DNA of 64,000 bases from Allostella vacuolata (lineage in GTDB: Bacteria > Pseudomonadota > Alphaproteobacteria > ATCC43930 > Allostellaceae). A model generated the notes under the pieces. That model saw only the letters and a program-made list of their open reading frames with translations, was not told the DNA's origin and did no database searches. The translations under genes were made by a program, and so were the position numbers. Positions 1 through 64,000 of this stretch are shown in pieces (the first letter of the stretch is position 1; each line of letters starts with the position of its first letter). The DNA lies in contig AP019702.1 in the NCBI GenBank assembly GCA_006739055.1, positions 4,675,388 to 4,739,387 on the forward strand. The letters run 5' to 3'.

Positions 1-442
1 AGATCGCGCCGTTGACGAGCACACCCGCCGCCACGTGCCACAGTTCCAGGCTGCCCGCCCAGGCGAGCCATGCCTGCAGCAAGGAGACCAGCATCCCGGT
101 CGCCAGGATCGCCAGCAGCAGGCGGCGGCGGCTGAACCGCTCGGCGATCGCCCCGGCGAAGGCGCTGAGCAGCGGCATGGGTAGCATGCGCAGCATCGTC
201 AGCAGCGCCACCTGGACCGGCGACCCGGTCAGGTCCAGCACATAGACGCCGACGACCAGGAACTCGATCCAGCGGACCGTGCCGACCAGGCTGCCGACCA
301 GCCAGACGCGCCGGAAGGCCGCCTCCCCGAGGAGGGACAGCGTCGGTCGGCGGCGGTGGTCGCCCGCGTGCGGCGAAGGGGTGGAAGAGGAGATGGGGGC
401 CAGGGCTGTTCTTTTCCGTAGGCTTGCGCGCCCGTTCCCCAC
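1..442 (-). CDS. MFS transporter, N-terminal part (gene runs off the left edge)
   Basis: Only the first 147 or so codons are in the window. Translation gives a polar N-terminus of about 40 residues, then hydrophobic segments typical of the first MFS helices: FRRVWLVGSLVGTVRWIEFL, a second helix reading VQVALLTMLRMLPMPLLSAF, the loop AIAERFSRRRLLL that matches the MFS helix 2-3 signature, and a third helix. The start is uncertain: no in-frame ATG precedes helix 1, so GTG at 442 is proposed, without a clear Shine-Dalgarno. The family exports small molecules by proton antiport in the inner membrane; the substrate cannot be told from this fragment. It is divergent from the amidase gene. Confidence 0.75.
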   Translation of the reverse strand, partial: MGNGRASLRKRTALAPISSSTPSPHAGDHRRRPTLSLLGEAAFRRVWLVGSLVGTVRWIEFLVVGVYVLDLTGSPVQVALLTMLRMLPMPLLSAFAGAIAERFSRRRLLLAILATGMLVSLLQAWLAWAGSLELWHVAAGVLVNGAI

Positions 443-560
443 ACGTTGCCGGCGATCGGTCCCGCACGCAAGGCGGCCGCGAAGTGCGTGCGAACGGACG
501 GCGGCTTCCGCTAGGTTCGGATCGGCCCGCAGTCGGGCGGCTGACGATCCGAGGAGCGAC

Positions 561-2012
561 ATGAACCAGGCCGACTATCTCGCCTGCACCGCCACCCAGC
601 TGGCCGACCTGGTGCGCACCGGCCAGGCCGGGGCCGGCGAGTTGCTGGCGGCCGCCCGGCTGCGCTCCGAGCAGGTCAACCCGCAGATCAACGCCGTCAT
701 CCACACCTGGTTCGAGGAGGCCGGGCGCCGGCTTCTGGACCGGCCCTCCGGACGCTTCGGCGGCGTGCCGTTCCTCTACAAGGACCTCAGCATCACTTAT
801 GCCGGGCAACCCTTCTCGTCCGGCAGCCGGTTCTGGGCGGGCGCGGTCGGGGCCGGGCATTCCACCATCTCCCGGCGCTATCTCGACGCGGGCCTGGTGC
901 CGTTCGGCACCACCAACAGCTCGGAGCTGGGCCTTGCCTGCGAGACGGCGCCCACCGCCCACGGGCCGACCCGCAACCCCTGGAACCCGGCGCGCAGCAG
1001 CGGCGGCTCCTCGGGCGGGGCCGCGGCTGCGGTCGCCGCGGGGATCGTGCCGGTCGCCCACGCCACCGACGGGGGCGGCTCGATCCGCATCCCCTCGCAC
1101 TGCTGCGGGGTGTTCGGCCTGAAGCCGAGCCGCGGCCGGACCCCGTTCGGCCCGCTGCTGGGCGAGGGATGGAACGGGCTGTCGGCCCACCACGTCATCT
1201 CCCGCGACGTCGGCGACAGCGCCCGCTTCCTCGACGCGACCCACGGCGCGGAGCCGGGCGACCCCTATGCCGCCCCGGCCGTGCCGGAGGGTTTCGCCAG
1301 TGCCGTGGGACGGCCCGACCGGCCCTTCCGCATCGCCGTGCTGACCGAGACCTATGACGGCCGCCCGGTCCATCCCGACTGCCGCGCCGCGGTCGAGCAG
1401 GCGGCCCGCTGGGCGGAATCGGCCGGCCACCAGGTCGACCTTGCCCGCCCCGCGATCGACATGGAGGCGCTGAAGCGGGCGACACGGGTGCTGGTCGGCG
1501 CCAACGCCCGCGGCGCCCTGCTGCGCCGGTCGCGGGAGCTGGGCCGGCCGTGGACGGCCGAGGACGTGGAGCCCTCGACGCTCGCCTGGGCCGAGGAGGC
1601 CGGACGGTTGTCGGCCGACGACTATGTCGCCGCGGTGCTGACGATCCACGGGATCGGCCGCACCTTCGGCGCCTTCTTCGAGGGCTGGGACCTGATCCTG
1701 ACGCCGACCTTCGCCGCACCCGCGCCGCCGATCGACACCGTCGACGTGCGCGAGCCCGACCTCGACACCTACTATGCCCGGCTGCGCGGCCTCAGCGCGT
1801 TCACCTCGATCCACAACGCCACCGGCTGCCCCGCCTGCTCGCTGCCCGTGCACTGGAACGCCGAGGGCCTGCCGGTCGGCGTCCAGCTCGCCACCCGCCT
1901 CGGCGGGGAGCGCACCCTGTTCGCCGTTGCCGGGCAGTTGCAGGAGATCAGCCGCTGGACGGACCGGCAGCGGCGACTGCTCCAGCCCGGCCCGCTGGCG
2001 CCCTCGCCCTGA
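561..2012 (+). CDS. Amidase signature family hydrolase
   Basis: A 483-residue enzyme of the amidase signature family, which hydrolyses carboxamides through a Lys-cisSer-Ser triad. Lys74 lies in FLYKDL, the glycine/serine loop SSGGSSGG gives cis-Ser150, and the nucleophile is Ser174 in DGGGSIRIPS. The following GVFGLKPSRGR is also typical. Length fits the family (about 450-500). ATG at 561 is preceded by GAGGAG; an open upstream extension has no family similarity and was excluded. Substrate is unknown; members include indoleacetamide hydrolases, 6-aminohexanoate hydrolases and GatA-like proteins. It is transcribed alone, convergent with the aldolase gene. A second, distinct amidase lies at 59437-60864. 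Confidence 0.92.
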   Translation: MNQADYLACTATQLADLVRTGQAGAGELLAAARLRSEQVNPQINAVIHTWFEEAGRRLLDRPSGRFGGVPFLYKDLSITYAGQPFSSGSRFWAGAVGAGHSTISRRYLDAGLVPFGTTNSSELGLACETAPTAHGPTRNPWNPARSSGGSSGGAAAAVAAGIVPVAHATDGGGSIRIPSHCCGVFGLKPSRGRTPFGPLLGEGWNGLSAHHVISRDVGDSARFLDATHGAEPGDPYAAPAVPEGFASAVGRPDRPFRIAVLTETYDGRPVHPDCRAAVEQAARWAESAGHQVDLARPAIDMEALKRATRVLVGANARGALLRRSRELGRPWTAEDVEPSTLAWAEEAGRLSADDYVAAVLTIHGIGRTFGAFFEGWDLILTPTFAAPAPPIDTVDVREPDLDTYYARLRGLSAFTSIHNATGCPACSLPVHWNAEGLPVGVQLATRLGGERTLFAVAGQLQEISRWTDRQRRLLQPGPLAPSP

Positions 2013-2026
2013 CGCCGCGGCGTCAG
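2009..2026. terminator. Perfect 18-bp palindrome between convergent genes
   Basis: CTGACGCCGCGGCGTCAG is fully self-complementary and contains the amidase stop codon. It lies 15 bp from the end of the convergent aldolase gene. It may act as a bidirectional terminator stem, but no T-run follows on either strand. Confidence 0.4.
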
Positions 2027-2040
2027 GCGCTGCCTCGCGT

Positions 2041-2877
2041 TCAGTCGAAGAGGTCGGGCTCCTCGGCGGTGACGACGTCCCAGTAGGGCTGGAACGAGAA
2101 GAAGTTGCCGATCTCGCTGCCGACCTGGCCCGCGGTGTGGCGGGCGACGGCGTCCGGCATCGGCCGGGTCGGTCCGGCTGCCTGGGCGAGGAGCTGGACC
2201 TGGCAGGCGTTCTCCATCGCCAGGTAGCGCCAGACCGCCGCCTCGACCGAGTGGCCGACCGTCAGGATGCCGTGGTTCTGCAGGATCACCGCCTTGCGGG
2301 GGCCGAGCGCCAGGGCGATCTTCTCGCCCTCGCTGGTGTCCAGCACCACGCCCGAGAACTCCTCGAACACCGAGTGGTCCTCGAAGAAGGCGGCCGAATC
2401 CTGGGTCAGCGGCTCCAGCGGACGGCCGAGCGCCGACCACGCCTTGCCGTAGAGCGAGTGGGAATGCGCCGCCGCCACCACGTCGGGCCGGGCCTTGTGG
2501 AGCTCGGAATGGATGGCGAAGGCCGCCTGGTTGAGGCGCGCCTTGGCCCGGGCCGGCGGGATGACGATCTGCCCCTCGTGGCTGACCAGCATCAGGTCGG
2601 AGACGGTGATGCGGCTGAAATGGATGCCGAACGGGTTGACCCAGAAATGGTCGGTCCATTCCGGGTCGCGCGCCGTGATGTGGCCGGCGCCGCCCATCTC
2701 GAAACCGTAGCGGGCGAACAGCCGGTAGCCGGCGGCCAGGCGCTGCTTGCGGTAGAGCCGCTCCAGCTCGACGGTCGGCTGCACCGGCAGCTCCCGGGAG
2801 CCCGGTGCGGGAAACACGGTTTCGATCTTGCCCGCGAAAGGCTGGGCGGGCGGTTCGGTGCGGAGCGCGACGGCCAT
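2041..2877 (-). CDS. Class II aldolase/adducin family protein
   Basis: A 278-residue protein of the class II aldolase/adducin family, which normally binds Zn or Mn and carries out retro-aldol or related chemistry on sugar phosphates or hydroxy acids. Metal ligands are visible: His138 and His140 in AAAHSHSLYG and His202 in LQNHGILTVG. The N-terminal MGGAGHITARDPE matches the family substrate loop. ATG at 2877 follows AAAGGACG; a longer in-frame extension upstream looks like non-coding DNA. It is the third gene of a minus-strand group (exporter, SDR, aldolase) with a 157-base gap before it, so it may have its own promoter. Substrate unknown. Confidence 0.88.
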   Translation of the reverse strand: MAVALRTEPPAQPFAGKIETVFPAPGSRELPVQPTVELERLYRKQRLAAGYRLFARYGFEMGGAGHITARDPEWTDHFWVNPFGIHFSRITVSDLMLVSHEGQIVIPPARAKARLNQAAFAIHSELHKARPDVVAAAHSHSLYGKAWSALGRPLEPLTQDSAAFFEDHSVFEEFSGVVLDTSEGEKIALALGPRKAVILQNHGILTVGHSVEAAVWRYLAMENACQVQLLAQAAGPTRPMPDAVARHTAGQVGSEIGNFFSFQPYWDVVTAEEPDLFD

Positions 2878-3034
2878 GGGAACGTCCTTTGGAGACCGGG
2901 GGGCAGCGGCGGCGGGGAGCACCCGCGATCGGCTCACGAAGCCGGAGCCGTCGCGGGTGATCCCGGGCCGCCTTGCGTGGCTGCTCGCACGTTCCAGGCC
3001 AGCTTCCGGCGAACCGTCGTGCGGCAACCCGCCC

Positions 3035-3772
3035 CTAGGTCTGGCCGCCGCCGTTCACCTGGAGCATCTGGCCGGTGATGTAGGCACCGCCGTCCGACAC
3101 CAGCATGCGCACCGCGGCCGCCACCTCGTCCGGGGTGCCGAGGCGGCCGAGCGGGATGCGCGCGACCGCGTCCCGTCGGGCGGTCGCCAGGTCGTCGTCG
3201 TCGGCCGCGATCGGGCCGGGCGAGACGGCGTTGATGGTGATCCCGCTGGGGCCGAACTCCTTGGCGAGCGCCTTGGTCAGGCCCCAGACGCCGTGCTTGG
3301 CGACCGACACCGGCGAATGGCCGGCATAGCCATGCATGGCGTTCATGCCCGTGAAGTTGACGATGCGGCCCCAGCCGCGCTCGACCATGCCGGGCAGGCA
3401 GGCGCGGGCGAGCCAGACCGCGGCATCGAGGTCGACCGCGATCACCCGGCGCCACTCTTCCTCGCCCATTTCCAGGAAGCCCTTGGCCGGCCGCAGCGCG
3501 GCGTTGTTGACCAGGACGTCGACGGCGCCGAACCGGCCGGTCGCCTCGGCGAAGATCCGGGCGCAGTCCTCCGGCCGGCCGACATCGCCCATGGCGACCA
3601 GCGCCCCGGCGCCGGCTGCCTCGACCGCGCGCGCCACCGCCTCGCAGGCGGCGCGGTCGCTCGACCCGTTGACCACCACGTCGAAGCCGTCCTGCGCCAG
3701 CCCCAGGGCGACCGCCCGGCCGATGTTGCGCCCGGCCCCGGTGACCAGGGCGGCCTTGCGTCGTTGGCTCAT
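3035..3772 (-). CDS. SDR-family protein lacking the catalytic Ser and Tyr
   Basis: A 245-residue short-chain dehydrogenase/reductase fold. The Rossmann motif TGAGRNIG, the NNAA motif and the C-terminal YITGQMLQVNGGGQT are all present. In the active-site segment, GYAGHSPVSVAKHG has Val where the catalytic Tyr of YxxxK should be, and the aligned Ser position 13 residues earlier is Gly (NFTGMNA). Both substitutions were checked in the nucleotide sequence. The Lys is kept. It may therefore bind NAD(P) and ligand without normal dehydrogenase activity, or belong to a subfamily with another mechanism. It starts 24 bases after the exporter gene ends, so the two are probably co-transcribed. Confidence 0.85.
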   Translation of the reverse strand: MSQRRKAALVTGAGRNIGRAVALGLAQDGFDVVVNGSSDRAACEAVARAVEAAGAGALVAMGDVGRPEDCARIFAEATGRFGAVDVLVNNAALRPAKGFLEMGEEEWRRVIAVDLDAAVWLARACLPGMVERGWGRIVNFTGMNAMHGYAGHSPVSVAKHGVWGLTKALAKEFGPSGITINAVSPGPIAADDDDLATARRDAVARIPLGRLGTPDEVAAAVRMLVSDGGAYITGQMLQVNGGGQT

Positions 3773-3796
3773 TCTCGTGCTCCTCCGTCGGTAGTG

Positions 3797-5326
3797 TCAG
3801 TCCGCCGCGCCGCGCCGGCGGCGGCGGCCGGCGAACAGGACCAGCAGGATCGCCGCAGCCGACACCGCCATATACATGCCGAAGGCGTTGACGTGGCCGA
3901 TCATCACGGCCTGGCGCTCGATCTCGCGCGACAGGCGGGCCAAACCCTGCAGCGAATCGACGCTCCAGCCGCCCATCACCTCCGGCATCGCCAGGGCCCG
4001 GTTGTAGGGCGAGACGTTCTCCGACATCCGGCTGTAGTTGGTCGACGTCGAGCGCACGATCTCGGTCACGCTGAGCGAGATGAAGAAGCTGGAGCCGATG
4101 TTGCGCAACAGGTGGAAGACCGACATCGCCTCGGGCGTGTCGCGGCTGCTGAGGCTCGAGAAGGTCGTCACCGTCAGCGGCACCCAGATGATGCCGACCG
4201 CGAAGCCCTGCAGCATGGAGTTCATCAGCAGCAGGTCGACCCCGACATTGAGGTCGAGGCTCATCAGCCACAGGCCGGAGACGACGAGCAGGCAGAAGCC
4301 GATGATCATGCCGACCCGGGGGTCGAGCCGGCCGATCAGCAGGGTGCAGCCGAAGCCCAGCGTGCCGCCCAGCCCGCGATAGCCGACGATCTGCCCGATG
4401 ATGCTGTCCGGGTATCCGGCATGCTGCTGCAGCAGGGACGGCAGCAGCACGATCGGGGTGAAGTTCACCATGCCGTAGATGAAGACCAGCGCCAGCCCGA
4501 TGGCGTAGTTGCGGTCGAGCAGCAGGCGCAGGTTGAGGAACGGCCGGGCGGTGGTCAGGCTGTGGGTGACGAAGACGTAGAGCGCCAGCACCGCCACGCA
4601 CGCCTCGATGACGATCTCGGGCGATTCGAACCAGTCGAGCCGCTGCCCGCGGGACAGGACCAGCTGCATGCAGGCGATCGCGGTCGACAGCGCCAGGAAG
4701 CCGATCCAGTCGAGCTGCGCCTTGGCCCCCGGCCGGTCGGGCGGCAGGGTCAGGTGCAGGGCGATGGCGGCCAGCGCGCCTGCCGGCACGATCATGTAGA
4801 AGGCCCAGCGCCAGTTGTAGGTCTCGGCCAGCATGCCGCCCAGGAGCGGGCCGAACACCGGCCCCAGCACCACCGTCATGCCGTAGATCGAGCTGACCAG
4901 CCCCGCCTGCCGGCGCGGGAAGGTGTCGAGCACGATGGCGTTGGACAGCGGCACCACGGGCGCGCCGATGCCGCCCTGCAGGATGCGCCACAGGACGATG
5001 GTTTCGAGCGAATCCGCCTGGCCGCACAGCCAGGTCGCGACGCTGAAGCCGGTGACGCAGAAGATCATCACCTGGCGGCGGCCGAAGCGGGCGACAAGGA
5101 AGCCCGTCATCGGGGTGACGATCGCCGTCGCCAGGATGTTGAAGGTGGTGGTCCAGGCGATCTCGTCCGGCGTCGCGGCGAAGCTGCCCTGCATCTGCGG
5201 CAGCAGGGTGGAGGCGACCAGCAGCGTGGTCGCATAGAGGGTGGAGCCGAGCACCACGGCCGCCAGGATCAGAATCCGGCGCAGCGTGCTCAGTCTCTGG
5301 CTGTCGGGCGGCTCGGGATCGGCCAT
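3797..5326 (-). CDS. DHA2-family MFS efflux transporter (EmrB-like)
   Basis: A 509-residue membrane protein of the drug:H+ antiporter-2 family with about 14 hydrophobic helices. Helix 1 is followed by LLPQMQGSFAATPDEIAWTTT, and the loop LVARFGRRQVM matches the MFS signature. Helix 5 carries VLGPVFGPLLGG, resembling motif C of antiporters. Length fits EmrB (about 510). ATG at 5326 was chosen because the fit to the family starts there; the frame stays open further upstream into the divergent MarR gene. Together with the EmrA-like adaptor encoded at 5930-7042 it could form a tripartite pump across the envelope, although the two genes are transcribed away from each other. Confidence 0.92.
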   Translation of the reverse strand: MADPEPPDSQRLSTLRRILILAAVVLGSTLYATTLLVASTLLPQMQGSFAATPDEIAWTTTFNILATAIVTPMTGFLVARFGRRQVMIFCVTGFSVATWLCGQADSLETIVLWRILQGGIGAPVVPLSNAIVLDTFPRRQAGLVSSIYGMTVVLGPVFGPLLGGMLAETYNWRWAFYMIVPAGALAAIALHLTLPPDRPGAKAQLDWIGFLALSTAIACMQLVLSRGQRLDWFESPEIVIEACVAVLALYVFVTHSLTTARPFLNLRLLLDRNYAIGLALVFIYGMVNFTPIVLLPSLLQQHAGYPDSIIGQIVGYRGLGGTLGFGCTLLIGRLDPRVGMIIGFCLLVVSGLWLMSLDLNVGVDLLLMNSMLQGFAVGIIWVPLTVTTFSSLSSRDTPEAMSVFHLLRNIGSSFFISLSVTEIVRSTSTNYSRMSENVSPYNRALAMPEVMGGWSVDSLQGLARLSREIERQAVMIGHVNAFGMYMAVSAAAILLVLFAGRRRRRGAAD

Positions 5327-5376
5327 GGGGTGCGGCTCGGGGCGGGAGCCCAGCATACCGCCTTGCCGCCGGGGCG

Positions 5377-5401
5377 ATAGTCGTAACCCTGGCAATAGTC
5401 G
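5377..5401. promoter_or_regulatory. Direct repeats in the divergent exporter/MarR promoter region
   Basis: The 76-bp region between the exporter and MarR starts has two exact copies of ATAGTCG (5377-5383 and 5395-5401), 18 bp apart. Close by are TAACCC and GGGTAA words that form an imperfect dyad running over the MarR start. This is a candidate autoregulatory MarR operator. Confidence 0.35.
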
Positions 5402-5402
5402 C

Positions 5403-5933
5403 ATGGGTAATGATAACCTGGACAACAAACGACCGGCGGGCCCACCATCGCCGCCATTGCCCCCTCGGAGCCGCCCCCTGCCCTCCTCCGACGACCGCCG
5501 GCACATCGGCTTCCTGATCTCCGACGTGGCGCGGCTGATGCGCGCCGCGTTCGACCGGCGCGTGCGCCGGCTCGGCCTCACCCGCTCGCAGTGGCTGGTG
5601 CTGAGCCGCCTGCATCGCCACCCCGGGATCAGCCAGTCGGAGCTGGCCGAGATGCTGGAGGTGGAGCGCGCCACCGCCGGGCGGATGGTCGACCGGCTGG
5701 AACGGAGCAACTGGCTGGTCCGCCAGCCGGACCCGGCCGACCGCCGCATCAACCGCCTCTACCTGACCGCCGAGGCCGAGGCGGTGCAGGCCGAGATGGG
5801 CACGATCGCCGAGGGACTGATCGACGAGGCGATGGCGCTCCTCGACGCGGGCGAGCGCGCCGCGCTGACGGCCATGATGGAGCGGGTGAAGACGCAGCTG
5901 CAGGCCATGGCCCAGCCGGGGGCGGCACCTTGA
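5403..5933 (+). CDS. MarR-family transcriptional regulator
   Basis: A 176-residue winged-helix repressor of the MarR family. After a proline-rich N-terminus of about 35 residues come the dimerisation helix (IGFLISDVARLMRAAFDRRV), the helix-turn-helix (ISQSELAEMLEVERATAGRM) and the wing (RQPDPADRRINRLYLT), where DxRDRR-type residues are conserved. ATG at 5403 lies within a likely operator. The gene overlaps the adaptor gene by four bases (TTGA) and is divergent from the DHA2 exporter, the usual setting for a drug-responsive regulator of an efflux system. Confidence 0.9.
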   Translation: MGNDNLDNKRPAGPPSPPLPPRSRPLPSSDDRRHIGFLISDVARLMRAAFDRRVRRLGLTRSQWLVLSRLHRHPGISQSELAEMLEVERATAGRMVDRLERSNWLVRQPDPADRRINRLYLTAEAEAVQAEMGTIAEGLIDEAMALLDAGERAALTAMMERVKTQLQAMAQPGAAP

Positions 5934-7042
5934 GCGAGGAGCGCCCGCGCCGCCGGCGCGCCTTGCGGTTCGTGCTGCTGGTCGGCGTGCCGGCCCTGTG
6001 CGTCGTCGCGGGCCTGGCGGTCTGGCAGCGGGGCGGCCGCTTCATCACCACCGAGAACGCCTATGTGAAGGCCGACATCGTCCAGATCGCACCGGAGGTG
6101 GCCGGGCGGGTGCTGGAGGTGGCGGTGCGCGACCATTCCCGGGTCGCGGCTGGCGAGCTGCTGCTGCGCCTCGACCCGCGGCCGTTCCAGCTGGCCCTGG
6201 ACAAGGCCGAGGCCGAGCTGGACACCGCGCGGACCGAGGTCGAGATCGCCCGCGCCACCTACCGGGAGACGCAGGGCGAGCTGGCCGAGCTGCAGAGCCG
6301 GGCCGACTACCTGCTGCGCCAGGCGCGCCGGCAGCAGGAACTGGCCGCCCGCGGCGTCGCCCCGGCGGCGCGGCTGGAGGAGACCCAGAGCGAGGCGGAG
6401 GTCGCCCAGGCCCGCATCCACGTCCTGCGCCAGCGGCTGGTCCGCATGCTGACCACCCTGAAGGGCGATCCCGACCTGCCGGCCGCCGACCACCCGACGG
6501 TGCGCGAGCGCATGGTCGAGCGCGACCGCGCCGCCCTCGACCTGTCCCACACGCGGATCGCGGCCCCGGTCGGCGGCATCGTGGTCAACCTGCGGGTCCA
6601 GCCGGGCGAGCAACTCCGGGCGGCGACCCCGCTCTTCGCGCTGGTCTCCGACCGGCGGCCCTGGGTCGACGCCAACCTCAAGGAGACGACGCTGGCCCAC
6701 GTCACCGTCGGCCAGCGGGTCGAGGTGTCGCTCGACCTCTATCCCGGCCTGACCTGGGAGGGCGAGGTCGAGAGCATCAGCCCGGCGACCGGGGCGGAAT
6801 TCGCCATCCTGCCGCCGCAGAACGCGTCCGGGAACTGGGTCAAGGTGGTGCAGCGCCTGCCCGTGCGCATCCGCCTGCTGCCGCGCGACGGCGAGCCGCC
6901 GCTGCGCACCGGGGCCACGGCGACGGTATCCATCGACACCCGCCGCCAGCGCAGCCTGCGCGACGCGCTGGGGAGCATCGGCGACCTGCTCGGCGGCAAC
7001 GCCAATGCGTCGGGCGGCCCGCCTCCGTCGCCCGGGCGATAG
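5930..7042 (+). CDS. HlyD/EmrA-type periplasmic adaptor (membrane fusion protein)
   Basis: A 370-residue membrane fusion protein. One N-terminal membrane helix (about residues 12-30) is followed by ENAYVKADIVQIAPEVAGRV, the hallmark EmrA lipoyl half-motif. A long alpha-helical hairpin follows (about 85-190), then the second lipoyl half with HTRIAAPVGGIVVN and a beta-barrel domain. EmrA-type adaptors connect a DHA2 pump to an outer-membrane channel; no channel gene is in this window. The TTG start overlaps the MarR stop, indicating translational coupling. The last 35 codons are partly duplicated at 8701-8784. Confidence 0.9.
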   Translation: MSEERPRRRRALRFVLLVGVPALCVVAGLAVWQRGGRFITTENAYVKADIVQIAPEVAGRVLEVAVRDHSRVAAGELLLRLDPRPFQLALDKAEAELDTARTEVEIARATYRETQGELAELQSRADYLLRQARRQQELAARGVAPAARLEETQSEAEVAQARIHVLRQRLVRMLTTLKGDPDLPAADHPTVRERMVERDRAALDLSHTRIAAPVGGIVVNLRVQPGEQLRAATPLFALVSDRRPWVDANLKETTLAHVTVGQRVEVSLDLYPGLTWEGEVESISPATGAEFAILPPQNASGNWVKVVQRLPVRIRLLPRDGEPPLRTGATATVSIDTRRQRSLRDALGSIGDLLGGNANASGGPPPSPGR

Positions 7043-7127
7043 CCAGCAGCCAAGCAGGCACCGATCCGCTTCCAAGCTACGGCCGATGCCGCCGCTACGC
7101 CTCAGCGCCATGCACATCAACCGGCAA

Positions 7128-7162
7128 TTGAACTTGTGGCACACATGGCCCTTAACTTATTG
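7128..7162 (+). promoter_or_regulatory. Possible promoter for the small ORF/exonuclease pair
   Basis: An AT-rich patch in otherwise GC-rich DNA. TTGAAC (7128-7133) and TTGTGG (7134-7139) are possible -35 elements, with TAACTT (7153-7158) or TTATTG (7157-7162) as -10. It lies about 60-70 bases before the small ORF start. Confidence 0.35.
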
Positions 7163-7223
7163 TGGCATTAATCGCAGGTCCGGCAACCGCGATGCGCGAA
7201 GGATGATGCACGAGGGTCGAACC

Positions 7224-7349
7224 ATGGATGCAAACCGACAAGGCTGGGTCGAGCTCGTCTTGTTCGTGGCCAACGGTCGTCCGCCGCCGATGCCTGCGTC
7301 CGTCAATGTACCGGCGACCGATCCGCCCGGGATCGTTACTCCTCAATGA
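7224..7349 (+). CDS. Small hypothetical protein coupled to the exonuclease gene
   Basis: A 41-codon frame starting at ATG 7224, with GAGGG seven bases before it. Its stop overlaps the exonuclease start in an ATGA arrangement (7346-7349), the main reason to take it as translated. The product begins MDANRQGWVELVLFVANG and has a proline-rich second half. There is no family I recognise, no signal peptide and no cysteine. It could be a leader ORF that couples translation to the exonuclease rather than a functional protein. Confidence 0.45.
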   Translation: MDANRQGWVELVLFVANGRPPPMPASVNVPATDPPGIVTPQ

Positions 7350-8695
7350 TGCACCGACTGCTCCGATGGCTCGGGCTTGGCAGGAACCTTGATCCGGGTG
7401 CCACCAAGATCGGAGCGGCCAGTCTCAAGCAGGACGAACCTGCCGTCTCGAAACCAGGTCCAGAGTTGCCGGTAGTCGGACCGCTCGCCCCCGTACCTCA
7501 GAGCGCGCCAAGCGTGCCGCCGGCATCCGTACCTGTCGCTCCAGCAATTAGCCCGCTGGAGCGGGCCGAACGGCTGAGCGCCGCCCGGGCACGGGTGGAA
7601 GCGCGCATCGCCGTCCTGGCGCAGCGCGACGCCGAGGCGATCCAGGCGCGGCGCTCACCGCAACGAGCGCCGGCCGCCGCCCGGCCGCCTGTGAACGCCA
7701 GTACCACCACGCTCGGCTTGTCCGAGCGCCCGGAGTTTCACGAATCCAGTGTCCCGAGGCTTGCGGCCGACTCTCCGCCGCCTGAAGCCAGAACATCGGC
7801 AATCCAAGGCAAGCCAGTCGAGCGACAAGACGCGAAGCCTTCCCTGGCCACGCCGGCCGAACGGGCAGAACGTCTGCGCGCCGTCCGCGAGCGGATTGAT
7901 TCCAGGCTGGCGGTACTGGCCCAGCGCGAAGCCGAAATGCTGGAAGCAGAGCGTGCCAAACTGCCGGCCCCGGCCCCGCCTCGCCTGCAGACGAACACTG
8001 CGCCCGAGCTTCGGCAAATCGAGGCGGCCGTCCCGGCTGCAGGGAGCGCTTCCGCCCCCGGGCACCTGGCGACGATCGTCTTCCTCGACGTGGAGACCAC
8101 CGGCTTGGAGAGTTATGCCCGGATCGTGACACTGGGAATGGTCTGGATCGGCCTCGACGGCAACCTGCACAAGGTTCACCTGGTCTTCGATCCGCGAAAG
8201 GACTCCCATCCCGATGCGGCCCGCATCCACGGTTGGGACGACTGGACGCTGAGATACCAGGATCTGTTCGTCGACCATGCCCAGCAGATCCACGACATCC
8301 TCGGCAGCGCCTCGCTGGTGGTTGCCCACAATGCCGGTTTCGACCTTTCGTTCCTGGCGCGCGAATTTCGCAAAGTTGGCCTTGCCTGGCCGGATGTCGA
8401 AGCGAAATGCACGATGGAGATGGCTCGCCAGCGCTGGCCTCGAGAGCGCGTCGGGCTCGACGCCTGCCTGGCGCGCATCGGTATCGCCAGAAGGGGACGC
8501 CGGCATGGTGCGCTGGAAGACGCGCTTCTCGCGATGCAACTCTTCTGTGCGCTTGGTGGGACGAAGCCCCTTGCCGTCGCCGGTTCGCTGATCCCGCCTA
8601 CCAATTTTCGAGAAGTGCCGCCGCGACCGGATGGCCCGCTGCCGCGACGCACGCCCAAGAAGCGACGCATGATCACCCCGACGCCCCAGTCTTGA
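7346..8695 (+). CDS. DEDDh 3'-5' exonuclease domain protein with repeated N-terminal helices
   Basis: A 449-residue protein. Residues 240-400 form a DEDDh exonuclease of the DnaQ/RNase T type: VFLDVETTGLE gives Asp248 and Glu250, VAHNAGFDLSFL gives Asp333, and HGALEDALLAMQLF gives His387 and Asp392. The family removes nucleotides from DNA or RNA 3' ends with two metal ions. The first 230 residues are Pro/Ala-rich and hold two copies of a charged helical segment (RAERL...RIAVLAQRDAE at 71-101, RAERL...RLAVLAQREAE at 171-201), exactly 100 residues apart. Third codon positions are less GC-biased than in the neighbours, suggesting recent acquisition. It is bracketed by the adaptor gene end and a degenerate copy of that end. 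Confidence 0.85.
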   Translation: MMHRLLRWLGLGRNLDPGATKIGAASLKQDEPAVSKPGPELPVVGPLAPVPQSAPSVPPASVPVAPAISPLERAERLSAARARVEARIAVLAQRDAEAIQARRSPQRAPAAARPPVNASTTTLGLSERPEFHESSVPRLAADSPPPEARTSAIQGKPVERQDAKPSLATPAERAERLRAVRERIDSRLAVLAQREAEMLEAERAKLPAPAPPRLQTNTAPELRQIEAAVPAAGSASAPGHLATIVFLDVETTGLESYARIVTLGMVWIGLDGNLHKVHLVFDPRKDSHPDAARIHGWDDWTLRYQDLFVDHAQQIHDILGSASLVVAHNAGFDLSFLAREFRKVGLAWPDVEAKCTMEMARQRWPRERVGLDACLARIGIARRGRRHGALEDALLAMQLFCALGGTKPLAVAGSLIPPTNFREVPPRPDGPLPRRTPKKRRMITPTPQS

Positions 8696-8700
8696 AGGGG

Positions 8701-8784
8701 ACCAGACGTCAGAGCGCGGGAAGCATCGGCGACCTTCTCGGCGGCGACGCCGATGCGTCAGCCGGGGCGCAGACGGCGCGATAG
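8701..8784 (+). pseudogene. Degenerate second copy of the emrA-like gene 3' end
   Basis: In frame this reads TRRQ, then AGSIGDLLGGDADAS...TAR and a TAG stop. The adaptor C-terminus (6937-7042) reads TRRQ...LGSIGDLLGGNANAS...GR and TAG. The block agcatcggcgacc-ctcggcggc is nearly identical in DNA; the copy lacks a few codons and has no start. It follows the exonuclease gene by five bases. The stretch 8696-8803 holds nothing else that I can see. Confidence 0.7.
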
Positions 8785-8803
8785 CCGGTCGGGGGCGCGC
8801 GGG

Positions 8804-10012
8804 CTACCGCAGCGCCCGGGCGACGGCGGCGAAGAAGGCGTCGTCGTTGATTTCCAGCCGCATGCGCATGCTGGGCTTGGACCGCGCGCTCAGCACCACG
8901 ACGACCAGCTCCTCGCGCGGGTTGACGTGGATGAACTGGCCATAGATGCCCTCGGCCTGGAAGCTGCCGGCGAGGTCCGGGTCGTCCAGCACCGGGATCC
9001 ACCACATGTAGCCGTAGGGGACGCGCGTGCCACAGGCGAGGTAGGGCGCGCCGGCCTCGGCGAACCAACCCTCGGGCAGGATCGGGCGGCCGTCGACCAT
9101 GCCGCCCTCCAGCACGAACCGGCCGAAGCGGGCATAGTCGCGCAGGGTCGCCGTCATGCCGCTGCCCGACACCGTCATCCCGCCCGGGCTCTCCAGCCAC
9201 CAGGTGGCGTCCTCCTCCATGCCGATGCGCGACCAGATCCGGGCCGACAGGTAGTCGGCCAGGTTCATCCCCGTCGCGCCCTCCATCAGCGCCCCGACGA
9301 GGTAGGACTCGCCGGTGCTGTAGTTCCAGGCCGCCCCCGGCGGCACCTGCCGCGGCAGGCGGCCCATGTGCGCGACGATGGCGCCCGGCTGCCAGGCGAA
9401 CTGCTTCTCCAGGAGCTGGCGGCGGTCCGACCGCGGGTCGACATAGTCCTCGCTCCAGCGCACGCCGGACGCCATGCGCAGGAGCTGGCGGACCGAGACG
9501 TCGGCATAGGCCCCGCCGACCGCGACATAGTCGGTGACCGGATCGTCGAGGCTGCGGATATGCCCCTCGGCCAAGGCGACGCCGACCAGGGTGGAGGCGA
9601 ACGACTTGGCGAGCGAGCAGGACCACCATTGCGTCTGCGGGCCGATGCCGAGGTCGTACACCTCCGCCGCCACCCGGCCCCGCTTCAGCACCAGCAGGCC
9701 GGCCACCCGGTTGACCGACAGGTAGTCGTAGAGGTCCCAGGTCCGCCCGCCATGGCGGATGGCGAGCGGCGGCAGGCCCCCGTCCGCTGGCGGCAGCGGC
9801 CGGGTCCCGACGCCGCGGGCGATCGTGCGGCATGGGAAGACGCGGCCGGGGCCGCTCATCCGCTCGACCACCGCGGCCGGCACCATCTGGCCGCCATACC
9901 AGCGCCGCAGCTCGTCCCGCTCGGCCGGATCCATGCCGCCGGCCCCCATCCCGTCCACCGCATTCGTCCTCGTCACCCGCCCCGCCCCCCCGCTATGGCC
10001 GGCAGCGCTCAT
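8804..10012 (-). CDS. Serine hydrolase of the beta-lactamase/esterase (class C) family
   Basis: A penicillin-binding-protein-like serine hydrolase of about 400 residues. The SxxK nucleophile motif is WWSCSLAKSFAS, the second motif is YST in WNYSTGESYLVGA, and the C-terminal strand carries GIYGQFIHVN in place of KTG. Such EstB/6-aminohexanoate-dimer-hydrolase-like proteins cleave esters or linear amides. The start is uncertain: ATG at 10012, 9949 or 9934 would all work, and the conserved part begins after the last. No signal peptide is evident, so it is probably cytoplasmic. The gene is divergent from the FAD oxidoreductase. Confidence 0.85.
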   Translation of the reverse strand: MSAAGHSGGAGRVTRTNAVDGMGAGGMDPAERDELRRWYGGQMVPAAVVERMSGPGRVFPCRTIARGVGTRPLPPADGGLPPLAIRHGGRTWDLYDYLSVNRVAGLLVLKRGRVAAEVYDLGIGPQTQWWSCSLAKSFASTLVGVALAEGHIRSLDDPVTDYVAVGGAYADVSVRQLLRMASGVRWSEDYVDPRSDRRQLLEKQFAWQPGAIVAHMGRLPRQVPPGAAWNYSTGESYLVGALMEGATGMNLADYLSARIWSRIGMEEDATWWLESPGGMTVSGSGMTATLRDYARFGRFVLEGGMVDGRPILPEGWFAEAGAPYLACGTRVPYGYMWWIPVLDDPDLAGSFQAEGIYGQFIHVNPREELVVVVLSARSKPSMRMRLEINDDAFFAAVARALR

Positions 10013-10133
10013 GCCACGGCCGCCCTGCGGAAGTCGAGCGACCCGGCGCATGGCATGGCGGGCCCGGACCTGGACCCGGCGGACGATCCGTGACATCGAC
10101 ACCGGACCGCCGCCACAGACGGCCGCGAGGACC

Positions 10134-11516
10134 ATGACGATGGACGCCCGCCCGATGCCCAGCCCCGACCCCGCCCCCGACCCGCTGGCGCCAGACGACG
10201 CGGCCGCCCATCCGGCCCCCCGGCCCGAAGCCGTGCCACGCACGGCCGATGTCGTGATCATCGGCGGGGGCATCGTCGGCGCGGCCTCGGCCTGGTACCT
10301 CGCCCGGCGCGGCGCGCGGGTGGTGCTGGTGGAGAAGGACCGGGTCGCCGGGCAGCAGTCCGGGCGCAACTGGGGCTTCGTGCGCACCCAGTACCGCGAC
10401 CCGGCCGAGCTGCCGCTCGCGGTCGAGGCGCTGTCGATCTGGCCAGGGCTCGCGGCCGAGCTGGAACAGGACATCGGCTGGCGCCGCACCGGCTGCGTCT
10501 TCCTGGCCGGGGACGAGGCCGAGCGCGCCCGCTTCCAGGCCTGGCAACAGGCCAACCGCCAGGCCGCGCGGGACGCCCGCCTGCTGTCGCCGGCCGAGGT
10601 GGCCGGGCTGCTGCCGGCGCTGGCGGGCCGGGCGGACGGGGCGCTCTACACCCCGTCCGACGGGCAGGCCGAGCCCATGCTGGCGACGAGGGCCTTCGCC
10701 CGCGCCGCCGAACGCGCCGGGGCCCGGGTGCTGGAGGGATGCGGCGCGCTGGCGATCGAGACCGAGGGCGGCCGCGTCGCCGGGGTCCGCACCGAGCATG
10801 GCCCGATCCGCTGCCGGACGGTCGTCTGCGCGGCGGGCGCCCAGAGCCACCGCTTCCTGGCGCCGCTCGGCCTGCCGCTGCCGCAGCAGGTGGTGCGCAG
10901 CACGGTGTCGCTGACGACGCCGGTCACGGACCTGCCCCGGGCCTGCTTCTGCGGCTTCGGCCTCGGCCTGCGGCAGCGTGCCGACGGCGCCTGCATCATC
11001 GCCGACGATGCGCGGACCGACGTCGACCTGACGCTCGATTCCTTCCGTGCCGCCCGCTTCTTCGTGCCGGAACTGCTGCGCCAGCGGCGGAGCTTCGCGC
11101 TGCACCTGGGCCGGGGCTTCGTCGACGAGCTGCGCCACCGGCTGACGACGCCGCGGGAGGATCGCCCGCTGCTGCCTCGCCGGCCGCGGATACCGGCGAA
11201 CGCAGTCCGGGCGGCGCGCACGCTGGAACGGCTCCGCGCGCGCTTTCCGGGCGCGGGCGCGGTCGGGATCGCCCGGTCCTGGGCCGGCCTGATCGACGTC
11301 CTGCCGGACGCGCTGCCGGTCATCGACCGGCCCGGCGCCGTTCCCGGCCTGGTGGTGGCCACCGGCTTCTCCGGCCATGGATTCGGCCTCGGACCGGCGG
11401 TCGGCCGCCATGTCGCGTCACTCGCCCTGGGCGAGGCCGCGGCCGAGGCGATCCGGCCCTTCGCCCTCGACCGCTTCGCGCGGGGCACCTTTGGCCGGCC
11501 GCACGCCTCGCTGTGA
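10134..11516 (+). CDS. FAD-dependent oxidoreductase (DAO/glycine oxidase family)
   Basis: A 460-residue flavoprotein. The dinucleotide-binding motif VVIIGGGIVGAASAWYL is followed by the ribose-binding acid in VVLVEKD. It ends with the DAO C-terminal flavin loop ATGFSGHGFGLGPAVG. The family oxidises primary or secondary amines (amino acids, sarcosine-like compounds) at FAD. The N-terminus has about 35 extra Pro/Ala-rich residues before the Rossmann fold, so a start later than ATG 10134 cannot be excluded, although GAGG precedes this one. Convergent with the ketopantoate-reductase-like gene. Substrate unknown. Confidence 0.88.
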   Translation: MTMDARPMPSPDPAPDPLAPDDAAAHPAPRPEAVPRTADVVIIGGGIVGAASAWYLARRGARVVLVEKDRVAGQQSGRNWGFVRTQYRDPAELPLAVEALSIWPGLAAELEQDIGWRRTGCVFLAGDEAERARFQAWQQANRQAARDARLLSPAEVAGLLPALAGRADGALYTPSDGQAEPMLATRAFARAAERAGARVLEGCGALAIETEGGRVAGVRTEHGPIRCRTVVCAAGAQSHRFLAPLGLPLPQQVVRSTVSLTTPVTDLPRACFCGFGLGLRQRADGACIIADDARTDVDLTLDSFRAARFFVPELLRQRRSFALHLGRGFVDELRHRLTTPREDRPLLPRRPRIPANAVRAARTLERLRARFPGAGAVGIARSWAGLIDVLPDALPVIDRPGAVPGLVVATGFSGHGFGLGPAVGRHVASLALGEAAAEAIRPFALDRFARGTFGRPHASL

Positions 11517-11533
11517 CGCGCGGCGGCCGCCGG

Positions 11534-12430
11534 TCAGCCGGCGTAGGTCGATTCCTGCAGTTTCACCATCACCAGCAGGGCGCGGTTGACCGGGGTCGGG
11601 ATGCCGAGCTCGCGGCCCCGGCGGACGACATAGCCGTTCAGGTGCTCGATCTCGGTCGGCTTGCGGCGGGCCATGTCCTGGGCGGTGGAGGAATATTGCC
11701 CCGGCATGCTTCGTGCGACCCCCAGGACCATGTCCTTGACGCCGTCGGGCAGGGCGATGCCCAGGCCGCGGGCCACCGCCAGGCACTCGTCGACGACGTC
11801 CGCCATCACGTCGGTGACGCCGGGCACCGCCACCATGTGGCCGTAGGAGACCTGGGCCACCGCGGACAGCGCGTTGTGGGCACAGTTCGTGACGAGCTTG
11901 CCCCACAGCGCCGCCGCGACCTGGGCCGACACGGTGGTCGGGATGCCCGCCGCCTCGAACGCGGCCCGGATCGCCTCGCCGGCGGGCGACGGGCCGACCA
12001 CGATGTCGCCGCGGCCGTGATGCTTCACATGGCCCGGCCCGGCCATGCCGGCCGCGACATAGACCACCGCCGGCACCACCGGCCGCCCCAGCACGGCTGC
12101 CAGGCGCTCGGCATTGTCGACCCCGTTCTGGAACGAGAAGATGGTGGCGTCCGGCTTCAGGTGGGGCCGGATCGCCGCTCCGGCGCTCTCGGTGTCCGTC
12201 GACTTGACGCAGAACAGCACCACGTCCGCATCGGCCAGGGCGGCGGGCGAAGTGTCGGCGCGGACCGCCACCGCATCGTCGAACCCGGCCATCTCCAGCC
12301 GCAGGCCGCCCGCTTCGACCCGGTCGACCAGCGCCTGCCGGCCGATCAGGGTGACGGCATGTCCGGCGCGCGCCAGCGTCGCCCCGTAGTAGCAGCCGAC
12401 CGCCCCCGCACCCATGACAGCAATGTTCAT
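11534..12430 (-). CDS. Ketopantoate reductase family (PanE/ApbA) protein
   Basis: A 298-residue NADPH-dependent 2-oxoacid reductase fold. The N-terminal Rossmann motif is MNIAVMGAGAVGCYYG. The substrate-binding lysine is in ALWGKLVTNCAHNALSA, and the C-terminal motif SSTAQDMARRKPTEIEHLNG is typical. PanE reduces 2-dehydropantoate to pantoate, but many paralogues in catabolic loci act on other 2-oxoacids. Here the setting is not pantothenate synthesis, and a second family member is encoded at 61012-61941, so the role is open. ATG at 12430 has GGAGAG before it. Confidence 0.88.
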   Translation of the reverse strand: MNIAVMGAGAVGCYYGATLARAGHAVTLIGRQALVDRVEAGGLRLEMAGFDDAVAVRADTSPAALADADVVLFCVKSTDTESAGAAIRPHLKPDATIFSFQNGVDNAERLAAVLGRPVVPAVVYVAAGMAGPGHVKHHGRGDIVVGPSPAGEAIRAAFEAAGIPTTVSAQVAAALWGKLVTNCAHNALSAVAQVSYGHMVAVPGVTDVMADVVDECLAVARGLGIALPDGVKDMVLGVARSMPGQYSSTAQDMARRKPTEIEHLNGYVVRRGRELGIPTPVNRALLVMVKLQESTYAG

Positions 12431-12576
12431 CTTCGCTCTCTCTCCGCGATCGTCCCGGCGTTCCGGCGTTCCGGACACCATACCGGCCAGATGAATGGTT
12501 CGGGAACGCTGGTGCGGCGCGGAGCATAAAAGATGGCAGGCGCGGCGTTGCTCTGGCCTGCTGCTCCTGTTCGGCC

Positions 12577-13107
12577 TCACTTGTCCGGGTCACGGAGCGC
12601 CGCCTCTATCGCGGCAGAGCGCAAGGTCCGTAAAGGGTCGCCGCGCCAGATCGCATCCTCAATATCGTCACCGATGGCCTCCCAGTGATCGGCTTGATAC
12701 CGGTCGCTGTCGATGTAGGTCCGAAAGGCCTCATAGAAGCCGCGCACCACGCCCTGGCGAGTGACGGGGCAACTGTGCAGGCTGAAGATCTCGCCGTCCT
12801 TATTGCACCGCAACAGGACGAGCTGCGCCGCCACCTCGTCAATATACAGGCGCGAATGGGCGAGGAAGACGAACTGCGCGACCGAGCCCTCTTCGCCGAC
12901 CAGCCATCGCGCCACATCTGCCCCGCCGACGATCTGCTCCAACCACTCGATCATCCCAGGAAACGGATCATCCAGATGCGTGCCGCAGACCTTCCAGCCG
13001 ACCGTAAGCGGCGGAACAGAAAAATCGAGGCAGCCCAGCTCCGGCGGATCAAACACGATCTCGAACTGGTCGAGCTTCCTGGCGGCGTAGGGGTCGATGT
13101 CGCTCAT
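12577..13107 (-). CDS. Hypothetical protein
   Basis: A 176-residue acidic protein that I do not recognise. It starts MSDIDPYAARKLDQFEIVFD and contains a GWKVCGTHLDDPFPGMIEWLEQI segment rich in aromatic and acidic residues, without signal peptide or membrane helix. Codon use is clearly less GC-rich than in the flanking genes, pointing to transfer. The size and composition resemble small immunity-type or phage-encoded proteins, but nothing specific supports that. The open frame continues far upstream through the opposite strand of the next gene; ATG at 13107 is chosen because composition changes there. Confidence 0.65.
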   Translation of the reverse strand: MSDIDPYAARKLDQFEIVFDPPELGCLDFSVPPLTVGWKVCGTHLDDPFPGMIEWLEQIVGGADVARWLVGEEGSVAQFVFLAHSRLYIDEVAAQLVLLRCNKDGEIFSLHSCPVTRQGVVRGFYEAFRTYIDSDRYQADHWEAIGDDIEDAIWRGDPLRTLRSAAIEAALRDPDK

Positions 13108-13215
13108 GCATCCATGTCCAAGCGATCGAGCGGTGGGATTTCTCAGCCACCCAATTGACCCATCCCCGGAGGTTCGAGAGTGTTGCGGGCCTGGCTGACG
13201 AAGGAAAGCGATTCC

Positions 13216-15756
13216 ATGCACAAGGTGGACGCGGCGCGCATCGATCTGGCGGAGGAGTACCGGGCCAACCCGGTGGGGCCGCATAGCCCCGAGTTGCAGA
13301 AGCTGCTGAAGATCCTGCGCTGGGACCCGATCTACGACCGCTTCCTCGCCGTCCAGCCGGAGCGCGGCGGCCCCTTCCAGCTGGCGCGGACCACGGGGCC
13401 CAAGGGCAACCCGATGGCGATCCACGGGGGCCCCGGCTACGCGACCACGGTCGAGGCGCAGTGGGCGATCTTCCGCGCGCGGTGGGAAGAGCATACGGGC
13501 GTCGCCCTGGACCTGCCGGGCGACACCACCCCGCGGGGCACGCCGGCGCCGCCGGCCCCGGGCGCCGGGCGCCGCTCCGTGCTGGCCTATTCCGACCGCT
13601 TCAGCGTCGAGAATGGCGGCCGGATCGAATTCAAGGTCAGCGCCGAGAGCCCCTACCGCGCCAGCTTCGAGCGGGTGCGCTCGGCCGACCATGTCGGCAT
13701 CGGGTTGAAGACCACGCCGATCGAGACGGCGGTCGACGGCGAGTATCCCGGCCGCCGCCAGGTGATCGCCTGCGGCTCCCATGCCGAGGTGGATTGCGGC
13801 GCGGCGCTGGCGCTGGAGAGCTTCACCCTGCTGGCCCGGGTCTGGCCGACCCGCCCGGCGCTGGGCCGGTGGCAGGCGATCCTCGGCAACTGGACCGAGG
13901 GCCAGGGCGGCTATGCGCTGGGCCTGGACGAGGCCGGCGTCCTCTCCCTGCGCATCGGCGACGGCACCCGGCAGGCGATCGCCGGCACCGGCAAGGCGCT
14001 GCTGGAGCGGCACTGGTACCTGGTCGCCGTCAGCTACGATGCCGCGACCGGCGATGCCTGGATCGGCCAGCGGCCGCTGCACCGCTACGCGGCACACGGG
14101 GACACGACCGCGGAAGGATCGGCCGGGCTCGGGCTGCGGCCGGCGCGGCCGGACGGGTTCCGGATCGCCGCCTGGCGCGAGGCCGGAGGGGCCGGCGCCC
14201 TCTACAATGGCAAGATCGACGGCCCGGCGGTGGCCGGCCGGGCGCTGACGGCGGCCGAGCGGTCGGCGCTGCTGCGCGATGCCGCCGTGCCGGACCTGGG
14301 CGACGCCCTGGCGGCCGCCTGGGACTTCGGCCGGGAGATCCCCACGACCCGGATCGTCGACACCTCGCCGCACGGCCGTCACGGCCGCACCGTCAACCTG
14401 CCGACCCGGGCGATGAAGGGCTGGAACTGGGACGGCAGCGAATACAACTGGACGCACAAGCCGGAGCATTACGGCGCCATCCATTTCCACGACGACGACC
14501 TCTACGACTGCGGCTGGGACACCGACTTCGCCTTCGAGGTGCCGGACGACCTGCCGAGCGGGCTCTACTGCGCGCGCCTGTCGCGCGGCGCCGAGGACGA
14601 CTATGTCCCGTTCGTCGTCCGCCCGCCCCGCGGCACCGCCCGGGCGCCGCTGGCGCTGCTCCTGCCCACGGCCAGCTACTGGGCCTATGGCAACACCCAC
14701 CACCACCTCGAATGGCAGGATGGCGAGAACGTCCGCGGCGTCTTCACCACCCTCGATGCCACCACCCTCTTCCTGCACGAGCATCCCGAATATGGCTGCT
14801 CGCTCTACGACCACCACAGCGACGGCAGCGGGGTCTGCTACGCCTCGCGCCTGCGTCCGGTCCTCAATATGCGGCCGCGGGAACGGCTGTGGCAGCTGCC
14901 GGCCGACACCCACATCATCGACTGGCTGGAGGAGAAGGGCATCGCCTTCGACATCCTGACCGAGGACGACCTGGACGCCGAGGGCGTCGACATGCTGGCG
15001 CCCTACAAGTGCGTCCTGACCGGGACCCACCCGGAATACCCGTCGAAACCCATGATGGACGCCTTCGCCGCTTTCCAGGAGCAGGGCGGCCGCTTCGTCT
15101 ACCTGGGCGGCAACGGCTTCTACTGGCGCACCTCCTACCACCCGGAGTTGCCCGGCGTGATCGAGATGCGGCGCGCCGAGGACGGCATCCGCAGCTGGCT
15201 GGCCGAAGGCGGCGAGTACCATCACAGCTTCACCGGCGAGCTGGGCGGCATGTGGCGGCGCATGGGCCGGGCGCCGCAGACGGTAGCGGGCGTGGGCATG
15301 ACCGCCCAGGGCTTCGACGTCTCGACCTATTTCGAGCGCACGCCGGCCAGCTTCGACCCGCGCGTCGCGTTTGCCTTCGAGGGCGTCGGCGCGGACGAGC
15401 GCATCGGCCAGTTCGGGCTGATCGGCGGCGGCGCGGCCGGCTGGGAGATCGATCGCGCCGACACCGCGCTCGGGACCCCGCCCCACGCGCTGGTGGTCGC
15501 CACCGCCACCGACTTCACCTCCGCCTATCACTGGATGAAGGAGGAGCTGACCCACACCCACTCCGCCATCACCGGGGAGACCTGCCCCTACGTGCGCTGC
15601 GACATGGTGTTCTACGAGACGCCGAACGGGGGGGCTGCCTTCTCCACCAGCTCGATCGCCTGGGCGGGCGCCCTCTCCCACAACGGCTACGACAACAACG
15701 TCTCGCGCATCACCGAGAACGTCATCCGCCGCTTCATCGACCCGGCCCCGCTCTGA
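13216..15756 (+). CDS. Single-chain N,N-dimethylformamidase-like amidohydrolase (alpha and beta fused)
   Basis: An 846-residue protein matching the large subunit of N,N-dimethylformamidase (an Fe enzyme that splits dimethylformamide to dimethylamine and formate), with an N-terminal segment of about 100 residues resembling the separate small subunit. A LamG/ConA-like beta-sandwich occupies about 190-345. The catalytic part keeps the segments that hold the iron ligands: SYWAYGN (Tyr488/491), CSLYDHHSDG (Tyr531), THPEYPS (His605, Glu607) and GGNGFYW (Asn633). These fit the published 2-Tyr-1-carboxylate site of the Paracoccus enzyme, as I remember it, with a constant offset. ATG 13216 follows GGAAAG. 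The true substrate may be another N-substituted amide. Confidence 0.85.
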   Translation: MHKVDAARIDLAEEYRANPVGPHSPELQKLLKILRWDPIYDRFLAVQPERGGPFQLARTTGPKGNPMAIHGGPGYATTVEAQWAIFRARWEEHTGVALDLPGDTTPRGTPAPPAPGAGRRSVLAYSDRFSVENGGRIEFKVSAESPYRASFERVRSADHVGIGLKTTPIETAVDGEYPGRRQVIACGSHAEVDCGAALALESFTLLARVWPTRPALGRWQAILGNWTEGQGGYALGLDEAGVLSLRIGDGTRQAIAGTGKALLERHWYLVAVSYDAATGDAWIGQRPLHRYAAHGDTTAEGSAGLGLRPARPDGFRIAAWREAGGAGALYNGKIDGPAVAGRALTAAERSALLRDAAVPDLGDALAAAWDFGREIPTTRIVDTSPHGRHGRTVNLPTRAMKGWNWDGSEYNWTHKPEHYGAIHFHDDDLYDCGWDTDFAFEVPDDLPSGLYCARLSRGAEDDYVPFVVRPPRGTARAPLALLLPTASYWAYGNTHHHLEWQDGENVRGVFTTLDATTLFLHEHPEYGCSLYDHHSDGSGVCYASRLRPVLNMRPRERLWQLPADTHIIDWLEEKGIAFDILTEDDLDAEGVDMLAPYKCVLTGTHPEYPSKPMMDAFAAFQEQGGRFVYLGGNGFYWRTSYHPELPGVIEMRRAEDGIRSWLAEGGEYHHSFTGELGGMWRRMGRAPQTVAGVGMTAQGFDVSTYFERTPASFDPRVAFAFEGVGADERIGQFGLIGGGAAGWEIDRADTALGTPPHALVVATATDFTSAYHWMKEELTHTHSAITGETCPYVRCDMVFYETPNGGAAFSTSSIAWAGALSHNGYDNNVSRITENVIRRFIDPAPL

Positions 15757-15760
15757 GGGC

Positions 15761-15791
15761 GGGAGGGCCGCCCGGCGCGGGCGGCCCTCCC
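15761..15791 (+). terminator. Strong hairpin after the dimethylformamidase-like gene
   Basis: A perfect 13-bp stem (15761-15773 with 15779-15791) and a 5-base loop start four bases after the stop codon. No T-run follows. It probably separates this gene from the TetR-controlled group downstream. Confidence 0.6.
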
Positions 15792-15853
15792 CCCGGGCAC
15801 ATCCCCGCCGCCCGCTCGCCCGCGGGCTGGCGCCGGCATGTGCGACTTCCATG

Positions 15854-15882
15854 TTGCAGTGAGACTATTATCTCATTATACG
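15854..15882 (+). promoter_or_regulatory. Promoter with a palindromic operator in its spacer
   Basis: TTGCAG (15854-15859) and TATACG (15877-15882) are 17 bp apart and form a plausible sigma70-type promoter. The spacer contains TGAGACTATTATCTCA (15860-15875), a 5-bp inverted repeat around six bases. Repressor binding there would block RNA polymerase. The natural candidate is the TetR protein encoded two genes downstream. The patch is AT-rich against the local background. Confidence 0.6.
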
Positions 15883-15923
15883 CCTCCCATATCAGCCGCC
15901 TGGCGGTGCGATGGAGGATGACG

Positions 15924-16340
15924 ATGACCCGGGAAGAGATGGATCGGAGGATCGACGAGCATTTCGGGTTCGAGGCGCGGGACGACGTGGACGGTGTCCT
16001 GGCCACCCTGGCGCCCGATGTCGAGCACGACATCGTCGGCTGGCCCGGCGGCCCGACCCGCGGCCGCGCGGCCGCGCGGCCCTTCTACGAAAGCCTCTTC
16101 GCCGACCTGTCCGATGGCGCCGTCACCGGCGTGAAGCGTCTCTACGGCGACCGGTTCCTGGTCGATGAATCGGTCTGGAGCGGCACGGCGACGGGCCGCC
16201 CGTTCGGGCTGGACGGGAACGGGCGGCCGCTGCAGTTCCGGCTGCTGCATGTCGTCGAGTTCACCGACGGCGGCGAGATCGGCCGGGAGAACGTGTGGAT
16301 CGATCTGGCCGCGGTTCTCCGCCAGCTGCCGCAGGCCTGA
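15924..16340 (+). CDS. SnoaL-like / NTF2-fold protein
   Basis: A 138-residue protein with the NTF2-like cone fold pattern: an N-terminal helix (MTREEMDRRIDEHFGFEA), the segment LATLAPDVEHDIVGWPGG, then GRAAARPFYESLFADLSD and C-terminal strands ending ENVWIDLAAVLRQL. Members are small ligand-binding proteins or isomerases/hydratases; no specific activity can be assigned. ATG at 15924 has GGAGG at a 6-base spacing, better than the ATG at 15918. It is the first gene after the operator-bearing promoter and lies four bases before tetR. Confidence 0.8.
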   Translation: MTREEMDRRIDEHFGFEARDDVDGVLATLAPDVEHDIVGWPGGPTRGRAAARPFYESLFADLSDGAVTGVKRLYGDRFLVDESVWSGTATGRPFGLDGNGRPLQFRLLHVVEFTDGGEIGRENVWIDLAAVLRQLPQA

Positions 16341-16344
16341 GCCG

Positions 16345-17010
16345 ATGCGCGGAGCCACCGGTCGCCCGAACCAGAAGAGCCGCACGCGGAAGGATCTTCT
16401 CGAAGCCGCCGCGCGCCTCGGCAAGCTCGGCCGCAGGCCGAGCCTGGAGGAGATCGCCGAGGAGGCCCTGGTGTCGCGGGCGACCGCCTACCGCTACTTC
16501 CCCAACGTCGAGGCGCTGCTGGTCGAAGCCTCGTTCCACATCGCGATCCCGCAGGCGGAGGACCTGTTCGGCGACGAGGCCGGCGGCGACCCGGTCGCGC
16601 GCATGCAGCGGGTCGACACCGTCCTGCACGACGTGGTCCTGGCCAACGAACCCCAGCTCCGCATGATGCTGGTGCATGCGCTGCAGCAGGCGATGCGGGA
16701 GCATCCACGGGGCGAGGCGCCCGTCCGCCAGAACCGCCGCATGCCCCTGATCGAGGCCGCGCTGGAGCCCGCCCGCGAGCGGCTCGACGCCCGGACCCTG
16801 GCGACGCTGAGCCGGGCGCTTGCCCTCATCGTCGGCCCGGAAGGGTTCGTCGTCGGCAAGGACGTGCTGCAGCTGGACGATGCGGAGGCCCGCCAGGTGA
16901 AGCACTGGGCGATCCGCGCCCTGATCGAGGCTGCCATGGCCGAAGCGCACGCGCCGCCCGCCCCACGCAAGAGCTCCCGGAGCGCCAGGCCGGCACGGCC
17001 TCCCGGATGA
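16345..17010 (+). CDS. TetR-family transcriptional regulator
   Basis: A 221-residue TetR-type repressor. The DNA-binding domain spans about residues 8-60: RKDLLEAAARLG, then the helix-turn-helix LEEIAEEALVSRATAYRYFPN. The C-terminal ligand-binding domain is mostly helical and ends in a basic, Ser/Arg/Pro-rich tail. It is encoded inside the group it probably controls (SnoaL-like, itself, MBL-fold, N-acetyltransferase). The 16-bp dyad at 15860-15875 is the likely operator. The inducer could be an amide or aromatic amine given the enzymes around it, which is inference. Confidence 0.92.
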   Translation: MRGATGRPNQKSRTRKDLLEAAARLGKLGRRPSLEEIAEEALVSRATAYRYFPNVEALLVEASFHIAIPQAEDLFGDEAGGDPVARMQRVDTVLHDVVLANEPQLRMMLVHALQQAMREHPRGEAPVRQNRRMPLIEAALEPARERLDARTLATLSRALALIVGPEGFVVGKDVLQLDDAEARQVKHWAIRALIEAAMAEAHAPPAPRKSSRSARPARPPG

Positions 17011-17047
17011 ATGCGATCCCTGCCGGATGCGATTGCAGGAGGACCCC

Positions 17048-17785
17048 ATGGACACCCGTATCGACGAGATCGCCGACGGCATCTATCGCCTCTCGACCTT
17101 CGTGCCGGACATCGCGCCGCCGGCCGGGTTCACCTTCAACCAGTTCCTTGTCCTGGGCGACGAGCCGCTGATCTTCCACGCCGGCCTGCGCCGGATGTTC
17201 CCGCTCAGCCGGGCCGCCGTCGCCCGCGTCGTGCCGCCGGAAACGCTGCGCTGGATCGCCTTCGGCCACTACGAGGCCGACGAGTGCGGCGCCATGAACG
17301 ACTGGCTCGCCACGGCGCCGGGTGCCGAGGTGGCGCACGGGCAGACCGGCTGCATGGTCTCGCTCGCCGACATGGCGGACCGGGCGCCGCGCATGCTGGC
17401 GGACGGCGAGGTGATCGAGCTCGGCCGCGGCAAGCGGGTGCGCTACATCGACACCCCGCATACGCCGCACGGCTGGGACGCCGGGGTGATGTTCGAGGAA
17501 TCGACCGGCACGCTGCTCTGCGGCGACCTGTTCACCCAGCTGGGCGACGGGCCGGCCCTCATCCACGGCGACGTGGTCGGCCCGGCGATCGCGGCCGAGG
17601 ACATGTTCGGCTATTCCGCGCTCAACCCGGGCATGGGCGCGATCATCCGCCGGCTGGCCGGGCTTGCCCCGCGCACGCTGGCCCTGATGCACGGCCCCTC
17701 CTTCGCGGGCGATTGCGACGGGGCGCTGCGCGCGCTTGCCGACGACTACGACCGGCGCGCGGCCGCCGGCAGCCAGGCGGCCTGA
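17048..17785 (+). CDS. MBL-fold metallohydrolase, flavodiiron/ODP-type
   Basis: A 245-residue metallo-beta-lactamase fold protein. The metal signature is the variant HYEADE (His74, Glu76, Asp78, Glu79), as in the oxygen-binding (ODP/flavodiiron) branch, rather than HxHxDH. Later ligands are in DTPHTPHGWDAG, CGDLFTQ and the His of LMHGPSF. No flavodoxin domain follows, so it is not a full flavodiiron protein. ODP-like proteins can bind a di-iron centre and react with O2 or NO, but single-domain members are poorly characterised. It lies 37 bases after tetR and 33 before the N-acetyltransferase, so all are probably one transcript. Confidence 0.85.
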   Translation: MDTRIDEIADGIYRLSTFVPDIAPPAGFTFNQFLVLGDEPLIFHAGLRRMFPLSRAAVARVVPPETLRWIAFGHYEADECGAMNDWLATAPGAEVAHGQTGCMVSLADMADRAPRMLADGEVIELGRGKRVRYIDTPHTPHGWDAGVMFEESTGTLLCGDLFTQLGDGPALIHGDVVGPAIAAEDMFGYSALNPGMGAIIRRLAGLAPRTLALMHGPSFAGDCDGALRALADDYDRRAAAGSQAA

Positions 17786-17818
17786 CCGCAACGGGCGGCC
17801 CGCCCAGGAGACCGGACG

Positions 17819-18682
17819 ATGACCCAGCTTCAGACGATCGGGGACGCTTCCCCGCTGACCGCCCGGCAGCTCGACGCGTATCTGGCGCGCATCGGGCTGC
17901 CGCGACCCGCGAGGGCCGATTTCGCGGCGCTGGCCGCCATCCATCGCGCCCACCTGCTGGCCTTCACCTGGGAGGCGCTGGACGCCTTCATGGGGTGGCC
18001 GTCCACCCTCGCGGCCAAGGACGCCCACGCCAAGATGGTGGACGGCCGGCGCGGCGGCTGGTGCTACGAGATGAACGGCCTGCTGGGCGCCGCACTGGCC
18101 GGGCTCGGCTTCCGGGTCACGCGCCTGTGCGCCGCCGTCGACCGCGACAAGCTGGGCGAGGCTGCGATCGGCAACCATCTGACGCTGCAGGTCGATCTCG
18201 ACCGGCCCTACCTGGCCGAGGTCGGGCTGGCCGATGCGATCATCGAGCCGGTGCCGATGACGGTCGGGCCGATCCGCCAGCGCGGGTTCGCGTTCTCGGT
18301 CGCGGCGACCGACGACGGCTGGCTGCGCTTCGGCAACCATGCGCTGGGCCTGGCGCGCAGCTTCGACTTCCGGCCGGGCATCGCGGACGAGGCATCCATC
18401 GCGGCGGCGCATCGCTGGCTGTCCCGGGACCCGGCCTCGCCCTTCACCGGCTCGCTGGGCCTGTTCCGCCATACGCCCGAGGGCTATGTCTCCCTGCACG
18501 GCGACCGGCTGCGCCGGACCACGTCCGACCGCGTCGCCGAGCAGCGCATCGGCGGCGCCGACCAGTTCGCCGCCACGCTGCGGACGGTGTTCGAGATCGA
18601 GGTTCCCCAGCCGCGCCAGGTCTGGGACCGGGTCACCGCCACCCTCGAGCCGGGCGAGGCCGGCCGCTGGGTCGCGGTCTGA
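17819..18682 (+). CDS. nat: Arylamine N-acetyltransferase
   Basis: A 287-residue arylamine N-acetyltransferase, which transfers acetyl from acetyl-CoA to arylamines or hydrazines. The Cys-His-Asp triad is visible: Cys82 in RRGGWCYEMNGL, His120 in GNHLTLQV and Asp139 in VGLADA. Length fits bacterial NATs (270-290). It is the last gene of the TetR-controlled group. Its pairing with an amide hydrolase upstream suggests handling of amine/amide xenobiotics; that is inference. Confidence 0.93.
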   Translation: MTQLQTIGDASPLTARQLDAYLARIGLPRPARADFAALAAIHRAHLLAFTWEALDAFMGWPSTLAAKDAHAKMVDGRRGGWCYEMNGLLGAALAGLGFRVTRLCAAVDRDKLGEAAIGNHLTLQVDLDRPYLAEVGLADAIIEPVPMTVGPIRQRGFAFSVAATDDGWLRFGNHALGLARSFDFRPGIADEASIAAAHRWLSRDPASPFTGSLGLFRHTPEGYVSLHGDRLRRTTSDRVAEQRIGGADQFAATLRTVFEIEVPQPRQVWDRVTATLEPGEAGRWVAV

Positions 18683-18775
18683 GGCCAGCCGGCGCGGTCG
18701 AGGGCAAGCGCATCCGGGAGTGAGAGCAGGAAACCGGCGAGGCTGACGGGAAAGGCGCGCTGGACATCGGCAAAA

Positions 18776-18875
18776 GCGTCCCTCGACCAGGCTCGGGATG
18801 AGGCATTTTTGCCTTTCTCCACAAGCACTTGTGCCGATCGAGATGCCCCTCGTCCCGAGCCTGGTCGAGGGACGC
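18776..18875. repeat. Long imperfect inverted repeat (REP-like element)
   Basis: Two 28-base arms, 18776-18803 and 18848-18875, are complementary with one mismatch. Their core ctcgaccaggctcgggatga is of the type widespread in alphaproteobacterial intergenic DNA (ctcgac...agctc.ggatgagg). The interior holds two smaller hairpins: AGGCA-TTTT-TGCCT (18801-18814) and CACAAG-CA-CTTGTG. It is in the 435-base gap after nat. The rest of that gap (18683-18775 and 18876-19117) shows only a minor CGGATGC/GCATCCG dyad and no convincing gene. Confidence 0.75.
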
Positions 18876-19117
18876 GATAACCGATGGGCAATGCACAGTC
18901 TCTATCCGGGGCGCCTGGTCGGATGCCCGATGCTCTGCATCCGACCCAAATGCGATCACCCCAGGACCGGTCGCGGCGGCGTTGTGTTCCGCCGGGCGGG
19001 GTGGGAGGATCGGCCGGACTTCGACCCTGCCCTCCATGCCTTCCCGGACCGCAGACAGGGCGGCATCCGCCCGGCGCGCATCCCGCGCCGCCTTCGAGAA
19101 CCAAGGAACACCCCTCA

Positions 19118-20431
19118 ATGGCCACCATCCTCAAGCGCGGCAAGGACGTCGAGGCGATCGCCGAGATCGACGCCCAGGTCCGCAGCGTCGTCGAGACCGC
19201 GCTCGACGACATCGCGCGGCGCGGCGACGACGCGGTTCGCGAGATGTCGCGCAAGTTCGACGGCTGGGAGCGCGACGACTACCGGCTCGGCCCGGACGAG
19301 ATCGAGGCGGCGCTGGCCGAGCTTCGCCCGCGCGACATCGCCGACATCCGGTTCGCCCAGGAACAGGTGCGCAACTTCGCCGAGATCCAGATGAGCGCGC
19401 TCCAGCCGGTCGAGCGCGAGACGCTGCCGGGGGTGATCCTCGGCCACAAGAACATCCCGGTCCGCTCGGTCGGCTGCTACGTGCCGGGCGGCAAGTACCC
19501 CCTGCTGGCGTCGGCCCACATGTCGGTCGTCACCGCGAAGGTGGCCGGCGTGAAGCGCATCGTCACCTGCGCGCCGCCCTTCGCCGGCCGGCCGGCGCCG
19601 GCGATCGTCGCCGCCCAGCATCTGGCCGGGGCCGACGAGATCTACTGCCTGGGCGGCATCCAGGCGGTGGGCGCCATGGCCCTCGGCACCGCCTCGATCG
19701 CGCCCGTCGACATGCTGGTCGGCCCCGGCAACGCCTATGTCGCAGAGGCCAAGCGGCAGCTCTATGGCCGGGTCGGCATCGACCTGTTCGCCGGCCCGAC
19801 CGAGACCATGATCATCGCCGACGAGACCGTCGACGGCGAGATCTGCGCGGTCGACCTGCTGGGCCAGGCCGAGCACGGGCCGAACTCTCCCGCGGTCCTG
19901 CTCACCACCTCGGAGCGGCTGGCGCGCGAGACGATGCGCGAGGTCGAGCGCCTGCTGGAGATCATGCCGACCGGGGCGGTCGCCGGCCAGGCCTGGCGGG
20001 ACTATGGCCAGGTCATCGTCGCGGCCGACCATGACGAGATGATCCGGATCGCCGACGAGATCGCCTCCGAGCATGTCCAGGTGATGACCGACCGCGACGA
20101 CTGGTACCTGGAGAACATGGTCAACTACGGCGCGCTGTTCCTGGGTCCGCGCACCAATGTCAGCTTCGGCGACAAGGTCATCGGCACCAACCACACCCTG
20201 CCGACGCGCCGGGCCGCGCGCTACACGGGCGGGCTGTGGGTCGGCAAGTTCCTGAAGACCTGCACCTACCAGAAGGTGCTCACCGACGAGGCGTCGGCGA
20301 TGATCGGCGAATACTGCTCGCGCCTGTGTGCGCTCGAAGGGTTCGCCGGCCATGGCGAGCAGGCGAACATCCGCGTCCGCCGCTATGGCGGCCGCAACGT
20401 CGAGCCCTATACGGCGGTGGAGCCCCTATGA
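19118..20431 (+). CDS. Histidinol dehydrogenase family protein, HpsN-like
   Basis: A 437-residue HisD-family zinc dehydrogenase. The NAD loop [19 protein letters not shown], the zinc ligands in [13 protein letters not shown], the catalytic Glu-His in SEHVQVM and the last ligand His in [12 protein letters not shown] are all present. HisD oxidises histidinol to histidine, but this gene lies next to an SDR and not among his genes. The sequence resembles HpsN, the sulfopropanediol 3-dehydrogenase, which also travels with SDRs. A catabolic alcohol-to-acid dehydrogenase is therefore more likely than histidine synthesis. ATG 19118 is preceded by AAGGAAC at a suitable spacing. Confidence 0.87.
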
Positions 20432-21192
20432 TCCTTCCCGCCACCCCGAGCTTCCGGCTCGACGGCCGCACCGCCCTCGTCACCGGGGCGAGCCGCGGGC
20501 TCGGCCTCGCCATGGCGACGGCCCTCGCCGAGGCGGGTGCGGCCGTGACCCTGGCGGCGCGCAGCGCCGACCAGCTCGCCGCCGTCGCCGAGGCGATGCG
20601 CGCCCGCGGATGGACGGCGACCGCCCTGCCGCTCGACGTCCTCGACCACGCCGCCGCCGAGCGGGCCGCCGCCGCGGCCGGCCCGTTCGACGTGCTGGTC
20701 AACAATGCCGGGCTGAACCGCCCGCTGCTGCTGCCGGACATCACCGAGGCCGACTACGACGTGGTCTTCGACCTCAACGTCAAGGCGACCCTCTTCCTGA
20801 CCAAGGCGGTGGCGCGCGGCATGGTGGCGAAGGGCCGCGGCGGCTCCATCATCAACATCTCGTCCCAGATGGGCCATGTCGGCGGGCCGAGGCGCACCCT
20901 CTATTGCGGCGCCAAGCACGCGGTGGAGGGCATGACGAAGGCGCTGGCGTGGGAGTTCGGGCCGGCCAACATCCGCGTCAACACGCTCTGCCCCACCTTC
21001 ATCGAGACCGAGATGTCGCGGCCGATGCTGGCCGACCCGGCGTTCCACGACTTCGTCACCAGCCGGATCGCCTTCGGCCGCATCGGCCGGGTCGAGGAGG
21101 TGATGGGGGCGGCGGTGTTCCTCGCCTCCGACGCCTCCTCGCTCGTCACCGGTTCGGCGCTGATGGTCGACGGGGGCTGGACCGCGGTATAG
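20428..21192 (+). CDS. SDR-family oxidoreductase
   Basis: A 254-residue canonical short-chain dehydrogenase. It has TGASRGLG for cofactor binding, NNAG, the catalytic Ser in INISSQMG and the Tyr/Lys pair in LYCGAKHA, and ends [12 protein letters not shown]. The start overlaps the HisD-like stop (ATGA), so the two are translated together. They may act on consecutive hydroxyl groups of one polyol-like substrate, as HpsN with HpsO/HpsP do in dihydroxypropanesulfonate breakdown; the substrate here is unproven. Confidence 0.9.
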
Positions 21193-21249
21193 CCGGCCCG
21201 CGGCCCGCGACGCCCCCCAGCCCCCCGGATCCACAGAAGGACCAACCGC

Positions 21250-22272
21250 ATGACCAGCGAACAGAACCAGCGCATTCTCCTGGCCAGCCGGCCGGAGGGG
21301 CGGCCGACCCTGGACAATTTCCGGATCGAGACCGTGCCGGTGGCCGAGCCCGGCGAGGGCGAGGTCCTGCTCCAGATCCTCTACCTGTCGCTCGACCCGT
21401 ACATGCGGGGGCGGATGAGCAACGCGCGGTCCTATGCCCAGCCGGTCGCGATCGGCGACGTGATGGACGGCGGCACCGTCGGGCGCGTCGTCCGCTCGCG
21501 CCATCCGGGCTTCGCCGAGGGCGATGTCGTCCTGTCCCATTCCGGGTGGCAGAGCTATGCCGTCGCTTCCGGGAAGGCGCTGCGCAAGCTCGATCCCGCG
21601 GCCGCCCCGATCTCCACCGCGCTCGGCGTGCTCGGCATGCCGGGCTTCACGGCCTATTCCGGGCTGCTGACCATCGGCAAGCCGAAGCCCGGCGAAACCG
21701 TCGTGGTCGCGGCCGCCAGCGGCGCGGTCGGCTCGGCGGTCGGCCAGATCGCCCGGATCAAGGGCGCGCGGGCCGTCGGCATCGCGGGCGGGCCCGAGAA
21801 GTGCGCGTTCGTGCGCGACGAGCTCGGCTTCGACGCGGTGGTCGACCATCGCTCGCCGAACCTGGCCGCCGAGCTGGCCGAAGCCTGCCCGAAGGGCATC
21901 GACGTCTATTTCGAGAATGTCGGCGGCCCGATCTGGGGGGCGGTGTTCCCGCTCCTCAACATGTTCGCGCGGGTCCCGGTCTGCGGCCTGATCGCGCAGT
22001 ACAACGACACCGGCCCCCGGCCCGAGCCCGACCGCCTGCCCGGCTTCATGCGCGAGGTGCTGAGCCGGAGCCTGCTGATCCGCGGCTTCATCCAGCGCGA
22101 GTTCGCCGACCAGCGCCCCGCCTTCTACGAGGAGATGGCGGGCTGGATCCAGTCCGGCCGGATCCGCTACCGCGAGGACATCGTGGACGGGCTGGAGTCC
22201 GCGCCCGAGGCGTTCTTCGGGCTGCTCGAAGGCCGGAACTTCGGCAAGCTCGTGGTGCGCGTGGCCACGTGA
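21250..22272 (+). CDS. NADP-dependent oxidoreductase, MDR family (CurA/2-alkenal reductase-like)
   Basis: A 340-residue zinc-free medium-chain dehydrogenase/reductase. The N-terminal part has LYLSLDPYMRGRM, characteristic of leukotriene B4/alkenal double-bond reductases. The NADP-binding region has VVAAASGAVGSAVGQIA and the segment DVYFENVGG is diagnostic. These enzymes reduce alpha,beta-unsaturated carbonyls with NADPH. It follows the SDR by 57 bases with AGAAGGA as ribosome site, and may be in the same operon. A GC-rich inverted repeat just after the stop (about 22271-22312) may end the transcript. Confidence 0.9.
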   Translation: MTSEQNQRILLASRPEGRPTLDNFRIETVPVAEPGEGEVLLQILYLSLDPYMRGRMSNARSYAQPVAIGDVMDGGTVGRVVRSRHPGFAEGDVVLSHSGWQSYAVASGKALRKLDPAAAPISTALGVLGMPGFTAYSGLLTIGKPKPGETVVVAAASGAVGSAVGQIARIKGARAVGIAGGPEKCAFVRDELGFDAVVDHRSPNLAAELAEACPKGIDVYFENVGGPIWGAVFPLLNMFARVPVCGLIAQYNDTGPRPEPDRLPGFMREVLSRSLLIRGFIQREFADQRPAFYEEMAGWIQSGRIRYREDIVDGLESAPEAFFGLLEGRNFGKLVVRVAT

Positions 22273-22329
22273 CCGGATCGGCCGGGCGCGCACCAGGCGC
22301 TCGGCCGGTCCGAACCGGCCTCTTCGAGG

Positions 22330-22608
22330 CTAGGCCTTCCCCCGCACTTCCGCCTCCTCGAACTCGGCCGCGGCGATCGCCCGGTCGAGCGCGGCGCGCA
22401 GCTGGCGGGCCGTCTCCAGGGTCAGCTCGATGCCGGCCCGGGCCCCGGGATCGAGCGCGGCGTTGATGAAGTCGAGCGTGATGACGTCGCCGAGCTGCGC
22501 GTGGCGGGCATGGTCGTAGGCGACCACCGCGTGCGACAGCGCGAACCACTCGTCGCCGCGCTTGGCCATGCCCTCGGCCGGGGCGATCTCGACGATGGAC
22601 GTGCACAT
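22330..22608 (-). CDS. Small DUF6295-like protein
   Basis: A 92-residue protein starting MCTSIVEIAPAEGMAKRGDE, with the pattern ALSHAVVAYDHARHAQLGDV followed by LDFIN. This matches my recollection of DUF6295 proteins, which share an N-terminal MCT and a central D-H-x-x-H. The conserved Cys/His/Asp could bind a metal. Function is unknown. It starts 12 bases after the dienelactone hydrolase gene ends, so both are probably on one transcript. Confidence 0.7.
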   Translation of the reverse strand: MCTSIVEIAPAEGMAKRGDEWFALSHAVVAYDHARHAQLGDVITLDFINAALDPGARAGIELTLETARQLRAALDRAIAAAEFEEAEVRGKA

Positions 22609-22620
22609 GGCCGGGCCCGC

Positions 22621-23370
22621 CTACTTCGCCAGGTGCCGGCCGAAGAAGGCGAGCAGCTTGCTCCAGCCGTCGGCCGCCTGCTCGGGCCGGTAGAGCGGCC
22701 GGTGCCAGTAGAAGAAGCCGTGGCCGGCGCCGTCGTAGCGATGGAACTCGTAGCTCTTGCCGTGCGCCTTCAGCTCCGCCTCGTGCCGGTTCACCTGTTC
22801 GGGGCTGGGCGCGCGGTCGTCGTTGCCGAAGAGGCCGAGCAGCGGGCAGGACAGGTCCGGCGTCAGGTCGATCGGCGCCACCGGCGTCCTGGCGTTGAGC
22901 TCGTCCGGGCCCATCACCACCCGGCCGCCCCAGAGGTCGGCGCAGGCGTCGACGTCGCTGCGCCGGCTGGCATAGAGGACGGCGTGGCGGCCGCCGGAGC
23001 AGGACCCGAAGATGCCGACCTTGCCGTTGTGGCCGGCCTGGGCGCGCACCCATGCCACGGCGGCCGCGGTGTCCCCGACCACCTGGTCGTCGGGGACGCC
23101 GCCGTCCGCCCGCACCTTGGCGGCGACATCGTCCGGATGGCCGTCGCCCGCGCGCTCGTAGAGGTTGGCACAGATGGCCAGGTAGCCGTGGTGGGCGAAG
23201 CGCCGCGTCGTCTCGATGTAGAACTCGCTCCAGCCGGGAAGATGGTGGACCAGGACCACCGCCGGGAACGGCCCCTCGCCTTCCGGCCGGGCCACATAGG
23301 CGGTGATCGGGGTGCCCCCGTCGCCTTCGAGCGTCACGTTCGTGCAGGTCATGCCACGGTAGAACGACAT
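22621..23370 (-). CDS. Dienelactone hydrolase family protein
   Basis: A 249-residue alpha/beta hydrolase of the dienelactone hydrolase family. The nucleophile is Cys124 in GIFGSCSGGRHA, with Asp in GNDDRAPS and His in DGAGHGFFY, giving the Cys-His-Asp triad of the family. DLH opens dienelactones in chlorocatechol breakdown; many paralogues act on other lactones or esters. ATG at 23370 follows AGGAGG-like bases; an upstream in-frame ATG gives an unlikely basic extension. It is upstream of the DUF6295-like gene and downstream of the 2-hydroxyacid dehydrogenase on the same strand. Confidence 0.9.
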   Translation of the reverse strand: MSFYRGMTCTNVTLEGDGGTPITAYVARPEGEGPFPAVVLVHHLPGWSEFYIETTRRFAHHGYLAICANLYERAGDGHPDDVAAKVRADGGVPDDQVVGDTAAAVAWVRAQAGHNGKVGIFGSCSGGRHAVLYASRRSDVDACADLWGGRVVMGPDELNARTPVAPIDLTPDLSCPLLGLFGNDDRAPSPEQVNRHEAELKAHGKSYEFHRYDGAGHGFFYWHRPLYRPEQAADGWSKLLAFFGRHLAK

Positions 23371-23458
23371 CCCGTGTTCCTCCTGGGGTGTGGGCGGCAA
23401 CAGCCTGGTGCCATTTCTCCGCCGGCTCCGGGGGCGGGTCAATACTGGCCGAGCGCCC

Positions 23459-24424
23459 TCACACCACGCCGTTGCGCAGCGTCGCCTCCCCGCGCCACAG
23501 CCGGTCCAGGTTCTCCAGCAGGATGTCGATGACCCGGTCCTCGCATTGCTGCGTCTCGCCGCCGGTATGGGGGGTGATCAGGACGTTGGGCATGTCCCAG
23601 AGCGGGGATGCGGGCGGCAGCGGCTCCTCGGCCACGCAGTCGAGCGCGGCGCCGGCGATGGTGCCGCGGCGCAGTGCTTCGATGAGGGCCGGCTCGTCCA
23701 CCACCCGGCCGCGGGCCAGATTCACCAGCCGGGCGGTCGGCTTCATCCGCGACAGGGCCGCGCCGTCGATCAGCCCTTCCGTCTCGGGCGTCAGCGGGCA
23801 GGTGAGCGCCACGAAGTCGGCCTGCGGCAGCACGGCGTGGAGATCGGCGATGGGGCGCACGCTGTCGGCCTCGCCGCCGGCCGCCGGGTCGCGGCGCAGG
23901 CCGATCACCGTCATGCCGAAGGCCCGGGCGAGCCGCGCCAGCCGGTTGCCGATCGCGCCGAGGCCGACCACGAGCAGCGTCTTGCCCTCGAGCTCCTCCT
24001 CGCGGTCGGGGATGTGCCCGATCATGCCGCGCCAGTGGCGGCGCGCCTGGTTCGCCGCGGCCTGCGGGATGTGGCGGGTCATCGCCAGGATCAGGGCCAT
24101 GCCATGGTCCGAGACGGCGTTGGAGTTGGTGCCCTGGGCGCTGGCCAGCCGCACGCCCGCGCGCCGGAAGGCGGCCAGGTCGTAGCGGTCCACGCCCGCG
24201 CTGATGGACTGCACGAAGCGGAGGCGCGGCGTCTGCCCGAGCAGGGCATTGTCCCAGAGCCCGGACGCGACGATGACGTCGGCCTCCCCCGCCTCGGCCA
24301 GCAGCGCCGCGCGGCTGGTTGCCTGGCGGCTGGCCAGGCCGATACCGCGCGCATCGAAACGCGCCTGCAGCGGATAGACCATGTGGGCGAAGAGAATGAC
24401 GGGGTTGCGCGTCAGGGCGGGCAT
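23459..24424 (-). CDS. D-2-hydroxyacid dehydrogenase family protein
   Basis: A 321-residue NAD-dependent D-2-hydroxyacid dehydrogenase. The substrate loop is VQSISAGVDRYDL, the NAD motif LLVVGLGAIGNRLARLARAF, the catalytic Arg is in VNLARGRVVDE and the His in VLITPHTGGET. It would interconvert 2-oxo and D-2-hydroxy acids (glyoxylate/hydroxypyruvate reductase-like); the exact substrate cannot be told. It lies 49 bases downstream of the HD hydrolase gene on the same strand. Confidence 0.9.
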   Translation of the reverse strand: MPALTRNPVILFAHMVYPLQARFDARGIGLASRQATSRAALLAEAGEADVIVASGLWDNALLGQTPRLRFVQSISAGVDRYDLAAFRRAGVRLASAQGTNSNAVSDHGMALILAMTRHIPQAAANQARRHWRGMIGHIPDREEELEGKTLLVVGLGAIGNRLARLARAFGMTVIGLRRDPAAGGEADSVRPIADLHAVLPQADFVALTCPLTPETEGLIDGAALSRMKPTARLVNLARGRVVDEPALIEALRRGTIAGAALDCVAEEPLPPASPLWDMPNVLITPHTGGETQQCEDRVIDILLENLDRLWRGEATLRNGVV

Positions 24425-24473
24425 GAAGGCGTCCTTCTCGAGATGGTCGACCCAGGTTGGCCGGCAGGTGGCG

Positions 24474-25070
24474 CTACGCCTCGGTTGCCAGCGCCTGGAA
24501 CCGCTCCAGGAAGCGCCGGCGAGCCTCCTCGGCCGGCCACGGCGCCAGGCTGCCGGGGCGGCGCGGCCGGCGGAAGCGGAAGATGCGGCGGGCGTCGGCC
24601 TCGGTGAAGCCGGCGAGCTCGACCGCCTCGAAGAAGGCCGCGTCGGTGTCGGCGCGCTTGATCGCCCGGGTCCATTCCGGCCGGAGCCGGGCCGGCAGGC
24701 CGAAGCGCAGGTGCACTGCCGCCTGGATGCGCGTCTCCACCCCCTTGTAGGCATCGCCGATGACGCGCTTGAAGGGGGTGATGAGGTCGGCGGTGACGAA
24801 CTCGCTGGCGTCGTGCAGCAGGGCGGCGCGGCGCAGCTCCCGACCCGGCCGGTCGACCGCCATCTCGACGATGTCGAGGACCAGCAGCGAATGCTGCGCG
24901 ACCGAGAGCCCGTGCGTGCCGGTCGTCTGGCCGTTCCAGCGCGCCAGCCGCGACAGGCCGAGCGCGATGTCCTCGATCTCGATGTCGAGCGGCGACGGGT
25001 CGAGCAGGTCGAGCCGCCGCCCGGACAGCATGCGCTGCCAGGCCCGGCCGGGCGGGGTCGTCGCGGTCAT
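24474..25070 (-). CDS. HD-domain hydrolase, YfbR-like
   Basis: A 198-residue HD-domain phosphohydrolase. The first metal His is in LSVAQHSLLVLD and the HD pair in RAALLHDASEFVTADLITP, followed by a later Asp in KRADTDAAF. This spacing matches the YfbR/YqeK-like 5'-nucleotidase branch, which dephosphorylates deoxynucleoside monophosphates. ATG 25070 begins MTATTPPGRAWQRMLSG. It is probably the first gene of the minus-strand group that ends with the DUF6295-like gene, and is divergent from the small secreted protein. Confidence 0.85.
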   Translation of the reverse strand: MTATTPPGRAWQRMLSGRRLDLLDPSPLDIEIEDIALGLSRLARWNGQTTGTHGLSVAQHSLLVLDIVEMAVDRPGRELRRAALLHDASEFVTADLITPFKRVIGDAYKGVETRIQAAVHLRFGLPARLRPEWTRAIKRADTDAAFFEAVELAGFTEADARRIFRFRRPRRPGSLAPWPAEEARRRFLERFQALATEA

Positions 25071-25177
25071 GCCGGCTTTCTATCCCGCGGCGCGCCGCGC
25101 GGCCAGGGGCCGCGGCCCTCTACACAAGCCCCGCACCGGTGCCGCATGATAGGCGGCCAAGCGAGGGAAGAGGCCGC

Positions 25178-25516
25178 ATGAAACGACTGGTTGCAATCCT
25201 GGCGCTCGCCGCCAGCCCGTTCGCCGCGCCGGCGGCCAGCGCCTACAAGCTCTGCATCCATACCAGCACGATCAACATCATGGACCGGAACACCATCGTG
25301 CGGGTGGGAAGCACGGACCACACGCTGAACTACATGAGCCGGCCGTGCGACGACAACGCCGTCGCCGCGGGAGCGGTGTCGGCCGGCTTCAACCTGAGCC
25401 GCCTGGCCGATTGCCAGGTCACCATCGAGCCGGGGCGGACGGAGCAGATCACCATCTACGTCAACCAGAACACCGGGCTCGGGAGCACCGTTACCTATTG
25501 CGGCACGGGATTGTGA
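25178..25516 (+). CDS. Small secreted protein of unknown function
   Basis: A 112-residue precursor. MKRLVAILALAASPFAAPAA followed by SA-Y looks like a Sec signal peptide cleaved near residue 23 (AxA site). The mature part of about 89 residues has four cysteines, allowing two disulfides, and many Thr, Asn and Ile residues as in a small beta-sandwich. I do not recognise a family. The ribosome site GGGAAGAGG is strong. It stands alone beside a region of IS relics. Confidence 0.7.
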   Translation: MKRLVAILALAASPFAAPAASAYKLCIHTSTINIMDRNTIVRVGSTDHTLNYMSRPCDDNAVAAGAVSAGFNLSRLADCQVTIEPGRTEQITIYVNQNTGLGSTVTYCGTGL

Positions 25517-25604
25517 GGGGAGAGTTCTTCCATCCGCGTCCACCAGCACGGTGCGAGCGGCAAAATGGGAGGCCGCCTGCGGGAACCTTCCTGACCGCCG
25601 ATGC

Positions 25605-25730
25605 ATGGGGCGCTCGCGAGGCGGTCTGACGACGAAGACCCACGCCTTGGTGGATGCCGAGGGCCGGCCCGTCGCCGTGAAGCCGGCGCCGGGACAGGCG
25701 CATGACGGCCGCAGTGCGGCCGACATGCCG
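25605..25730 (+). pseudogene. IS5-type transposase remnant
   Basis: About 42 codons translate to GRSRGGLTTKTHALVDAEG, then GRPVAVKPAPGQAHDGRSAA, a well-known conserved stretch of IS5/IS1031-group DDE transposases. Nothing before or after matches the rest of the enzyme, and no terminal inverted repeats were recognised. It is a dead fragment inside the 461-base gap 25517-25977. Confidence 0.7.
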
Positions 25731-25772
25731 GGCGGGATGATGGAAGGACGGCGAGCCGCCCGGAGAGGTGCA

Positions 25773-25932
25773 TCCGGCTTGGTCCATGAGGAGCAGGGCG
25801 TGGGCGTCGGGAGCCATCGCCCGCCTGATCTCGGCGAGATGGAGCTGCATGGCCGGCACGTTGCAGCGGGCAGTACGACGCCTGCACCCTGCCCTCGGCC
25901 GGGCAGATCGCTCCGAAGATGCGGGCCGACCT
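25773..25932 (-). pseudogene. IS630-type transposase remnant with a frameshift
   Basis: On the minus strand one frame gives RSARIFGAICPAEG and the next gives RCNVPAMQLHLAEIRRAMAP followed by DAHALLLMDQAG. Together they match consecutive parts of the IS630-family DDE domain (FGAVCP...NTEAMNLHLAEI...GAHAVLLLDQAG). A frameshift lies near 25862. The fragment is opposite in direction to the IS5 relic next to it. Confidence 0.65.
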
Positions 25933-25977
25933 GGTGCGCTGGCCATGCACCGCGCGCGTCCGCCCGTGGGCTCGAAC

Positions 25978-28900
25978 CTACCCCTGTGGCCGGCGGCGCG
26001 ATCGAGTGGGGGATGCCTCGGTCACGGCCGAAGGGCCGTCCCGGTCGGCCGGCGCATCGGTCCCGTTCCAGGACGCGGCGAGCGCCAGGCGCGCCAGGGC
26101 CGGCAGCGATTTCGCCCCGGTCGTCCGCATGATGGCCGCACGGTGGTTCTCCACCGTCCGCTGGCTGATGCCGAGGTCGGCTGCGATGTTCTTGCTGGGG
26201 TGGCCGGCCAGGACCAGACCCATGATCTGGTGCTGGCGCTCGGTCAGGCCGGCGACCCGGCCGATGGCGGCCGCCCGCCATGCCGGCGGCCGGCTCCGGT
26301 CGCGCGACCGCTCCTGCGCCCGCGCCACGCTGGCCAGCAGTTCGGCTGCCGCGACCGGCTTCTCGATGAAGTCTGCCGCGCCCGCCTTCATCGCCTCGAC
26401 CGCGATCCGCACGTCGCTGTCGCCGGTCATCATGATCGCGGGCAGGCGACGGCCGGCATCGCCCAGTTGCCGCAGCAGCTCGAGGCCGCCCATTCCCGGC
26501 AAGCGGGCGTCGACCAGGACGCAACCCTCGCGCTCCGGTGCGACGGCCTCGAGAAACGCCTCGCAGGACGCGTAGTCTTCGACGACCTGCCCGTCCTCCT
26601 CGAAGACGCTGCGGATCGTCCGGCGGACCTGGTCGTCGTCGTCGATCACGAAGATGGCAGGCGTACCGGGAGTGTCGGACGAAAGCCGCCCTGCCGCGGC
26701 CGGCGGCATCAGGCGCCCGACGAGCGCGGTCAACTCGGCGACCTTCACCGGCTTGTTGATGTGCACGAAATTCTGCTGGGCGATGCTGCGGAGCGTCGTC
26801 GTCGAGATGTCCCCCGTGAGGATGACGACCGGAGTGGGGTGGCCGAACGCCTCGCGCAGCCGGCCGCTCAGCGCCAGCCCGTCCATCCCGCCGGGCAGGT
26901 TGTAGTCCGCCAGCAGCAGGTCGGGCCGGACAGCTGCCTGCGCCGCCAGCGCCAGCGCCGACGGGCCGTCCACCGCCGTCACCACGCGGTGGCCCTCGCC
27001 TTCGAGCAGCAGGGCCAGCAACTCGCACAGGGCCGGGTCATCCTCGATGATCAGGATGGTTCCCGTCCCTGTCGTCGAGGTCGCAGCGCCGTCGGGAACC
27101 CGGCCCGGCTGGCCGGCGCCAGCGGGCGGGTCGGTCGTCAGCCCGACCTCGATCGAGAAGACGGAACCCCGTCCCGGCCAGGACCGCACGGCCACCGGAT
27201 GCTCGAGCAGATGCCCCAGCCGCTGGACGATCGACAGGCCGAGCCCGAGGCCACGGCTGTGCCCGCGCGCCGGATTGTCGACCTGATAATACTCCTCGAA
27301 GATGGCATGGAGCTGGTCTTCGGGGATGCCGAGGCCGCTGTCCCAGACCTCGATGGCGAGGCGGTTGCCATGACGGCGGCAGCCGAGCAGGATCTTGCCG
27401 CGCTTGGTGTACTTCAGCGCGTTCGACAGCAGGTTGCGGAGCATCTGCTCCATCAGCCGCGCGTCGCTGCATACCCGCAGGCTGCAGCGCACGACGTGCA
27501 GGACCAGGCCATGCGCCTCGGCGAGGTACGCGAATTCGTCGCGCATCCGGTCCAGCAGGTCGTCGATCGGGAAGTCGGCCACCTCGACCCGGATCGTGCC
27601 GGACTCGATCTGGTTGATGTCGAGCAGCGTATCGAGCATCCCGGTCATCGCACCCAGCGTCTCGTCGAGCCGCGCCAGCAGCCGCTTGCCGGCATCGCCC
27701 TGGGTCGTCTTGGCGAGAAGACCGTGGAGCAGGGTCAGGGCCTGGAGGGGTTGCCGCAGGTCGTGGCTGGCGGCCGCCAGGAAGCGCGACTTCGCGGCGT
27801 TCGCGGCATCGGCCTGGCGTTTGGCCGCATCCAGGGCCTTGGCCGCGTTCTTGCGGTCGGTGATGTCGGTGAAGGTGATGACCACGCCCTGCACGTCGTT
27901 GTCGTGCGTGCGGTACGGCAGGATGCGGCGATTGAAGCAGGTGCCGGCTTCCGTCTCGATCTCCCGGTCCAGCGCCGACAGGTTCTGCAGGACCGTGCGC
28001 ACGTCCGCCGGCAGCCCGACATCGGACGCCAGCGAGTGCAGGTCGGCCAGCGGCCGGCCGATATCGGCCGGAAGCACGTTGAACAGGGCCTTCGTCGCCG
28101 GCGTGAAGAACCGGATGTTCAGACCGATATCGAGGAACAGCGTCGCGACGTCGGTGCTGTAGAGGACGTTCCGCAGGTCGTCGGACGTAGTCCGCTGGCG
28201 CTCCAGCGTCTCCTGGAGCTGGCTGTTGAGCGCGGTCAGCTCCTCGTTCAGTGACTGCAACTCCTCCTTCGAAGTCAGCAGTTCCTCGTTGGTCGACTGG
28301 TACTCCTCGCTGACCGACAGCGCCTCCTCGTTGATGGCACGCTGCTCCTCGCTCGATAGCTCGAGATTGTGGATGGCACCCTGGAGCTCCGTGCGGGTGG
28401 CTTCGAGTTCCAGTTCCAGTTCGCCGACGCGCGTCCGCTCGGCCAGGGACAGGCCGCGAACGCGGCGCAGGTCGGGGGTGGGCTCGTCGACGAAGGCGAC
28501 CAGGACCAGTTCCTCGCCGTCGCCCTGCACCAGCCGGACGTCGATCCTGAACCGGATCGCCGCCGTCCCCGCCCCGACCCGCCCGCCTGCCATCGTGACC
28601 TGCGGATGGTCCAGCCCGACCTGCTGGATGGCCGAGCGGAGCTTGGTGCGCAGGCCCGGCGGCGCCATCGCCAGCAGGTCATGGGAAGGGTGGCCGGATG
28701 CCACCCGAAGGTAGCGGTCGGTGGCGCCCAGCAGGTAGAGGCACTGGTACCTTCGCGTAACCAGCACCGCCGCCGGGGCGTAGCTGTCCAGCACGATCCG
28801 CCGGCAGAGGTCGGACAGCATGGTCTCGCGCGACGCAGCCGCCGTCTGCCCCGGCCGCGCAAGGGGCCGGATTCCGTCGCCGCCGCCCATCAGTAGGCCG

Positions 28901-30387
28901 ATCTCACCCGGACGGCTGCGGCCGACATGGCGATAGATGCGCTCGGACTTGGCGAGCACCGCAAAGCGGCCTTCGAGATTGCCCGGCGTCTCGGCGCTGC
29001 CGAGCAGCAGGATCCCCCCTGGGCGAAGGGCGAAATGGAACAGCGCGATCACCTTGGCCTGCGCTTCGGGGCCGAGATAGATCAACAGGTTGCGACACGA
29101 CACCAAGTCGATCCGCGAGAAGGGCGGATCCGACAGCACGTCCTGGACGGAGAACACGACGGCCGCCCGGACGTCCGGCGCCACCCGGTAGCCCTGCTTC
29201 TCCTTGGTAAAGAAGCGAGCGAGCCGGGGCGCCGACACCTCGGCCTCGATGGTGTGCGGATAGACGCCCTCGCGGGCGACCGCGATGGCATCCGCATCGA
29301 CGTCGGAGGCGAAGACCTGCAGCTTGACCGCAACGCCCGCCGCCGCGATGGCTTCGCGGAAGAGCATGGTGATCGAATAGGTCTCCTCGCCGGTGCTACA
29401 CCCGGCGATCCAGATCCGCAGCGGCAGATCCGGCGCGCGCTCGCGGACGAGGTCGGGGATGACGGTCTGGGCCAGTCGGTCGAACACCCGGGGATCGCGA
29501 AAGAAGCTGGTGACGTGAATGAGGAGATCCTTGGCGAGCAGATCGCGTTCCTGACGGTCGTCGCGCAGAATTGCCAGGTACCGATCCATGTCGCTGGGTT
29601 CGATCGCTGCCATCGCCATTCGCCGCTCGATCCGCCGCTGCAGCGTGCCGGGCTTGTAGAGCCGGAAATCGTGGGAGGTCTTCTGCCGCAGCAGGTCGAC
29701 GACTTCGCCGAGGCGGAACCCCGGGGCGGCTGCCGCCGCCGATGCCACCCCGTCGGTGCCGCGGCCGCGGGCGACAAGCGCCTCCGGGATCTTGTCCACC
29801 GGCAGGACCAGGTCGACCATGCCCGTCGCGATCGCGCTGCGGGGCATGCCGTCATAGCCGGCCTCGCCCGGATCCTGGACGATGGCGAGGCCGCCCTGCT
29901 GCTTGATGGCCTGGAGCCCCAGGCTGCCGTCGCTGCCGGTGCCGGACAGCACGATGCAGACCGATCGGCCGGCACAGGCAGCGGCCATGGAGTTCAGCAG
30001 GAAATCGAACGGCAGCCGGGTGCCGTGGCGCGCGGCCGGCTGCGACAGGTGAAGGGCACCGTCGACCAGGGCGAGGTAGCGGCCGGGCGGAATGACATAG
30101 AGGTGGTCCGGCTCCAGCAGGGCGCCGTCCACCACCTGCTGCACCGGCATCGTCGTGTGGCCGGCCAGCAGATCCACCATCATGCTTTCATGGGTCGGAT
30201 CGAGATGCTGGACGAGGATGAAGGCCATGCCGATCCCGGGCGGCAGGCCGGCCACCAGCTTGCGGCAGGCGTCCAGGCCGCCCGCCGAAGCCCCGATGGC
30301 GACGACCGGGAAACCCGGGGGCGCCGACGACAGTGCGGCCGGGCCGGACAGCGGGGTCTCAACTGATCTTCTGGACCGTCTTCCCAC
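25978..30387 (-). CDS. CheB-CheR-PAS-histidine kinase-receiver-receiver-LuxR fusion regulator
   Basis: One uninterrupted 1469-residue frame. Domains: CheB methylesterase (27-205; Ser34 in GASAGG, His61, Asp153); CheR methyltransferase (225-490; SAM motif GCSTGEETYS at 329); a ligand-type domain (510-640); a coiled coil (650-735); PAS (740-850); HisKA (His875 in ASHDLRQPLQ); HATPase (to about 1085); receiver 1 (Asp1161); receiver 2 (Asp1293), FixJ-like; and a LuxR/FixJ helix-turn-helix (1380-1440, LTERQHQIMGLV...ISQRTVENHR). CheB-CheR-PAS-kinase proteins are known; the appended receiver plus DNA-binding domain puts sensing, phosphorelay and transcription output in one chain. GTG at 30387 follows TCGGAGG with a suitable spacing. 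Probably cytoplasmic. Confidence 0.93.
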   Translation of the reverse strand: MGRRSRRSVETPLSGPAALSSAPPGFPVVAIGASAGGLDACRKLVAGLPPGIGMAFILVQHLDPTHESMMVDLLAGHTTMPVQQVVDGALLEPDHLYVIPPGRYLALVDGALHLSQPAARHGTRLPFDFLLNSMAAACAGRSVCIVLSGTGSDGSLGLQAIKQQGGLAIVQDPGEAGYDGMPRSAIATGMVDLVLPVDKIPEALVARGRGTDGVASAAAAAPGFRLGEVVDLLRQKTSHDFRLYKPGTLQRRIERRMAMAAIEPSDMDRYLAILRDDRQERDLLAKDLLIHVTSFFRDPRVFDRLAQTVIPDLVRERAPDLPLRIWIAGCSTGEETYSITMLFREAIAAAGVAVKLQVFASDVDADAIAVAREGVYPHTIEAEVSAPRLARFFTKEKQGYRVAPDVRAAVVFSVQDVLSDPPFSRIDLVSCRNLLIYLGPEAQAKVIALFHFALRPGGILLLGSAETPGNLEGRFAVLAKSERIYRHVGRSRPGEIGLLMGGGDGIRPLARPGQTAAASRETMLSDLCRRIVLDSYAPAAVLVTRRYQCLYLLGATDRYLRVASGHPSHDLLAMAPPGLRTKLRSAIQQVGLDHPQVTMAGGRVGAGTAAIRFRIDVRLVQGDGEELVLVAFVDEPTPDLRRVRGLSLAERTRVGELELELEATRTELQGAIHNLELSSEEQRAINEEALSVSEEYQSTNEELLTSKEELQSLNEELTALNSQLQETLERQRTTSDDLRNVLYSTDVATLFLDIGLNIRFFTPATKALFNVLPADIGRPLADLHSLASDVGLPADVRTVLQNLSALDREIETEAGTCFNRRILPYRTHDNDVQGVVITFTDITDRKNAAKALDAAKRQADAANAAKSRFLAAASHDLRQPLQALTLLHGLLAKTTQGDAGKRLLARLDETLGAMTGMLDTLLDINQIESGTIRVEVADFPIDDLLDRMRDEFAYLAEAHGLVLHVVRCSLRVCSDARLMEQMLRNLLSNALKYTKRGKILLGCRRHGNRLAIEVWDSGLGIPEDQLHAIFEEYYQVDNPARGHSRGLGLGLSIVQRLGHLLEHPVAVRSWPGRGSVFSIEVGLTTDPPAGAGQPGRVPDGAATSTTGTGTILIIEDDPALCELLALLLEGEGHRVVTAVDGPSALALAAQAAVRPDLLLADYNLPGGMDGLALSGRLREAFGHPTPVVILTGDISTTTLRSIAQQNFVHINKPVKVAELTALVGRLMPPAAAGRLSSDTPGTPAIFVIDDDDQVRRTIRSVFEEDGQVVEDYASCEAFLEAVAPEREGCVLVDARLPGMGGLELLRQLGDAGRRLPAIMMTGDSDVRIAVEAMKAGAADFIEKPVAAAELLASVARAQERSRDRSRPPAWRAAAIGRVAGLTERQHQIMGLVLAGHPSKNIAADLGISQRTVENHRAAIMRTTGAKSLPALARLALAASWNGTDAPADRDGPSAVTEASPTRSRRRPQG

Positions 30388-30464
30388 GAGCCACCTCCGA
30401 TGCAGGGAAGATCAATCTGGCATAGCCGTGAATTGTCCATCCATTCTGGGTGATTTGGCTACGA

Positions 30465-30492
30465 CTTGGTCACAGTACACCAAGATTTTGGT
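30465..30492. promoter_or_regulatory. Overlapping dyads in the kinase/receiver divergent promoter region
   Basis: CTTGGT-8 bp-ACCAAG (30465-30484) is followed by the overlapping dyad ACCAAGATTTTGGT (30479-30492). The DNA from here to about 30545 is AT-rich and lies between the divergent starts at 30387 and 30683. It could be an operator, perhaps for the FixJ-like domain of the fusion protein; no protein can be assigned from sequence. Confidence 0.35.
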
Positions 30493-30682
30493 CCCACCCA
30501 GCCGTCGGCGGCCATATTGATAGGTATTATCCGTCTCTTTGATCGACGCCGCATGCTGAATATCCTCGCGCGATGCAGGGCGCCGCCATCGCTCACCCCT
30601 GCACGGGAAGAGCCCGCTCGTCTTTTGGCCGCTCCCTTACGTTCCCCGATTCCGTCCAATTTTCCCGCGCGAGGTGTCGATC

Positions 30683-31129
30683 ATGGAGAGGCTCCGCAAC
30701 ACGGCCGCCGGCGACACTGCCGTGCCCGCGCCGGCGTCGTTGCGCATCCTGGTGGTGGAGGACGAGGCCATCATCGCGGTCCTGCTCGCCGAGCTGCTGG
30801 AGTCCATGGGGCACGATGTCTGCGCCGTCGAGAACAGCGAGGCGGCCGCCGTGACCGCCGCCGAGCGCTGCCGGCCGGACCTGATGATCGTCGATGTCGG
30901 CCTGCGGTCGGGCAGCGGCATTTCCGCCGTCTCGCAGATCCTTCTCCATCGCTTCGTACCGCATGTGTTCGTTACCGGCCGGCGCTTGTCGACCGAGGGC
31001 CTCGACCCGAGTGCCGTGGTGCTGCAGAAGCCCTTCGACGAAGGCGACATCGAGCAGGCGATCCGGCGTGCGATCCGTCAGGGGATCGGGCGCGGCAGTT
31101 CGGAGCCGGTTGACGATCCCGCACCATGA
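30683..31129 (+). CDS. Single-domain response regulator receiver
   Basis: A 148-residue stand-alone receiver. Acidic residues Glu26/Asp27 lie in ILVVEDEAII, the phospho-acceptor Asp71 in LMIVDVGLRSG, Thr98 in VFVTGRR and Lys116 in LQKPF. There is no output domain; a short acidic tail follows. Such receivers act as phosphate sinks or relays. Being divergent from the large kinase gene, it is a likely partner of that kinase. ATG 30683 was chosen over GTG 30674 because GCGAGG is then well placed. Confidence 0.9.
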   Translation: MERLRNTAAGDTAVPAPASLRILVVEDEAIIAVLLAELLESMGHDVCAVENSEAAAVTAAERCRPDLMIVDVGLRSGSGISAVSQILLHRFVPHVFVTGRRLSTEGLDPSAVVLQKPFDEGDIEQAIRRAIRQGIGRGSSEPVDDPAP

Positions 31130-31197
31130 CCGGCGCCGCCGGGCCCGCCGGCTTCGGACCGGACTCTACCACGCCATCATTTTCGATGCCTCGACCA

Positions 31198-32181
31198 CTA
31201 TTCAGGCGAGATCTTGCGGGCGTAGTTCGTGTCCAGTCGGGCCGCGAAATAGTCGATGAACCGAACCCGCTCATAGATGACAGGCCGATCGGCACAGAAG
31301 CGCGGGAGGCAGTCGATGACCGTTTCCAGGTTGGGATCGAAGAAATAGGCGATCGAATACCGCTCCCGCTCGGGCGAGGCGTTCACCACGCGATGCGGGG
31401 TCGAGTTGAAGATGTCGTTGGTCCAGCGCGCCATCGCGTCGCCGATGTTGCAGATGAAGGTGCCCGGGATGCAGGGTGCCGCCTGCCAGCCGCCGCCCGG
31501 CATCTGCACCTCCAGCCCGCCGACGTCGTCCTGGGCCAGGATGGTGAGGAAGCCATAGTCGGTGTGGGGGTGGCTGCCATAGAGGTCGTCCGGCCGGTCG
31601 ACCGGTGCCGGCGGATAGTGGTTGAGGCGCAGGGCGGTGGCCGGCGGCGCGAAGCGCCGGCCGAAGAAGCCGGCATCCTCGCCCACCGCCAGCGACAGAG
31701 CCGGCAGCAGGCTCGCGCCCAGCCGCGCCACCGCCCCGTCATAGCGCCGGACGTCGGCGCGAAAGGCCGGGTCGTCCGGCCACTGGTTGGGGCCTTGCAG
31801 GGGCAGCCCGGCCGGTCGTCCCGGATCGTCCTCGGCCACCTCGTGGCGGACGAAGAAGGATTCCATCTGGTTGGGCCGCCGCGCCGGGGCGAAGCGCGCC
31901 GACGCCGTCAGCTTCGCCGCGCCGAAGCCCATGTAGCCGCGATGCCAGCGGTTGGTCGCCAGCGCCTCCTTCTCGGCCATCGGCCGGGCGTGGAAACGGC
32001 GGTTGGCGGCGAACGCGTCGGCGATCCAGGCGTCGGGGACGCCATGGTCCGCGATGTAGAAGAAGCCGGTGGCATCGCAGGCGCGGCGGATCGCGTCCGC
32101 CACCGCCGCCGCGTCGGCCAGCGCCGAGCGATCGTCCGCCCGGCCGAGGCGGATGACCGGGAACCCCGGCGTCTCGTCCAT
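31198..32181 (-). CDS. 2-oxoglutarate/Fe(II)-dependent oxygenase, isopenicillin-N-synthase family
   Basis: A 327-residue non-haem iron oxygenase. The DIOX_N region begins PVIRLGRADD and includes GFFYIADHGVPD. The jelly-roll has the iron triad His206/Asp208 (GSHPHTDYG) and His263 (STPHRV), and 2-oxoglutarate-binding RYS at 274-276. These enzymes hydroxylate, desaturate or cyclise small molecules. It is the last gene of the GntR-headed operon. ATG 32181 has GGAGGG eight bases upstream; ATG 32205, overlapping the aldehyde dehydrogenase end, is an alternative. Confidence 0.92.
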   Translation of the reverse strand: MDETPGFPVIRLGRADDRSALADAAAVADAIRRACDATGFFYIADHGVPDAWIADAFAANRRFHARPMAEKEALATNRWHRGYMGFGAAKLTASARFAPARRPNQMESFFVRHEVAEDDPGRPAGLPLQGPNQWPDDPAFRADVRRYDGAVARLGASLLPALSLAVGEDAGFFGRRFAPPATALRLNHYPPAPVDRPDDLYGSHPHTDYGFLTILAQDDVGGLEVQMPGGGWQAAPCIPGTFICNIGDAMARWTNDIFNSTPHRVVNASPERERYSIAYFFDPNLETVIDCLPRFCADRPVIYERVRFIDYFAARLDTNYARKISPE

Positions 32182-32197
32182 GGCCACGGCCCTCCGC

Positions 32198-33697
32198 TCA
32201 ACCATAGCGCTGGCCGCCCGCGAACCAGTCGTCGAAGGCGGGCGCGGTGCGAACGACGATGCTGCGCTTGCGCAGGTAGCTGCGCAGGGCGTCCCAGCCG
32301 TTCTCCTTGCCGTAGCCGCTTTCGCCGAAGCCGCCCCAGACCGAGCGCGGGTCGTTCTTGTGGTGGTCGTTGATCCACACCACGCCGGCCCGCACCTCCG
32401 CCGCCAGGCGATGGGCGCGGCCGACGTCGCGGGTCCAGATCGCCGCCCCCAGCGCGAAGTCGCTGTCGTTGGCGAGCGCCAGCGCCTCGGCCTCGTCGCG
32501 GAAGGGGGTGACGGCGACGACCGGACCGAACACCTCCTCGCGGAAGAGACGCATGCCGGGCGTGACGTCGGCGAAGACCGTCGGCGCGACGTAGAAGCCG
32601 TCGGCCAGGGCCGGGGCCAGGTCGGGGGGCGCCCCGCCCTGCACCAGGCGCGCGCCGGCGGCGCGGGCGGCGGCGATATGGTCGAGGCAGCGGTCGCGCG
32701 AGGCGGCCGAGATGACCGGGCCGATGTCGGTCGCCGGATCGTCCGGGGCGCCGACGCGCAATGCCGCAACCCTGGCCCGCAGCGCCTCGACGAAGGCGCC
32801 GTAGACCGGTTCGGCGACGATGAAGCGGGTGGCGGATACGCAGGTCTGGCCGGCGGCGACGAAGGCCGCGAACACCGCGCCGGCCGCCGCCTCGGCGACC
32901 GGCACGTCGTCGCAGACGATGATGGGGGCCTTGCCGCCCAACTCCAGCGTGCAGGGGACGAGGCGTTCGCCCGCCGCCGCCGCCACCCGGCGGCCGGTGA
33001 CGGTGCCGCCCGTGAGGTCGATCTTGCGCACCGCGGGCGCCGCGCAGAGTGCCGCCCCCGTGCCCCCTGCCCCCGTCACCACGTTGACCGTGCCGGCGGG
33101 CAGGCCCGCCTCCCGGCACCAGTCGGCGAACAGCAGGGCCGAGACCGGCGCCAGCTCGGACGGCTTGACGACGCAGGTGTTGCCGGCGGCGAGTGCCGCC
33201 GCCAGCTTCTTCACCAGGATCAGGATCGGGTGGTTCCAGGGCGTCAGCAGGGCGCAGACGCCGAGTGGCTCGTACTGGGTCAGCGTCACCAGGCCGCCGC
33301 GCACGCGGTTGGACTCGCCCTCCAGGCCGGCGGCGATGCCGCCGAAATACTCCAGCCATTCCGGGATGCGGCCCATCTGGGCCCGCATCTCCCGGATCGG
33401 CCGGCCGGTCACCGCCGATTCCAGCTCGGCCAGCGTCCCGATGCGCGCGCGCACCAGGTCGGCCAGCGCCCGCAGGTGACGGCCGCGATCCAGCGCGTCG
33501 GTGCGGCGCCAGTCGGCGAAGGCACGGTCCGCGGCATCCACGGCGGCCGCGACGTCGTCGGCGTCGGCGACCGGCACATGGCCCAGCGGCACCCGCGTCG
33601 CCGGGCTGCGGACGGCAATCTCCTCGCTGCCGTGCGCCGGGCGCCACTGGCCGCCATAGTGGAGCATGCCGCGCGGGATGGGCTGGTCCTGGCTCAT
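32198..33697 (-). CDS. Aldehyde dehydrogenase
   Basis: A 499-residue NAD(P)-dependent aldehyde dehydrogenase. TPWNHPILILVKKLAAALAA and the cofactor loop are typical, the general base Glu is in LELGGKAPI and the nucleophile Cys in AAGQTCVSATR. The C-terminal oligomerisation segment has SGYGKENG. It oxidises aldehydes to acids. In this locus it could take the aromatic aldehyde that the hydratase-lyase encoded at 43974 would release, but that link is inference. It sits 23 bases after the acyl-CoA dehydrogenase gene. Confidence 0.94.
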   Translation of the reverse strand: MSQDQPIPRGMLHYGGQWRPAHGSEEIAVRSPATRVPLGHVPVADADDVAAAVDAADRAFADWRRTDALDRGRHLRALADLVRARIGTLAELESAVTGRPIREMRAQMGRIPEWLEYFGGIAAGLEGESNRVRGGLVTLTQYEPLGVCALLTPWNHPILILVKKLAAALAAGNTCVVKPSELAPVSALLFADWCREAGLPAGTVNVVTGAGGTGAALCAAPAVRKIDLTGGTVTGRRVAAAAGERLVPCTLELGGKAPIIVCDDVPVAEAAAGAVFAAFVAAGQTCVSATRFIVAEPVYGAFVEALRARVAALRVGAPDDPATDIGPVISAASRDRCLDHIAAARAAGARLVQGGAPPDLAPALADGFYVAPTVFADVTPGMRLFREEVFGPVVAVTPFRDEAEALALANDSDFALGAAIWTRDVGRAHRLAAEVRAGVVWINDHHKNDPRSVWGGFGESGYGKENGWDALRSYLRKRSIVVRTAPAFDDWFAGGQRYG

Positions 33698-33720
33698 TGT
33701 CGCGTCCTCGTCAGGCGGCG

Positions 33721-35505
<1,785 letters not shown>

Positions 35506-35520
35506 GGGACGCGGGATCCG

Positions 35521-36774
35521 TCAGGGGCGGTCGGCGAGCTGCGCCAGCAGCTCCGCCAGCACGCGGGCGCCCGCCGCCAGGTCGCCCGGCAGCGTCGCCT
35601 CGGCCTCGTTGTGGCTGATGCCGCCGGCACAGGGCACGAAGATCATGGCCGAGGGGCAGACCATGTGCAGGTTGCGGGCGTCGTGCCCGGCCGCCGAGGC
35701 CAGGGCCATCGGCGCCAGGCCGAGGCGCTCCGCCGTCTGGCGCGTGGCATCCTGCATCGCCGCCGGAAAGGTCAGCGGGGCGGCGTCGACCAGCGGGGTG
35801 ACGGTGACGGCGCAAGGGCCGGCATTGGCCTGGCAGATGCTTTCGACCGCGGCCGCGAAGCCATCCAGCGTGGCGCCGTCCGGATGGCGCAGGTCGATCG
35901 AGAAATCGGCCCTGGCCGGCACCACGGATGGGGCGTTCGGCTCCACCTGGATGCGGCCGACGGTGAAGCGCACCACGTCGTCGGCGTCGACGATCGCCCG
36001 ATGCAGCGCGGCGATCATCGCCGCCGCCGCCGCCAGCGCATCGCGGCGGCGGCGGCGCGGCGTCGTCCCGGCGTGGGCCTCCTCGCCACGAACAGACACC
36101 TTCCAGGTCTTCTTGCCCTGGATGCCGGTGACGACGCCGACCTGACGCCCGGCTGCTTCCAGCTCCGGGCCTTGTTCGATATGGGCTTCGACATAGGCCG
36201 CGACCGGGAAGCCGAGCGGCCGGCGCGGCATCTCCGGAAAGGCGGCCTCCAGGCGCGCCAGCTCGGCGTCGACGCGGATGCCGGCGGCGTCCGCCACCGG
36301 CAGGATCGCCTCCAGGGCGCGGACCCCGGCGAAGGCTTCCGATCCCATCATGCCGGGGGCGAAGCGCGAACCCTCCTCGTTGGTCCAGGCGACGATGTCG
36401 ATGGCGCGGCGCGGCCGGTGGCCGGCGGCGCGCATCGCCTCCACCGCCTCCAGCCCGGCCAGCACGCCGTAGACCCCGTCATACTTGCCGCCGGTCGGCT
36501 GGCTGTCGATGTGCGAGCCGGTCAGCACCGGCGCCAGCGCCGGGTCGCGGCCCGGCAGGCGCAGGAACAGGTTGCCGATGGCGTCGGTCGAGGGCTCCAG
36601 CGCCAGCGCCGCGGCCCAGCCGAGGAGGACGCGCTTGGCCGCGATCTCCTCGTCCGACAGGGCCTGGCGATCGACGCCGCCGCGGGCCGTCGCCCCCACC
36701 TGGGCCAGCGCCTCGTGGCGGTCCCACAGGCGCTGCTCGTCGATCGCCGCCGCGATGCGGCCGAACCCGGTCAC
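35521..36774 (-). CDS. M20-family amidohydrolase (beta-ureidopropionase/allantoate amidohydrolase type)
   Basis: A 417-residue zinc amidohydrolase of the HyuC/AllC branch. Metal ligands are in GSHIDSQPTGGKYDG (His88, Asp99) and TNEEGSRFAP, with more in AYVEAHIEQGPELE and the final GGISHNEAE. The dimerisation insert starts around KKTWKVSVRGEEAHAGTTP. Family members hydrolyse N-carbamoyl amino acids, allantoate or beta-ureidopropionate. The GTG start at 36774 overlaps the hydrolase stop by four bases, showing coupling. Its presence implies a nitrogen-containing substrate for this locus. Confidence 0.9.
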   Translation of the reverse strand: MTGFGRIAAAIDEQRLWDRHEALAQVGATARGGVDRQALSDEEIAAKRVLLGWAAALALEPSTDAIGNLFLRLPGRDPALAPVLTGSHIDSQPTGGKYDGVYGVLAGLEAVEAMRAAGHRPRRAIDIVAWTNEEGSRFAPGMMGSEAFAGVRALEAILPVADAAGIRVDAELARLEAAFPEMPRRPLGFPVAAYVEAHIEQGPELEAAGRQVGVVTGIQGKKTWKVSVRGEEAHAGTTPRRRRRDALAAAAAMIAALHRAIVDADDVVRFTVGRIQVEPNAPSVVPARADFSIDLRHPDGATLDGFAAAVESICQANAGPCAVTVTPLVDAAPLTFPAAMQDATRQTAERLGLAPMALASAAGHDARNLHMVCPSAMIFVPCAGGISHNEAEATLPGDLAAGARVLAELLAQLADRP

Positions 36775-37658
36775 GAGCCGGCCGTGCGCATGATCTGGTC
36801 GGGCCGGGCCCGGGGGTCGCGCGGCGTCCAGCGCCCGGCCTCGACCGCGTCCAGGAAGTCGCCCAGCACGGCGTTGAACAGCTCCGGCTCCTCCTGGTTG
36901 GCGGCATGCCCGGTCTTGGGCAGGATCAGGAGGCCGCAGGCGGGAATGGTCTTCTTCAGGAAGACGCCCGGCTGGATGCAATGATCGTCCTCGTCGCCGA
37001 CCACGACCAGGGTGGGCGCGGCCATCCGGGCGAAGCGGTCGGCCAGGTCGTAGAGCGACGGCCGCCGCACCTGGACGCCGCGCATGGTGGCCGCCGCGCC
37101 CGCGGCCGAATGCTGGGCCAGCCGCTCGACGAATTCGCGCCAGCCGCGCGGGTCCTTGTTCTGGAACTGCACGCGCGAGGCGCCCGAGCCGTAGGTCTCG
37201 GCGAAGCGCGCGGCGCCGATCTCCTCGAAGTTGCGCGCGACCGTCAGCGAGATGTCGCGGAAATACGCCTCGTGCTGCTTCTCCGCGCCGTAGCCGGCGC
37301 CCGCGGCCACGATCGACAGCGCCCGGTCGGCATGGTCGAGGCCGAAATGCAGCGCCGCGAACCCGCCCATCGAGCAGCCGACGACGTGGGCGCGATCGAC
37401 GCCGGCCGCATCCAGCACCGCCGCGATGTCCGACGCCGCGATCGCCTGCGAATAGGCTTCCGGGTCGCTCGGCACGTCGGACGGCGGATAGCCGCGGGCG
37501 GCGAACGCGATGCAGCGGCGGGTGCGGGCGAAGCGCCGCACCTGCGGCTCCCACGAGCGGTAGTTGTCGCCGAACTCGTGCACGAAGATCACCGGCGTGC
37601 CGGTGCCCGTCTCCTCGAAATAGAGGCGCACGCCGTCGGCTGCGGTAGCGAAGCCCAT
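36771..37658 (-). CDS. Alpha/beta hydrolase
   Basis: A 295-residue alpha/beta hydrolase. The oxyanion motif is IFVHEFGDNYRSW (HE in place of the usual HG), the nucleophile Ser is in VVGCSMGGFAA, Asp in VVGDEDDH and His in PKTGHAANQEEP. Substrate could be an ester, an enol-lactone or a C-C bond. It follows the aminotransferase gene by 12 bases and is coupled to the M20 gene by a GTGA overlap. Confidence 0.9.
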   Translation of the reverse strand: MGFATAADGVRLYFEETGTGTPVIFVHEFGDNYRSWEPQVRRFARTRRCIAFAARGYPPSDVPSDPEAYSQAIAASDIAAVLDAAGVDRAHVVGCSMGGFAALHFGLDHADRALSIVAAGAGYGAEKQHEAYFRDISLTVARNFEEIGAARFAETYGSGASRVQFQNKDPRGWREFVERLAQHSAAGAAATMRGVQVRRPSLYDLADRFARMAAPTLVVVGDEDDHCIQPGVFLKKTIPACGLLILPKTGHAANQEEPELFNAVLGDFLDAVEAGRWTPRDPRARPDQIMRTAGS

Positions 37659-37670
37659 CGCCCGTCTCCC

Positions 37671-38810
37671 TCAGAACATTTCCGGCGGGGCGTTGAGGCT
37701 GCGCGCCTCCTCCACCATGGCCGGCAGCAGGTCGCAGAACTCGCGCACCCATTCGGCCGGGACCGAGGTGCTGACCTTGACGAAGCGGTCGCCGAAGCGG
37801 GCCGTGTGGTAGGCGCCGTGGCGGATCATGATCCGCCGGCGGCGATAGACCTCGGCCAGGGATTCCGGGCGGATCCCGGCGGCGTGGGTCTCGATCACCA
37901 GGAAGTTCCCATGCGAGGGATAGACCGGAATGCTGAGCCCCGGCGTCTCCTGGACGCGCGCATGGATGGCGGCCTTGTTGCCGTCGTCCAGCGCCCGCAC
38001 CTTGGCCATCCATTCCGGCTTCACGGCCAGCCCCGCCATGGCGCCGCGCTGGGCGACGACGCTGGCGCCAAGCGCCGCGTGGGACAGGCCGGCCAGGTCG
38101 GCGATCAGGGCCGGTGCCGCCACCAGCGCGCCGATGCGCATGCCGGCCAGGCCGAGCCACTTGGAGAAGCTGAGCGTCATCACCGCGCCCTCGGGCATCG
38201 CCGCCAGCACGGGATAGGGTTCGGCCGCGAAGTCGCGATAGGTCGCGTCCTGGATCAGCAGCGCGCCGACGCTGCGCGCGATCGCCGCGAATGCCTCGAT
38301 CTCGTCCCGGCGGTAGGACACGCCCAGCGGGTTGTTGGGGTCGACCAGGTAGATGACGCTGGTCCGCTCGTCGACCTCGGCCGCCAGGCGCCCGGCGGTC
38401 AGCCGGTAGCCCACGGCCGGGTCGAAGATCGGGATCTCCACCACTTCGGCGCCGGCCTGGCGGGCGAAGATGCACGGCCATTTCCAGGTCGGATCGGTGG
38501 TGACGAAGCGGCTGCCCGGCCGGCAATGGGCCTTGACCAGCAGGGCGAGCGCCGATACCCCGCCCTCGGTCACCAGCGCTTCCGCACTGCCGGGGGCCAG
38601 GCCCAGGTCGTCGACGATCGCGCGCCGCAGCGCCTCGAAGCCGAGCGGCGGGGCGTAGGCGTGGAACTCCTCCCCCTCGATCGAGCCGACCATCGCCCGC
38701 AGCACCTCGGGATGGGCCGGCACATGGTTGGTGTTCTGCCCGAGCCAGCGCAGCTCCGGGGTGGCGAACAGGTCGTCGAAATGCCGGTTGCGCACGGCGG
38801 CGGTGGACAT
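37671..38810 (-). CDS. PLP-dependent aminotransferase class I/II
   Basis: A 379-residue fold-type I aminotransferase. The schiff-base Lys is in LSFSKWLGLAGMRIG, the PLP-phosphate and ring-binding segments are YLVDPNNPLGVSY and IQDATYRDFA, and the carboxylate-binding Arg is in the last third. It transfers an amino group between an amino acid and a 2-oxoacid or aldehyde. ATG 38810 opens MSTAAVRNRHFDDLF. It lies 20 bases after the SDR gene in the GntR-headed operon. Confidence 0.92.
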   Translation of the reverse strand: MSTAAVRNRHFDDLFATPELRWLGQNTNHVPAHPEVLRAMVGSIEGEEFHAYAPPLGFEALRRAIVDDLGLAPGSAEALVTEGGVSALALLVKAHCRPGSRFVTTDPTWKWPCIFARQAGAEVVEIPIFDPAVGYRLTAGRLAAEVDERTSVIYLVDPNNPLGVSYRRDEIEAFAAIARSVGALLIQDATYRDFAAEPYPVLAAMPEGAVMTLSFSKWLGLAGMRIGALVAAPALIADLAGLSHAALGASVVAQRGAMAGLAVKPEWMAKVRALDDGNKAAIHARVQETPGLSIPVYPSHGNFLVIETHAAGIRPESLAEVYRRRRIMIRHGAYHTARFGDRFVKVSTSVPAEWVREFCDLLPAMVEEARSLNAPPEMF

Positions 38811-38830
38811 CGGTCGGGTCCCCGGGCGGT

Positions 38831-39613
38831 TCAGATGATCGAGCCGCGCGACGCGATGCCGCCGTCGATGGTGACGATCGTGCCGGTGATGTAGCCCGCG
38901 CGCGGCGAGGCCAGGAACACCATCAGGTCGGCCACCTCCTCCGCGCTCGCCGGACGGCCGCCCGGATAGAGCTGGAACAGCTCCTGCCAGCGGCCCTCGT
39001 CGCCCCAGGTGTCGACGGCGCGGCGCTTCATCAGCTTGACCATGCGGTCGGTCGCGACCGGGCCCGGATTGACGCCGACGACGCGCACGCCATGGTCCAG
39101 GCTGACGCCGCCCAGCGCCCGGGTGAAGGACATGAGCGCGGCATTGCCGGTGCTGCCGGCGATGTAGTTGGCGTCCCAGTTCTCGCCGGAATTGCCGATG
39201 TCGTTGACGATGACGCCGCTGCGCCGGGCGACCATGCCGCGATAGATCTCGCGCGTCAGGTCGATGTAGCCGAACACCTTGAGGTCGAAGCCGCGCCGCC
39301 AGGCGGCGGCGCCAACCGCATCGATCGGCCCGGCCGGGATGTCGCCGGCATTGTTGATCAGGATGTCGACCGCGCCGCAGCGCCCGGCCAGCTCGACCAT
39401 GCTCTCCGGCGTCGACAGATCCATCGGGTGGATCTCGACCGCGACGCCGTGCGCCGCGCCGATCGCGTCCCTGGCCTTGGCCAGCGCGGCGCCGTCGCGC
39501 GCCGCCAGGTGCAGGGCGCAGCCTTCCCGCGCGAAGGATTCGGCGGTCGCCAGGCCGATCCCCTTCGACGCGCCGGTGATGAGGACGGTCTTTCCTTCGA
39601 GGTCCAGCTTCAA
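38831..39613 (-). CDS. SDR-family protein with a non-standard active site
   Basis: A 260-residue SDR fold with TGASKGIG, NNAGDIPAGP and the C-terminal YITGTIVTIDGG. The stretch aligned with YxxxKAA reads GSTGNAA (in NYIAGSTGNAALMSFTRALG), so the usual Tyr and Lys are absent, although a Tyr sits four residues earlier. I recall related proteins with this NYIAGS-GNAAL stretch, so it may mark a subfamily rather than decay. The TTG start overlaps the GntR stop (TTGA) and has GGGAGAG before it, so it is coupled to the regulator. Confidence 0.85.
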   Translation of the reverse strand: MKLDLEGKTVLITGASKGIGLATAESFAREGCALHLAARDGAALAKARDAIGAAHGVAVEIHPMDLSTPESMVELAGRCGAVDILINNAGDIPAGPIDAVGAAAWRRGFDLKVFGYIDLTREIYRGMVARRSGVIVNDIGNSGENWDANYIAGSTGNAALMSFTRALGGVSLDHGVRVVGVNPGPVATDRMVKLMKRRAVDTWGDEGRWQELFQLYPGGRPASAEEVADLMVFLASPRAGYITGTIVTIDGGIASRGSII

Positions 39614-40356
39614 GAACGCTCTCCCAATGCTTCTTCGGTGGCGGGGGTTTCTTCGGTGGCGGCGCGCGCGCGGCGCTCGGCGGGCTGGGGGCGGCTGATC
39701 GCAAGCGAGGCGATGAAGTCCGACAGGTTGTCGCCCAGCAGGTTGACGTGGTCGCGCAGGCTGCGCCGCGCGGCCTCGCCGTCATGACGGCAGATGGCGT
39801 CGATGACCGCGGCGTGCTCGCGGATGGTCGAGGCGACGCGGCCCGGCAGGTAGGTCACCTGGCGGCGATAGGCGCCGACCCGGGTGCGCAGCGCGCGCGT
39901 CTGCTCGGCCAGGAAATCGCTGCGCGCGGCGTCGTAGATCGCCTCGTGGAACTCGCGGTTGATCTCATAGAACTCCAGCGGCGAGACGCGGTCGCCGGCG
40001 GCGATCAGGCGCTCGTGCAGGGCGACCAGGTTGGCCTTTTCCTCGTGGGTGATCCGCCGGGCGGCCAGCTCGCCGCACAGCCCCTCGAGTTCGGCCATCA
40101 CCTGGAACATCTCGATCAGGCGCGGAATGTCGATCGCGCCCACCGTCGCCCCCTGGCGCTGGCGGACATCGACCAGGCCGCTGGCGGCCAGGGCCCGGAT
40201 CGCCTCGCGCACCGGGGTGCGCGACACGCCGAAGCGGTCGGCGATCTCCTGCTCGTCGAGCCGCTCGCCCGGCCGCATTGCGCCGGTGACGATCGCCCGC
40301 TCGAGCTGCGAGCGGATGGTTTCCGCGATGGTGGAGCCGGTCGGTTGGTCGCTCAT
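39610..40356 (-). CDS. GntR-family regulator, FadR/FCD subfamily
   Basis: A 248-residue GntR regulator. The winged helix-turn-helix (residues 10-75) has IVTGAMRPGERLDEQEIADR and FGVSRTPVREAIRALAASGL. The FCD effector domain follows, with metal-type Asp/His residues in FYEINREFHEAIY and TIREHAAVIDAI. It ends with an Ala/Glu-rich tail. It heads the operon and is divergent from the ABC importer. Two inverted 8-base words in the shared promoter region are candidate binding sites. It probably represses both sides until a carboxylate-type effector binds. Confidence 0.93.
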   Translation of the reverse strand: MSDQPTGSTIAETIRSQLERAIVTGAMRPGERLDEQEIADRFGVSRTPVREAIRALAASGLVDVRQRQGATVGAIDIPRLIEMFQVMAELEGLCGELAARRITHEEKANLVALHERLIAAGDRVSPLEFYEINREFHEAIYDAARSDFLAEQTRALRTRVGAYRRQVTYLPGRVASTIREHAAVIDAICRHDGEAARRSLRDHVNLLGDNLSDFIASLAISRPQPAERRARAATEETPATEEALGERS

Positions 40357-40363
40357 GTATGCA
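40356..40363. promoter_or_regulatory. GntR operator candidate, regulator side
   Basis: TGTATGCA overlaps the regulator start codon. It is the exact inverse of the word at 40532-40539, and FCD-type GntR proteins bind short TNGTNNNACNA-like dyads of this kind. Confidence 0.4.
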
Positions 40364-40521
40364 ACAATCTCATTCCTGCATTTCCGACCTCAGACGTCGG
40401 CTCATGACCGCCATCCGGCCCAAACTGGAATTTTCCTGGGATTTTTGTGATCCCGATGCGGATGAAGTTGCGTCATCGCGCCGGCCCGTGTCAATGTTCG
40501 TGACGCATCGTGTATTCAGAT

Positions 40522-40539
40522 TATGATTTCGTGCATACA
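40522..40539 (+). promoter_or_regulatory. Promoter -10 and GntR operator candidate, importer side
   Basis: TATGAT (40522-40527) is a good -10 element for the importer operon. TGCATACA (40532-40539), the inverse of the word at 40356-40363, lies just downstream, where a bound repressor would stop initiation. No strong -35 was found at 17 bp. Confidence 0.45.
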
Positions 40540-40563
40540 ACAAGCGCAAAACAGGAGGGTGGC

Positions 40564-41568
40564 ATGGCTGGACGGTTGGGCAGGTTCGTGGCGGCGGCAC
40601 TGGTAGCCGGGATCGGTGCGGCGGCGACCGACGCAATGGCGGCCGAGGCGGTCTCGGTTCGCCTGAAATGGGTGGCGCAGGCGCAGTTCGCCGGCTTCTA
40701 CGTCGCCAAGGCGAAGGGCTTCTACGCGGCCGAGGGGCTGGACGTGACGGTCAATCCCGGCGGGCCCAACCTGAACGGCGAGACGCTGGTAGCCTCGGGC
40801 GCCGACCATTTCGCGCTGGCCGGCGGCATCGAGAACCTGCTGGCGAGCCGGGCCAAGAACCTGCCGATCACCGGCATCGCGATGATGCTGCAGCGGACGC
40901 CGTCCGCCTATGTCGCCTTCAACGATTCGGGCATCAAGTCGCCCAAGGACTTCAAGGGCAAGAAGGTCTCCACCTTCTTCACCGGCGCGCACAACACGCT
41001 CTATGCTGTGCTGTCGAAGTTCGACGTCGGCGCCAACGACCTCAGCGTCGTGCCCCAGGCGGTTTCCATGGCGCCCTTCATCGACCGGCAGATCGACGTC
41101 GCCACCGTCATGCTGTTCAATGAGCTGAACGTGCTGAAGGCACGCGGGGTGAAGGATTTCACCGTGTTCCGCGCCGAGGACTATGGCGTCAGCTTCCCCA
41201 GCGACACGCTGATCGTGAACGAGAAGCTGATCGCCGAGCGGCCGAAGACGGTGCAGGCCTTCCTCAACGGCTCGATGCGCGGCTGGAAGTACGCCGCCGC
41301 CAACCAGGCGGAGGCGGTGGACATCGTGATGAAGGCCGCATCCGGCCTCGACCGCGCCCACCAGCTCGCGATGCTCGCCGAGTACTCCAAGCTGATGGTG
41401 GCCGACCTCGGCACCAGCCAGGGCATCGGCGCCATGGACCTCGCCAAGCTGGAGGCGGTCCGCCAGTCGCTGGTCGAGCGCAAGGTGCTGGACGCCGGCG
41501 TCCGGATCGACAGCGCGCTGGAGCCGAAGTTCTGGAACGCGGTCCCGGCCGAATACAAGAAGCCCTGA
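40564..41568 (+). CDS. ABC transporter substrate-binding protein, NMT1/THI5-like
   Basis: A 334-residue periplasmic binding protein. A signal peptide ends near AMAAEA (about residue 27). The mature start VRLKWVAQAQFAGFYVAKAK and GFYAAEGLDVTVNPGG are characteristic of the NMT1/ThiY family, which binds pyrimidines, aromatic or sulfonated compounds. A very good ribosome site, AGGAGGG, precedes ATG 40564. It is the first gene of the importer operon, divergent from the GntR-headed operon, so its ligand is probably what that operon breaks down. Confidence 0.94.
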   Translation: MAGRLGRFVAAALVAGIGAAATDAMAAEAVSVRLKWVAQAQFAGFYVAKAKGFYAAEGLDVTVNPGGPNLNGETLVASGADHFALAGGIENLLASRAKNLPITGIAMMLQRTPSAYVAFNDSGIKSPKDFKGKKVSTFFTGAHNTLYAVLSKFDVGANDLSVVPQAVSMAPFIDRQIDVATVMLFNELNVLKARGVKDFTVFRAEDYGVSFPSDTLIVNEKLIAERPKTVQAFLNGSMRGWKYAAANQAEAVDIVMKAASGLDRAHQLAMLAEYSKLMVADLGTSQGIGAMDLAKLEAVRQSLVERKVLDAGVRIDSALEPKFWNAVPAEYKKP

Positions 41569-41617
41569 GCCCGCAAGCCCTGAGTCCGCAGGCCAGAACC
41601 CCGGGGAGCAGCAGAGC

Positions 41618-42439
41618 GTGCAGCGAATGACCGATCCGGCGAGCGACGCCATCATCGAGCTGGCCGGCATCTCCAGGACTTTCGGCGGCGGTGCCGGCCG
41701 GGTCGTGGCGATCGATGGCGTCGACCTCCGGGTCGGCCGGGGGGAGTTCGTCACCCTGGTCGGCCCCAGCGGCTGCGGCAAGAGCACGCTGTTCAACATC
41801 GCGGCCGGGCTGGCCGACGCCGACCCGGGTGGCGAGATCCGCTTCGGCGGGCAGCGCCATGCCGGGCGCGACCTGCTGGGCCGGGTCTCCTTCATGCCCC
41901 AGCGCGACCTGCTGCTGCCCTGGCGCCGGGTCATCGACAACGCCATCCTGGCCCTGGAGGTCGAGGGCATGCGCCGGGCCGATGCCCGCGCCCGGGCCCT
42001 GGCGATGATGCCGGAATTCGGCCTGGCCGGCTTCGAGCGGCACTACCCGCACCAGCTGTCGGGCGGCATGCGCCAGCGCGTGGCGCTGATCCGCACCTTC
42101 CTCTTCGAGCGCGACCTGATGCTGCTCGACGAGCCGTTCGGAGCACTCGACGCCCTGACGCGGACGATGATGCAGCGCTGGCTGCTGGACGTCTGGCAGC
42201 GCCATCGCCGCTCCATCCTGTTCATCACCCACGACGTCGACGAGGCGATCTTCCTGGGCGACCGGGTCGTGGTGATGACCGCCCGGCCCGGGCGCATCAA
42301 GCTCGACGTGGCGGTCGACCTGCCGCGGCCGCGGCCGGCGCACGTCGCCACCTCGGCCGGGTTCCTGCGCATCAAGAGCGCCCTCCTCGACGCGATCGAG
42401 GAGGAGAGCATGAAGTCCTTCACCATGGCCGGCCACTGA
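41618..42439 (+). CDS. ABC transporter ATP-binding protein
   Basis: A 273-residue ATPase of the NitT/TauT/SsuB branch. Walker A is GPSGCGKST, the Q-loop is in FMPQRDLLLPW, the signature is HQLSGGMRQRVAL, Walker B is LMLLDEPFGALD and the switch His is in FITHDVDEA. It drives uptake with the binding protein and two permeases. GTG 41618 has GGGGAG nine bases before it; ATG 41627 is an alternative. Confidence 0.95.
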   Translation: MQRMTDPASDAIIELAGISRTFGGGAGRVVAIDGVDLRVGRGEFVTLVGPSGCGKSTLFNIAAGLADADPGGEIRFGGQRHAGRDLLGRVSFMPQRDLLLPWRRVIDNAILALEVEGMRRADARARALAMMPEFGLAGFERHYPHQLSGGMRQRVALIRTFLFERDLMLLDEPFGALDALTRTMMQRWLLDVWQRHRRSILFITHDVDEAIFLGDRVVVMTARPGRIKLDVAVDLPRPRPAHVATSAGFLRIKSALLDAIEEESMKSFTMAGH

Positions 42440-42443
42440 CGCC

Positions 42444-43196
42444 ATGACGCCCGGCCGCATCCTGGCGCTCCAGACCGCGACCATCCTCGCCTGCCTGGCA
42501 TTGTGGGAAGGGGCCGCGCGCATCTGGGGCGGGCCCTACTCGGTCATGCCGTCCGTCTCGGCGGTGCTCGCCGACATGGTCGCCAACCATGCCGCGCTGG
42601 CGCGCGGCATCCTGCGCACCCTGACCGAGACGGTGCTGGGCTTTGCCGCGGGGGCCGCCTTCGGCTTCCTGGCCGGCGCCGCCTTCGCCCAGTTCCGCCT
42701 GCTGGAGCGCCTGCTGCTGCCGCTCCTGGTGGTGTCGCAGACGGTGCCGGTGATCGCCTTCGGGGCGCTGGTCGTCATCTGGTTCGGCAACGGCATCCTG
42801 TCGAAGGTGGTGATCGCCTTCTACCTGACCTTCTTCCCGGTGACGGTGAACACGCTGCGCGGCCTGATGTCGGTCGACCCGCAGCGGGTCGACCTGATGC
42901 GCAGCTTCGGCGCCTCGGCGTGGACGCTGTTCTGGCGCCTGCGGCTGCCCTTCGCGCTGCCGGCGATCATGGCCTCGCTGCTGCTGGGGGTCAGCCTCAG
43001 CCTGGTCGGCGCCATCGTCGGCGAATGGTTCGGCGACACGGTCGGGCTCGGCATCATGCTGGTCCAGGCGATGTACGCCGAGAACATGCCCCGGCTGTGG
43101 TCGGTCGTGGTCGCCTGCGGCGTGCTCGGTGCCGGGCTCTACGGCATCCTGGCCGCCATCGAGCGGCGCTTCGTCTGGTGGGGGCGCGAGCTGTGA
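42444..43196 (+). CDS. ABC transporter permease (first of two)
   Basis: A 250-residue inner-membrane permease with about six helices. The coupling segment has MRSFGASAWTLFWRLRLPFA followed by LPAI, which matches the EAA motif of NitT/TauT-type permeases. It starts four bases after the ATPase gene and overlaps the second permease gene by GTGA. Confidence 0.93.
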   Translation: MTPGRILALQTATILACLALWEGAARIWGGPYSVMPSVSAVLADMVANHAALARGILRTLTETVLGFAAGAAFGFLAGAAFAQFRLLERLLLPLLVVSQTVPVIAFGALVVIWFGNGILSKVVIAFYLTFFPVTVNTLRGLMSVDPQRVDLMRSFGASAWTLFWRLRLPFALPAIMASLLLGVSLSLVGAIVGEWFGDTVGLGIMLVQAMYAENMPRLWSVVVACGVLGAGLYGILAAIERRFVWWGREL

Positions 43197-43936
43197 GCGC
43201 ACTGTCCCGCATCGCCTATCCCGTGGCCGGGCTGCTGGTCATCGCCGTCGTGTGGGAAGCCGCGATCCTCCTCTTCCGCATCCCGACCTTCGTGCTGCCC
43301 AGCATCCCCAGCATCGCGGGCGCGCTGTGGGGCGACCTGCCGGCCCTGCTGGCCGGCCTGCGCGTCACCCTCTACGAGGCCGGCACCGGCTACGTCCTGG
43401 GCGCCGTCGCGGCGATCCTGCTGGCGCTCGTCTTCGTGCTGATGCCGCTGGTCGAGCGCGCGGCGATGCCGATCGTGGTCGCGGTCAACTCCGTGCCGGT
43501 GGTGGCCTACGCGCCCGTCGCCCTGGTGGCGCTCGGCATGGGCTCGGCCTCCAAGATCGCCATGGTGACGCTGGCGGCGGGCTTCGCCGTCTTCGTCAAT
43601 GCCATGAACGGGCTGAAGGCGGTCGACCCGGCGGCGGTGAACCTGCTGCGCAGCTTCGGCGCCGGGCCGCTCCGCACCATCTGGACGCTCCGCCTGCCAG
43701 CCGCGCTGCCCGCCATCGCCAGCGGCCTGCGCGTGGCCATCGTGCGCAGCATCATCATCGCCATCGTCGCGGAGATGCTGGGCGCCTACGCGGGTCTCGG
43801 CCAGATCATCTATCTCGCGACCCAGCAGGTCGACTTCCTGCGGGTCTGGGCGGCGATCGTGCTGGCATCGGCTGCCAGCATGGCGATCTATGGCCTCGTC
43901 GCCTGGATCGAGCGCCGCCTCGTCTGGTGGAAGTGA
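43193..43936 (+). CDS. ABC transporter permease (second of two)
   Basis: A 247-residue permease with about six helices. Its EAA-type segment is LLRSFGAGPLRTIWTLRLPA followed by ALPAI. It differs from the first permease, so the membrane domain is a heterodimer, which is less usual in this family, where one permease commonly forms a homodimer. It starts at GTG 43193 inside the stop of the previous gene. Confidence 0.93.
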   Translation: MSALSRIAYPVAGLLVIAVVWEAAILLFRIPTFVLPSIPSIAGALWGDLPALLAGLRVTLYEAGTGYVLGAVAAILLALVFVLMPLVERAAMPIVVAVNSVPVVAYAPVALVALGMGSASKIAMVTLAAGFAVFVNAMNGLKAVDPAAVNLLRSFGAGPLRTIWTLRLPAALPAIASGLRVAIVRSIIIAIVAEMLGAYAGLGQIIYLATQQVDFLRVWAAIVLASAASMAIYGLVAWIERRLVWWK

Positions 43937-43973
43937 CCCACCGCCCCCATCCGGCAACCAGGAAGACAGCACA

Positions 43974-44825
43974 ATGAGCGAGCCCCAGCGGAAATACGTC
44001 AAGGTCATCAAGCAGGACGGCATCGCCTGGACCTATCTGAACCGTCCAGAGAAGCGCAACGCCATGAGCCCGGCGCTCCATCGCGAGATGGCGGCCACCC
44101 TGGACGAGCTGGAAGAGGACCCCGACACCAAGGTCGTGGTCATCGCCGGCGCCGGCGGCAACTTCTCCGCCGGGCAGGACCTGAAGGAGTATTTCCGGGC
44201 CAACGAGGGCAAGCCCGCCCAGGCCAAGAAGGCGCGCCTGGTCTCCAACGGCTGGCAGTGGGACCGGCTCTACATGTTCGACAAGCCGACCATCGCCATG
44301 GTCGAGGGCTATTGCGTCGGCGGCGCCTTCTCGCACTTCCTGGCGACCGACTTCGCCATCGTCGCCGAGGACGCCACCTTCTCCCTGTCCGAGGTGAACT
44401 GGGGCATCCTGCCGGGCGGCATGGTCAGCAAGGCGTTCGCCGACGCCGTCCTGCTGCGCCATGCGCTCTATTATGCCTGCCTGGGCGAGGCGTTCGACGG
44501 CAAGGAAGCCGTGCGCATCGGCATCGCCAACTTCGCCGTGCCGAAGGAGACGCTGGAGGACGAGGTCACCAAGCTGGCCAAGAAGCTGATGACCAAGAGC
44601 CCGGCCGCGCTGCGGGGCACCAAGCAGGCGATCCGCATGGTGCGCCAGATGGGCTTCGCGGAGGCGGCCGACTACATGCAGGAGAAGAAGCAGGCGCTGC
44701 GCGTCGACGACGCCGAGCACTCCTACCAGACCGGCCTGCAGCAGTTCCTCGACAAGAAGAGCTACAAGCCGGTCTACGAGCCCTTCAAGATGGGCACGCA
44801 GATCACCGACCAGCGCGACAAGTAG
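43974..44825 (+). CDS. Hydroxycinnamoyl-CoA hydratase-lyase (crotonase family)
   Basis: A 283-residue crotonase-fold protein that follows the sequence of p-hydroxycinnamoyl-CoA hydratase-lyase closely: YLNRPEKRNAMSP, the oxyanion-hole segment SAGQDLKEYFR, KPTIAMVEGYCVGGAFS (Ser120) and the catalytic Glu140 in SLSEVNWGILPGG, then VSKAFADAV and the C-terminal QQFLDKKSYKP. That enzyme hydrates and cleaves feruloyl- or coumaroyl-CoA into an aromatic aldehyde and acetyl-CoA. Residue numbering is offset by three from the Pseudomonas enzyme. It is co-transcribed with the importer and the CoA-transferase. No CoA ligase is in the window. Confidence 0.85.
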   Translation: MSEPQRKYVKVIKQDGIAWTYLNRPEKRNAMSPALHREMAATLDELEEDPDTKVVVIAGAGGNFSAGQDLKEYFRANEGKPAQAKKARLVSNGWQWDRLYMFDKPTIAMVEGYCVGGAFSHFLATDFAIVAEDATFSLSEVNWGILPGGMVSKAFADAVLLRHALYYACLGEAFDGKEAVRIGIANFAVPKETLEDEVTKLAKKLMTKSPAALRGTKQAIRMVRQMGFAEAADYMQEKKQALRVDDAEHSYQTGLQQFLDKKSYKPVYEPFKMGTQITDQRDK

Positions 44826-44922
44826 CCCCGACCACCGGTAGTCCCGACGAGGGGCGGCGCGCCTGGCCGCGCCGCCCGCTCGCCGTCCCGTTCCCCTGCC
44901 ATTCGCCCAAGAGGACCGCCCC

Positions 44923-46059
44923 ATGCCCGGACCGCTCGACGGCATCGCCGTCGTGGAGCTGACCACGATGATCACCGGCCCCCTCACCGGCATGATGCTG
45001 GCCGACATGGGCGCCCAGGTGGTGAAGATCGAGAACCCGGAGGGCGGCGACCCGTTCCGCAGCTATGGCGGCGGCGCCTACAGCGCCCAGTTCTGCGCCT
45101 ACAACCGCAACAAGCGCAGCCTGGCGATTTCCCTTCGCTCCGACCTCGGCCGCCAGGCGCTCGAGCGTCTGGTGCAGCGCAGCGACGTGCTGCTGGAGAA
45201 TTTCCGGCCCGGCGTCCTCGACCGGCTGGGCTTTCCGGACGCGCGCCTGGTGGAGCTGAACCCGCGCCTGGTCCGCTGTTCGATCACCGGCTTCGGTGCC
45301 GACGGCCCCTACTCCGACCGCCCCTGCTACGACGCGATCGCCCAGGCGCTGAGCGGCATGTCGAGCCAGTTCCTGGATCCGGCCGCCCCGCGCCTGTCGG
45401 GCACCACCATCTCGGACAATGTGACGGGGCAATATGCCTGCTACGGCATCCTGTCGGCCCTGCTGGAGCGCGAGCGCAAGGGGGTCGCTCGCCGGGTCGA
45501 GGTGAACATGCTGGAGGCGACGGTCGCCTTCATGCCCGAGCCCTTCGGCTACTGGACGCAGAACGGCGAGGTGGCCGACGCCTACCTGCGCATCCGCAAT
45601 TCCCAGGCCTATGCCTTTCGCTGCGCCGACGGCCGGATGGTGGCGATCCACCTCTCCTCGCAGCCCAAGTTCTGGGCCGGCCTGCTGGGCGCGATCGAGC
45701 GGCCCGACCTCGGCGCGGACGCGCGCTTCGCCACGCTGGAGGGCCGGATCGCCAACTACGAGGCCCTGCTGGCGGAGGCCGGGACCGACTTCGCCCGCCA
45801 GCCGGCGTCCCACTGGTTCCAGCGCCTGGCGGAGTTCGACGTGCCCTTTGCCTCGGTCAACACCGTGACGGAGGTCTTCTCCGATCCACAGGTCGGGCAT
45901 CTCGATTCGTTCTACGGACTGACCCACCCGGTGAAGGGCGACCTCGTCTCGGTCCGCCGGCCGGTCCGGCTGGACGGCAGCCGGGCCGACCAGCGCGCCG
46001 ACGCGCCGCCGATGCTGGGGGAGCACACCGAGGAGATCCTGCGCGAGCTGGGGCTCTAG
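44923..46059 (+). CDS. Class III CoA-transferase (CaiB/BaiF family)
   Basis: A 378-residue family III CoA-transferase. The N-terminal VVELTTMITGPLTGMMLADM and GAQVVKIENPEGGDPFR are typical, followed by NRNKRSLAISLRS, LLENFRPGVLDRLG and the catalytic Asp137 in RPCYDAIAQALSGM. It moves CoA between carboxylic acids through an aspartyl anhydride. It ends the importer operon and may activate the imported acid for the hydratase-lyase in place of a ligase. It lies 97 bases after that gene with GAGG before ATG 44923. Confidence 0.92.
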   Translation: MPGPLDGIAVVELTTMITGPLTGMMLADMGAQVVKIENPEGGDPFRSYGGGAYSAQFCAYNRNKRSLAISLRSDLGRQALERLVQRSDVLLENFRPGVLDRLGFPDARLVELNPRLVRCSITGFGADGPYSDRPCYDAIAQALSGMSSQFLDPAAPRLSGTTISDNVTGQYACYGILSALLERERKGVARRVEVNMLEATVAFMPEPFGYWTQNGEVADAYLRIRNSQAYAFRCADGRMVAIHLSSQPKFWAGLLGAIERPDLGADARFATLEGRIANYEALLAEAGTDFARQPASHWFQRLAEFDVPFASVNTVTEVFSDPQVGHLDSFYGLTHPVKGDLVSVRRPVRLDGSRADQRADAPPMLGEHTEEILRELGL

Positions 46060-46158
46060 CCTTGCCGGTCGGTCGGCCGGGGATTGCGGGGCGCCGAAGC
46101 CGCGGACAGCTCCGGCACCCCGATCCTGCGACAGGCCAACCTTGCGATCACCCGGCCG

Positions 46159-47646
46159 TCAGCGCGCCAGCCGCGCCCGCGCCTCGCGCCGTGCGATCTC
46201 CGCCTGGATCGCCTCGGTCTCCGCGGCGGCCAGTGCGGTTTCGGCCTTGAAGTCGGCCAGGCGCCGAGCCGTCTCATCGGGGGCGACCGGCACCGTCGGC
46301 GCCAGTTCGCGCAGCAGGTCGCGCCGCGTCTTCTGCGCCTCCAGCAGTTCGTTCTCGCGCTGGATACGGTCGAGGCGGGCGTCGCGCCGCCCCTGGCGGG
46401 CGGCACCGATGCCGCCGACCAGGTCGGCCAGCGTGCCAGTGGCGGTGGCGGCCGCCGCCGCCTTGTCGGCGTAGCGCGCCATGGTCAGGATGCCGGCGGC
46501 GTCCATCTCCACGGCCAGCTCGTTACTTTGGAACAGGACGTTGCGCAGCGGCAGGTGGAACAGAGTGCCGAACTGGTGGACGCCCGCCTCCCTGCTCGCC
46601 AGTTCCCGGCCCTGCTGCGTCGCCGTCAGGCGCGACGGCACCGGGTCGCGGAAGCGGATGCCCAGCGTCGGGTCCGGCCGGCGGTCGCCTTCGGGCACGG
46701 CGTGGGAGGGCCCGCCGATCGGCCCCAGGGCGAGGACGACCTCGGCGTTGGCGTTGAGGGTCTCGGCCGCTTTGGCATCGTCGCCCAGTACCACCCACTT
46801 GGCCAGTTGCCCCGGCGGGAACGGCACCTTCTCCCTCAGGATGTCGTCCTTCGCGGGGCGGCTGCCGCTCTCCGGCCAGCGCAGATGAACGCGGGCGGTG
46901 ATCGGCTCGAGTGCCACCGACAGCCTTCCCTCGGCCGCGCTCTGCTCGGTTACGCGGTCATCGAGCTGCTGCAGTGCCCGCCGCAGCTTGGCCAGAGCCG
47001 CGGCATCGGGCTGCGGGCCCATCTCAGCGAGTTGGCGGTTGATCTCGGCCACCCGCTCGCGCGCCTCGCCGACCCGGGCCGTGGCCGCCCGCAGTGCCGT
47101 GGCGGCCGCATCGGCCGCCTCGACCGCCATGGCTGCAGCGGCCTGACAGTCCCCGGTTCGGCGCGCCGCCACCCCAGCGACGGCCAGCGTCCCGACCGGA
47201 GCGCCGCCCGCAGCCAAGGTGGCGATCCCGACCGCGCTCTTCACCAGATTGCCGATGACCTGGGCGCTCTGATCCTGGGCGTCGGCATTGACTGACTTCA
47301 GCATCCCGTTCTCATGCCGGTCGATCTGCAGCGACGAGGTCTTGAACCAGCTCGACAGGCTGTTGGTGTCGATGACGTAGCGATGGGCCGGATCGGGCAG
47401 GATTCGCACGGTTGCGTCCATGTCGGCAGCAATCCGGGCCGCCGGGCTGCAGGCCACCAGCCGCCAGGTCACGACGGTGTCGAAGCTGGTGTAGGGCAGC
47501 GAGTAGGGCACGCCGCGGAAGTTCTTGGCCTGACCGAGTTCCGATACTTCGAGTTCGACGCAGCCGCCCAGGCTGAGCAGCACGCCCAGCGCCAGCAAGC
47601 TGCCAAGGCCGGATCGGCCCGTTCGATGTTGGCCGGTTCGATACAT
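46159..47646 (-). CDS. Predicted lipoprotein with coiled-coil, unknown function
   Basis: A 495-residue protein. The N-terminus has a basic region, a hydrophobic stretch and the lipobox LSLGGC with Cys29 as the lipidated residue. A domain follows with GVPYSLPYTSFDT and YVIDTNSLSSWFKTSSLQI, then a Gly/Ala-rich part and helical segments likely to form coiled coils (about 175-240 and 410-490). I do not recognise a family. Its promoter region carries three TGACG heptamers at 11-bp steps (47725-47753), correctly oriented for this gene, so it is probably under the SARP encoded at 49241. It is divergent from the YcaO gene. Confidence 0.8.
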   Translation of the reverse strand: MYRTGQHRTGRSGLGSLLALGVLLSLGGCVELEVSELGQAKNFRGVPYSLPYTSFDTVVTWRLVACSPAARIAADMDATVRILPDPAHRYVIDTNSLSSWFKTSSLQIDRHENGMLKSVNADAQDQSAQVIGNLVKSAVGIATLAAGGAPVGTLAVAGVAARRTGDCQAAAAMAVEAADAAATALRAATARVGEARERVAEINRQLAEMGPQPDAAALAKLRRALQQLDDRVTEQSAAEGRLSVALEPITARVHLRWPESGSRPAKDDILREKVPFPPGQLAKWVVLGDDAKAAETLNANAEVVLALGPIGGPSHAVPEGDRRPDPTLGIRFRDPVPSRLTATQQGRELASREAGVHQFGTLFHLPLRNVLFQSNELAVEMDAAGILTMARYADKAAAAATATGTLADLVGGIGAARQGRRDARLDRIQRENELLEAQKTRRDLLRELAPTVPVAPDETARRLADFKAETALAAAETEAIQAEIARREARARLAR

Positions 47647-47724
47647 GGACGGTGCCTCCCCTGCGCAGCCCCCTCCGGCCGGCCATCGGTCGGAACGGGC
47701 GTGAGACCTCGATCCTCCGCCGAT

Positions 47725-47753
47725 GGCGTCAACCCACCGTCAGTCGCGCGTCA
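47725..47753 (-). promoter_or_regulatory. SARP-type operator: three heptamers at 11-bp steps, lipoprotein promoter
   Basis: Read on the minus strand: TGACGCG, TGACGGT and TGACGCC, each starting 11 bp after the last. SARP regulators bind direct heptamer repeats at 11-bp spacing. The last repeat ends 78 bases before the lipoprotein start. A second dyad, ACCAC-8 bp-GTGGT (47768-47785), lies towards YcaO. Confidence 0.7.
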
Positions 47754-47839
47754 GCCACCTCTGGACGACCACACTCAGTAGTGGTTCTATCCCGTGGTAT
47801 TGCGTGCGATGGAGATCCGGCCGTCGGAGGGAGCGGGCC

Positions 47840-49183
47840 ATGCGCGACGTCCTGACAGACGCGGCCGATCTCCTGGCCGGAGGCGAGCCACCCGCGCCGG
47901 CGCACGGCGAGGCCGCCGGGCTGCTGCGGGCCCTCGACTATGCCGGCGACGGGCCGGAGGATGCTGCCGCGCGCGGCAACCGGGTTCTGCTGCTGCGCAT
48001 GGCGGCGCGGCTGCGGCGCCTCTTCGCCCTGCCGACACCGCAGGCGCCCGGGCTGGTCTTCCTCGGCGGCGAGGCCGATCCGGCGATCCTGGGCCCGGCC
48101 TTTGCCGATTGCCCGGCCGGCAGCCTCGCCGGCTCCGGTGCCCGGCTGCGCCAGGCCTTCGAAGCTTGCGTCGGCGAGGCGGTCGAGTACCTGTCTCAGT
48201 TCGCGCAGGCGGACGATCTCGTGGCCGCAGGGTCCGAACTGCCTCGCATCGCCCCATTCCCCGGGGCCGACGCGCCCGGTTGGAACGACGGCGGGGTCGC
48301 AGATGGCTGGGTGGCGGCGCGGCGGCTGAACGGCGACGCACAAGTCCTGCTGCCGGCCGGTCGCTGCCTGCGGCGCGCCGATCCGGGCGGCGGGGTCCCG
48401 CCCTTCGCCCTCTCCACCGGCTGCGCCGCCGGAGCGACCCTGGCCGATGCGGCACTGCACGGGCTGCTGGAGCTGATCGAGCGCGACGCCGCCAGCCTGT
48501 GGTGGCACGGCGGCCGCCGCGGGCGGGCCCTGACCGGCGCCGCGGGCGATGTCGCGGCCCGGTTCCTGGCAGAGCTGCGCGGCGGGGCCGGCGGCCGGCG
48601 CAGCTGGGTGGTCGACATCACCACCGACCTCGGCATTCCGGCCGTCGCCGCCATCTCGGTCGATTCCGGTGGCAGCGATCCGGGCAACGACGGCTTCGCC
48701 TGCGGCCTGGCGGCAGGCATGACGATGGCCGAGGCGGTCCGCCGCGCCCTCCAGGAGATGTGCCACATCGAGATCGCCTATGCGGTGATCGCGGCCAAGC
48801 GGGCCGAGCGCGGCGACGACGCCCTCAACCCCGCCGACCAGCGTCACCTGCAGCGCGCGCGCAGTATCCGGGCGGACTGCCCGCTGCTCCATCCGGCGAC
48901 ACATGAGGAGGCAACCGGGCCTGCCGCTTGCGCCGGCGACGAGGCGCCGCCCGAAGGACCGGCGGCATGGCAGCTCGACTGGCTGGTGCGGCGGCTCGAT
49001 GCGGCGGGCGTCCCCACCTATCTGGTCGACCTGACCCGGCCGCAGTTCGGTATTCCCGCCTGCCGCGTGGTTGCGCCCGACCTGCAGCTTGAGCCGTGCT
49101 CCCTGCCCGGAAAGCGGCTTCTACGGGCAATTCGCGAAACCGGAGGTGGCATAATCCATAGCAATGGAATTCCATTGCTGTAA
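47840..49183 (+). CDS. YcaO-family enzyme (azoline/thioamide-type peptide modification)
   Basis: A 447-residue YcaO-fold protein. The ATP/Mg-binding elements are visible: RQAFEACVGEAVEY (about 105-117), STGCAAGATLADAALHGLLE with ELIERDA (211-217), GLAAGMTMAEAVRRALQEM, and the late VDLTRPQFGIPACRVVAPDL. YcaO enzymes phosphorylate peptide amides to make azolines, thioamides or amidines in ribosomal peptides. The C-terminus ends NGIPLL and lacks the PxPxP of many cyclodehydratases. No E1/ThiF-like partner, TfuA or dehydrogenase is nearby. ATG 47840 has GGAGGGA before it. The SARP gene follows 57 bases later. Confidence 0.88.
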   Translation: MRDVLTDAADLLAGGEPPAPAHGEAAGLLRALDYAGDGPEDAAARGNRVLLLRMAARLRRLFALPTPQAPGLVFLGGEADPAILGPAFADCPAGSLAGSGARLRQAFEACVGEAVEYLSQFAQADDLVAAGSELPRIAPFPGADAPGWNDGGVADGWVAARRLNGDAQVLLPAGRCLRRADPGGGVPPFALSTGCAAGATLADAALHGLLELIERDAASLWWHGGRRGRALTGAAGDVAARFLAELRGGAGGRRSWVVDITTDLGIPAVAAISVDSGGSDPGNDGFACGLAAGMTMAEAVRRALQEMCHIEIAYAVIAAKRAERGDDALNPADQRHLQRARSIRADCPLLHPATHEEATGPAACAGDEAPPEGPAAWQLDWLVRRLDAAGVPTYLVDLTRPQFGIPACRVVAPDLQLEPCSLPGKRLLRAIRETGGGIIHSNGIPLL

Positions 49184-49240
49184 CATCGGACGGGTCTTCG
49201 GGCAGGTGGCCTTCCACGTCAGCCACAAGGACAGTCCCGC

Positions 49241-51319
49241 ATGCTTGCTGCCGGCGCCTCCTCCGTAATCGACGCGCGAACCGCGCCGCAACCTGCCGGT
49301 CCTGGCGAACGGCGCGACTTGGCGGTGTCGCTGCTGGGCGGCTTCTCCGCCGGCGCCGGCGATCGGCCGATTGATCTCCGCGGCCGCAAGTCCTGCGCCT
49401 TGCTCGGCTATCTGGCCCTGAGCGAGACCGGCAGCGAGACGCGCGAGCGGCTGGTCGGACTGCTATGGAGCGAGTCCGATGACCAGCGCGCCCGCGGATC
49501 GTTGCGCCAGGTCCTGAGCGAGCTGCGCCAAGCCTGCGATCGCGCGGGCTATGCCGGCCTGCGTGCCGACAAGCTGGCGATCGGCATCGAACGACCGGGC
49601 CTTGCCGTCGACATCTGGTCGGTCGTCACCCTGGCGGAGCAGCAGCAGGTACACGCTCTGCTGCTCAACGGCCGCCGCCTGACCGAGACCATGCTGGAGG
49701 GCTTCGAGGACGTCGATCCGGCCTTCCGGGTCTGGCTGCTGGCACGGCGGCAGACCTTGCACGACCGGCTGGTGCGGGCGCTGGAGGGCGGGCTGGCGGC
49801 AGACGGGGTCGAGGCGCGGCGCAAGGCGCAGATGGCCGAGGCCCTGCTCAACCTCGACCCGACACACGAGCAGGCCTGCCGCCACCTGATGGCCAGCCGC
49901 GCCGCGGCCGGGGACATCGCGACTGCCCTGCGCCTCTACAAGTCGCTGTGGGACCTGCTCGACGACGAGTACGGCATGGAACCGTCGGCCCCGACTCAGG
50001 AGCTGGTGGCGGACATCAAGAGCGGCGCCTTCGAGGCCCGGCGCGCAGCGCCGGCGCCGGCCGATGCCGAACCGCTGTTTGCGCCGGGGCTGATAACAAC
50101 CGGGGACCCGGGAGGCGCCCCCGCCCGCGTCGCCCCGCGCCTGGCACTCGCCATCGTGCCGTTCGCCATCGAGGGCGTCGATCCCGACAATATCGGCTTC
50201 CTGCAGCGCTTCCGGCATCACCTCATCGCCTGCCTGGCGCGGTTCCGGGAATGGCGGGTGACCGAGCGGGCGGAGGCCGGCGGGGACGGCGCGCGCTACG
50301 CCATCCTGGTCAGCGTCTACCAGAGCGATACGGCCCTGACCCTCATCCTCAGCGTCAAGGACATTGCCAGCGAGCAGCACATCTGGAGCGACCGGGTGCA
50401 GCTGCGCCCCGACAACGTCTTCGAGGTGCAGCAGCGCATCGTCCAGCGCCTCACCGTCGCCCTCAACGTGCAGCTGTCGGCCGAGCGGCTGATCCGACTC
50501 GCCGGCCATCCCAACCTGCCGATCGAGTTCCACGACCGCTGGCTGCTGGGCCAGGAGCTGCTGGCGAAGCGACGACCGGCCGACTGGGAGCGCGCGACCG
50601 CGATCTTCAACGACATGATCCGCGAGGCGCCCGGCTTCGGCCCGGCCTACAGCAGCCTCGTCCAGCTGCGCAACACCGCCCACATCGTCCATCCCGGCTG
50701 CCACCGCACCGCCGCCCAGCAGCGCGAGACGCTGATCCTGGCAAAGGCGGCCGCGCGCATCGACGCAATCGATTCCCGGGCACAGCTCTGCCTTGGCTGG
50801 GCCTATCTCTTCGATGGGCAATTCGAGCCGGGGCTGCTGCATTTCGGGCTCGCCTGCGACCTCAACGACGCCGATCCGTGGACGCTCGCCTCCGCCGCCC
50901 ATGCCCACGCCTTCGCCGGCGAGACGGCGCGGTCGCGCGAACTGGCAGACCGGGCGATCGAGCTGGCGCAGGTGCCGAGCGCCCTGCACTGGACCTATCG
51001 TGCGGTCATGCACTTCATGTGGGACGACCCGGCCGGCTGCATCGCGGCGGCCGACCGCTCGGGCGACGCCGCCGCCCTGGCACCGATGTGGCGGGCCGCG
51101 GCCCTGGCCCAGCTCGGCCGGGTCGGCGAGGCACGGCTGGAGGGACGGCGCTTCCTCGACAGCATGCGACGGCAATGGCGCGGGACCGGGCCGGCGACCG
51201 ACGCTGAGGTCGGGCGCTGGATCATGCAGCTCTTTCCGATCCGCCATGGGCGCGACCAGGCGCGCCTGGCCGGCGCCATCACGCTCGCCGGCATTCCGGC
51301 GGCGGCCGCCTCCCCCTAG
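49241..51319 (+). CDS. SARP-type transcriptional regulator (OmpR-like DNA-binding, BTAD and TPR-like regions)
   Basis: A 692-residue regulator. Residues 28-110 form an OmpR/SARP winged helix (LAVSLLGGFSAGAGDRPIDL, LLWSESDDQRARGSLRQVLS). BTAD follows (about 115-265), ending LRLYKSLWDLLDDEYGMEPS. A middle domain (300-420) resembles the CadC/adenylate-cyclase-linked part with LALAIVPFAIEG and EQHIWSDRVQ. The C-terminal part is TPR-like helical. There is no ATPase domain. SARPs activate secondary-metabolite genes by binding heptamer repeats, and three such arrays exist in this locus. ATG 49241 follows AAGGACAG. It ends convergent with the 127-residue protein gene. Confidence 0.9.
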   Translation: MLAAGASSVIDARTAPQPAGPGERRDLAVSLLGGFSAGAGDRPIDLRGRKSCALLGYLALSETGSETRERLVGLLWSESDDQRARGSLRQVLSELRQACDRAGYAGLRADKLAIGIERPGLAVDIWSVVTLAEQQQVHALLLNGRRLTETMLEGFEDVDPAFRVWLLARRQTLHDRLVRALEGGLAADGVEARRKAQMAEALLNLDPTHEQACRHLMASRAAAGDIATALRLYKSLWDLLDDEYGMEPSAPTQELVADIKSGAFEARRAAPAPADAEPLFAPGLITTGDPGGAPARVAPRLALAIVPFAIEGVDPDNIGFLQRFRHHLIACLARFREWRVTERAEAGGDGARYAILVSVYQSDTALTLILSVKDIASEQHIWSDRVQLRPDNVFEVQQRIVQRLTVALNVQLSAERLIRLAGHPNLPIEFHDRWLLGQELLAKRRPADWERATAIFNDMIREAPGFGPAYSSLVQLRNTAHIVHPGCHRTAAQQRETLILAKAAARIDAIDSRAQLCLGWAYLFDGQFEPGLLHFGLACDLNDADPWTLASAAHAHAFAGETARSRELADRAIELAQVPSALHWTYRAVMHFMWDDPAGCIAAADRSGDAAALAPMWRAAALAQLGRVGEARLEGRRFLDSMRRQWRGTGPATDAEVGRWIMQLFPIRHGRDQARLAGAITLAGIPAAAASP

Positions 51320-51369
51320 CGTCCGGATCCGCGGCTCCGGGGGGCGCGAGAGAGGCGGCGTGCCCCGTC

Positions 51370-51753
51370 TCAGCTGCAATGCGCGACGGTGTAGTCGCCC
51401 ATGCGCATGTTGTGGAAGCGGTCGTTGTCGGTGATCTCGTGCGGCTTGTGGAAGGCATGGATCTCGTAATAGTCGGGCAGCGGATAGCTCTTGCGACCGA
51501 TCTCGTTCTCCGAATGGGCAATGATCTCCGGCGCCGGCACCAGCAGATGCAGCGTGCCGACGACGCACTGCTCGACATGGATCGTGTGGATCTCGAACTC
51601 GCCGCTCGGCCAGGTGGCGATGATGCCCTCGGCCGCGAGCTGGGATTCGAACTGCTGCTTGTCGGTGGGACGCGGCACCTGGCCGCGCGCCCACTTCTTC
51701 ACCAGCTCCCCGAACTTCTCGAAATTGCTCACCGTGAAACGATTCAAGGCCAT
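51370..51753 (-). CDS. 127-residue protein of unknown function in the YcaO/SARP locus
   Basis: A 127-residue protein without signal peptide: MALNRFTVSNFEKFGELVKK, an amphipathic N-terminal helix, a central strand-rich region (TIHVEQCVVGTLHLLVPAPE), and a His/Asp/Tyr-rich C-terminal half ending MGDYTVAHCS. I do not recognise a family. The ribosome site GGAGGAGG is very strong, implying high expression. It follows the peroxidase gene by 49 bases across a perfect hairpin. Two cysteines, one next to last, and terminal Thr/Cys/Ser make it a possible substrate for the YcaO enzyme, but it may equally be an independent small enzyme or binding protein. Confidence 0.75.
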   Translation of the reverse strand: MALNRFTVSNFEKFGELVKKWARGQVPRPTDKQQFESQLAAEGIIATWPSGEFEIHTIHVEQCVVGTLHLLVPAPEIIAHSENEIGRKSYPLPDYYEIHAFHKPHEITDNDRFHNMRMGDYTVAHCS

Positions 51754-51781
51754 GGCTTCTCCTCCTCCGGGCTGGGTGGAA

Positions 51782-51805
51782 TGACGGGGCGACGACGCCC
51801 CGTCA
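51782..51805 (-). terminator. Perfect hairpin between the peroxidase and the 127-residue protein gene
   Basis: TGACGGGGCG-ACGA-CGCCCCGTCA is a 10-bp stem with a 4-base loop that includes the peroxidase stop codon. No T-run follows. It could attenuate, stabilise or process the mRNA so that the two genes are expressed at different levels. Confidence 0.6.
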
Positions 51806-53530
51806 CAGAAAGGACGGCTGGGCCCGCTGGAGTTCGGGCCTGGCCGCCGCGACGAAACGGATGAGCGCTGGCATCGACCTGATCTGCGACAGCGTGTCCA
51901 CCAGCGGGTGGAGCAAGGATGCCGACGGGCCGTAGATCATGCAGGCCAGCTTGCAGAGCTTCCCGTCGCCGGCTTCGGCCAGGGCGCCGAAGATCACCTC
52001 GGCCGCGATCACCGAGGCCAGCGGGCCGAGATGCCGGCCGTCCGATGGCGGCTGGGCCGCCTCGAACAGGGTGAAGAAGGCGAGCGGCGGGTCGGCTGCG
52101 ACGGCATCAATGTCGTCCCGGTCGAGCAGGTCGCCGCCGACGGCGTCGAGGAAGTCGCGGATGCCCTGTTGGCTTTGCGGCCAGTTGGCGAGCAGGGGCG
52201 CCAGGCCGGTGGTGCCGGGCGCGCGCGATTCGACGTTGCGACGCAGTGCGGTGACCGACCAGATGCCGGCGTCGCCGCCGCGCGCCAGGTCGCGATGGGC
52301 CAGGCCGTCGGTTGCCCCCGGCGAGATCACGTCGAAGGCGCTCGTCTGCGGCCCGATCCGTCGGCTGAGGTTGGGCCGCACATCATCGACCACATCGAAG
52401 AAGTGCCGCCACTGGATGACCTGTTCCCGGCGCAGCGGCAGGCGCCATGGTACCCGCGACGAGGTGGTCCACAGGATGTTATCGAGCGAGCCCGGCTGGT
52501 CGTTGGCGACCAGCGGCTCGACCGGCAGGTCGTTCAGCCGATAGACCGGCCGGACCATGGCGTGGCCGAAGCGGCCGACCGCGTGGGAGAATTCCAGCGG
52601 CAGTCCACCCTCCGACGCCTTGGCGAGTCGGCTGTTCACGACGTCCCGATCGATGAAGATCGGCGTGCCGCTGTATCGCCGGTAGATCGCCGGATGCAGG
52701 ATCCGCGGCAACAGGTCGTGGCGGATGCAGCTGCGGAAGACCGCCCCCACGGCCTCCATGGCGAAGGCAAAGGGGACCTCCATCCCGGACCCGCAGGCCG
52801 CCGGCGCCAGCGCCGCGGCCCGCTCCAGCACCGTATTGTGCAGGAGATGGAAAACGGCGGTCAGCTGCGCCAGGATCAGGTTGTCGTCGTTGCGCGGGTC
52901 GGCGACCAGCGCTTCCGTCAGGTTGCCGGAGCCGGGTCGGCCCTCGCCGACGGGCGTGGGCGCGCGGCCGAGATCGCGGCCAACCGTCGGGTCGTCGGCC
53001 GCCGGTCCGACCCGCAGCCGGCAGCGCTGGCCGGCGTCGAAGCGGTAGGCGTGCGGGCAGCCGGCCGGGCCGGTGCCGTAGAGCGTCTCCAGCCGCAAGC
53101 GGACGGCACGGTCGTTGCGGAAGGCGCCCGCGCCGGTCGCCATCGCCAGCGGCGACGGCACCGTCAGGACCAGGTCATGCAGGACCAGTTGGGCGAAATA
53201 GGTGTAGCCCGAGGGGATGTCGGGGTTCTCCCACGGCTCCAGCCCGGCATCGAGCGGCCCGCCCGGCCAGATGTCAGCTCCGCGGGCGAGGCACCGTCCG
53301 AGGCGGGCGAGCAGGTCCCGCCCCCCTTGGTCTCGCGTGCTCTGCTGCCGGGAGCGGCCGAGTGTGCATCGCTCGGCGGGTGCCGGCGTGCCCAGGAAAT
53401 GGCGGAACCCCGCCGCCGGGCCCTGCCCGTCCGGCGGCAGCGGCGGCGCCGCGCCGTTGACGCTGCGGACCGCCGGCGGCGCGACCGCGGCGGGGGGCGG
53501 TATCGGGCAGTTGGTCCCGTGTGACGGCAT
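51803..53530 (-). CDS. Animal-type haem peroxidase family protein
   Basis: A 575-residue peroxidase of the peroxidase-cyclooxygenase (animal haem peroxidase) superfamily. The distal His118-Asp119 lies in YTYFAQLVLHDL, DPRNDDNLILAQLTAVFHLL followed by HN matches the conserved helix, and the proximal His323 is in EFSHAVGRFGHAMVRPVYRL. No signal peptide is apparent: the N-terminus is Pro/Ala-rich. Such enzymes oxidise halides, phenols or protein side chains with hydrogen peroxide. It shares a divergent promoter region, with two SARP-like arrays, with the CxxCH protein gene. Confidence 0.88.
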   Translation of the reverse strand: MPSHGTNCPIPPPAAVAPPAVRSVNGAAPPLPPDGQGPAAGFRHFLGTPAPAERCTLGRSRQQSTRDQGGRDLLARLGRCLARGADIWPGGPLDAGLEPWENPDIPSGYTYFAQLVLHDLVLTVPSPLAMATGAGAFRNDRAVRLRLETLYGTGPAGCPHAYRFDAGQRCRLRVGPAADDPTVGRDLGRAPTPVGEGRPGSGNLTEALVADPRNDDNLILAQLTAVFHLLHNTVLERAAALAPAACGSGMEVPFAFAMEAVGAVFRSCIRHDLLPRILHPAIYRRYSGTPIFIDRDVVNSRLAKASEGGLPLEFSHAVGRFGHAMVRPVYRLNDLPVEPLVANDQPGSLDNILWTTSSRVPWRLPLRREQVIQWRHFFDVVDDVRPNLSRRIGPQTSAFDVISPGATDGLAHRDLARGGDAGIWSVTALRRNVESRAPGTTGLAPLLANWPQSQQGIRDFLDAVGGDLLDRDDIDAVAADPPLAFFTLFEAAQPPSDGRHLGPLASVIAAEVIFGALAEAGDGKLCKLACMIYGPSASLLHPLVDTLSQIRSMPALIRFVAAARPELQRAQPSFL

Positions 53531-53575
53531 GGGTCTCGCTCGGCTGGGATGATCGACGGGAAGTGGACCATGGCC

Positions 53576-53604
53576 GGCGTCAATCGAACGTTAGTCGGGC
53601 GGAC
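53576..53604 (-). promoter_or_regulatory. SARP-type operator, peroxidase promoter
   Basis: On the minus strand TAACGTT and TGACGCC begin 11 bp apart; a weaker third repeat, GTCCGCC, lies 11 bp further upstream. The last heptamer is identical to the last one of the lipoprotein array. It ends 45 bases before the peroxidase start. Confidence 0.55.
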
Positions 53605-53644
53605 GATCGCGGACCGGGCCCGACGAAGTGCCGGCCTCGGGCGC

Positions 53645-53673
53645 TGACGGTCGGCTGACGTTCGCCTGACAGC
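53645..53673 (+). promoter_or_regulatory. SARP-type operator, promoter of the CxxCH protein and protease genes
   Basis: TGACGGT, TGACGTT and TGACAGC start at 53645, 53656 and 53667, exactly 11 bp apart. The array ends 80 bases before the ATG at 53754, almost the same distance as in the lipoprotein promoter (78), and has the same orientation to transcription. Confidence 0.72.
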
Positions 53674-53753
53674 CGGGCTGCTTGCATGCCACCAGCCGCG
53701 GGCGAGGGAGCGGGGGCGCCCCGCCCCGTCACCGGCAGGGGAGATTGCCCGAC

Positions 53754-55385
53754 ATGTCCAGCCCGAATCGCTTCCGCACCATCGCGCTCGCCGCCGGCAT
53801 GCTTGCGGCCAGCGTCCAGGCCCAGGCCCAGGCCCAGGTCCCGGGGCCATCAGCAGATCCGGCCTGCTTCCCCGAAGCGGCGGCCATCCCTGGCTGGGGC
53901 CCCGCCATGAGGCGGACGGTTGTCGTCCACGACCCGGAGGTGTTCCGGCAAGCCGACTTCTCGCTGGCGCGGACGCTGGGCGCCATCGTCCGCTCGAACG
54001 GGCTGGAGGACAGCGGCGGCGAGCGGGTGGCCCTGCTGCAGAGCATGGTCCGCAGCTTCGCCCGCGATACCTTCGTGAACGGCGAGGGTGGGCTGGTGAC
54101 CGTCGCAGACCCGCGCCCCAACGAGGCGGCGCTAGACCCGGCGGCAATGCTCCAGAGCACGGGCAAGGACGGTTTCCGCCCGGTCGCCGTCTTCAACCGC
54201 CTCGACCTGGCGCCCGACGACTGGTCGAACTGCGGCGAGCACCGCATCGTCTACGCCAAGGGCGACGGGTCGGATCGCTCCGACCGGATGACCCTGATCT
54301 TCGAGGCGAAGCTGCGCAATCCGGGCGGCCGCAAGCATGCCTGCCGCCCGATCGCGCAGTTCTGGGACGGGCTGTCGGCGCCGGGTCTGACCTCGTCCGA
54401 TCTGGCCCGCAGGCTGGCTGCGTTCTTCTATGCCGGCGACCTCGACGGCGACGGCAGCTCCGACTTGCCGGGCGGTGGGGCGGTGATCCAGGCCCTGCAT
54501 CTGGGCCAGGAGGTGGGCCAGGTTCGTGGCAACCTGTTCATGGCCAACCCCGGCGACCATCCCTGGCAGTTGCGCGAATGGCGCGTCGCGTCCGGCGCCG
54601 ACAATGCCCCGGTCTTCGTCGCCACGACGGTGAAGGAGAACCCGCATCCGGCGCTGTACGAACCGGACGGGCCGGCGACGCCGGCCGAGCAGGTGCGGCA
54701 GCGGCAGGATTTCCTGGGCGCCCTGATCGGCCAGGCGGCCGCCAATCTCACCGAGCTCGACCGCGCCGCCGCCCCGGTCGACCGCGGTCGGCTGCTGGCA
54801 GAGCTGGGTGCCGGCTTTCCCGGTCGCTTCGACAGCTTCGTCAGCATCTCGCATGACATCCCGGCCGCGGTCGACGACCCGGTGCGGCGCGGCACCGGCA
54901 ACAGCATGCTGCTGCGGTCGCTGGAGGCGCGCCTGGCCGGCCTCTCCCGGCCCGATCGCTGCCACATCACGCCGGAGCAGTTGCTGAACCGTGCGGGGGC
55001 GATGAGCTGCGGCGGCTGCCACCAGTTCTCGGTCGGCAAGGAGATCGCCCCGCAGGTGCGGTGGCCGGCGGCATTGGGGCGCTTCGTCCATGTCGATGAG
55101 AAGGGCGACCTGTCGCCGGCGCTGGAGGACCATTTCCTGCCGGAGCGGCGACGCGGCCTGACCCGCTACCTCGCGGAAACCGCCATCCCCCTGGCCTCGA
55201 CCGCGCCCGTCGCCACCGCCGCGGGCTCGTCCCCGGTATCGCTGCTGCTGCGCCGCCTGCCGGAGGCTACGACCCGCCGCGACCGGCTGGAGCTGCTGCG
55301 CGGCGCCGAGGAGGCGGCCGCCGCCGAACGCCGACGCGAAGCCGCCCGGCCAGGTGCCTTCACCCCCTTCCGGCGCTCGCACTGA
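53754..55385 (+). CDS. Secreted protein with a single CxxCH haem-binding motif
   Basis: A 543-residue exported protein. MSSPNRFRTIALAAGMLAAS followed by VQAQA looks like a signal peptide. The main body has RRTVVVHDPEVFRQADFSLA, FNRLDLAPDDWSNCGEHRIV and FWDGLSAPGLTSSDLARRLA. A c-type haem motif is at Cys419 (MSCGGCHQF), after which the sequence runs SPALEDHFLPERRRGLTRYL. The tail is Arg/Ala-rich. I recognise no named family. A covalent haem could pass electrons to or from the peroxidase-related chemistry. It starts the operon with the two protease genes. Confidence 0.78.
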   Translation: MSSPNRFRTIALAAGMLAASVQAQAQAQVPGPSADPACFPEAAAIPGWGPAMRRTVVVHDPEVFRQADFSLARTLGAIVRSNGLEDSGGERVALLQSMVRSFARDTFVNGEGGLVTVADPRPNEAALDPAAMLQSTGKDGFRPVAVFNRLDLAPDDWSNCGEHRIVYAKGDGSDRSDRMTLIFEAKLRNPGGRKHACRPIAQFWDGLSAPGLTSSDLARRLAAFFYAGDLDGDGSSDLPGGGAVIQALHLGQEVGQVRGNLFMANPGDHPWQLREWRVASGADNAPVFVATTVKENPHPALYEPDGPATPAEQVRQRQDFLGALIGQAAANLTELDRAAAPVDRGRLLAELGAGFPGRFDSFVSISHDIPAAVDDPVRRGTGNSMLLRSLEARLAGLSRPDRCHITPEQLLNRAGAMSCGGCHQFSVGKEIAPQVRWPAALGRFVHVDEKGDLSPALEDHFLPERRRGLTRYLAETAIPLASTAPVATAAGSSPVSLLLRRLPEATTRRDRLELLRGAEEAAAAERRREAARPGAFTPFRRSH

Positions 55386-55441
55386 GCCGGCCGCCACCCC
55401 CTTGGCCATCTCCACTAGCCCGAACGGAACGGAGAAACGAC

Positions 55442-56287
55442 ATGCGACCCCATCTGCTCGCGATCCTGGCCACGGCGCTGCTGCTGGCGCCGAGCCTGGC
55501 ATCTGCCCGGAAAGCCAAACCGGACGCATACCCTTCTCCGCCGGACCGTCTCTCCCTGCGATCAGTCGAGGCCCTGCAGCAGAGCACGCTCGAGCCGCGC
55601 CTGGGCAATGGCAGCGTCGCCGAGGCCCGGGACTGGCCGGCCAGCTTCTTTGCCCGCGAGGCCGGCTGCACCGCCACCTTGATCGCGCCACGGGTGCTGC
55701 TGACCGCCGGCCACTGCATCGCAGACGGCGGCCGGGTCGAGATCGCCAGCCGCGGGCTCCTCTACGAAGGCACCTGCGAAGCCCCGAGGCCGGGCTACCC
55801 GACGGTGCAGAGCGCCGACTGGATGCTGTGCCTGATGGATAAGGGCGTGCCCGACCTGCAGTACGAACGTGTCAGCCTCGATGCGAAGCTACTGGTGCGC
55901 AACCGCCAGCTCCTGCTCGCCGGCTACGGCTGCACCGCCATCGGCGGCGGACGCGACGAGCAGTTCCGCACCGGGCCGACCTTCGTCGAATTCCTGCCGG
56001 GCGAGATCGCGGACCAGCCGCACTGGGCCGCTACCTTCTCCGGCCGGCGGCGTGGCGACGCCTTCGTCTGCGAAGGAGATAGCGGCGGCGCGGTCTTCGT
56101 CGAGCAGCCGCTGGCCGCCCGCCGTCTGGTCGTCGCGGTCAATTCGCATCGCGACGGGGGCGGCGAGGGCATTTCCTTCCTCTCCGTCCTCAGCACCGCC
56201 GCCGCCCGGACTTACGTCACGCGCTGGGCCGATCGCCATGGTCAGCGTCTTTGCGGAGTGCACGCCGATGCATCGCGCTGCCGCTAG
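55442..56287 (+). CDS. Secreted trypsin-like serine protease (S1)
   Basis: A 281-residue precursor with a signal peptide (cleavage near SLASA, residue 22). The catalytic triad of the chymotrypsin fold is complete: His91 in LLTAGHCIA, Asp126 in SADWMLC and Ser214 in CEGDSGGAV. Six or more cysteines support disulfides in the periplasm or outside. A short propeptide-like segment precedes the fold. It starts 57 bases after the CxxCH gene and overlaps the subtilase gene by 20 bases, so the three are one operon. Confidence 0.9.
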   Translation: MRPHLLAILATALLLAPSLASARKAKPDAYPSPPDRLSLRSVEALQQSTLEPRLGNGSVAEARDWPASFFAREAGCTATLIAPRVLLTAGHCIADGGRVEIASRGLLYEGTCEAPRPGYPTVQSADWMLCLMDKGVPDLQYERVSLDAKLLVRNRQLLLAGYGCTAIGGGRDEQFRTGPTFVEFLPGEIADQPHWAATFSGRRRGDAFVCEGDSGGAVFVEQPLAARRLVVAVNSHRDGGGEGISFLSVLSTAAARTYVTRWADRHGQRLCGVHADASRCR

Positions 56288-58610
56288 CCTCTGGCTCGCC
56301 GCTGTCCTGGCGGGGGCCGCCGCCGTCCCGGCCGACGCCGGGACAGGCCGTATCCAGATCCGCGCCACCTCGGTCTTGCCCGACGATGTGCAGAGGACGC
56401 TGCACGAACTGGCCGAACCGACGATGGTGACGCTGGGCGCACGGCAGGCGGTGGAGCCGCGTCTGCGCGCCTTCTGCCGCGGCTCCGTCTCGGACATCTA
56501 CATTGCCCAATTCGTCGAGCTGAATGCCAGGCCGGGCGAACCGTCCCCCCTGCGCGTCTCGTCCCGCGCCCGGCGCATCCTCCTGCCGGCCTGCGCCGGG
56601 GTCCAGCGCGAGGGTGCCTCGGCGATTGTCCAGCCAGGCGACGGCAGCCTCGACAACATCCTGCTGCGCCGCCTCGGCACCACCGGGGCGACGTTGATTC
56701 GGGTCTGCCAGCCGGGCCCCGCCGCTGGTTCCTGCCGGACTATGAAGCTGGAGGATCGGGTGAAGGAACTGGCGCCGGGGCTAGTGGCGTCGCCGCTCAG
56801 CATGCCGGTGGGCCAGTCCATCCCCCTGCCCGCGGTGTCCTACTGGACCGCCATCACGCTCCGGCCTGGAATCGACACGACGCAGGCCCGCCGGCGACTG
56901 GCCGAGGCAGTCGCCGCCACGCCATTCGACGCGACCCTGCTGGCGACGGAGGTGGCTCCGGAGTTCGAGCTGATCACGCCGCTGCGGGTCGACGACCAGT
57001 CGCTTGACGGGGACTGCGCCCCCGCCAGGGGTGTGCCGTCCGAATGGCCCTACGATCGCAAGGCCGTGCGCGCGGCGATCGAAGACGCGATGGCCATGCT
57101 GAAACGCCAGGATCGGGAACCCACTCGCTTCGTCGTCCGGGTCGCGGACACCGGCGCCATCGGCGTGGGCGACCCCGCCTATTTCCCCCTCTCCGTCATC
57201 GAGGCGAACCAGGGTGCCGTGGAGGGCGATCGCAACGGCAAGCTGGGCAAGAACGGATTCCGGGGCGACCGCTTCGGCATCGATGCGGAGCGCGGCGGTG
57301 ATGTCGCACCCCGGCCAGGGCACGACCTTGGCGCCCATGGCACGCATGTCGCCGACCTTGCCCTGGGCGGCCGGCCGTTCCGAGAGGAGTTCCGGGACAT
57401 CGGCCGCCTGGTGCGGCTCAATTTCGCCCGCATCTTCACCGATGGCAGCGGCGGCCGCGCCTGGGTGAAACCCGACATGCTGGGTGCCAGCATGATCGCG
57501 ACGCCGCCGACCATCCATATCGTCAACTTCAGCGTCGACGGCGAGGAGCCGATCACGGCGCTGGAAGTCGCCCTGAAGAGCGCGGTCGATCGCCGGCAGC
57601 TCATCGTGATGGCCGCCGGCAACGGCGGCATCCGGCTGGACGAGGGCAAGCGGCGCTACCCGTCCGGCCATGTCCCGGGGGACGCCCGGCCGGCTGCGCT
57701 GGTTGTCGGCGCCCACAGCCCGCCCGAGGTCATCGACGGCGTCGTCCGGATCCGCCGTGCCAGCTTCTCCAACCATGGCAGGAACGACGTCGACCTACTG
57801 GCACCCGGATGCCGAATCCCCGCCTCCTACCGCAGCGACGGCTATGACATGCTGGCTGGGACATCCATCGCCGCGCCCCTGGTCAGCTTCACCGCGGCCA
57901 TCATCGGCAGCGTCTTGCAGGACTGGCAGCCGGCCATGATCCGCCAGCGCCTGCACATGACCGCGCGCTGGGCATCGGTGGAGATCGAGCGCGAGACCAT
58001 CTTCGGCGGCGTCCTCGACATCCCGGCTGCCTTGCGCGTGTTCGATGACGTGGTGCGCCGGCCGGACGGCTCGCTCCTGCATGGCCGCTGGCTGGATACC
58101 GAGGAGGTGGCCGGGGTCTGCGCCGAGAACGCGGGTCCGGTGGTCACCCACCAGTTGGCCCAGGTCCGAGTCGAGTTGGGCCGCCGTGGCGAGGGGCCGA
58201 AGCTGTGGGTGACCCGGCTCGACAACAAGGCCCAACTCCTCAAGGCGGCCCGCCCCTGCCGCCCCGCCAACGAGGCCGGACCGCTGTTGCTGCTGGACAG
58301 CGGCAAGTCCATCCGGGTGCCGTGGCGGGAGATGGCGGCCCTGATCCCGGCGGTCGATCCGCAGCAGCGCCGGATCCTGCCGCCCGGCGCCCCGGCCGCG
58401 GCAGCCGCCCACGCCGTGCCGGCACCGCGCGCCGTGGAGGTCGTCCCGGTGCAGCGGGCGCTGGCGGAAAGGAACCTGCTGCGGACGGCGCCCGATGGTC
58501 GCCTGGGACCGGAGACGCGGGAGGCGATCCGCGCCTTCCAGCGTCAGCGCGACGAGCAACCGTCGGGGATCCTGAACGGGACCCAGTTCCGCGCCCTGAT
58601 GCGCCGCTAA
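56268..58610 (+). CDS. Secreted subtilisin-like protease with C-terminal peptidoglycan-binding domain
   Basis: A 780-residue exported protein. The signal peptide ends near PADAG (residue 24). An N-terminal region of about 260 residues precedes the S8 domain, whose triad is Asp294 (RVADTGAIG), His357 (GAHGTHVAD) and Ser533 (GTSIAAPLVS), with oxyanion Asn452 in AAGNGG. After a Pro/Ala linker the last 60 residues (VQRALAERNLLR, LGPETREAIRAFQRQ) form a PG_binding_1 domain, which should anchor the protease at the cell wall. The start is ATG 56268, inside the trypsin gene; ATG 56238 is an alternative. Confidence 0.9.
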   Translation: MHRAAASLWLAAVLAGAAAVPADAGTGRIQIRATSVLPDDVQRTLHELAEPTMVTLGARQAVEPRLRAFCRGSVSDIYIAQFVELNARPGEPSPLRVSSRARRILLPACAGVQREGASAIVQPGDGSLDNILLRRLGTTGATLIRVCQPGPAAGSCRTMKLEDRVKELAPGLVASPLSMPVGQSIPLPAVSYWTAITLRPGIDTTQARRRLAEAVAATPFDATLLATEVAPEFELITPLRVDDQSLDGDCAPARGVPSEWPYDRKAVRAAIEDAMAMLKRQDREPTRFVVRVADTGAIGVGDPAYFPLSVIEANQGAVEGDRNGKLGKNGFRGDRFGIDAERGGDVAPRPGHDLGAHGTHVADLALGGRPFREEFRDIGRLVRLNFARIFTDGSGGRAWVKPDMLGASMIATPPTIHIVNFSVDGEEPITALEVALKSAVDRRQLIVMAAGNGGIRLDEGKRRYPSGHVPGDARPAALVVGAHSPPEVIDGVVRIRRASFSNHGRNDVDLLAPGCRIPASYRSDGYDMLAGTSIAAPLVSFTAAIIGSVLQDWQPAMIRQRLHMTARWASVEIERETIFGGVLDIPAALRVFDDVVRRPDGSLLHGRWLDTEEVAGVCAENAGPVVTHQLAQVRVELGRRGEGPKLWVTRLDNKAQLLKAARPCRPANEAGPLLLLDSGKSIRVPWREMAALIPAVDPQQRRILPPGAPAAAAAHAVPAPRAVEVVPVQRALAERNLLRTAPDGRLGPETREAIRAFQRQRDEQPSGILNGTQFRALMRR

Positions 58611-58664
58611 AGGACCGAGGGCCAGCGGGGTACCCGCAAACGTACCCGCATCCGTCCCGGATGA

Positions 58665-58680
58665 CCGCGGAAAGCCGCGG
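58665..58680. terminator. Short hairpin after the subtilase gene
   Basis: CCGCGG-AAAG-CCGCGG, about 55 bases after the stop codon and without a T-run. It is a weak terminator candidate. The tandem words gtacccgc at 58630-58649 are the only other visible structure in 58611-58712. Confidence 0.35.
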
Positions 58681-58712
58681 ACCCATGCGGCAGACAACAG
58701 CAGCTAAAGGGC

Positions 58713-58751
58713 TGAAAAACAAGCGGGGGCGTCCCATTGCGGACGCCCCCG
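58713..58751 (-). terminator. Rho-independent terminator for tRNA-Ser
   Basis: CGGGGGCGTCC pairs with GGACGCCCCCG (58724-58734 and 58741-58751) around a 6-base loop. On the minus strand it is followed by TTGTTTTTC. It starts 11 bases after the tRNA 3' end. Confidence 0.85.
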
Positions 58752-58759
58752 GACTGTGT

Positions 58760-58851
<92 letters not shown>

Positions 58852-58925
58852 TCGCATTCCCGAACGGCCGGAGGTCATTAAGGGGTCGGGCGGCGGAATG
58901 CAAGCCTGTCCCGCAGGCAAGGCCG

Positions 58926-59333
58926 TCACGGCAGGCGGACGGTGAAACCCTCTTCGGCCAGGAGGTTGCCGTCGCGGTCGAAGAGCTGGACGAATCCCGG
59001 CCCCAGGATCGCCGGCATCAGGTCCCAGGTGCGCCAGTTGGGGCTGACCCCGGCATAGAGGTCGCGGGTCCGCACCACCCGGCCGTTGGCGATCCAGCGC
59101 AGGGTGAAGGCCGGCTGGTCGGGGTCCGCGCGGCTGCAATCGAGCCGCAGGAAGGCGTGGACCCGGTCATACTCGACGATGAATTCCGTGGTCGGCTCGA
59201 CCGGCTCGCGCTGGTAAACGCCCTTGGCGGTGCGGAACTCGCGGATGATGCAGTCGGTGTCCGCCCAAGCCGGCGTCACGGCGAGCGTCGCCGCCGCCGT
59301 CGCAGCCCACAGGAGGATTCGACCGCCGTTCAT
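58926..59333 (-). CDS. Small secreted protein of unknown function
   Basis: A 135-residue precursor: MNGGRILLWAATAAATLAVT followed by PAWA-D is a clear signal peptide. The mature protein of about 110 residues starts DTDCIIREFRTAKGVYQREP and has two cysteines that may pair. It is rich in strands and ends EEGFTVRLP. I recognise no family. It lies upstream of tRNA-Ser on the same strand and downstream of the amidase gene, with no obvious operon partner. Confidence 0.72.
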   Translation of the reverse strand: MNGGRILLWAATAAATLAVTPAWADTDCIIREFRTAKGVYQREPVEPTTEFIVEYDRVHAFLRLDCSRADPDQPAFTLRWIANGRVVRTRDLYAGVSPNWRTWDLMPAILGPGFVQLFDRDGNLLAEEGFTVRLP

Positions 59334-59436
59334 TGGTGACACAGCGTTACCGCAACGGCGCGCAGCGACCAAGGCCGCCGACGCGCCGCTCCACCTGATC
59401 CTCGGCCCTGCGGCATTCCGGCCACGGGGGGGAACG

Positions 59437-60864
59437 CTACCAGAGGGCCGGCGGCCGCCGCCCGGCCCAGGGCCGGGCGCCTTCCAGCAACGCCGCCAGC
59501 CGCAGGACGGCATAGTCGCTCCACCAGGGGCCGATGATCTGCAAGCCGGTCGGCAGCCCGTCCGCGGCGAAGCCGCTCGGGATCGACATGGCGGGGTTGC
59601 CGGTCAGATTGAAGGGGTACTGGTAGGCGGTCCAGCTCTGGCGGGTAATGCCGCATTCCCGGCCCGCCACGGTGACCGGCCTGGTCGCGTCGAAATCGGC
59701 CGCCAGGGCGGTGCGCGCGGTGGTCGGCGAGACCAGGAACTGGTAGCGGCCGAACAGCGCCTGCACGGTCTGGTAGAGCCGGCTCCGGGCGCCCTCGGCG
59801 CGGATCCGGTCGAGGAGGCCGTACTGCAGGCCCCAGTCGGCAAACGCGATCATGGTCGGGTCGAGCCGGTTGCCCCAGCGCTCGCGCAACGGCGCCACCG
59901 CGGCGGCGATCCCGGTCTGGTAGAGGATGCGCCCCTCGGGCTCGATCCAGTCGATCGCGTCGGTCACCTCCTCCACCTCTGCGCCCAGGTCGGTCAGCGC
60001 GGCCAGCATGTCGAGCGTCCGCCGCTCGACCTCGGGGTCGACGACCGGGTTGGCCATGCGCGCGACGTAGCCGATCCGGACCCCGTCGAGCCGGTCCCCC
60101 TGGAGATGCGGCGGCAAGGGTGCCGGGGTTGCCCGCTGGCTCCACGGGTCGCGCGGGTCGGGCCCCGCCATGGCGGCGAACATGGCCGTCGCATCGGCCA
60201 CCGTGCGCGTCATCGGCCCGGCGAAGGACTGGTTGAGGAAGACGTCGCGCGCCGCCTCGTGCGGGATGGCGCCGCGCGTCGGCTTCAGCCCGACGATGCC
60301 GGCGCTGGCCGCCGGCCCGCGGATCGAGCCCGCCCCGTCGGTGCCGAGCGCGAGCGGCGCCAGCCCGGCCGCCACCGCCGCCGAGGCGCCGCCGCTCGAC
60401 CCGCCCGGGGTGTGGGCGAGGTTCCAGGGGTTGCGGGTGATGCCGGTGAGCGGGCTGGTGGTGATCCCCTTGTGGCCGAACTCCGGCGTGGTCGTCTTGC
60501 CGACGATGATGGCGCCCGCCGCACGCAGGCGCCCGACCGCGATCGAATCGGCCCGGGCGACGTTCTCCGCATGGACGTGCGAGCCGTGCGTGGTGCGCTG
60601 GCCCGCCACGTCGATCAGGTCCTTGATCGACACCGGCACGCCGTGCAGGGGGCCGAGCGGCCCGCCCGCCGCCACTGCCGCCTCGGCCGCCGCCGCCGCT
60701 GCCATCGCCTCCTCGCGGCACACGCCGACGAAGGCGTTGATCGCCGGCTGCGCCCGGTCGATGGCGTCGAGCACGGTGCGGACATAGGCGACCGGCGACA
60801 GGGCGCCACGGCGGATCATCGCCGCCGCGCGTGTCGCGGGCAGGAACAGCAGGTCGTCGGACAT
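59437..60864 (-). CDS. Amidase signature family hydrolase (second copy)
   Basis: A 475-residue amidase signature enzyme. The triad is Lys81 (GVPVSIKDLIDVAG), cis-Ser156 (TPGGSSGGASAAVAAG) and Ser180 (GTDGAGSIRGPAA), followed by GIVGLKPTRGAIPH. It is complete and only distantly similar to the amidase at 561-2012. Substrate unknown. ATG 60864 opens MSDDLLFLPATRAAAMIRRG. It is divergent from the ketopantoate-reductase-like gene, across a 147-base gap. Confidence 0.93.
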   Translation of the reverse strand: MSDDLLFLPATRAAAMIRRGALSPVAYVRTVLDAIDRAQPAINAFVGVCREEAMAAAAAAEAAVAAGGPLGPLHGVPVSIKDLIDVAGQRTTHGSHVHAENVARADSIAVGRLRAAGAIIVGKTTTPEFGHKGITTSPLTGITRNPWNLAHTPGGSSGGASAAVAAGLAPLALGTDGAGSIRGPAASAGIVGLKPTRGAIPHEAARDVFLNQSFAGPMTRTVADATAMFAAMAGPDPRDPWSQRATPAPLPPHLQGDRLDGVRIGYVARMANPVVDPEVERRTLDMLAALTDLGAEVEEVTDAIDWIEPEGRILYQTGIAAAVAPLRERWGNRLDPTMIAFADWGLQYGLLDRIRAEGARSRLYQTVQALFGRYQFLVSPTTARTALAADFDATRPVTVAGRECGITRQSWTAYQYPFNLTGNPAMSIPSGFAADGLPTGLQIIGPWWSDYAVLRLAALLEGARPWAGRRPPALW

Positions 60865-61011
60865 CGTTCGGGGGACTCCTGGAAGCGATCGCCGACGATG
60901 GCACGGGTCCGCCGCGGCGGCCAAGGGCGGATCGGGCTGGACGATGCGGCCGGGCGCCCGCACATTCGCGGGTGGACAGGCTGATCGGCACGAATTCGAG
61001 GGAGCGGCAGG

Positions 61012-61941
61012 ATGCGCATCGTCGTGATGGGCGCGGGCGGGGTGGGCGGATATTTCGGCGGCATGCTGGCCCGGGCCGGGCAGGACGTGACCTTCCTCGC
61101 CCGCGGCCCCCATCTGGCGGCCATGCAGGCGAACGGGCTGACCGTCGAGAGCCCGGCCACGCCGTTCCAGGTCCGGCCGGTGCAGGCCACCGCCGATCCC
61201 GCGGCCGCCGGCCCGGCCGACATCGTCCTCTTCGCGGTCAAGCTCTACGACATGGAGGCGGCCGCCGCGACGCTGGCGCCGCTGGTCGGGCCCGGCACGG
61301 TGGTCATCCCGCTGCAGAACGGCATCGACGCCGCCGGCGTGGTCGGCCGCGCGATCGGCCCGCGGCACGTGGCGCCGGGCGCCGCCTACATCGTCGCGGT
61401 GATCGAGCGCCCGGGCGTCGTGCGCCACAACGGCATGCAGGCGCGCCTCGTCTTCGGCCCGGCCGACCCCGCGCAGCAGGCCGCCCTGGCCGGGTTCAAG
61501 GACGCCTGCGACGTGGCCGGCCTGCCGGCCACCCTGGCCGAGGACCCGCGCCGCGCGGTGTGGGAGAAGTTCCTCTTCCTCGCCTCCATGAGCGGCCTGA
61601 CGGCGCTCACCCGGCACGCCATCGGCCCGGTGCGCACCAACCCCGCGACCCGCGCCCTGCTGGCGGAATCCCTGGCCGAGACGGCGGCGGTCGCCGCCGC
61701 CGTCGGGGTGCGGCTGCCGGCCGACCTGCCGGAGCGCACGCTGGCCTTCGTCGACGGGCTGCCCGAGGGCGCCCGGTCGTCGATGCTGGAGGACCTCGAC
61801 CGCGGCCGGCGCCTGGAGCTGCCCTGGCTGTCGGGCGCGGTCGTGCGCCTCGGCAACGCCAACGGCGTGGCGACCCCGGTCCACCGGGCGATCGCAGCCG
61901 CACTCGCCCTCCAGGCCGACGGCATGCCGGCAAAGGGGTGA
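61012..61941 (+). CDS. Ketopantoate reductase family protein (second copy)
   Basis: A 309-residue PanE/ApbA-type reductase: MRIVVMGAGGVGGYFGGMLA binds NADPH, VIPLQNGIDAAGVV and the Lys in VWEKFLFLASMSGL are the usual active-site parts, and EGARSSMLEDLDRGRRLELP closes the substrate site. It differs clearly from the copy at 11534. It may supply pantoate or reduce another 2-oxoacid. It is followed 71 bases later by the molybdenum subunit gene on the same strand, a pairing also seen in aromatic-degradation loci. Confidence 0.92.
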   Translation: MRIVVMGAGGVGGYFGGMLARAGQDVTFLARGPHLAAMQANGLTVESPATPFQVRPVQATADPAAAGPADIVLFAVKLYDMEAAAATLAPLVGPGTVVIPLQNGIDAAGVVGRAIGPRHVAPGAAYIVAVIERPGVVRHNGMQARLVFGPADPAQQAALAGFKDACDVAGLPATLAEDPRRAVWEKFLFLASMSGLTALTRHAIGPVRTNPATRALLAESLAETAAVAAAVGVRLPADLPERTLAFVDGLPEGARSSMLEDLDRGRRLELPWLSGAVVRLGNANGVATPVHRAIAAALALQADGMPAKG

Positions 61942-62012
61942 CGACCGCCCCGGTCCCGGGGCAAATTCACCCCCTGCCGCCTTACCCCTGCAACGAAACG
62001 GACCCCCCGCCC

Positions 62013-64000
62013 ATGGACCAGTTCGGCATCGGCCAGCCTGTGCGCCGCAAGGAGGATTTCCGCTTCCTGACCGGCCAGGGCCGCTACACCGACGACATCA
62101 GCCTGCCGGGCCAGGCCTACGGGCACGTGCTGCGCTCGCCCCATGCGCATGCGCGGATCACCCGGCTCGACACCGGCGCTGCGGCGGCGGCCCCGGGGGT
62201 GCTCGCCGTCCTCACCCATGCCGACGTGGTCGCCGACGGGCTGCCCGGCCTGCCCTGCCATGTCGACGTGCCGGGCCGCGCCGGCTCGAAGATGTTCGCG
62301 CCGCTGCGCCCGATCCTGGCGGACGGCATCGTGCGCTATGTCGGCGACCCGGTCGCCTTCGTGGTGGCGGAGACGGCGACCCAGGCCCGCGATGCGGCGG
62401 AGCTGATCGAGGTCGAGTACGAGGCGCTGCCGGCCGTCGTCGACGCGGTGGCGGCCATGGCGCCGGACGCGCCGCTGCTGTGGCCCGACCATGGCAGCAA
62501 CCTGTGCGTCCATTGGGAAAGCCATGACGGCACGGCGATGCGCGCGGCCTTCGCCGGGGCCGCCCGGGTGGTGCGCTGCGAGCTGGTCAACAACCGGCTG
62601 GTCGGCAACCCGATGGAGCCGCGCGTCGCCATCGGCTCCTACGACCCCGAGACCGGCATCCGCACGCTGCATTCCCCGACCCAGGGCGTCGTCAAGCTGT
62701 GGCAAGGGCTGGCCGGCATCGTCTTCAACGTGCCGCAGGACAAGATCCGCGTCGTCTCGCCCGATGTCGGCGGCGGCTTCGGGCTGCGCGGCAAGCTGTT
62801 CCCGGAATCGGTGATGGTGGTGTGGGCGGCGACCCGCCTCGAGCGCCCGGTGAAGTGGACGTCCGACCGCAGCGAGACCTTCCTGTCCGACCCGCACGGC
62901 CGCGACCATGTCACGACCTGCGAGATGGCCTTCGACGCCGATGCCCGCATCCTCGCCATGCGGGCGGAGACCGCGGCCAATGTCGGCGCCTACCTGCTGG
63001 ATTTCGGCCCCCGCATCCCGACCATCGCCGGCGCGCGCATCGCGGGCTCGGTCTACGACGTGCCGGCCATGCAGCATTCGGTGAAGGTGATGTTCACCAA
63101 CACGGTCCCGACCGACGCCTATCGCGGCGCCGGCCGGCCGGAGATCTGCTACCAGATGGAGCGCCTGCTCGACCTGGGGGCGGCCGCCTTCGGTATCGGC
63201 CGCGAGGAGATCCGCCGGCGCAACTTCATCCGGCCGGAGCAGCTGCCCTATCGCAACCAGGTCGGGATGATGATCGATTCCGGCCTGTTCGCCGAGACCA
63301 TGGACCAGGCGCTGGCAATGGCCGACTGGTCCGGCTTCGGCGGGCGGCGGGCGGCGAAGGCCGACGGCCGGCTGCGCGGCATCGGGCTCGGCTACTATGT
63401 CGAGGCGTCCGGCGGGCAGCCGCTCGAGGAGGCCCGCGTGCGCTTCGAGGAAGACGGCCGCGTCTCCCTGATCGTCGGCACCTTCAGCCACGGCCAGGGG
63501 CACGAGACCGCGTTCGCCCAGATCCTGGCCGAACGCCTGGGGGTGCCGTTCGACCAGGTCGACCTGCGCCAGGGCGATTCGGACTTCGTGAAGTTCGGCA
63601 ACGGCACCGGCGGCTCGCGCTCCTCGCAGATGGGCGGGGTGGCGACGGCGCGCGCCGCCCAGCAGGTGGTGGACAAGGCGCGCCGCATCGCCGCCCACGC
63701 GCTGGAGACGGCCGAGGCCGACCTGGAGTTCCGCGACGGCGCGTTCCAGGTGCCGGGCACCGACCTTGGCATCGCCATCGCCGAGGTGGCGAAGCTGGCC
63801 CGCGACCCGGCCCGCCTGCCCGAGGGGATGGAGCCCGGCCTGGACGAGACCTGCCGCTACCAGCGCCCGACCGAATGCAACTTCCCCAACGGCGCCCATG
63901 TCGCCGAGGTGGAGATCGACCCGGACACCGGCGTCGTGCGCATCGCCCGCTATGTCTGCGTCGACGATTGCGGGGTCATCATCAACCCCTTGCTGATCCG
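62013..64000 (+). CDS. Xanthine dehydrogenase/CoxL-family molybdopterin-binding subunit (3' end beyond the window)
   Basis: The first 662 codons of a large molybdopterin subunit. The N-terminal a/b hammerhead has GQPVRRKEDFRFLTGQGRYT and RSPHAHARITRLDT. Molybdopterin-binding segments are NPMEPRVAIGSYD, SPDVGGGFGLRGK and TDAYRGAGRPEICYQMERLL. The CO-dehydrogenase AYRCSFR loop is absent (AYRGAGRPE here), so it is not a form I CoxL; it belongs to the broad aldehyde/aromatic hydroxylase group. The usual FAD and 2Fe-2S subunit genes are not in view and may lie to the right. ATG 62013 opens the frame, which stays open to the last base. Confidence 0.93.
   Translation, partial: MDQFGIGQPVRRKEDFRFLTGQGRYTDDISLPGQAYGHVLRSPHAHARITRLDTGAAAAAPGVLAVLTHADVVADGLPGLPCHVDVPGRAGSKMFAPLRPILADGIVRYVGDPVAFVVAETATQARDAAELIEVEYEALPAVVDAVAAMAPDAPLLWPDHGSNLCVHWESHDGTAMRAAFAGAARVVRCELVNNRLVGNPMEPRVAIGSYDPETGIRTLHSPTQGVVKLWQGLAGIVFNVPQDKIRVVSPDVGGGFGLRGKLFPESVMVVWAATRLERPVKWTSDRSETFLSDPHGRDHVTTCEMAFDADARILAMRAETAANVGAYLLDFGPRIPTIAGARIAGSVYDVPAMQHSVKVMFTNTVPTDAYRGAGRPEICYQMERLLDLGAAAFGIGREEIRRRNFIRPEQLPYRNQVGMMIDSGLFAETMDQALAMADWSGFGGRRAAKADGRLRGIGLGYYVEASGGQPLEEARVRFEEDGRVSLIVGTFSHGQGHETAFAQILAERLGVPFDQVDLRQGDSDFVKFGNGTGGSRSSQMGGVATARAAQQVVDKARRIAAHALETAEADLEFRDGAFQVPGTDLGIAIAEVAKLARDPARLPEGMEPGLDETCRYQRPTECNFPNGAHVAEVEIDPDTGVVRIARYVCVDDCGVIINPLLI

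Follow-up and report, generated by a model that had tools for sequence, protein, structure and literature searches.

The classical switch of antibiotic clusters in Streptomyces is the SARP operator. In a stretch of 64,000 nucleotides from Allostella vacuolata (hereafter the window), a sequence-only reading had noticed heptamer repeats in three promoter regions around a gene for a SARP-type regulator. We asked whether these repeats could be the operators of that regulator, so that three transcripts would answer to it. The genes of the cluster are, from left to right:

46159..47646, minus: lipoprotein, 495 aa, with a lipobox-like LSLGGC near the N-terminus; its transcript lies behind array 1
47840..49183, plus: YcaO protein, 447 aa (Pfam YcaO, E 1.3e-48), upstream of the SARP gene and a conserved neighbour in relatives
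49241..51319, plus: SARP-type regulator, 692 aa (Pfam BTAD, PF03704, E 1.9e-10)
51370..51753, minus: p127 family protein (127 residues), co-conserved with the SARP, C-terminus R-x-GDYT-x3-C
51803..53530, minus: animal-type haem peroxidase (Pfam An_peroxidase, E 3.3e-6), conserved in relatives; transcript behind array 2
53754..55385, plus: exported CxxCH protein, 543 aa; transcript behind array 3
55442..56287, plus: trypsin-like gene, next after the CxxCH gene
up to 58610, plus: subtilase gene, after the trypsin-like gene

The YcaO protein is SagD-like by a match below the cutoff. For p127 no family match was obtained in Pfam or NCBIfam, and its structure model gave no convincing fold match.

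A SARP gene between repeat arrays

The regulator shows the arrangement that characterises the SARP family, an OmpR-like winged helix at the N-terminus (about residues 25-120) with a BTAD immediately after it (about 120-268), followed by a C-terminal part of about 420 residues. The Pfam threshold for Trans_reg_C was not reached. When the N-terminal 275 residues were used as a profile, AfsR (8hvr) was found with an E-value of 2e-10 over winged helix and BTAD, and EmbR was found as well. The structure model has a pLDDT of 92, with residues 1-24 mostly at low confidence; over residues 24-268 the nearest folds were AfsR and EmbR at Z 14-15, well above all other matches. Residues 24-120 by themselves matched the folds of AfsR, PrrA and PhoB (Z about 8 for the latter two). 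No receiver family was detected in Pfam, and the winged helix already starts at about residue 25.

The arrays and the -10 candidates that follow them are:

47725..47753, minus: candidate operator array 1, TGACGCG-N4-TGACGGT-N4-TGACGCC, 78 bp to the lipoprotein start codon
47712..47717, minus: candidate -10 GAGGAT, 7 bp past the last heptamer of array 1
53576..53593, minus: candidate operator array 2, two heptamers, TAACGTT-N4-TGACGCC, 45 bp to the peroxidase start
53562..53567, minus: weak candidate -10 TCCACT, 8 bp past array 2
53645..53673, plus: candidate operator array 3, TGACGGT-N4-TGACGTT-N4-TGACAGC, 80 bp to the start of the CxxCH protein
53682..53687, plus: candidate -10 TTGCAT, 8 bp past array 3

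All nine heptamers claimed by the sequence-only reading were found at their positions with the exact 11-bp step, the start-codon distances of 78 and 80 bases for the two best arrays agreed on re-reading, and the SARP gene does lie between the arrays. One element was withdrawn: the supposed weak third heptamer, GTCCGCC, of the middle array as first read (minus, 53604-53576) keeps only C4 and G5 of TNACG and is not a real copy, so array 2 consists of two heptamers. Each array points along the transcription of its downstream gene; array 1 also stands upstream of ycaO, which is divergent from the lipoprotein gene.

With up to three mismatches to the triple motif the window contained four matches against 2.9 expected. 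At zero or one mismatch only arrays 1 and 3 were left. In the 5.83-Mb host genome, all scans of which were pattern scans, five triples with at most one mismatch were found, two of them here; this was the scan that had been proposed as a check. About 0.003 such near-perfect triples would be expected in 6 kb, and the Poisson probability of two is about 5e-6. Single pairs of the form TGACG-N6-TGACG are not rare (17 in the host genome, several over gene ends), and the weight of the argument thus rests on the triple arrays and on comparative evidence, not on any one pair. Other near-matches in the host genome (L002, L003, L005, L009) were rejected as targets, having no -10 at the right distance or lying in coding sequence.

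Arrays in related loci and their distance to a -10-like sequence

The CxxCH gene was absent from all three congeners examined, and conservation was therefore sought in more distant genomes. A p127 search of 385 class-level genomes returned two matches with the same core of YcaO, SARP, p127 and peroxidase. Their SARPs were 53% and 46% identical to that of the window, and upstream of the peroxidase both carried 11-bp repeats in both directions, with TCACG replacing TGACG. A SARP-alignment scan of GTDB contigs gave 26 loci, two of them on the contigs already found, and p127 searches added six more; a p127 search of viral contigs and a single-sequence p127 scan of genome contigs gave no matches. 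About thirty related loci with an orthologous SARP were assembled (Bradyrhizobium, Roseomonas, Mesorhizobium and others), and in most of them YcaO, a p127-like protein and the peroxidase accompany the SARP. Arrays of this kind recur next to the corresponding SARP in about twenty further alphaproteobacterial lineages.

Repeats were counted in 33 loci for all 1024 pentamers at spacings of 6-30. TCACG-N6-TCACG, with its 11-bp step, was present in 24 of the 33 loci, whereas the other spacings gave 1.23 loci on average; the only pentamers to come near this count were TCACG in shifted form. Loci that do not use TCACG mostly have TGACG (the window, L041, L049) or TAACG (L058, L059, L070). A clear same-pentamer array was absent in four of the 33 loci. 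One of these, L048, has a mixture of TAACG and TGACG upstream of the peroxidase, as in array 2 of the window; L044 is a short contig, and in L054 and L072 none was found.

In most lineages 36-46 bp separate the end of the last half-site from the peroxidase start (45 bp in the window), and where p127 comes first the array precedes p127 (L035, L050, L051). Arrays also precede genes for a 184-aa and a 108-aa protein in Bradyrhizobium, whose loci too carry an array facing away from ycaO. In L055, L039 and L057 the gene that diverges from the peroxidase, for an S53 peptidase, a vanadium-chloroperoxidase-like protein and a 192-aa protein respectively, is preceded by a second array. By eye, L057 has a relative of the 184-aa protein elsewhere in the cluster, and this too has an array. 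The lipoprotein and CxxCH genes themselves are not conserved beside arrays in the related loci, and a Mesorhizobium homologue of the CxxCH protein has no array of its own.

When 50 arrays were aligned on their last heptamer, the hexamer 8 bp downstream had A at position 2 in 72% and T at position 6 in 68% of cases (background 22% and 19%). Of the 50 arrays, 26 had the pattern xAnnnT at offset 8 and 11 had it at offset 7, and no other offset exceeded six; with one array per lineage the counts were seven and seven of 21 at offsets 8 and 7, and three or fewer elsewhere. In the published rule for SARP promoters, repeats of 11 or 22 bp end 8 bp from the -10 (PMC10936776), and the spacing in the relatives' set agrees with this rule. 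The -10 candidates of the window itself are weak.

A search for the array together with its -10 in the genomes of six relatives gave 13 matches, 11 of them in this cluster, and one match for the reversed control. Within the cluster fell 3/3, 3/3, 3/4 and 2/2 of the matches in four genomes; the single match of the fifth lay elsewhere, and the sixth had none. The host genome has two clear SARPs, the second at 573236-575197, and arrays also recur at SARP paralogues. The neighbour gene of this second SARP is preceded by the triple array TGACG-TCACG-TCACG. At 3.73 Mb, TAACG-TCACG-TCACG with GATCAT at 8 bp stands before an operon for a lipoprotein, a trypsin-like protease and a CHAP protein.

Predicted operators and other explanations

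If the arrays are SARP operators, they should travel with the SARP, keep an 11-bp step, follow the direction of transcription and stand at a fixed distance from the -10, and all four were found. We concluded, with a probability of roughly 0.9, that the arrays are predicted operators of the SARP encoded between them, one regulator for three transcripts; this reading is supported by co-inheritance with the SARP, the 11-bp step, the -10 spacing, and a sequence and fold like those of AfsR. Of the three links, that to the peroxidase/p127 transcript is the strongest; its array is found 36-46 bp ahead of the start codon in most lineages. The lipoprotein and CxxCH genes are not seen next to arrays in other lineages, so their predicted links are based on the quality and orientation of the arrays and on the divergent genes that relatives have in parallel.

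SARP molecules would sit next to one another on a single face of the helix, bound at T(G/A)ACG half-sites 11 bp apart. The bound SARP would stand in for the -35 element and bring RNA polymerase to a poor -10, 7-8 bp past the last half-site, so that the lipoprotein, peroxidase-p127 and CxxCH-protease transcripts would be switched on together. Physical binding by the SARP, and activation rather than repression, are predicted. The C-terminal part of the protein is presumably the sensor of the signal.

Several observations speak against SARP operators: the weak -10 candidates of the window, the two half-sites of different type in array 2, the lack of conservation of the lipoprotein and CxxCH genes beside arrays, and the loci L044, L048, L054 and L072 with no clear same-pentamer array.

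Proteins of the OmpR/PhoB family bind 11-bp direct repeats, and PhoB boxes are related to TGACA on one strand. The arrays could accordingly be boxes of another response regulator of this family, encoded elsewhere, with the SARP merely nearby; the shared repeat length and the likeness of the SARP winged helix itself to PhoB and PrrA (Z about 8) would fit. We consider this quite unlikely, since the matches in the relatives' genomes are almost entirely confined to SARP clusters, some twenty lineages have the arrays together with the SARP, SARP paralogues have them too, and with respect to transcription they face the opposite way to PhoB boxes. A SARP that binds the arrays but acts on part of the locus only, with peroxidase-p127 as its true target and the lipoprotein and CxxCH arrays spurious or repressing, would fit the finding that the peroxidase array alone is conserved in place. 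This too is unlikely: the lipoprotein and CxxCH arrays are the best in the host genome, and in L055, L039 and L057 the divergent neighbour of the peroxidase gene likewise has a second array.

It is extremely improbable that the arrays are chance repeats in GC-rich DNA, chosen post hoc. Such an origin would agree with the chance-level count in the window at three mismatches and with the 17 single pairs in the genome, but not with the probability of two near-perfect triples, and it is refuted by the comparative data, in which step, position and -10 distance are conserved across lineages. The arrays are thus most likely the SARP operators of an uncharacterised YcaO/peroxidase cluster.

Half-site variation and known systems

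The recognised half-site varies among lineages between TCACG, TGACG and TAACG, and its second base drifts; the TGACG loci (window, L041, L049) fall in three separate parts of the SARP tree. The recognition helix of the window SARP (...SLRQVLSELRQ...) includes residue S93. In the alignment AfsR R87-T88-Y-A-S91-R92-L-R94 corresponds to RQVLSELR, with S93 paired to AfsR S91 and Q90 to AfsR T88. In AfsR, S91 contacts the backbone beside the template-strand G-36 and T88 contacts G-36 itself (PMC10936776). If the afsS element TTCAGC is overlaid on xTCACG, the variable second base would fall on position -36.

Arg or Lys at residue 93 occurred only with TCACG, in 14 of 23 TCACG loci against none of seven others (Fisher P 0.007, for sequences that are related and not independent). 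Fitting contrasts are the window (Ser, TGACG) against L055 and L053 (Arg, TCACG), and L041 (Tyr, TGACG) against L042 (Arg, TCACG). A partial tracking of the second base by residue 93 is suggestive only. A simple code was rejected: TCACG is also found with His, Ser and Val at this residue and, in distant paralogues, with Ala or Thr, and column 35 ranks above residue 93 in a scan of all columns.

TCACG pairs number only three in the host genome, from which it follows that its two SARPs may use different half-sites; if so, this would keep their regulons apart. A wider picture is possible but tentative, and we hold it at clearly below even odds. Alphaproteobacterial SARPs and their operators would make up a widespread system with repeated drift at the second base of the half-site, partly tracked by one recognition-helix residue (S93 in the window); the two SARPs of the host genome would have separate half-sites, TGACG for the window SARP and mainly TCACG for its paralogue, and separate regulons, and the window SARP would control a YcaO-made product of a new kind, built on p127.

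Our search of the open-access literature, with subscription papers outside its range, found no paper on Proteobacterial SARP operators or on this cluster. The SARP-type operator grammar found here beside orthologous SARPs across alphaproteobacteria lies outside the phylum where it was worked out. It gives a way to predict alphaproteobacterial SARP targets from sequence, and it draws attention to a YcaO/peroxidase/p127 cluster that is conserved and unstudied. The repeated one-base operator change among relatives is a natural series for how a SARP recognition helix reads DNA.

ActII-ORF4, RedD and OtcR, small SARPs situated in Streptomyces gene clusters, lie inside the cluster that they control and use heptamer repeats 11 bp apart, as proposed here for the window SARP, but they are short, without a large C-terminal part, and they use other heptamers in antibiotic clusters with a known product. 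PhoB and the pho box share a winged helix of the same fold and 11-bp direct repeats; unlike the SARP, PhoB has a receiver domain and no BTAD, and relative to transcription its box reads on the opposite strand. EmbR of Mycobacterium tuberculosis (2fez) has the same winged helix and BTAD fold (Z 14), whereas its C-terminal FHA domain and its targets are different.

AfsR of Streptomyces coelicolor (PDB 8hvr, 8jke, 8k60; PMC10936776) differs from the window SARP, which is alphaproteobacterial, has no recognised NB-ARC domain and has a different C-terminal part; the half-site T(C/G/A)ACG and the afsS -35 element TTCAGC are alike only in TCA. The afs box likewise consists of 11-bp direct repeats that overlap the -35 region, the last repeat standing about 8 bp from a poor -10 (PMC10936776). 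AfsR also shares the winged helix with BTAD, its side-by-side binding is the feature proposed here for the SARP, and the recognition helices of the two proteins align.

Further arrays in the genome of A. vacuolata

570000-582000 (L110), array end near L110:6655 (-): second clear SARP locus
3730806 (L111:6796-6824, +): TAACG-TCACG-TCACG triple

Downstream of the second clear SARP gene lies a TPR gene in convergent orientation, and its promoter holds a TGACG-TCACG-TCACG array with an 11-bp step. At L111 the hexamer GATCAT lies 8 bp 3' of the triple, and the operon behind it encodes a lipoprotein, a trypsin-like protease and a CHAP protein. We regard this operon as a candidate distal SARP target.

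The p127 family

Window 51370-51753 (-): p127, homologues in about 20 loci

No matching entry for the family of p127, a 127-residue protein, was found in Pfam or NCBIfam. All 20 aligned members carry the C-terminal motif R-x-(G/A)-(D/E)-Y-x4-C, the Cys of which is invariant and close to the final residue. The gene lies beside a ycaO gene, whose product is SagD-like, and beside that of a haem peroxidase, and p127 is a candidate substrate for YcaO modification of unknown type.

Arrays at other SARP loci

L051 7133-7814, L052 7731-7772 (Mesorhizobium): additional TCACG arrays before the amidase gene
L018 1195-1411 (-), L027 4117 (-), L016 17 (+): TCACG or TGACG pairs beside distant SARP paralogues

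In Mesorhizobium the gene downstream of these arrays codes for an N-acetylmuramoyl-L-alanine amidase (Amidase_2). Close to the SARP, a protein homologous to the window's CxxCH protein is also encoded.

Since the distant paralogues, about 30% identical, also have adjoining TCACG or TGACG pairs with an 11-bp step, this operator type may be general among alphaproteobacterial SARPs.
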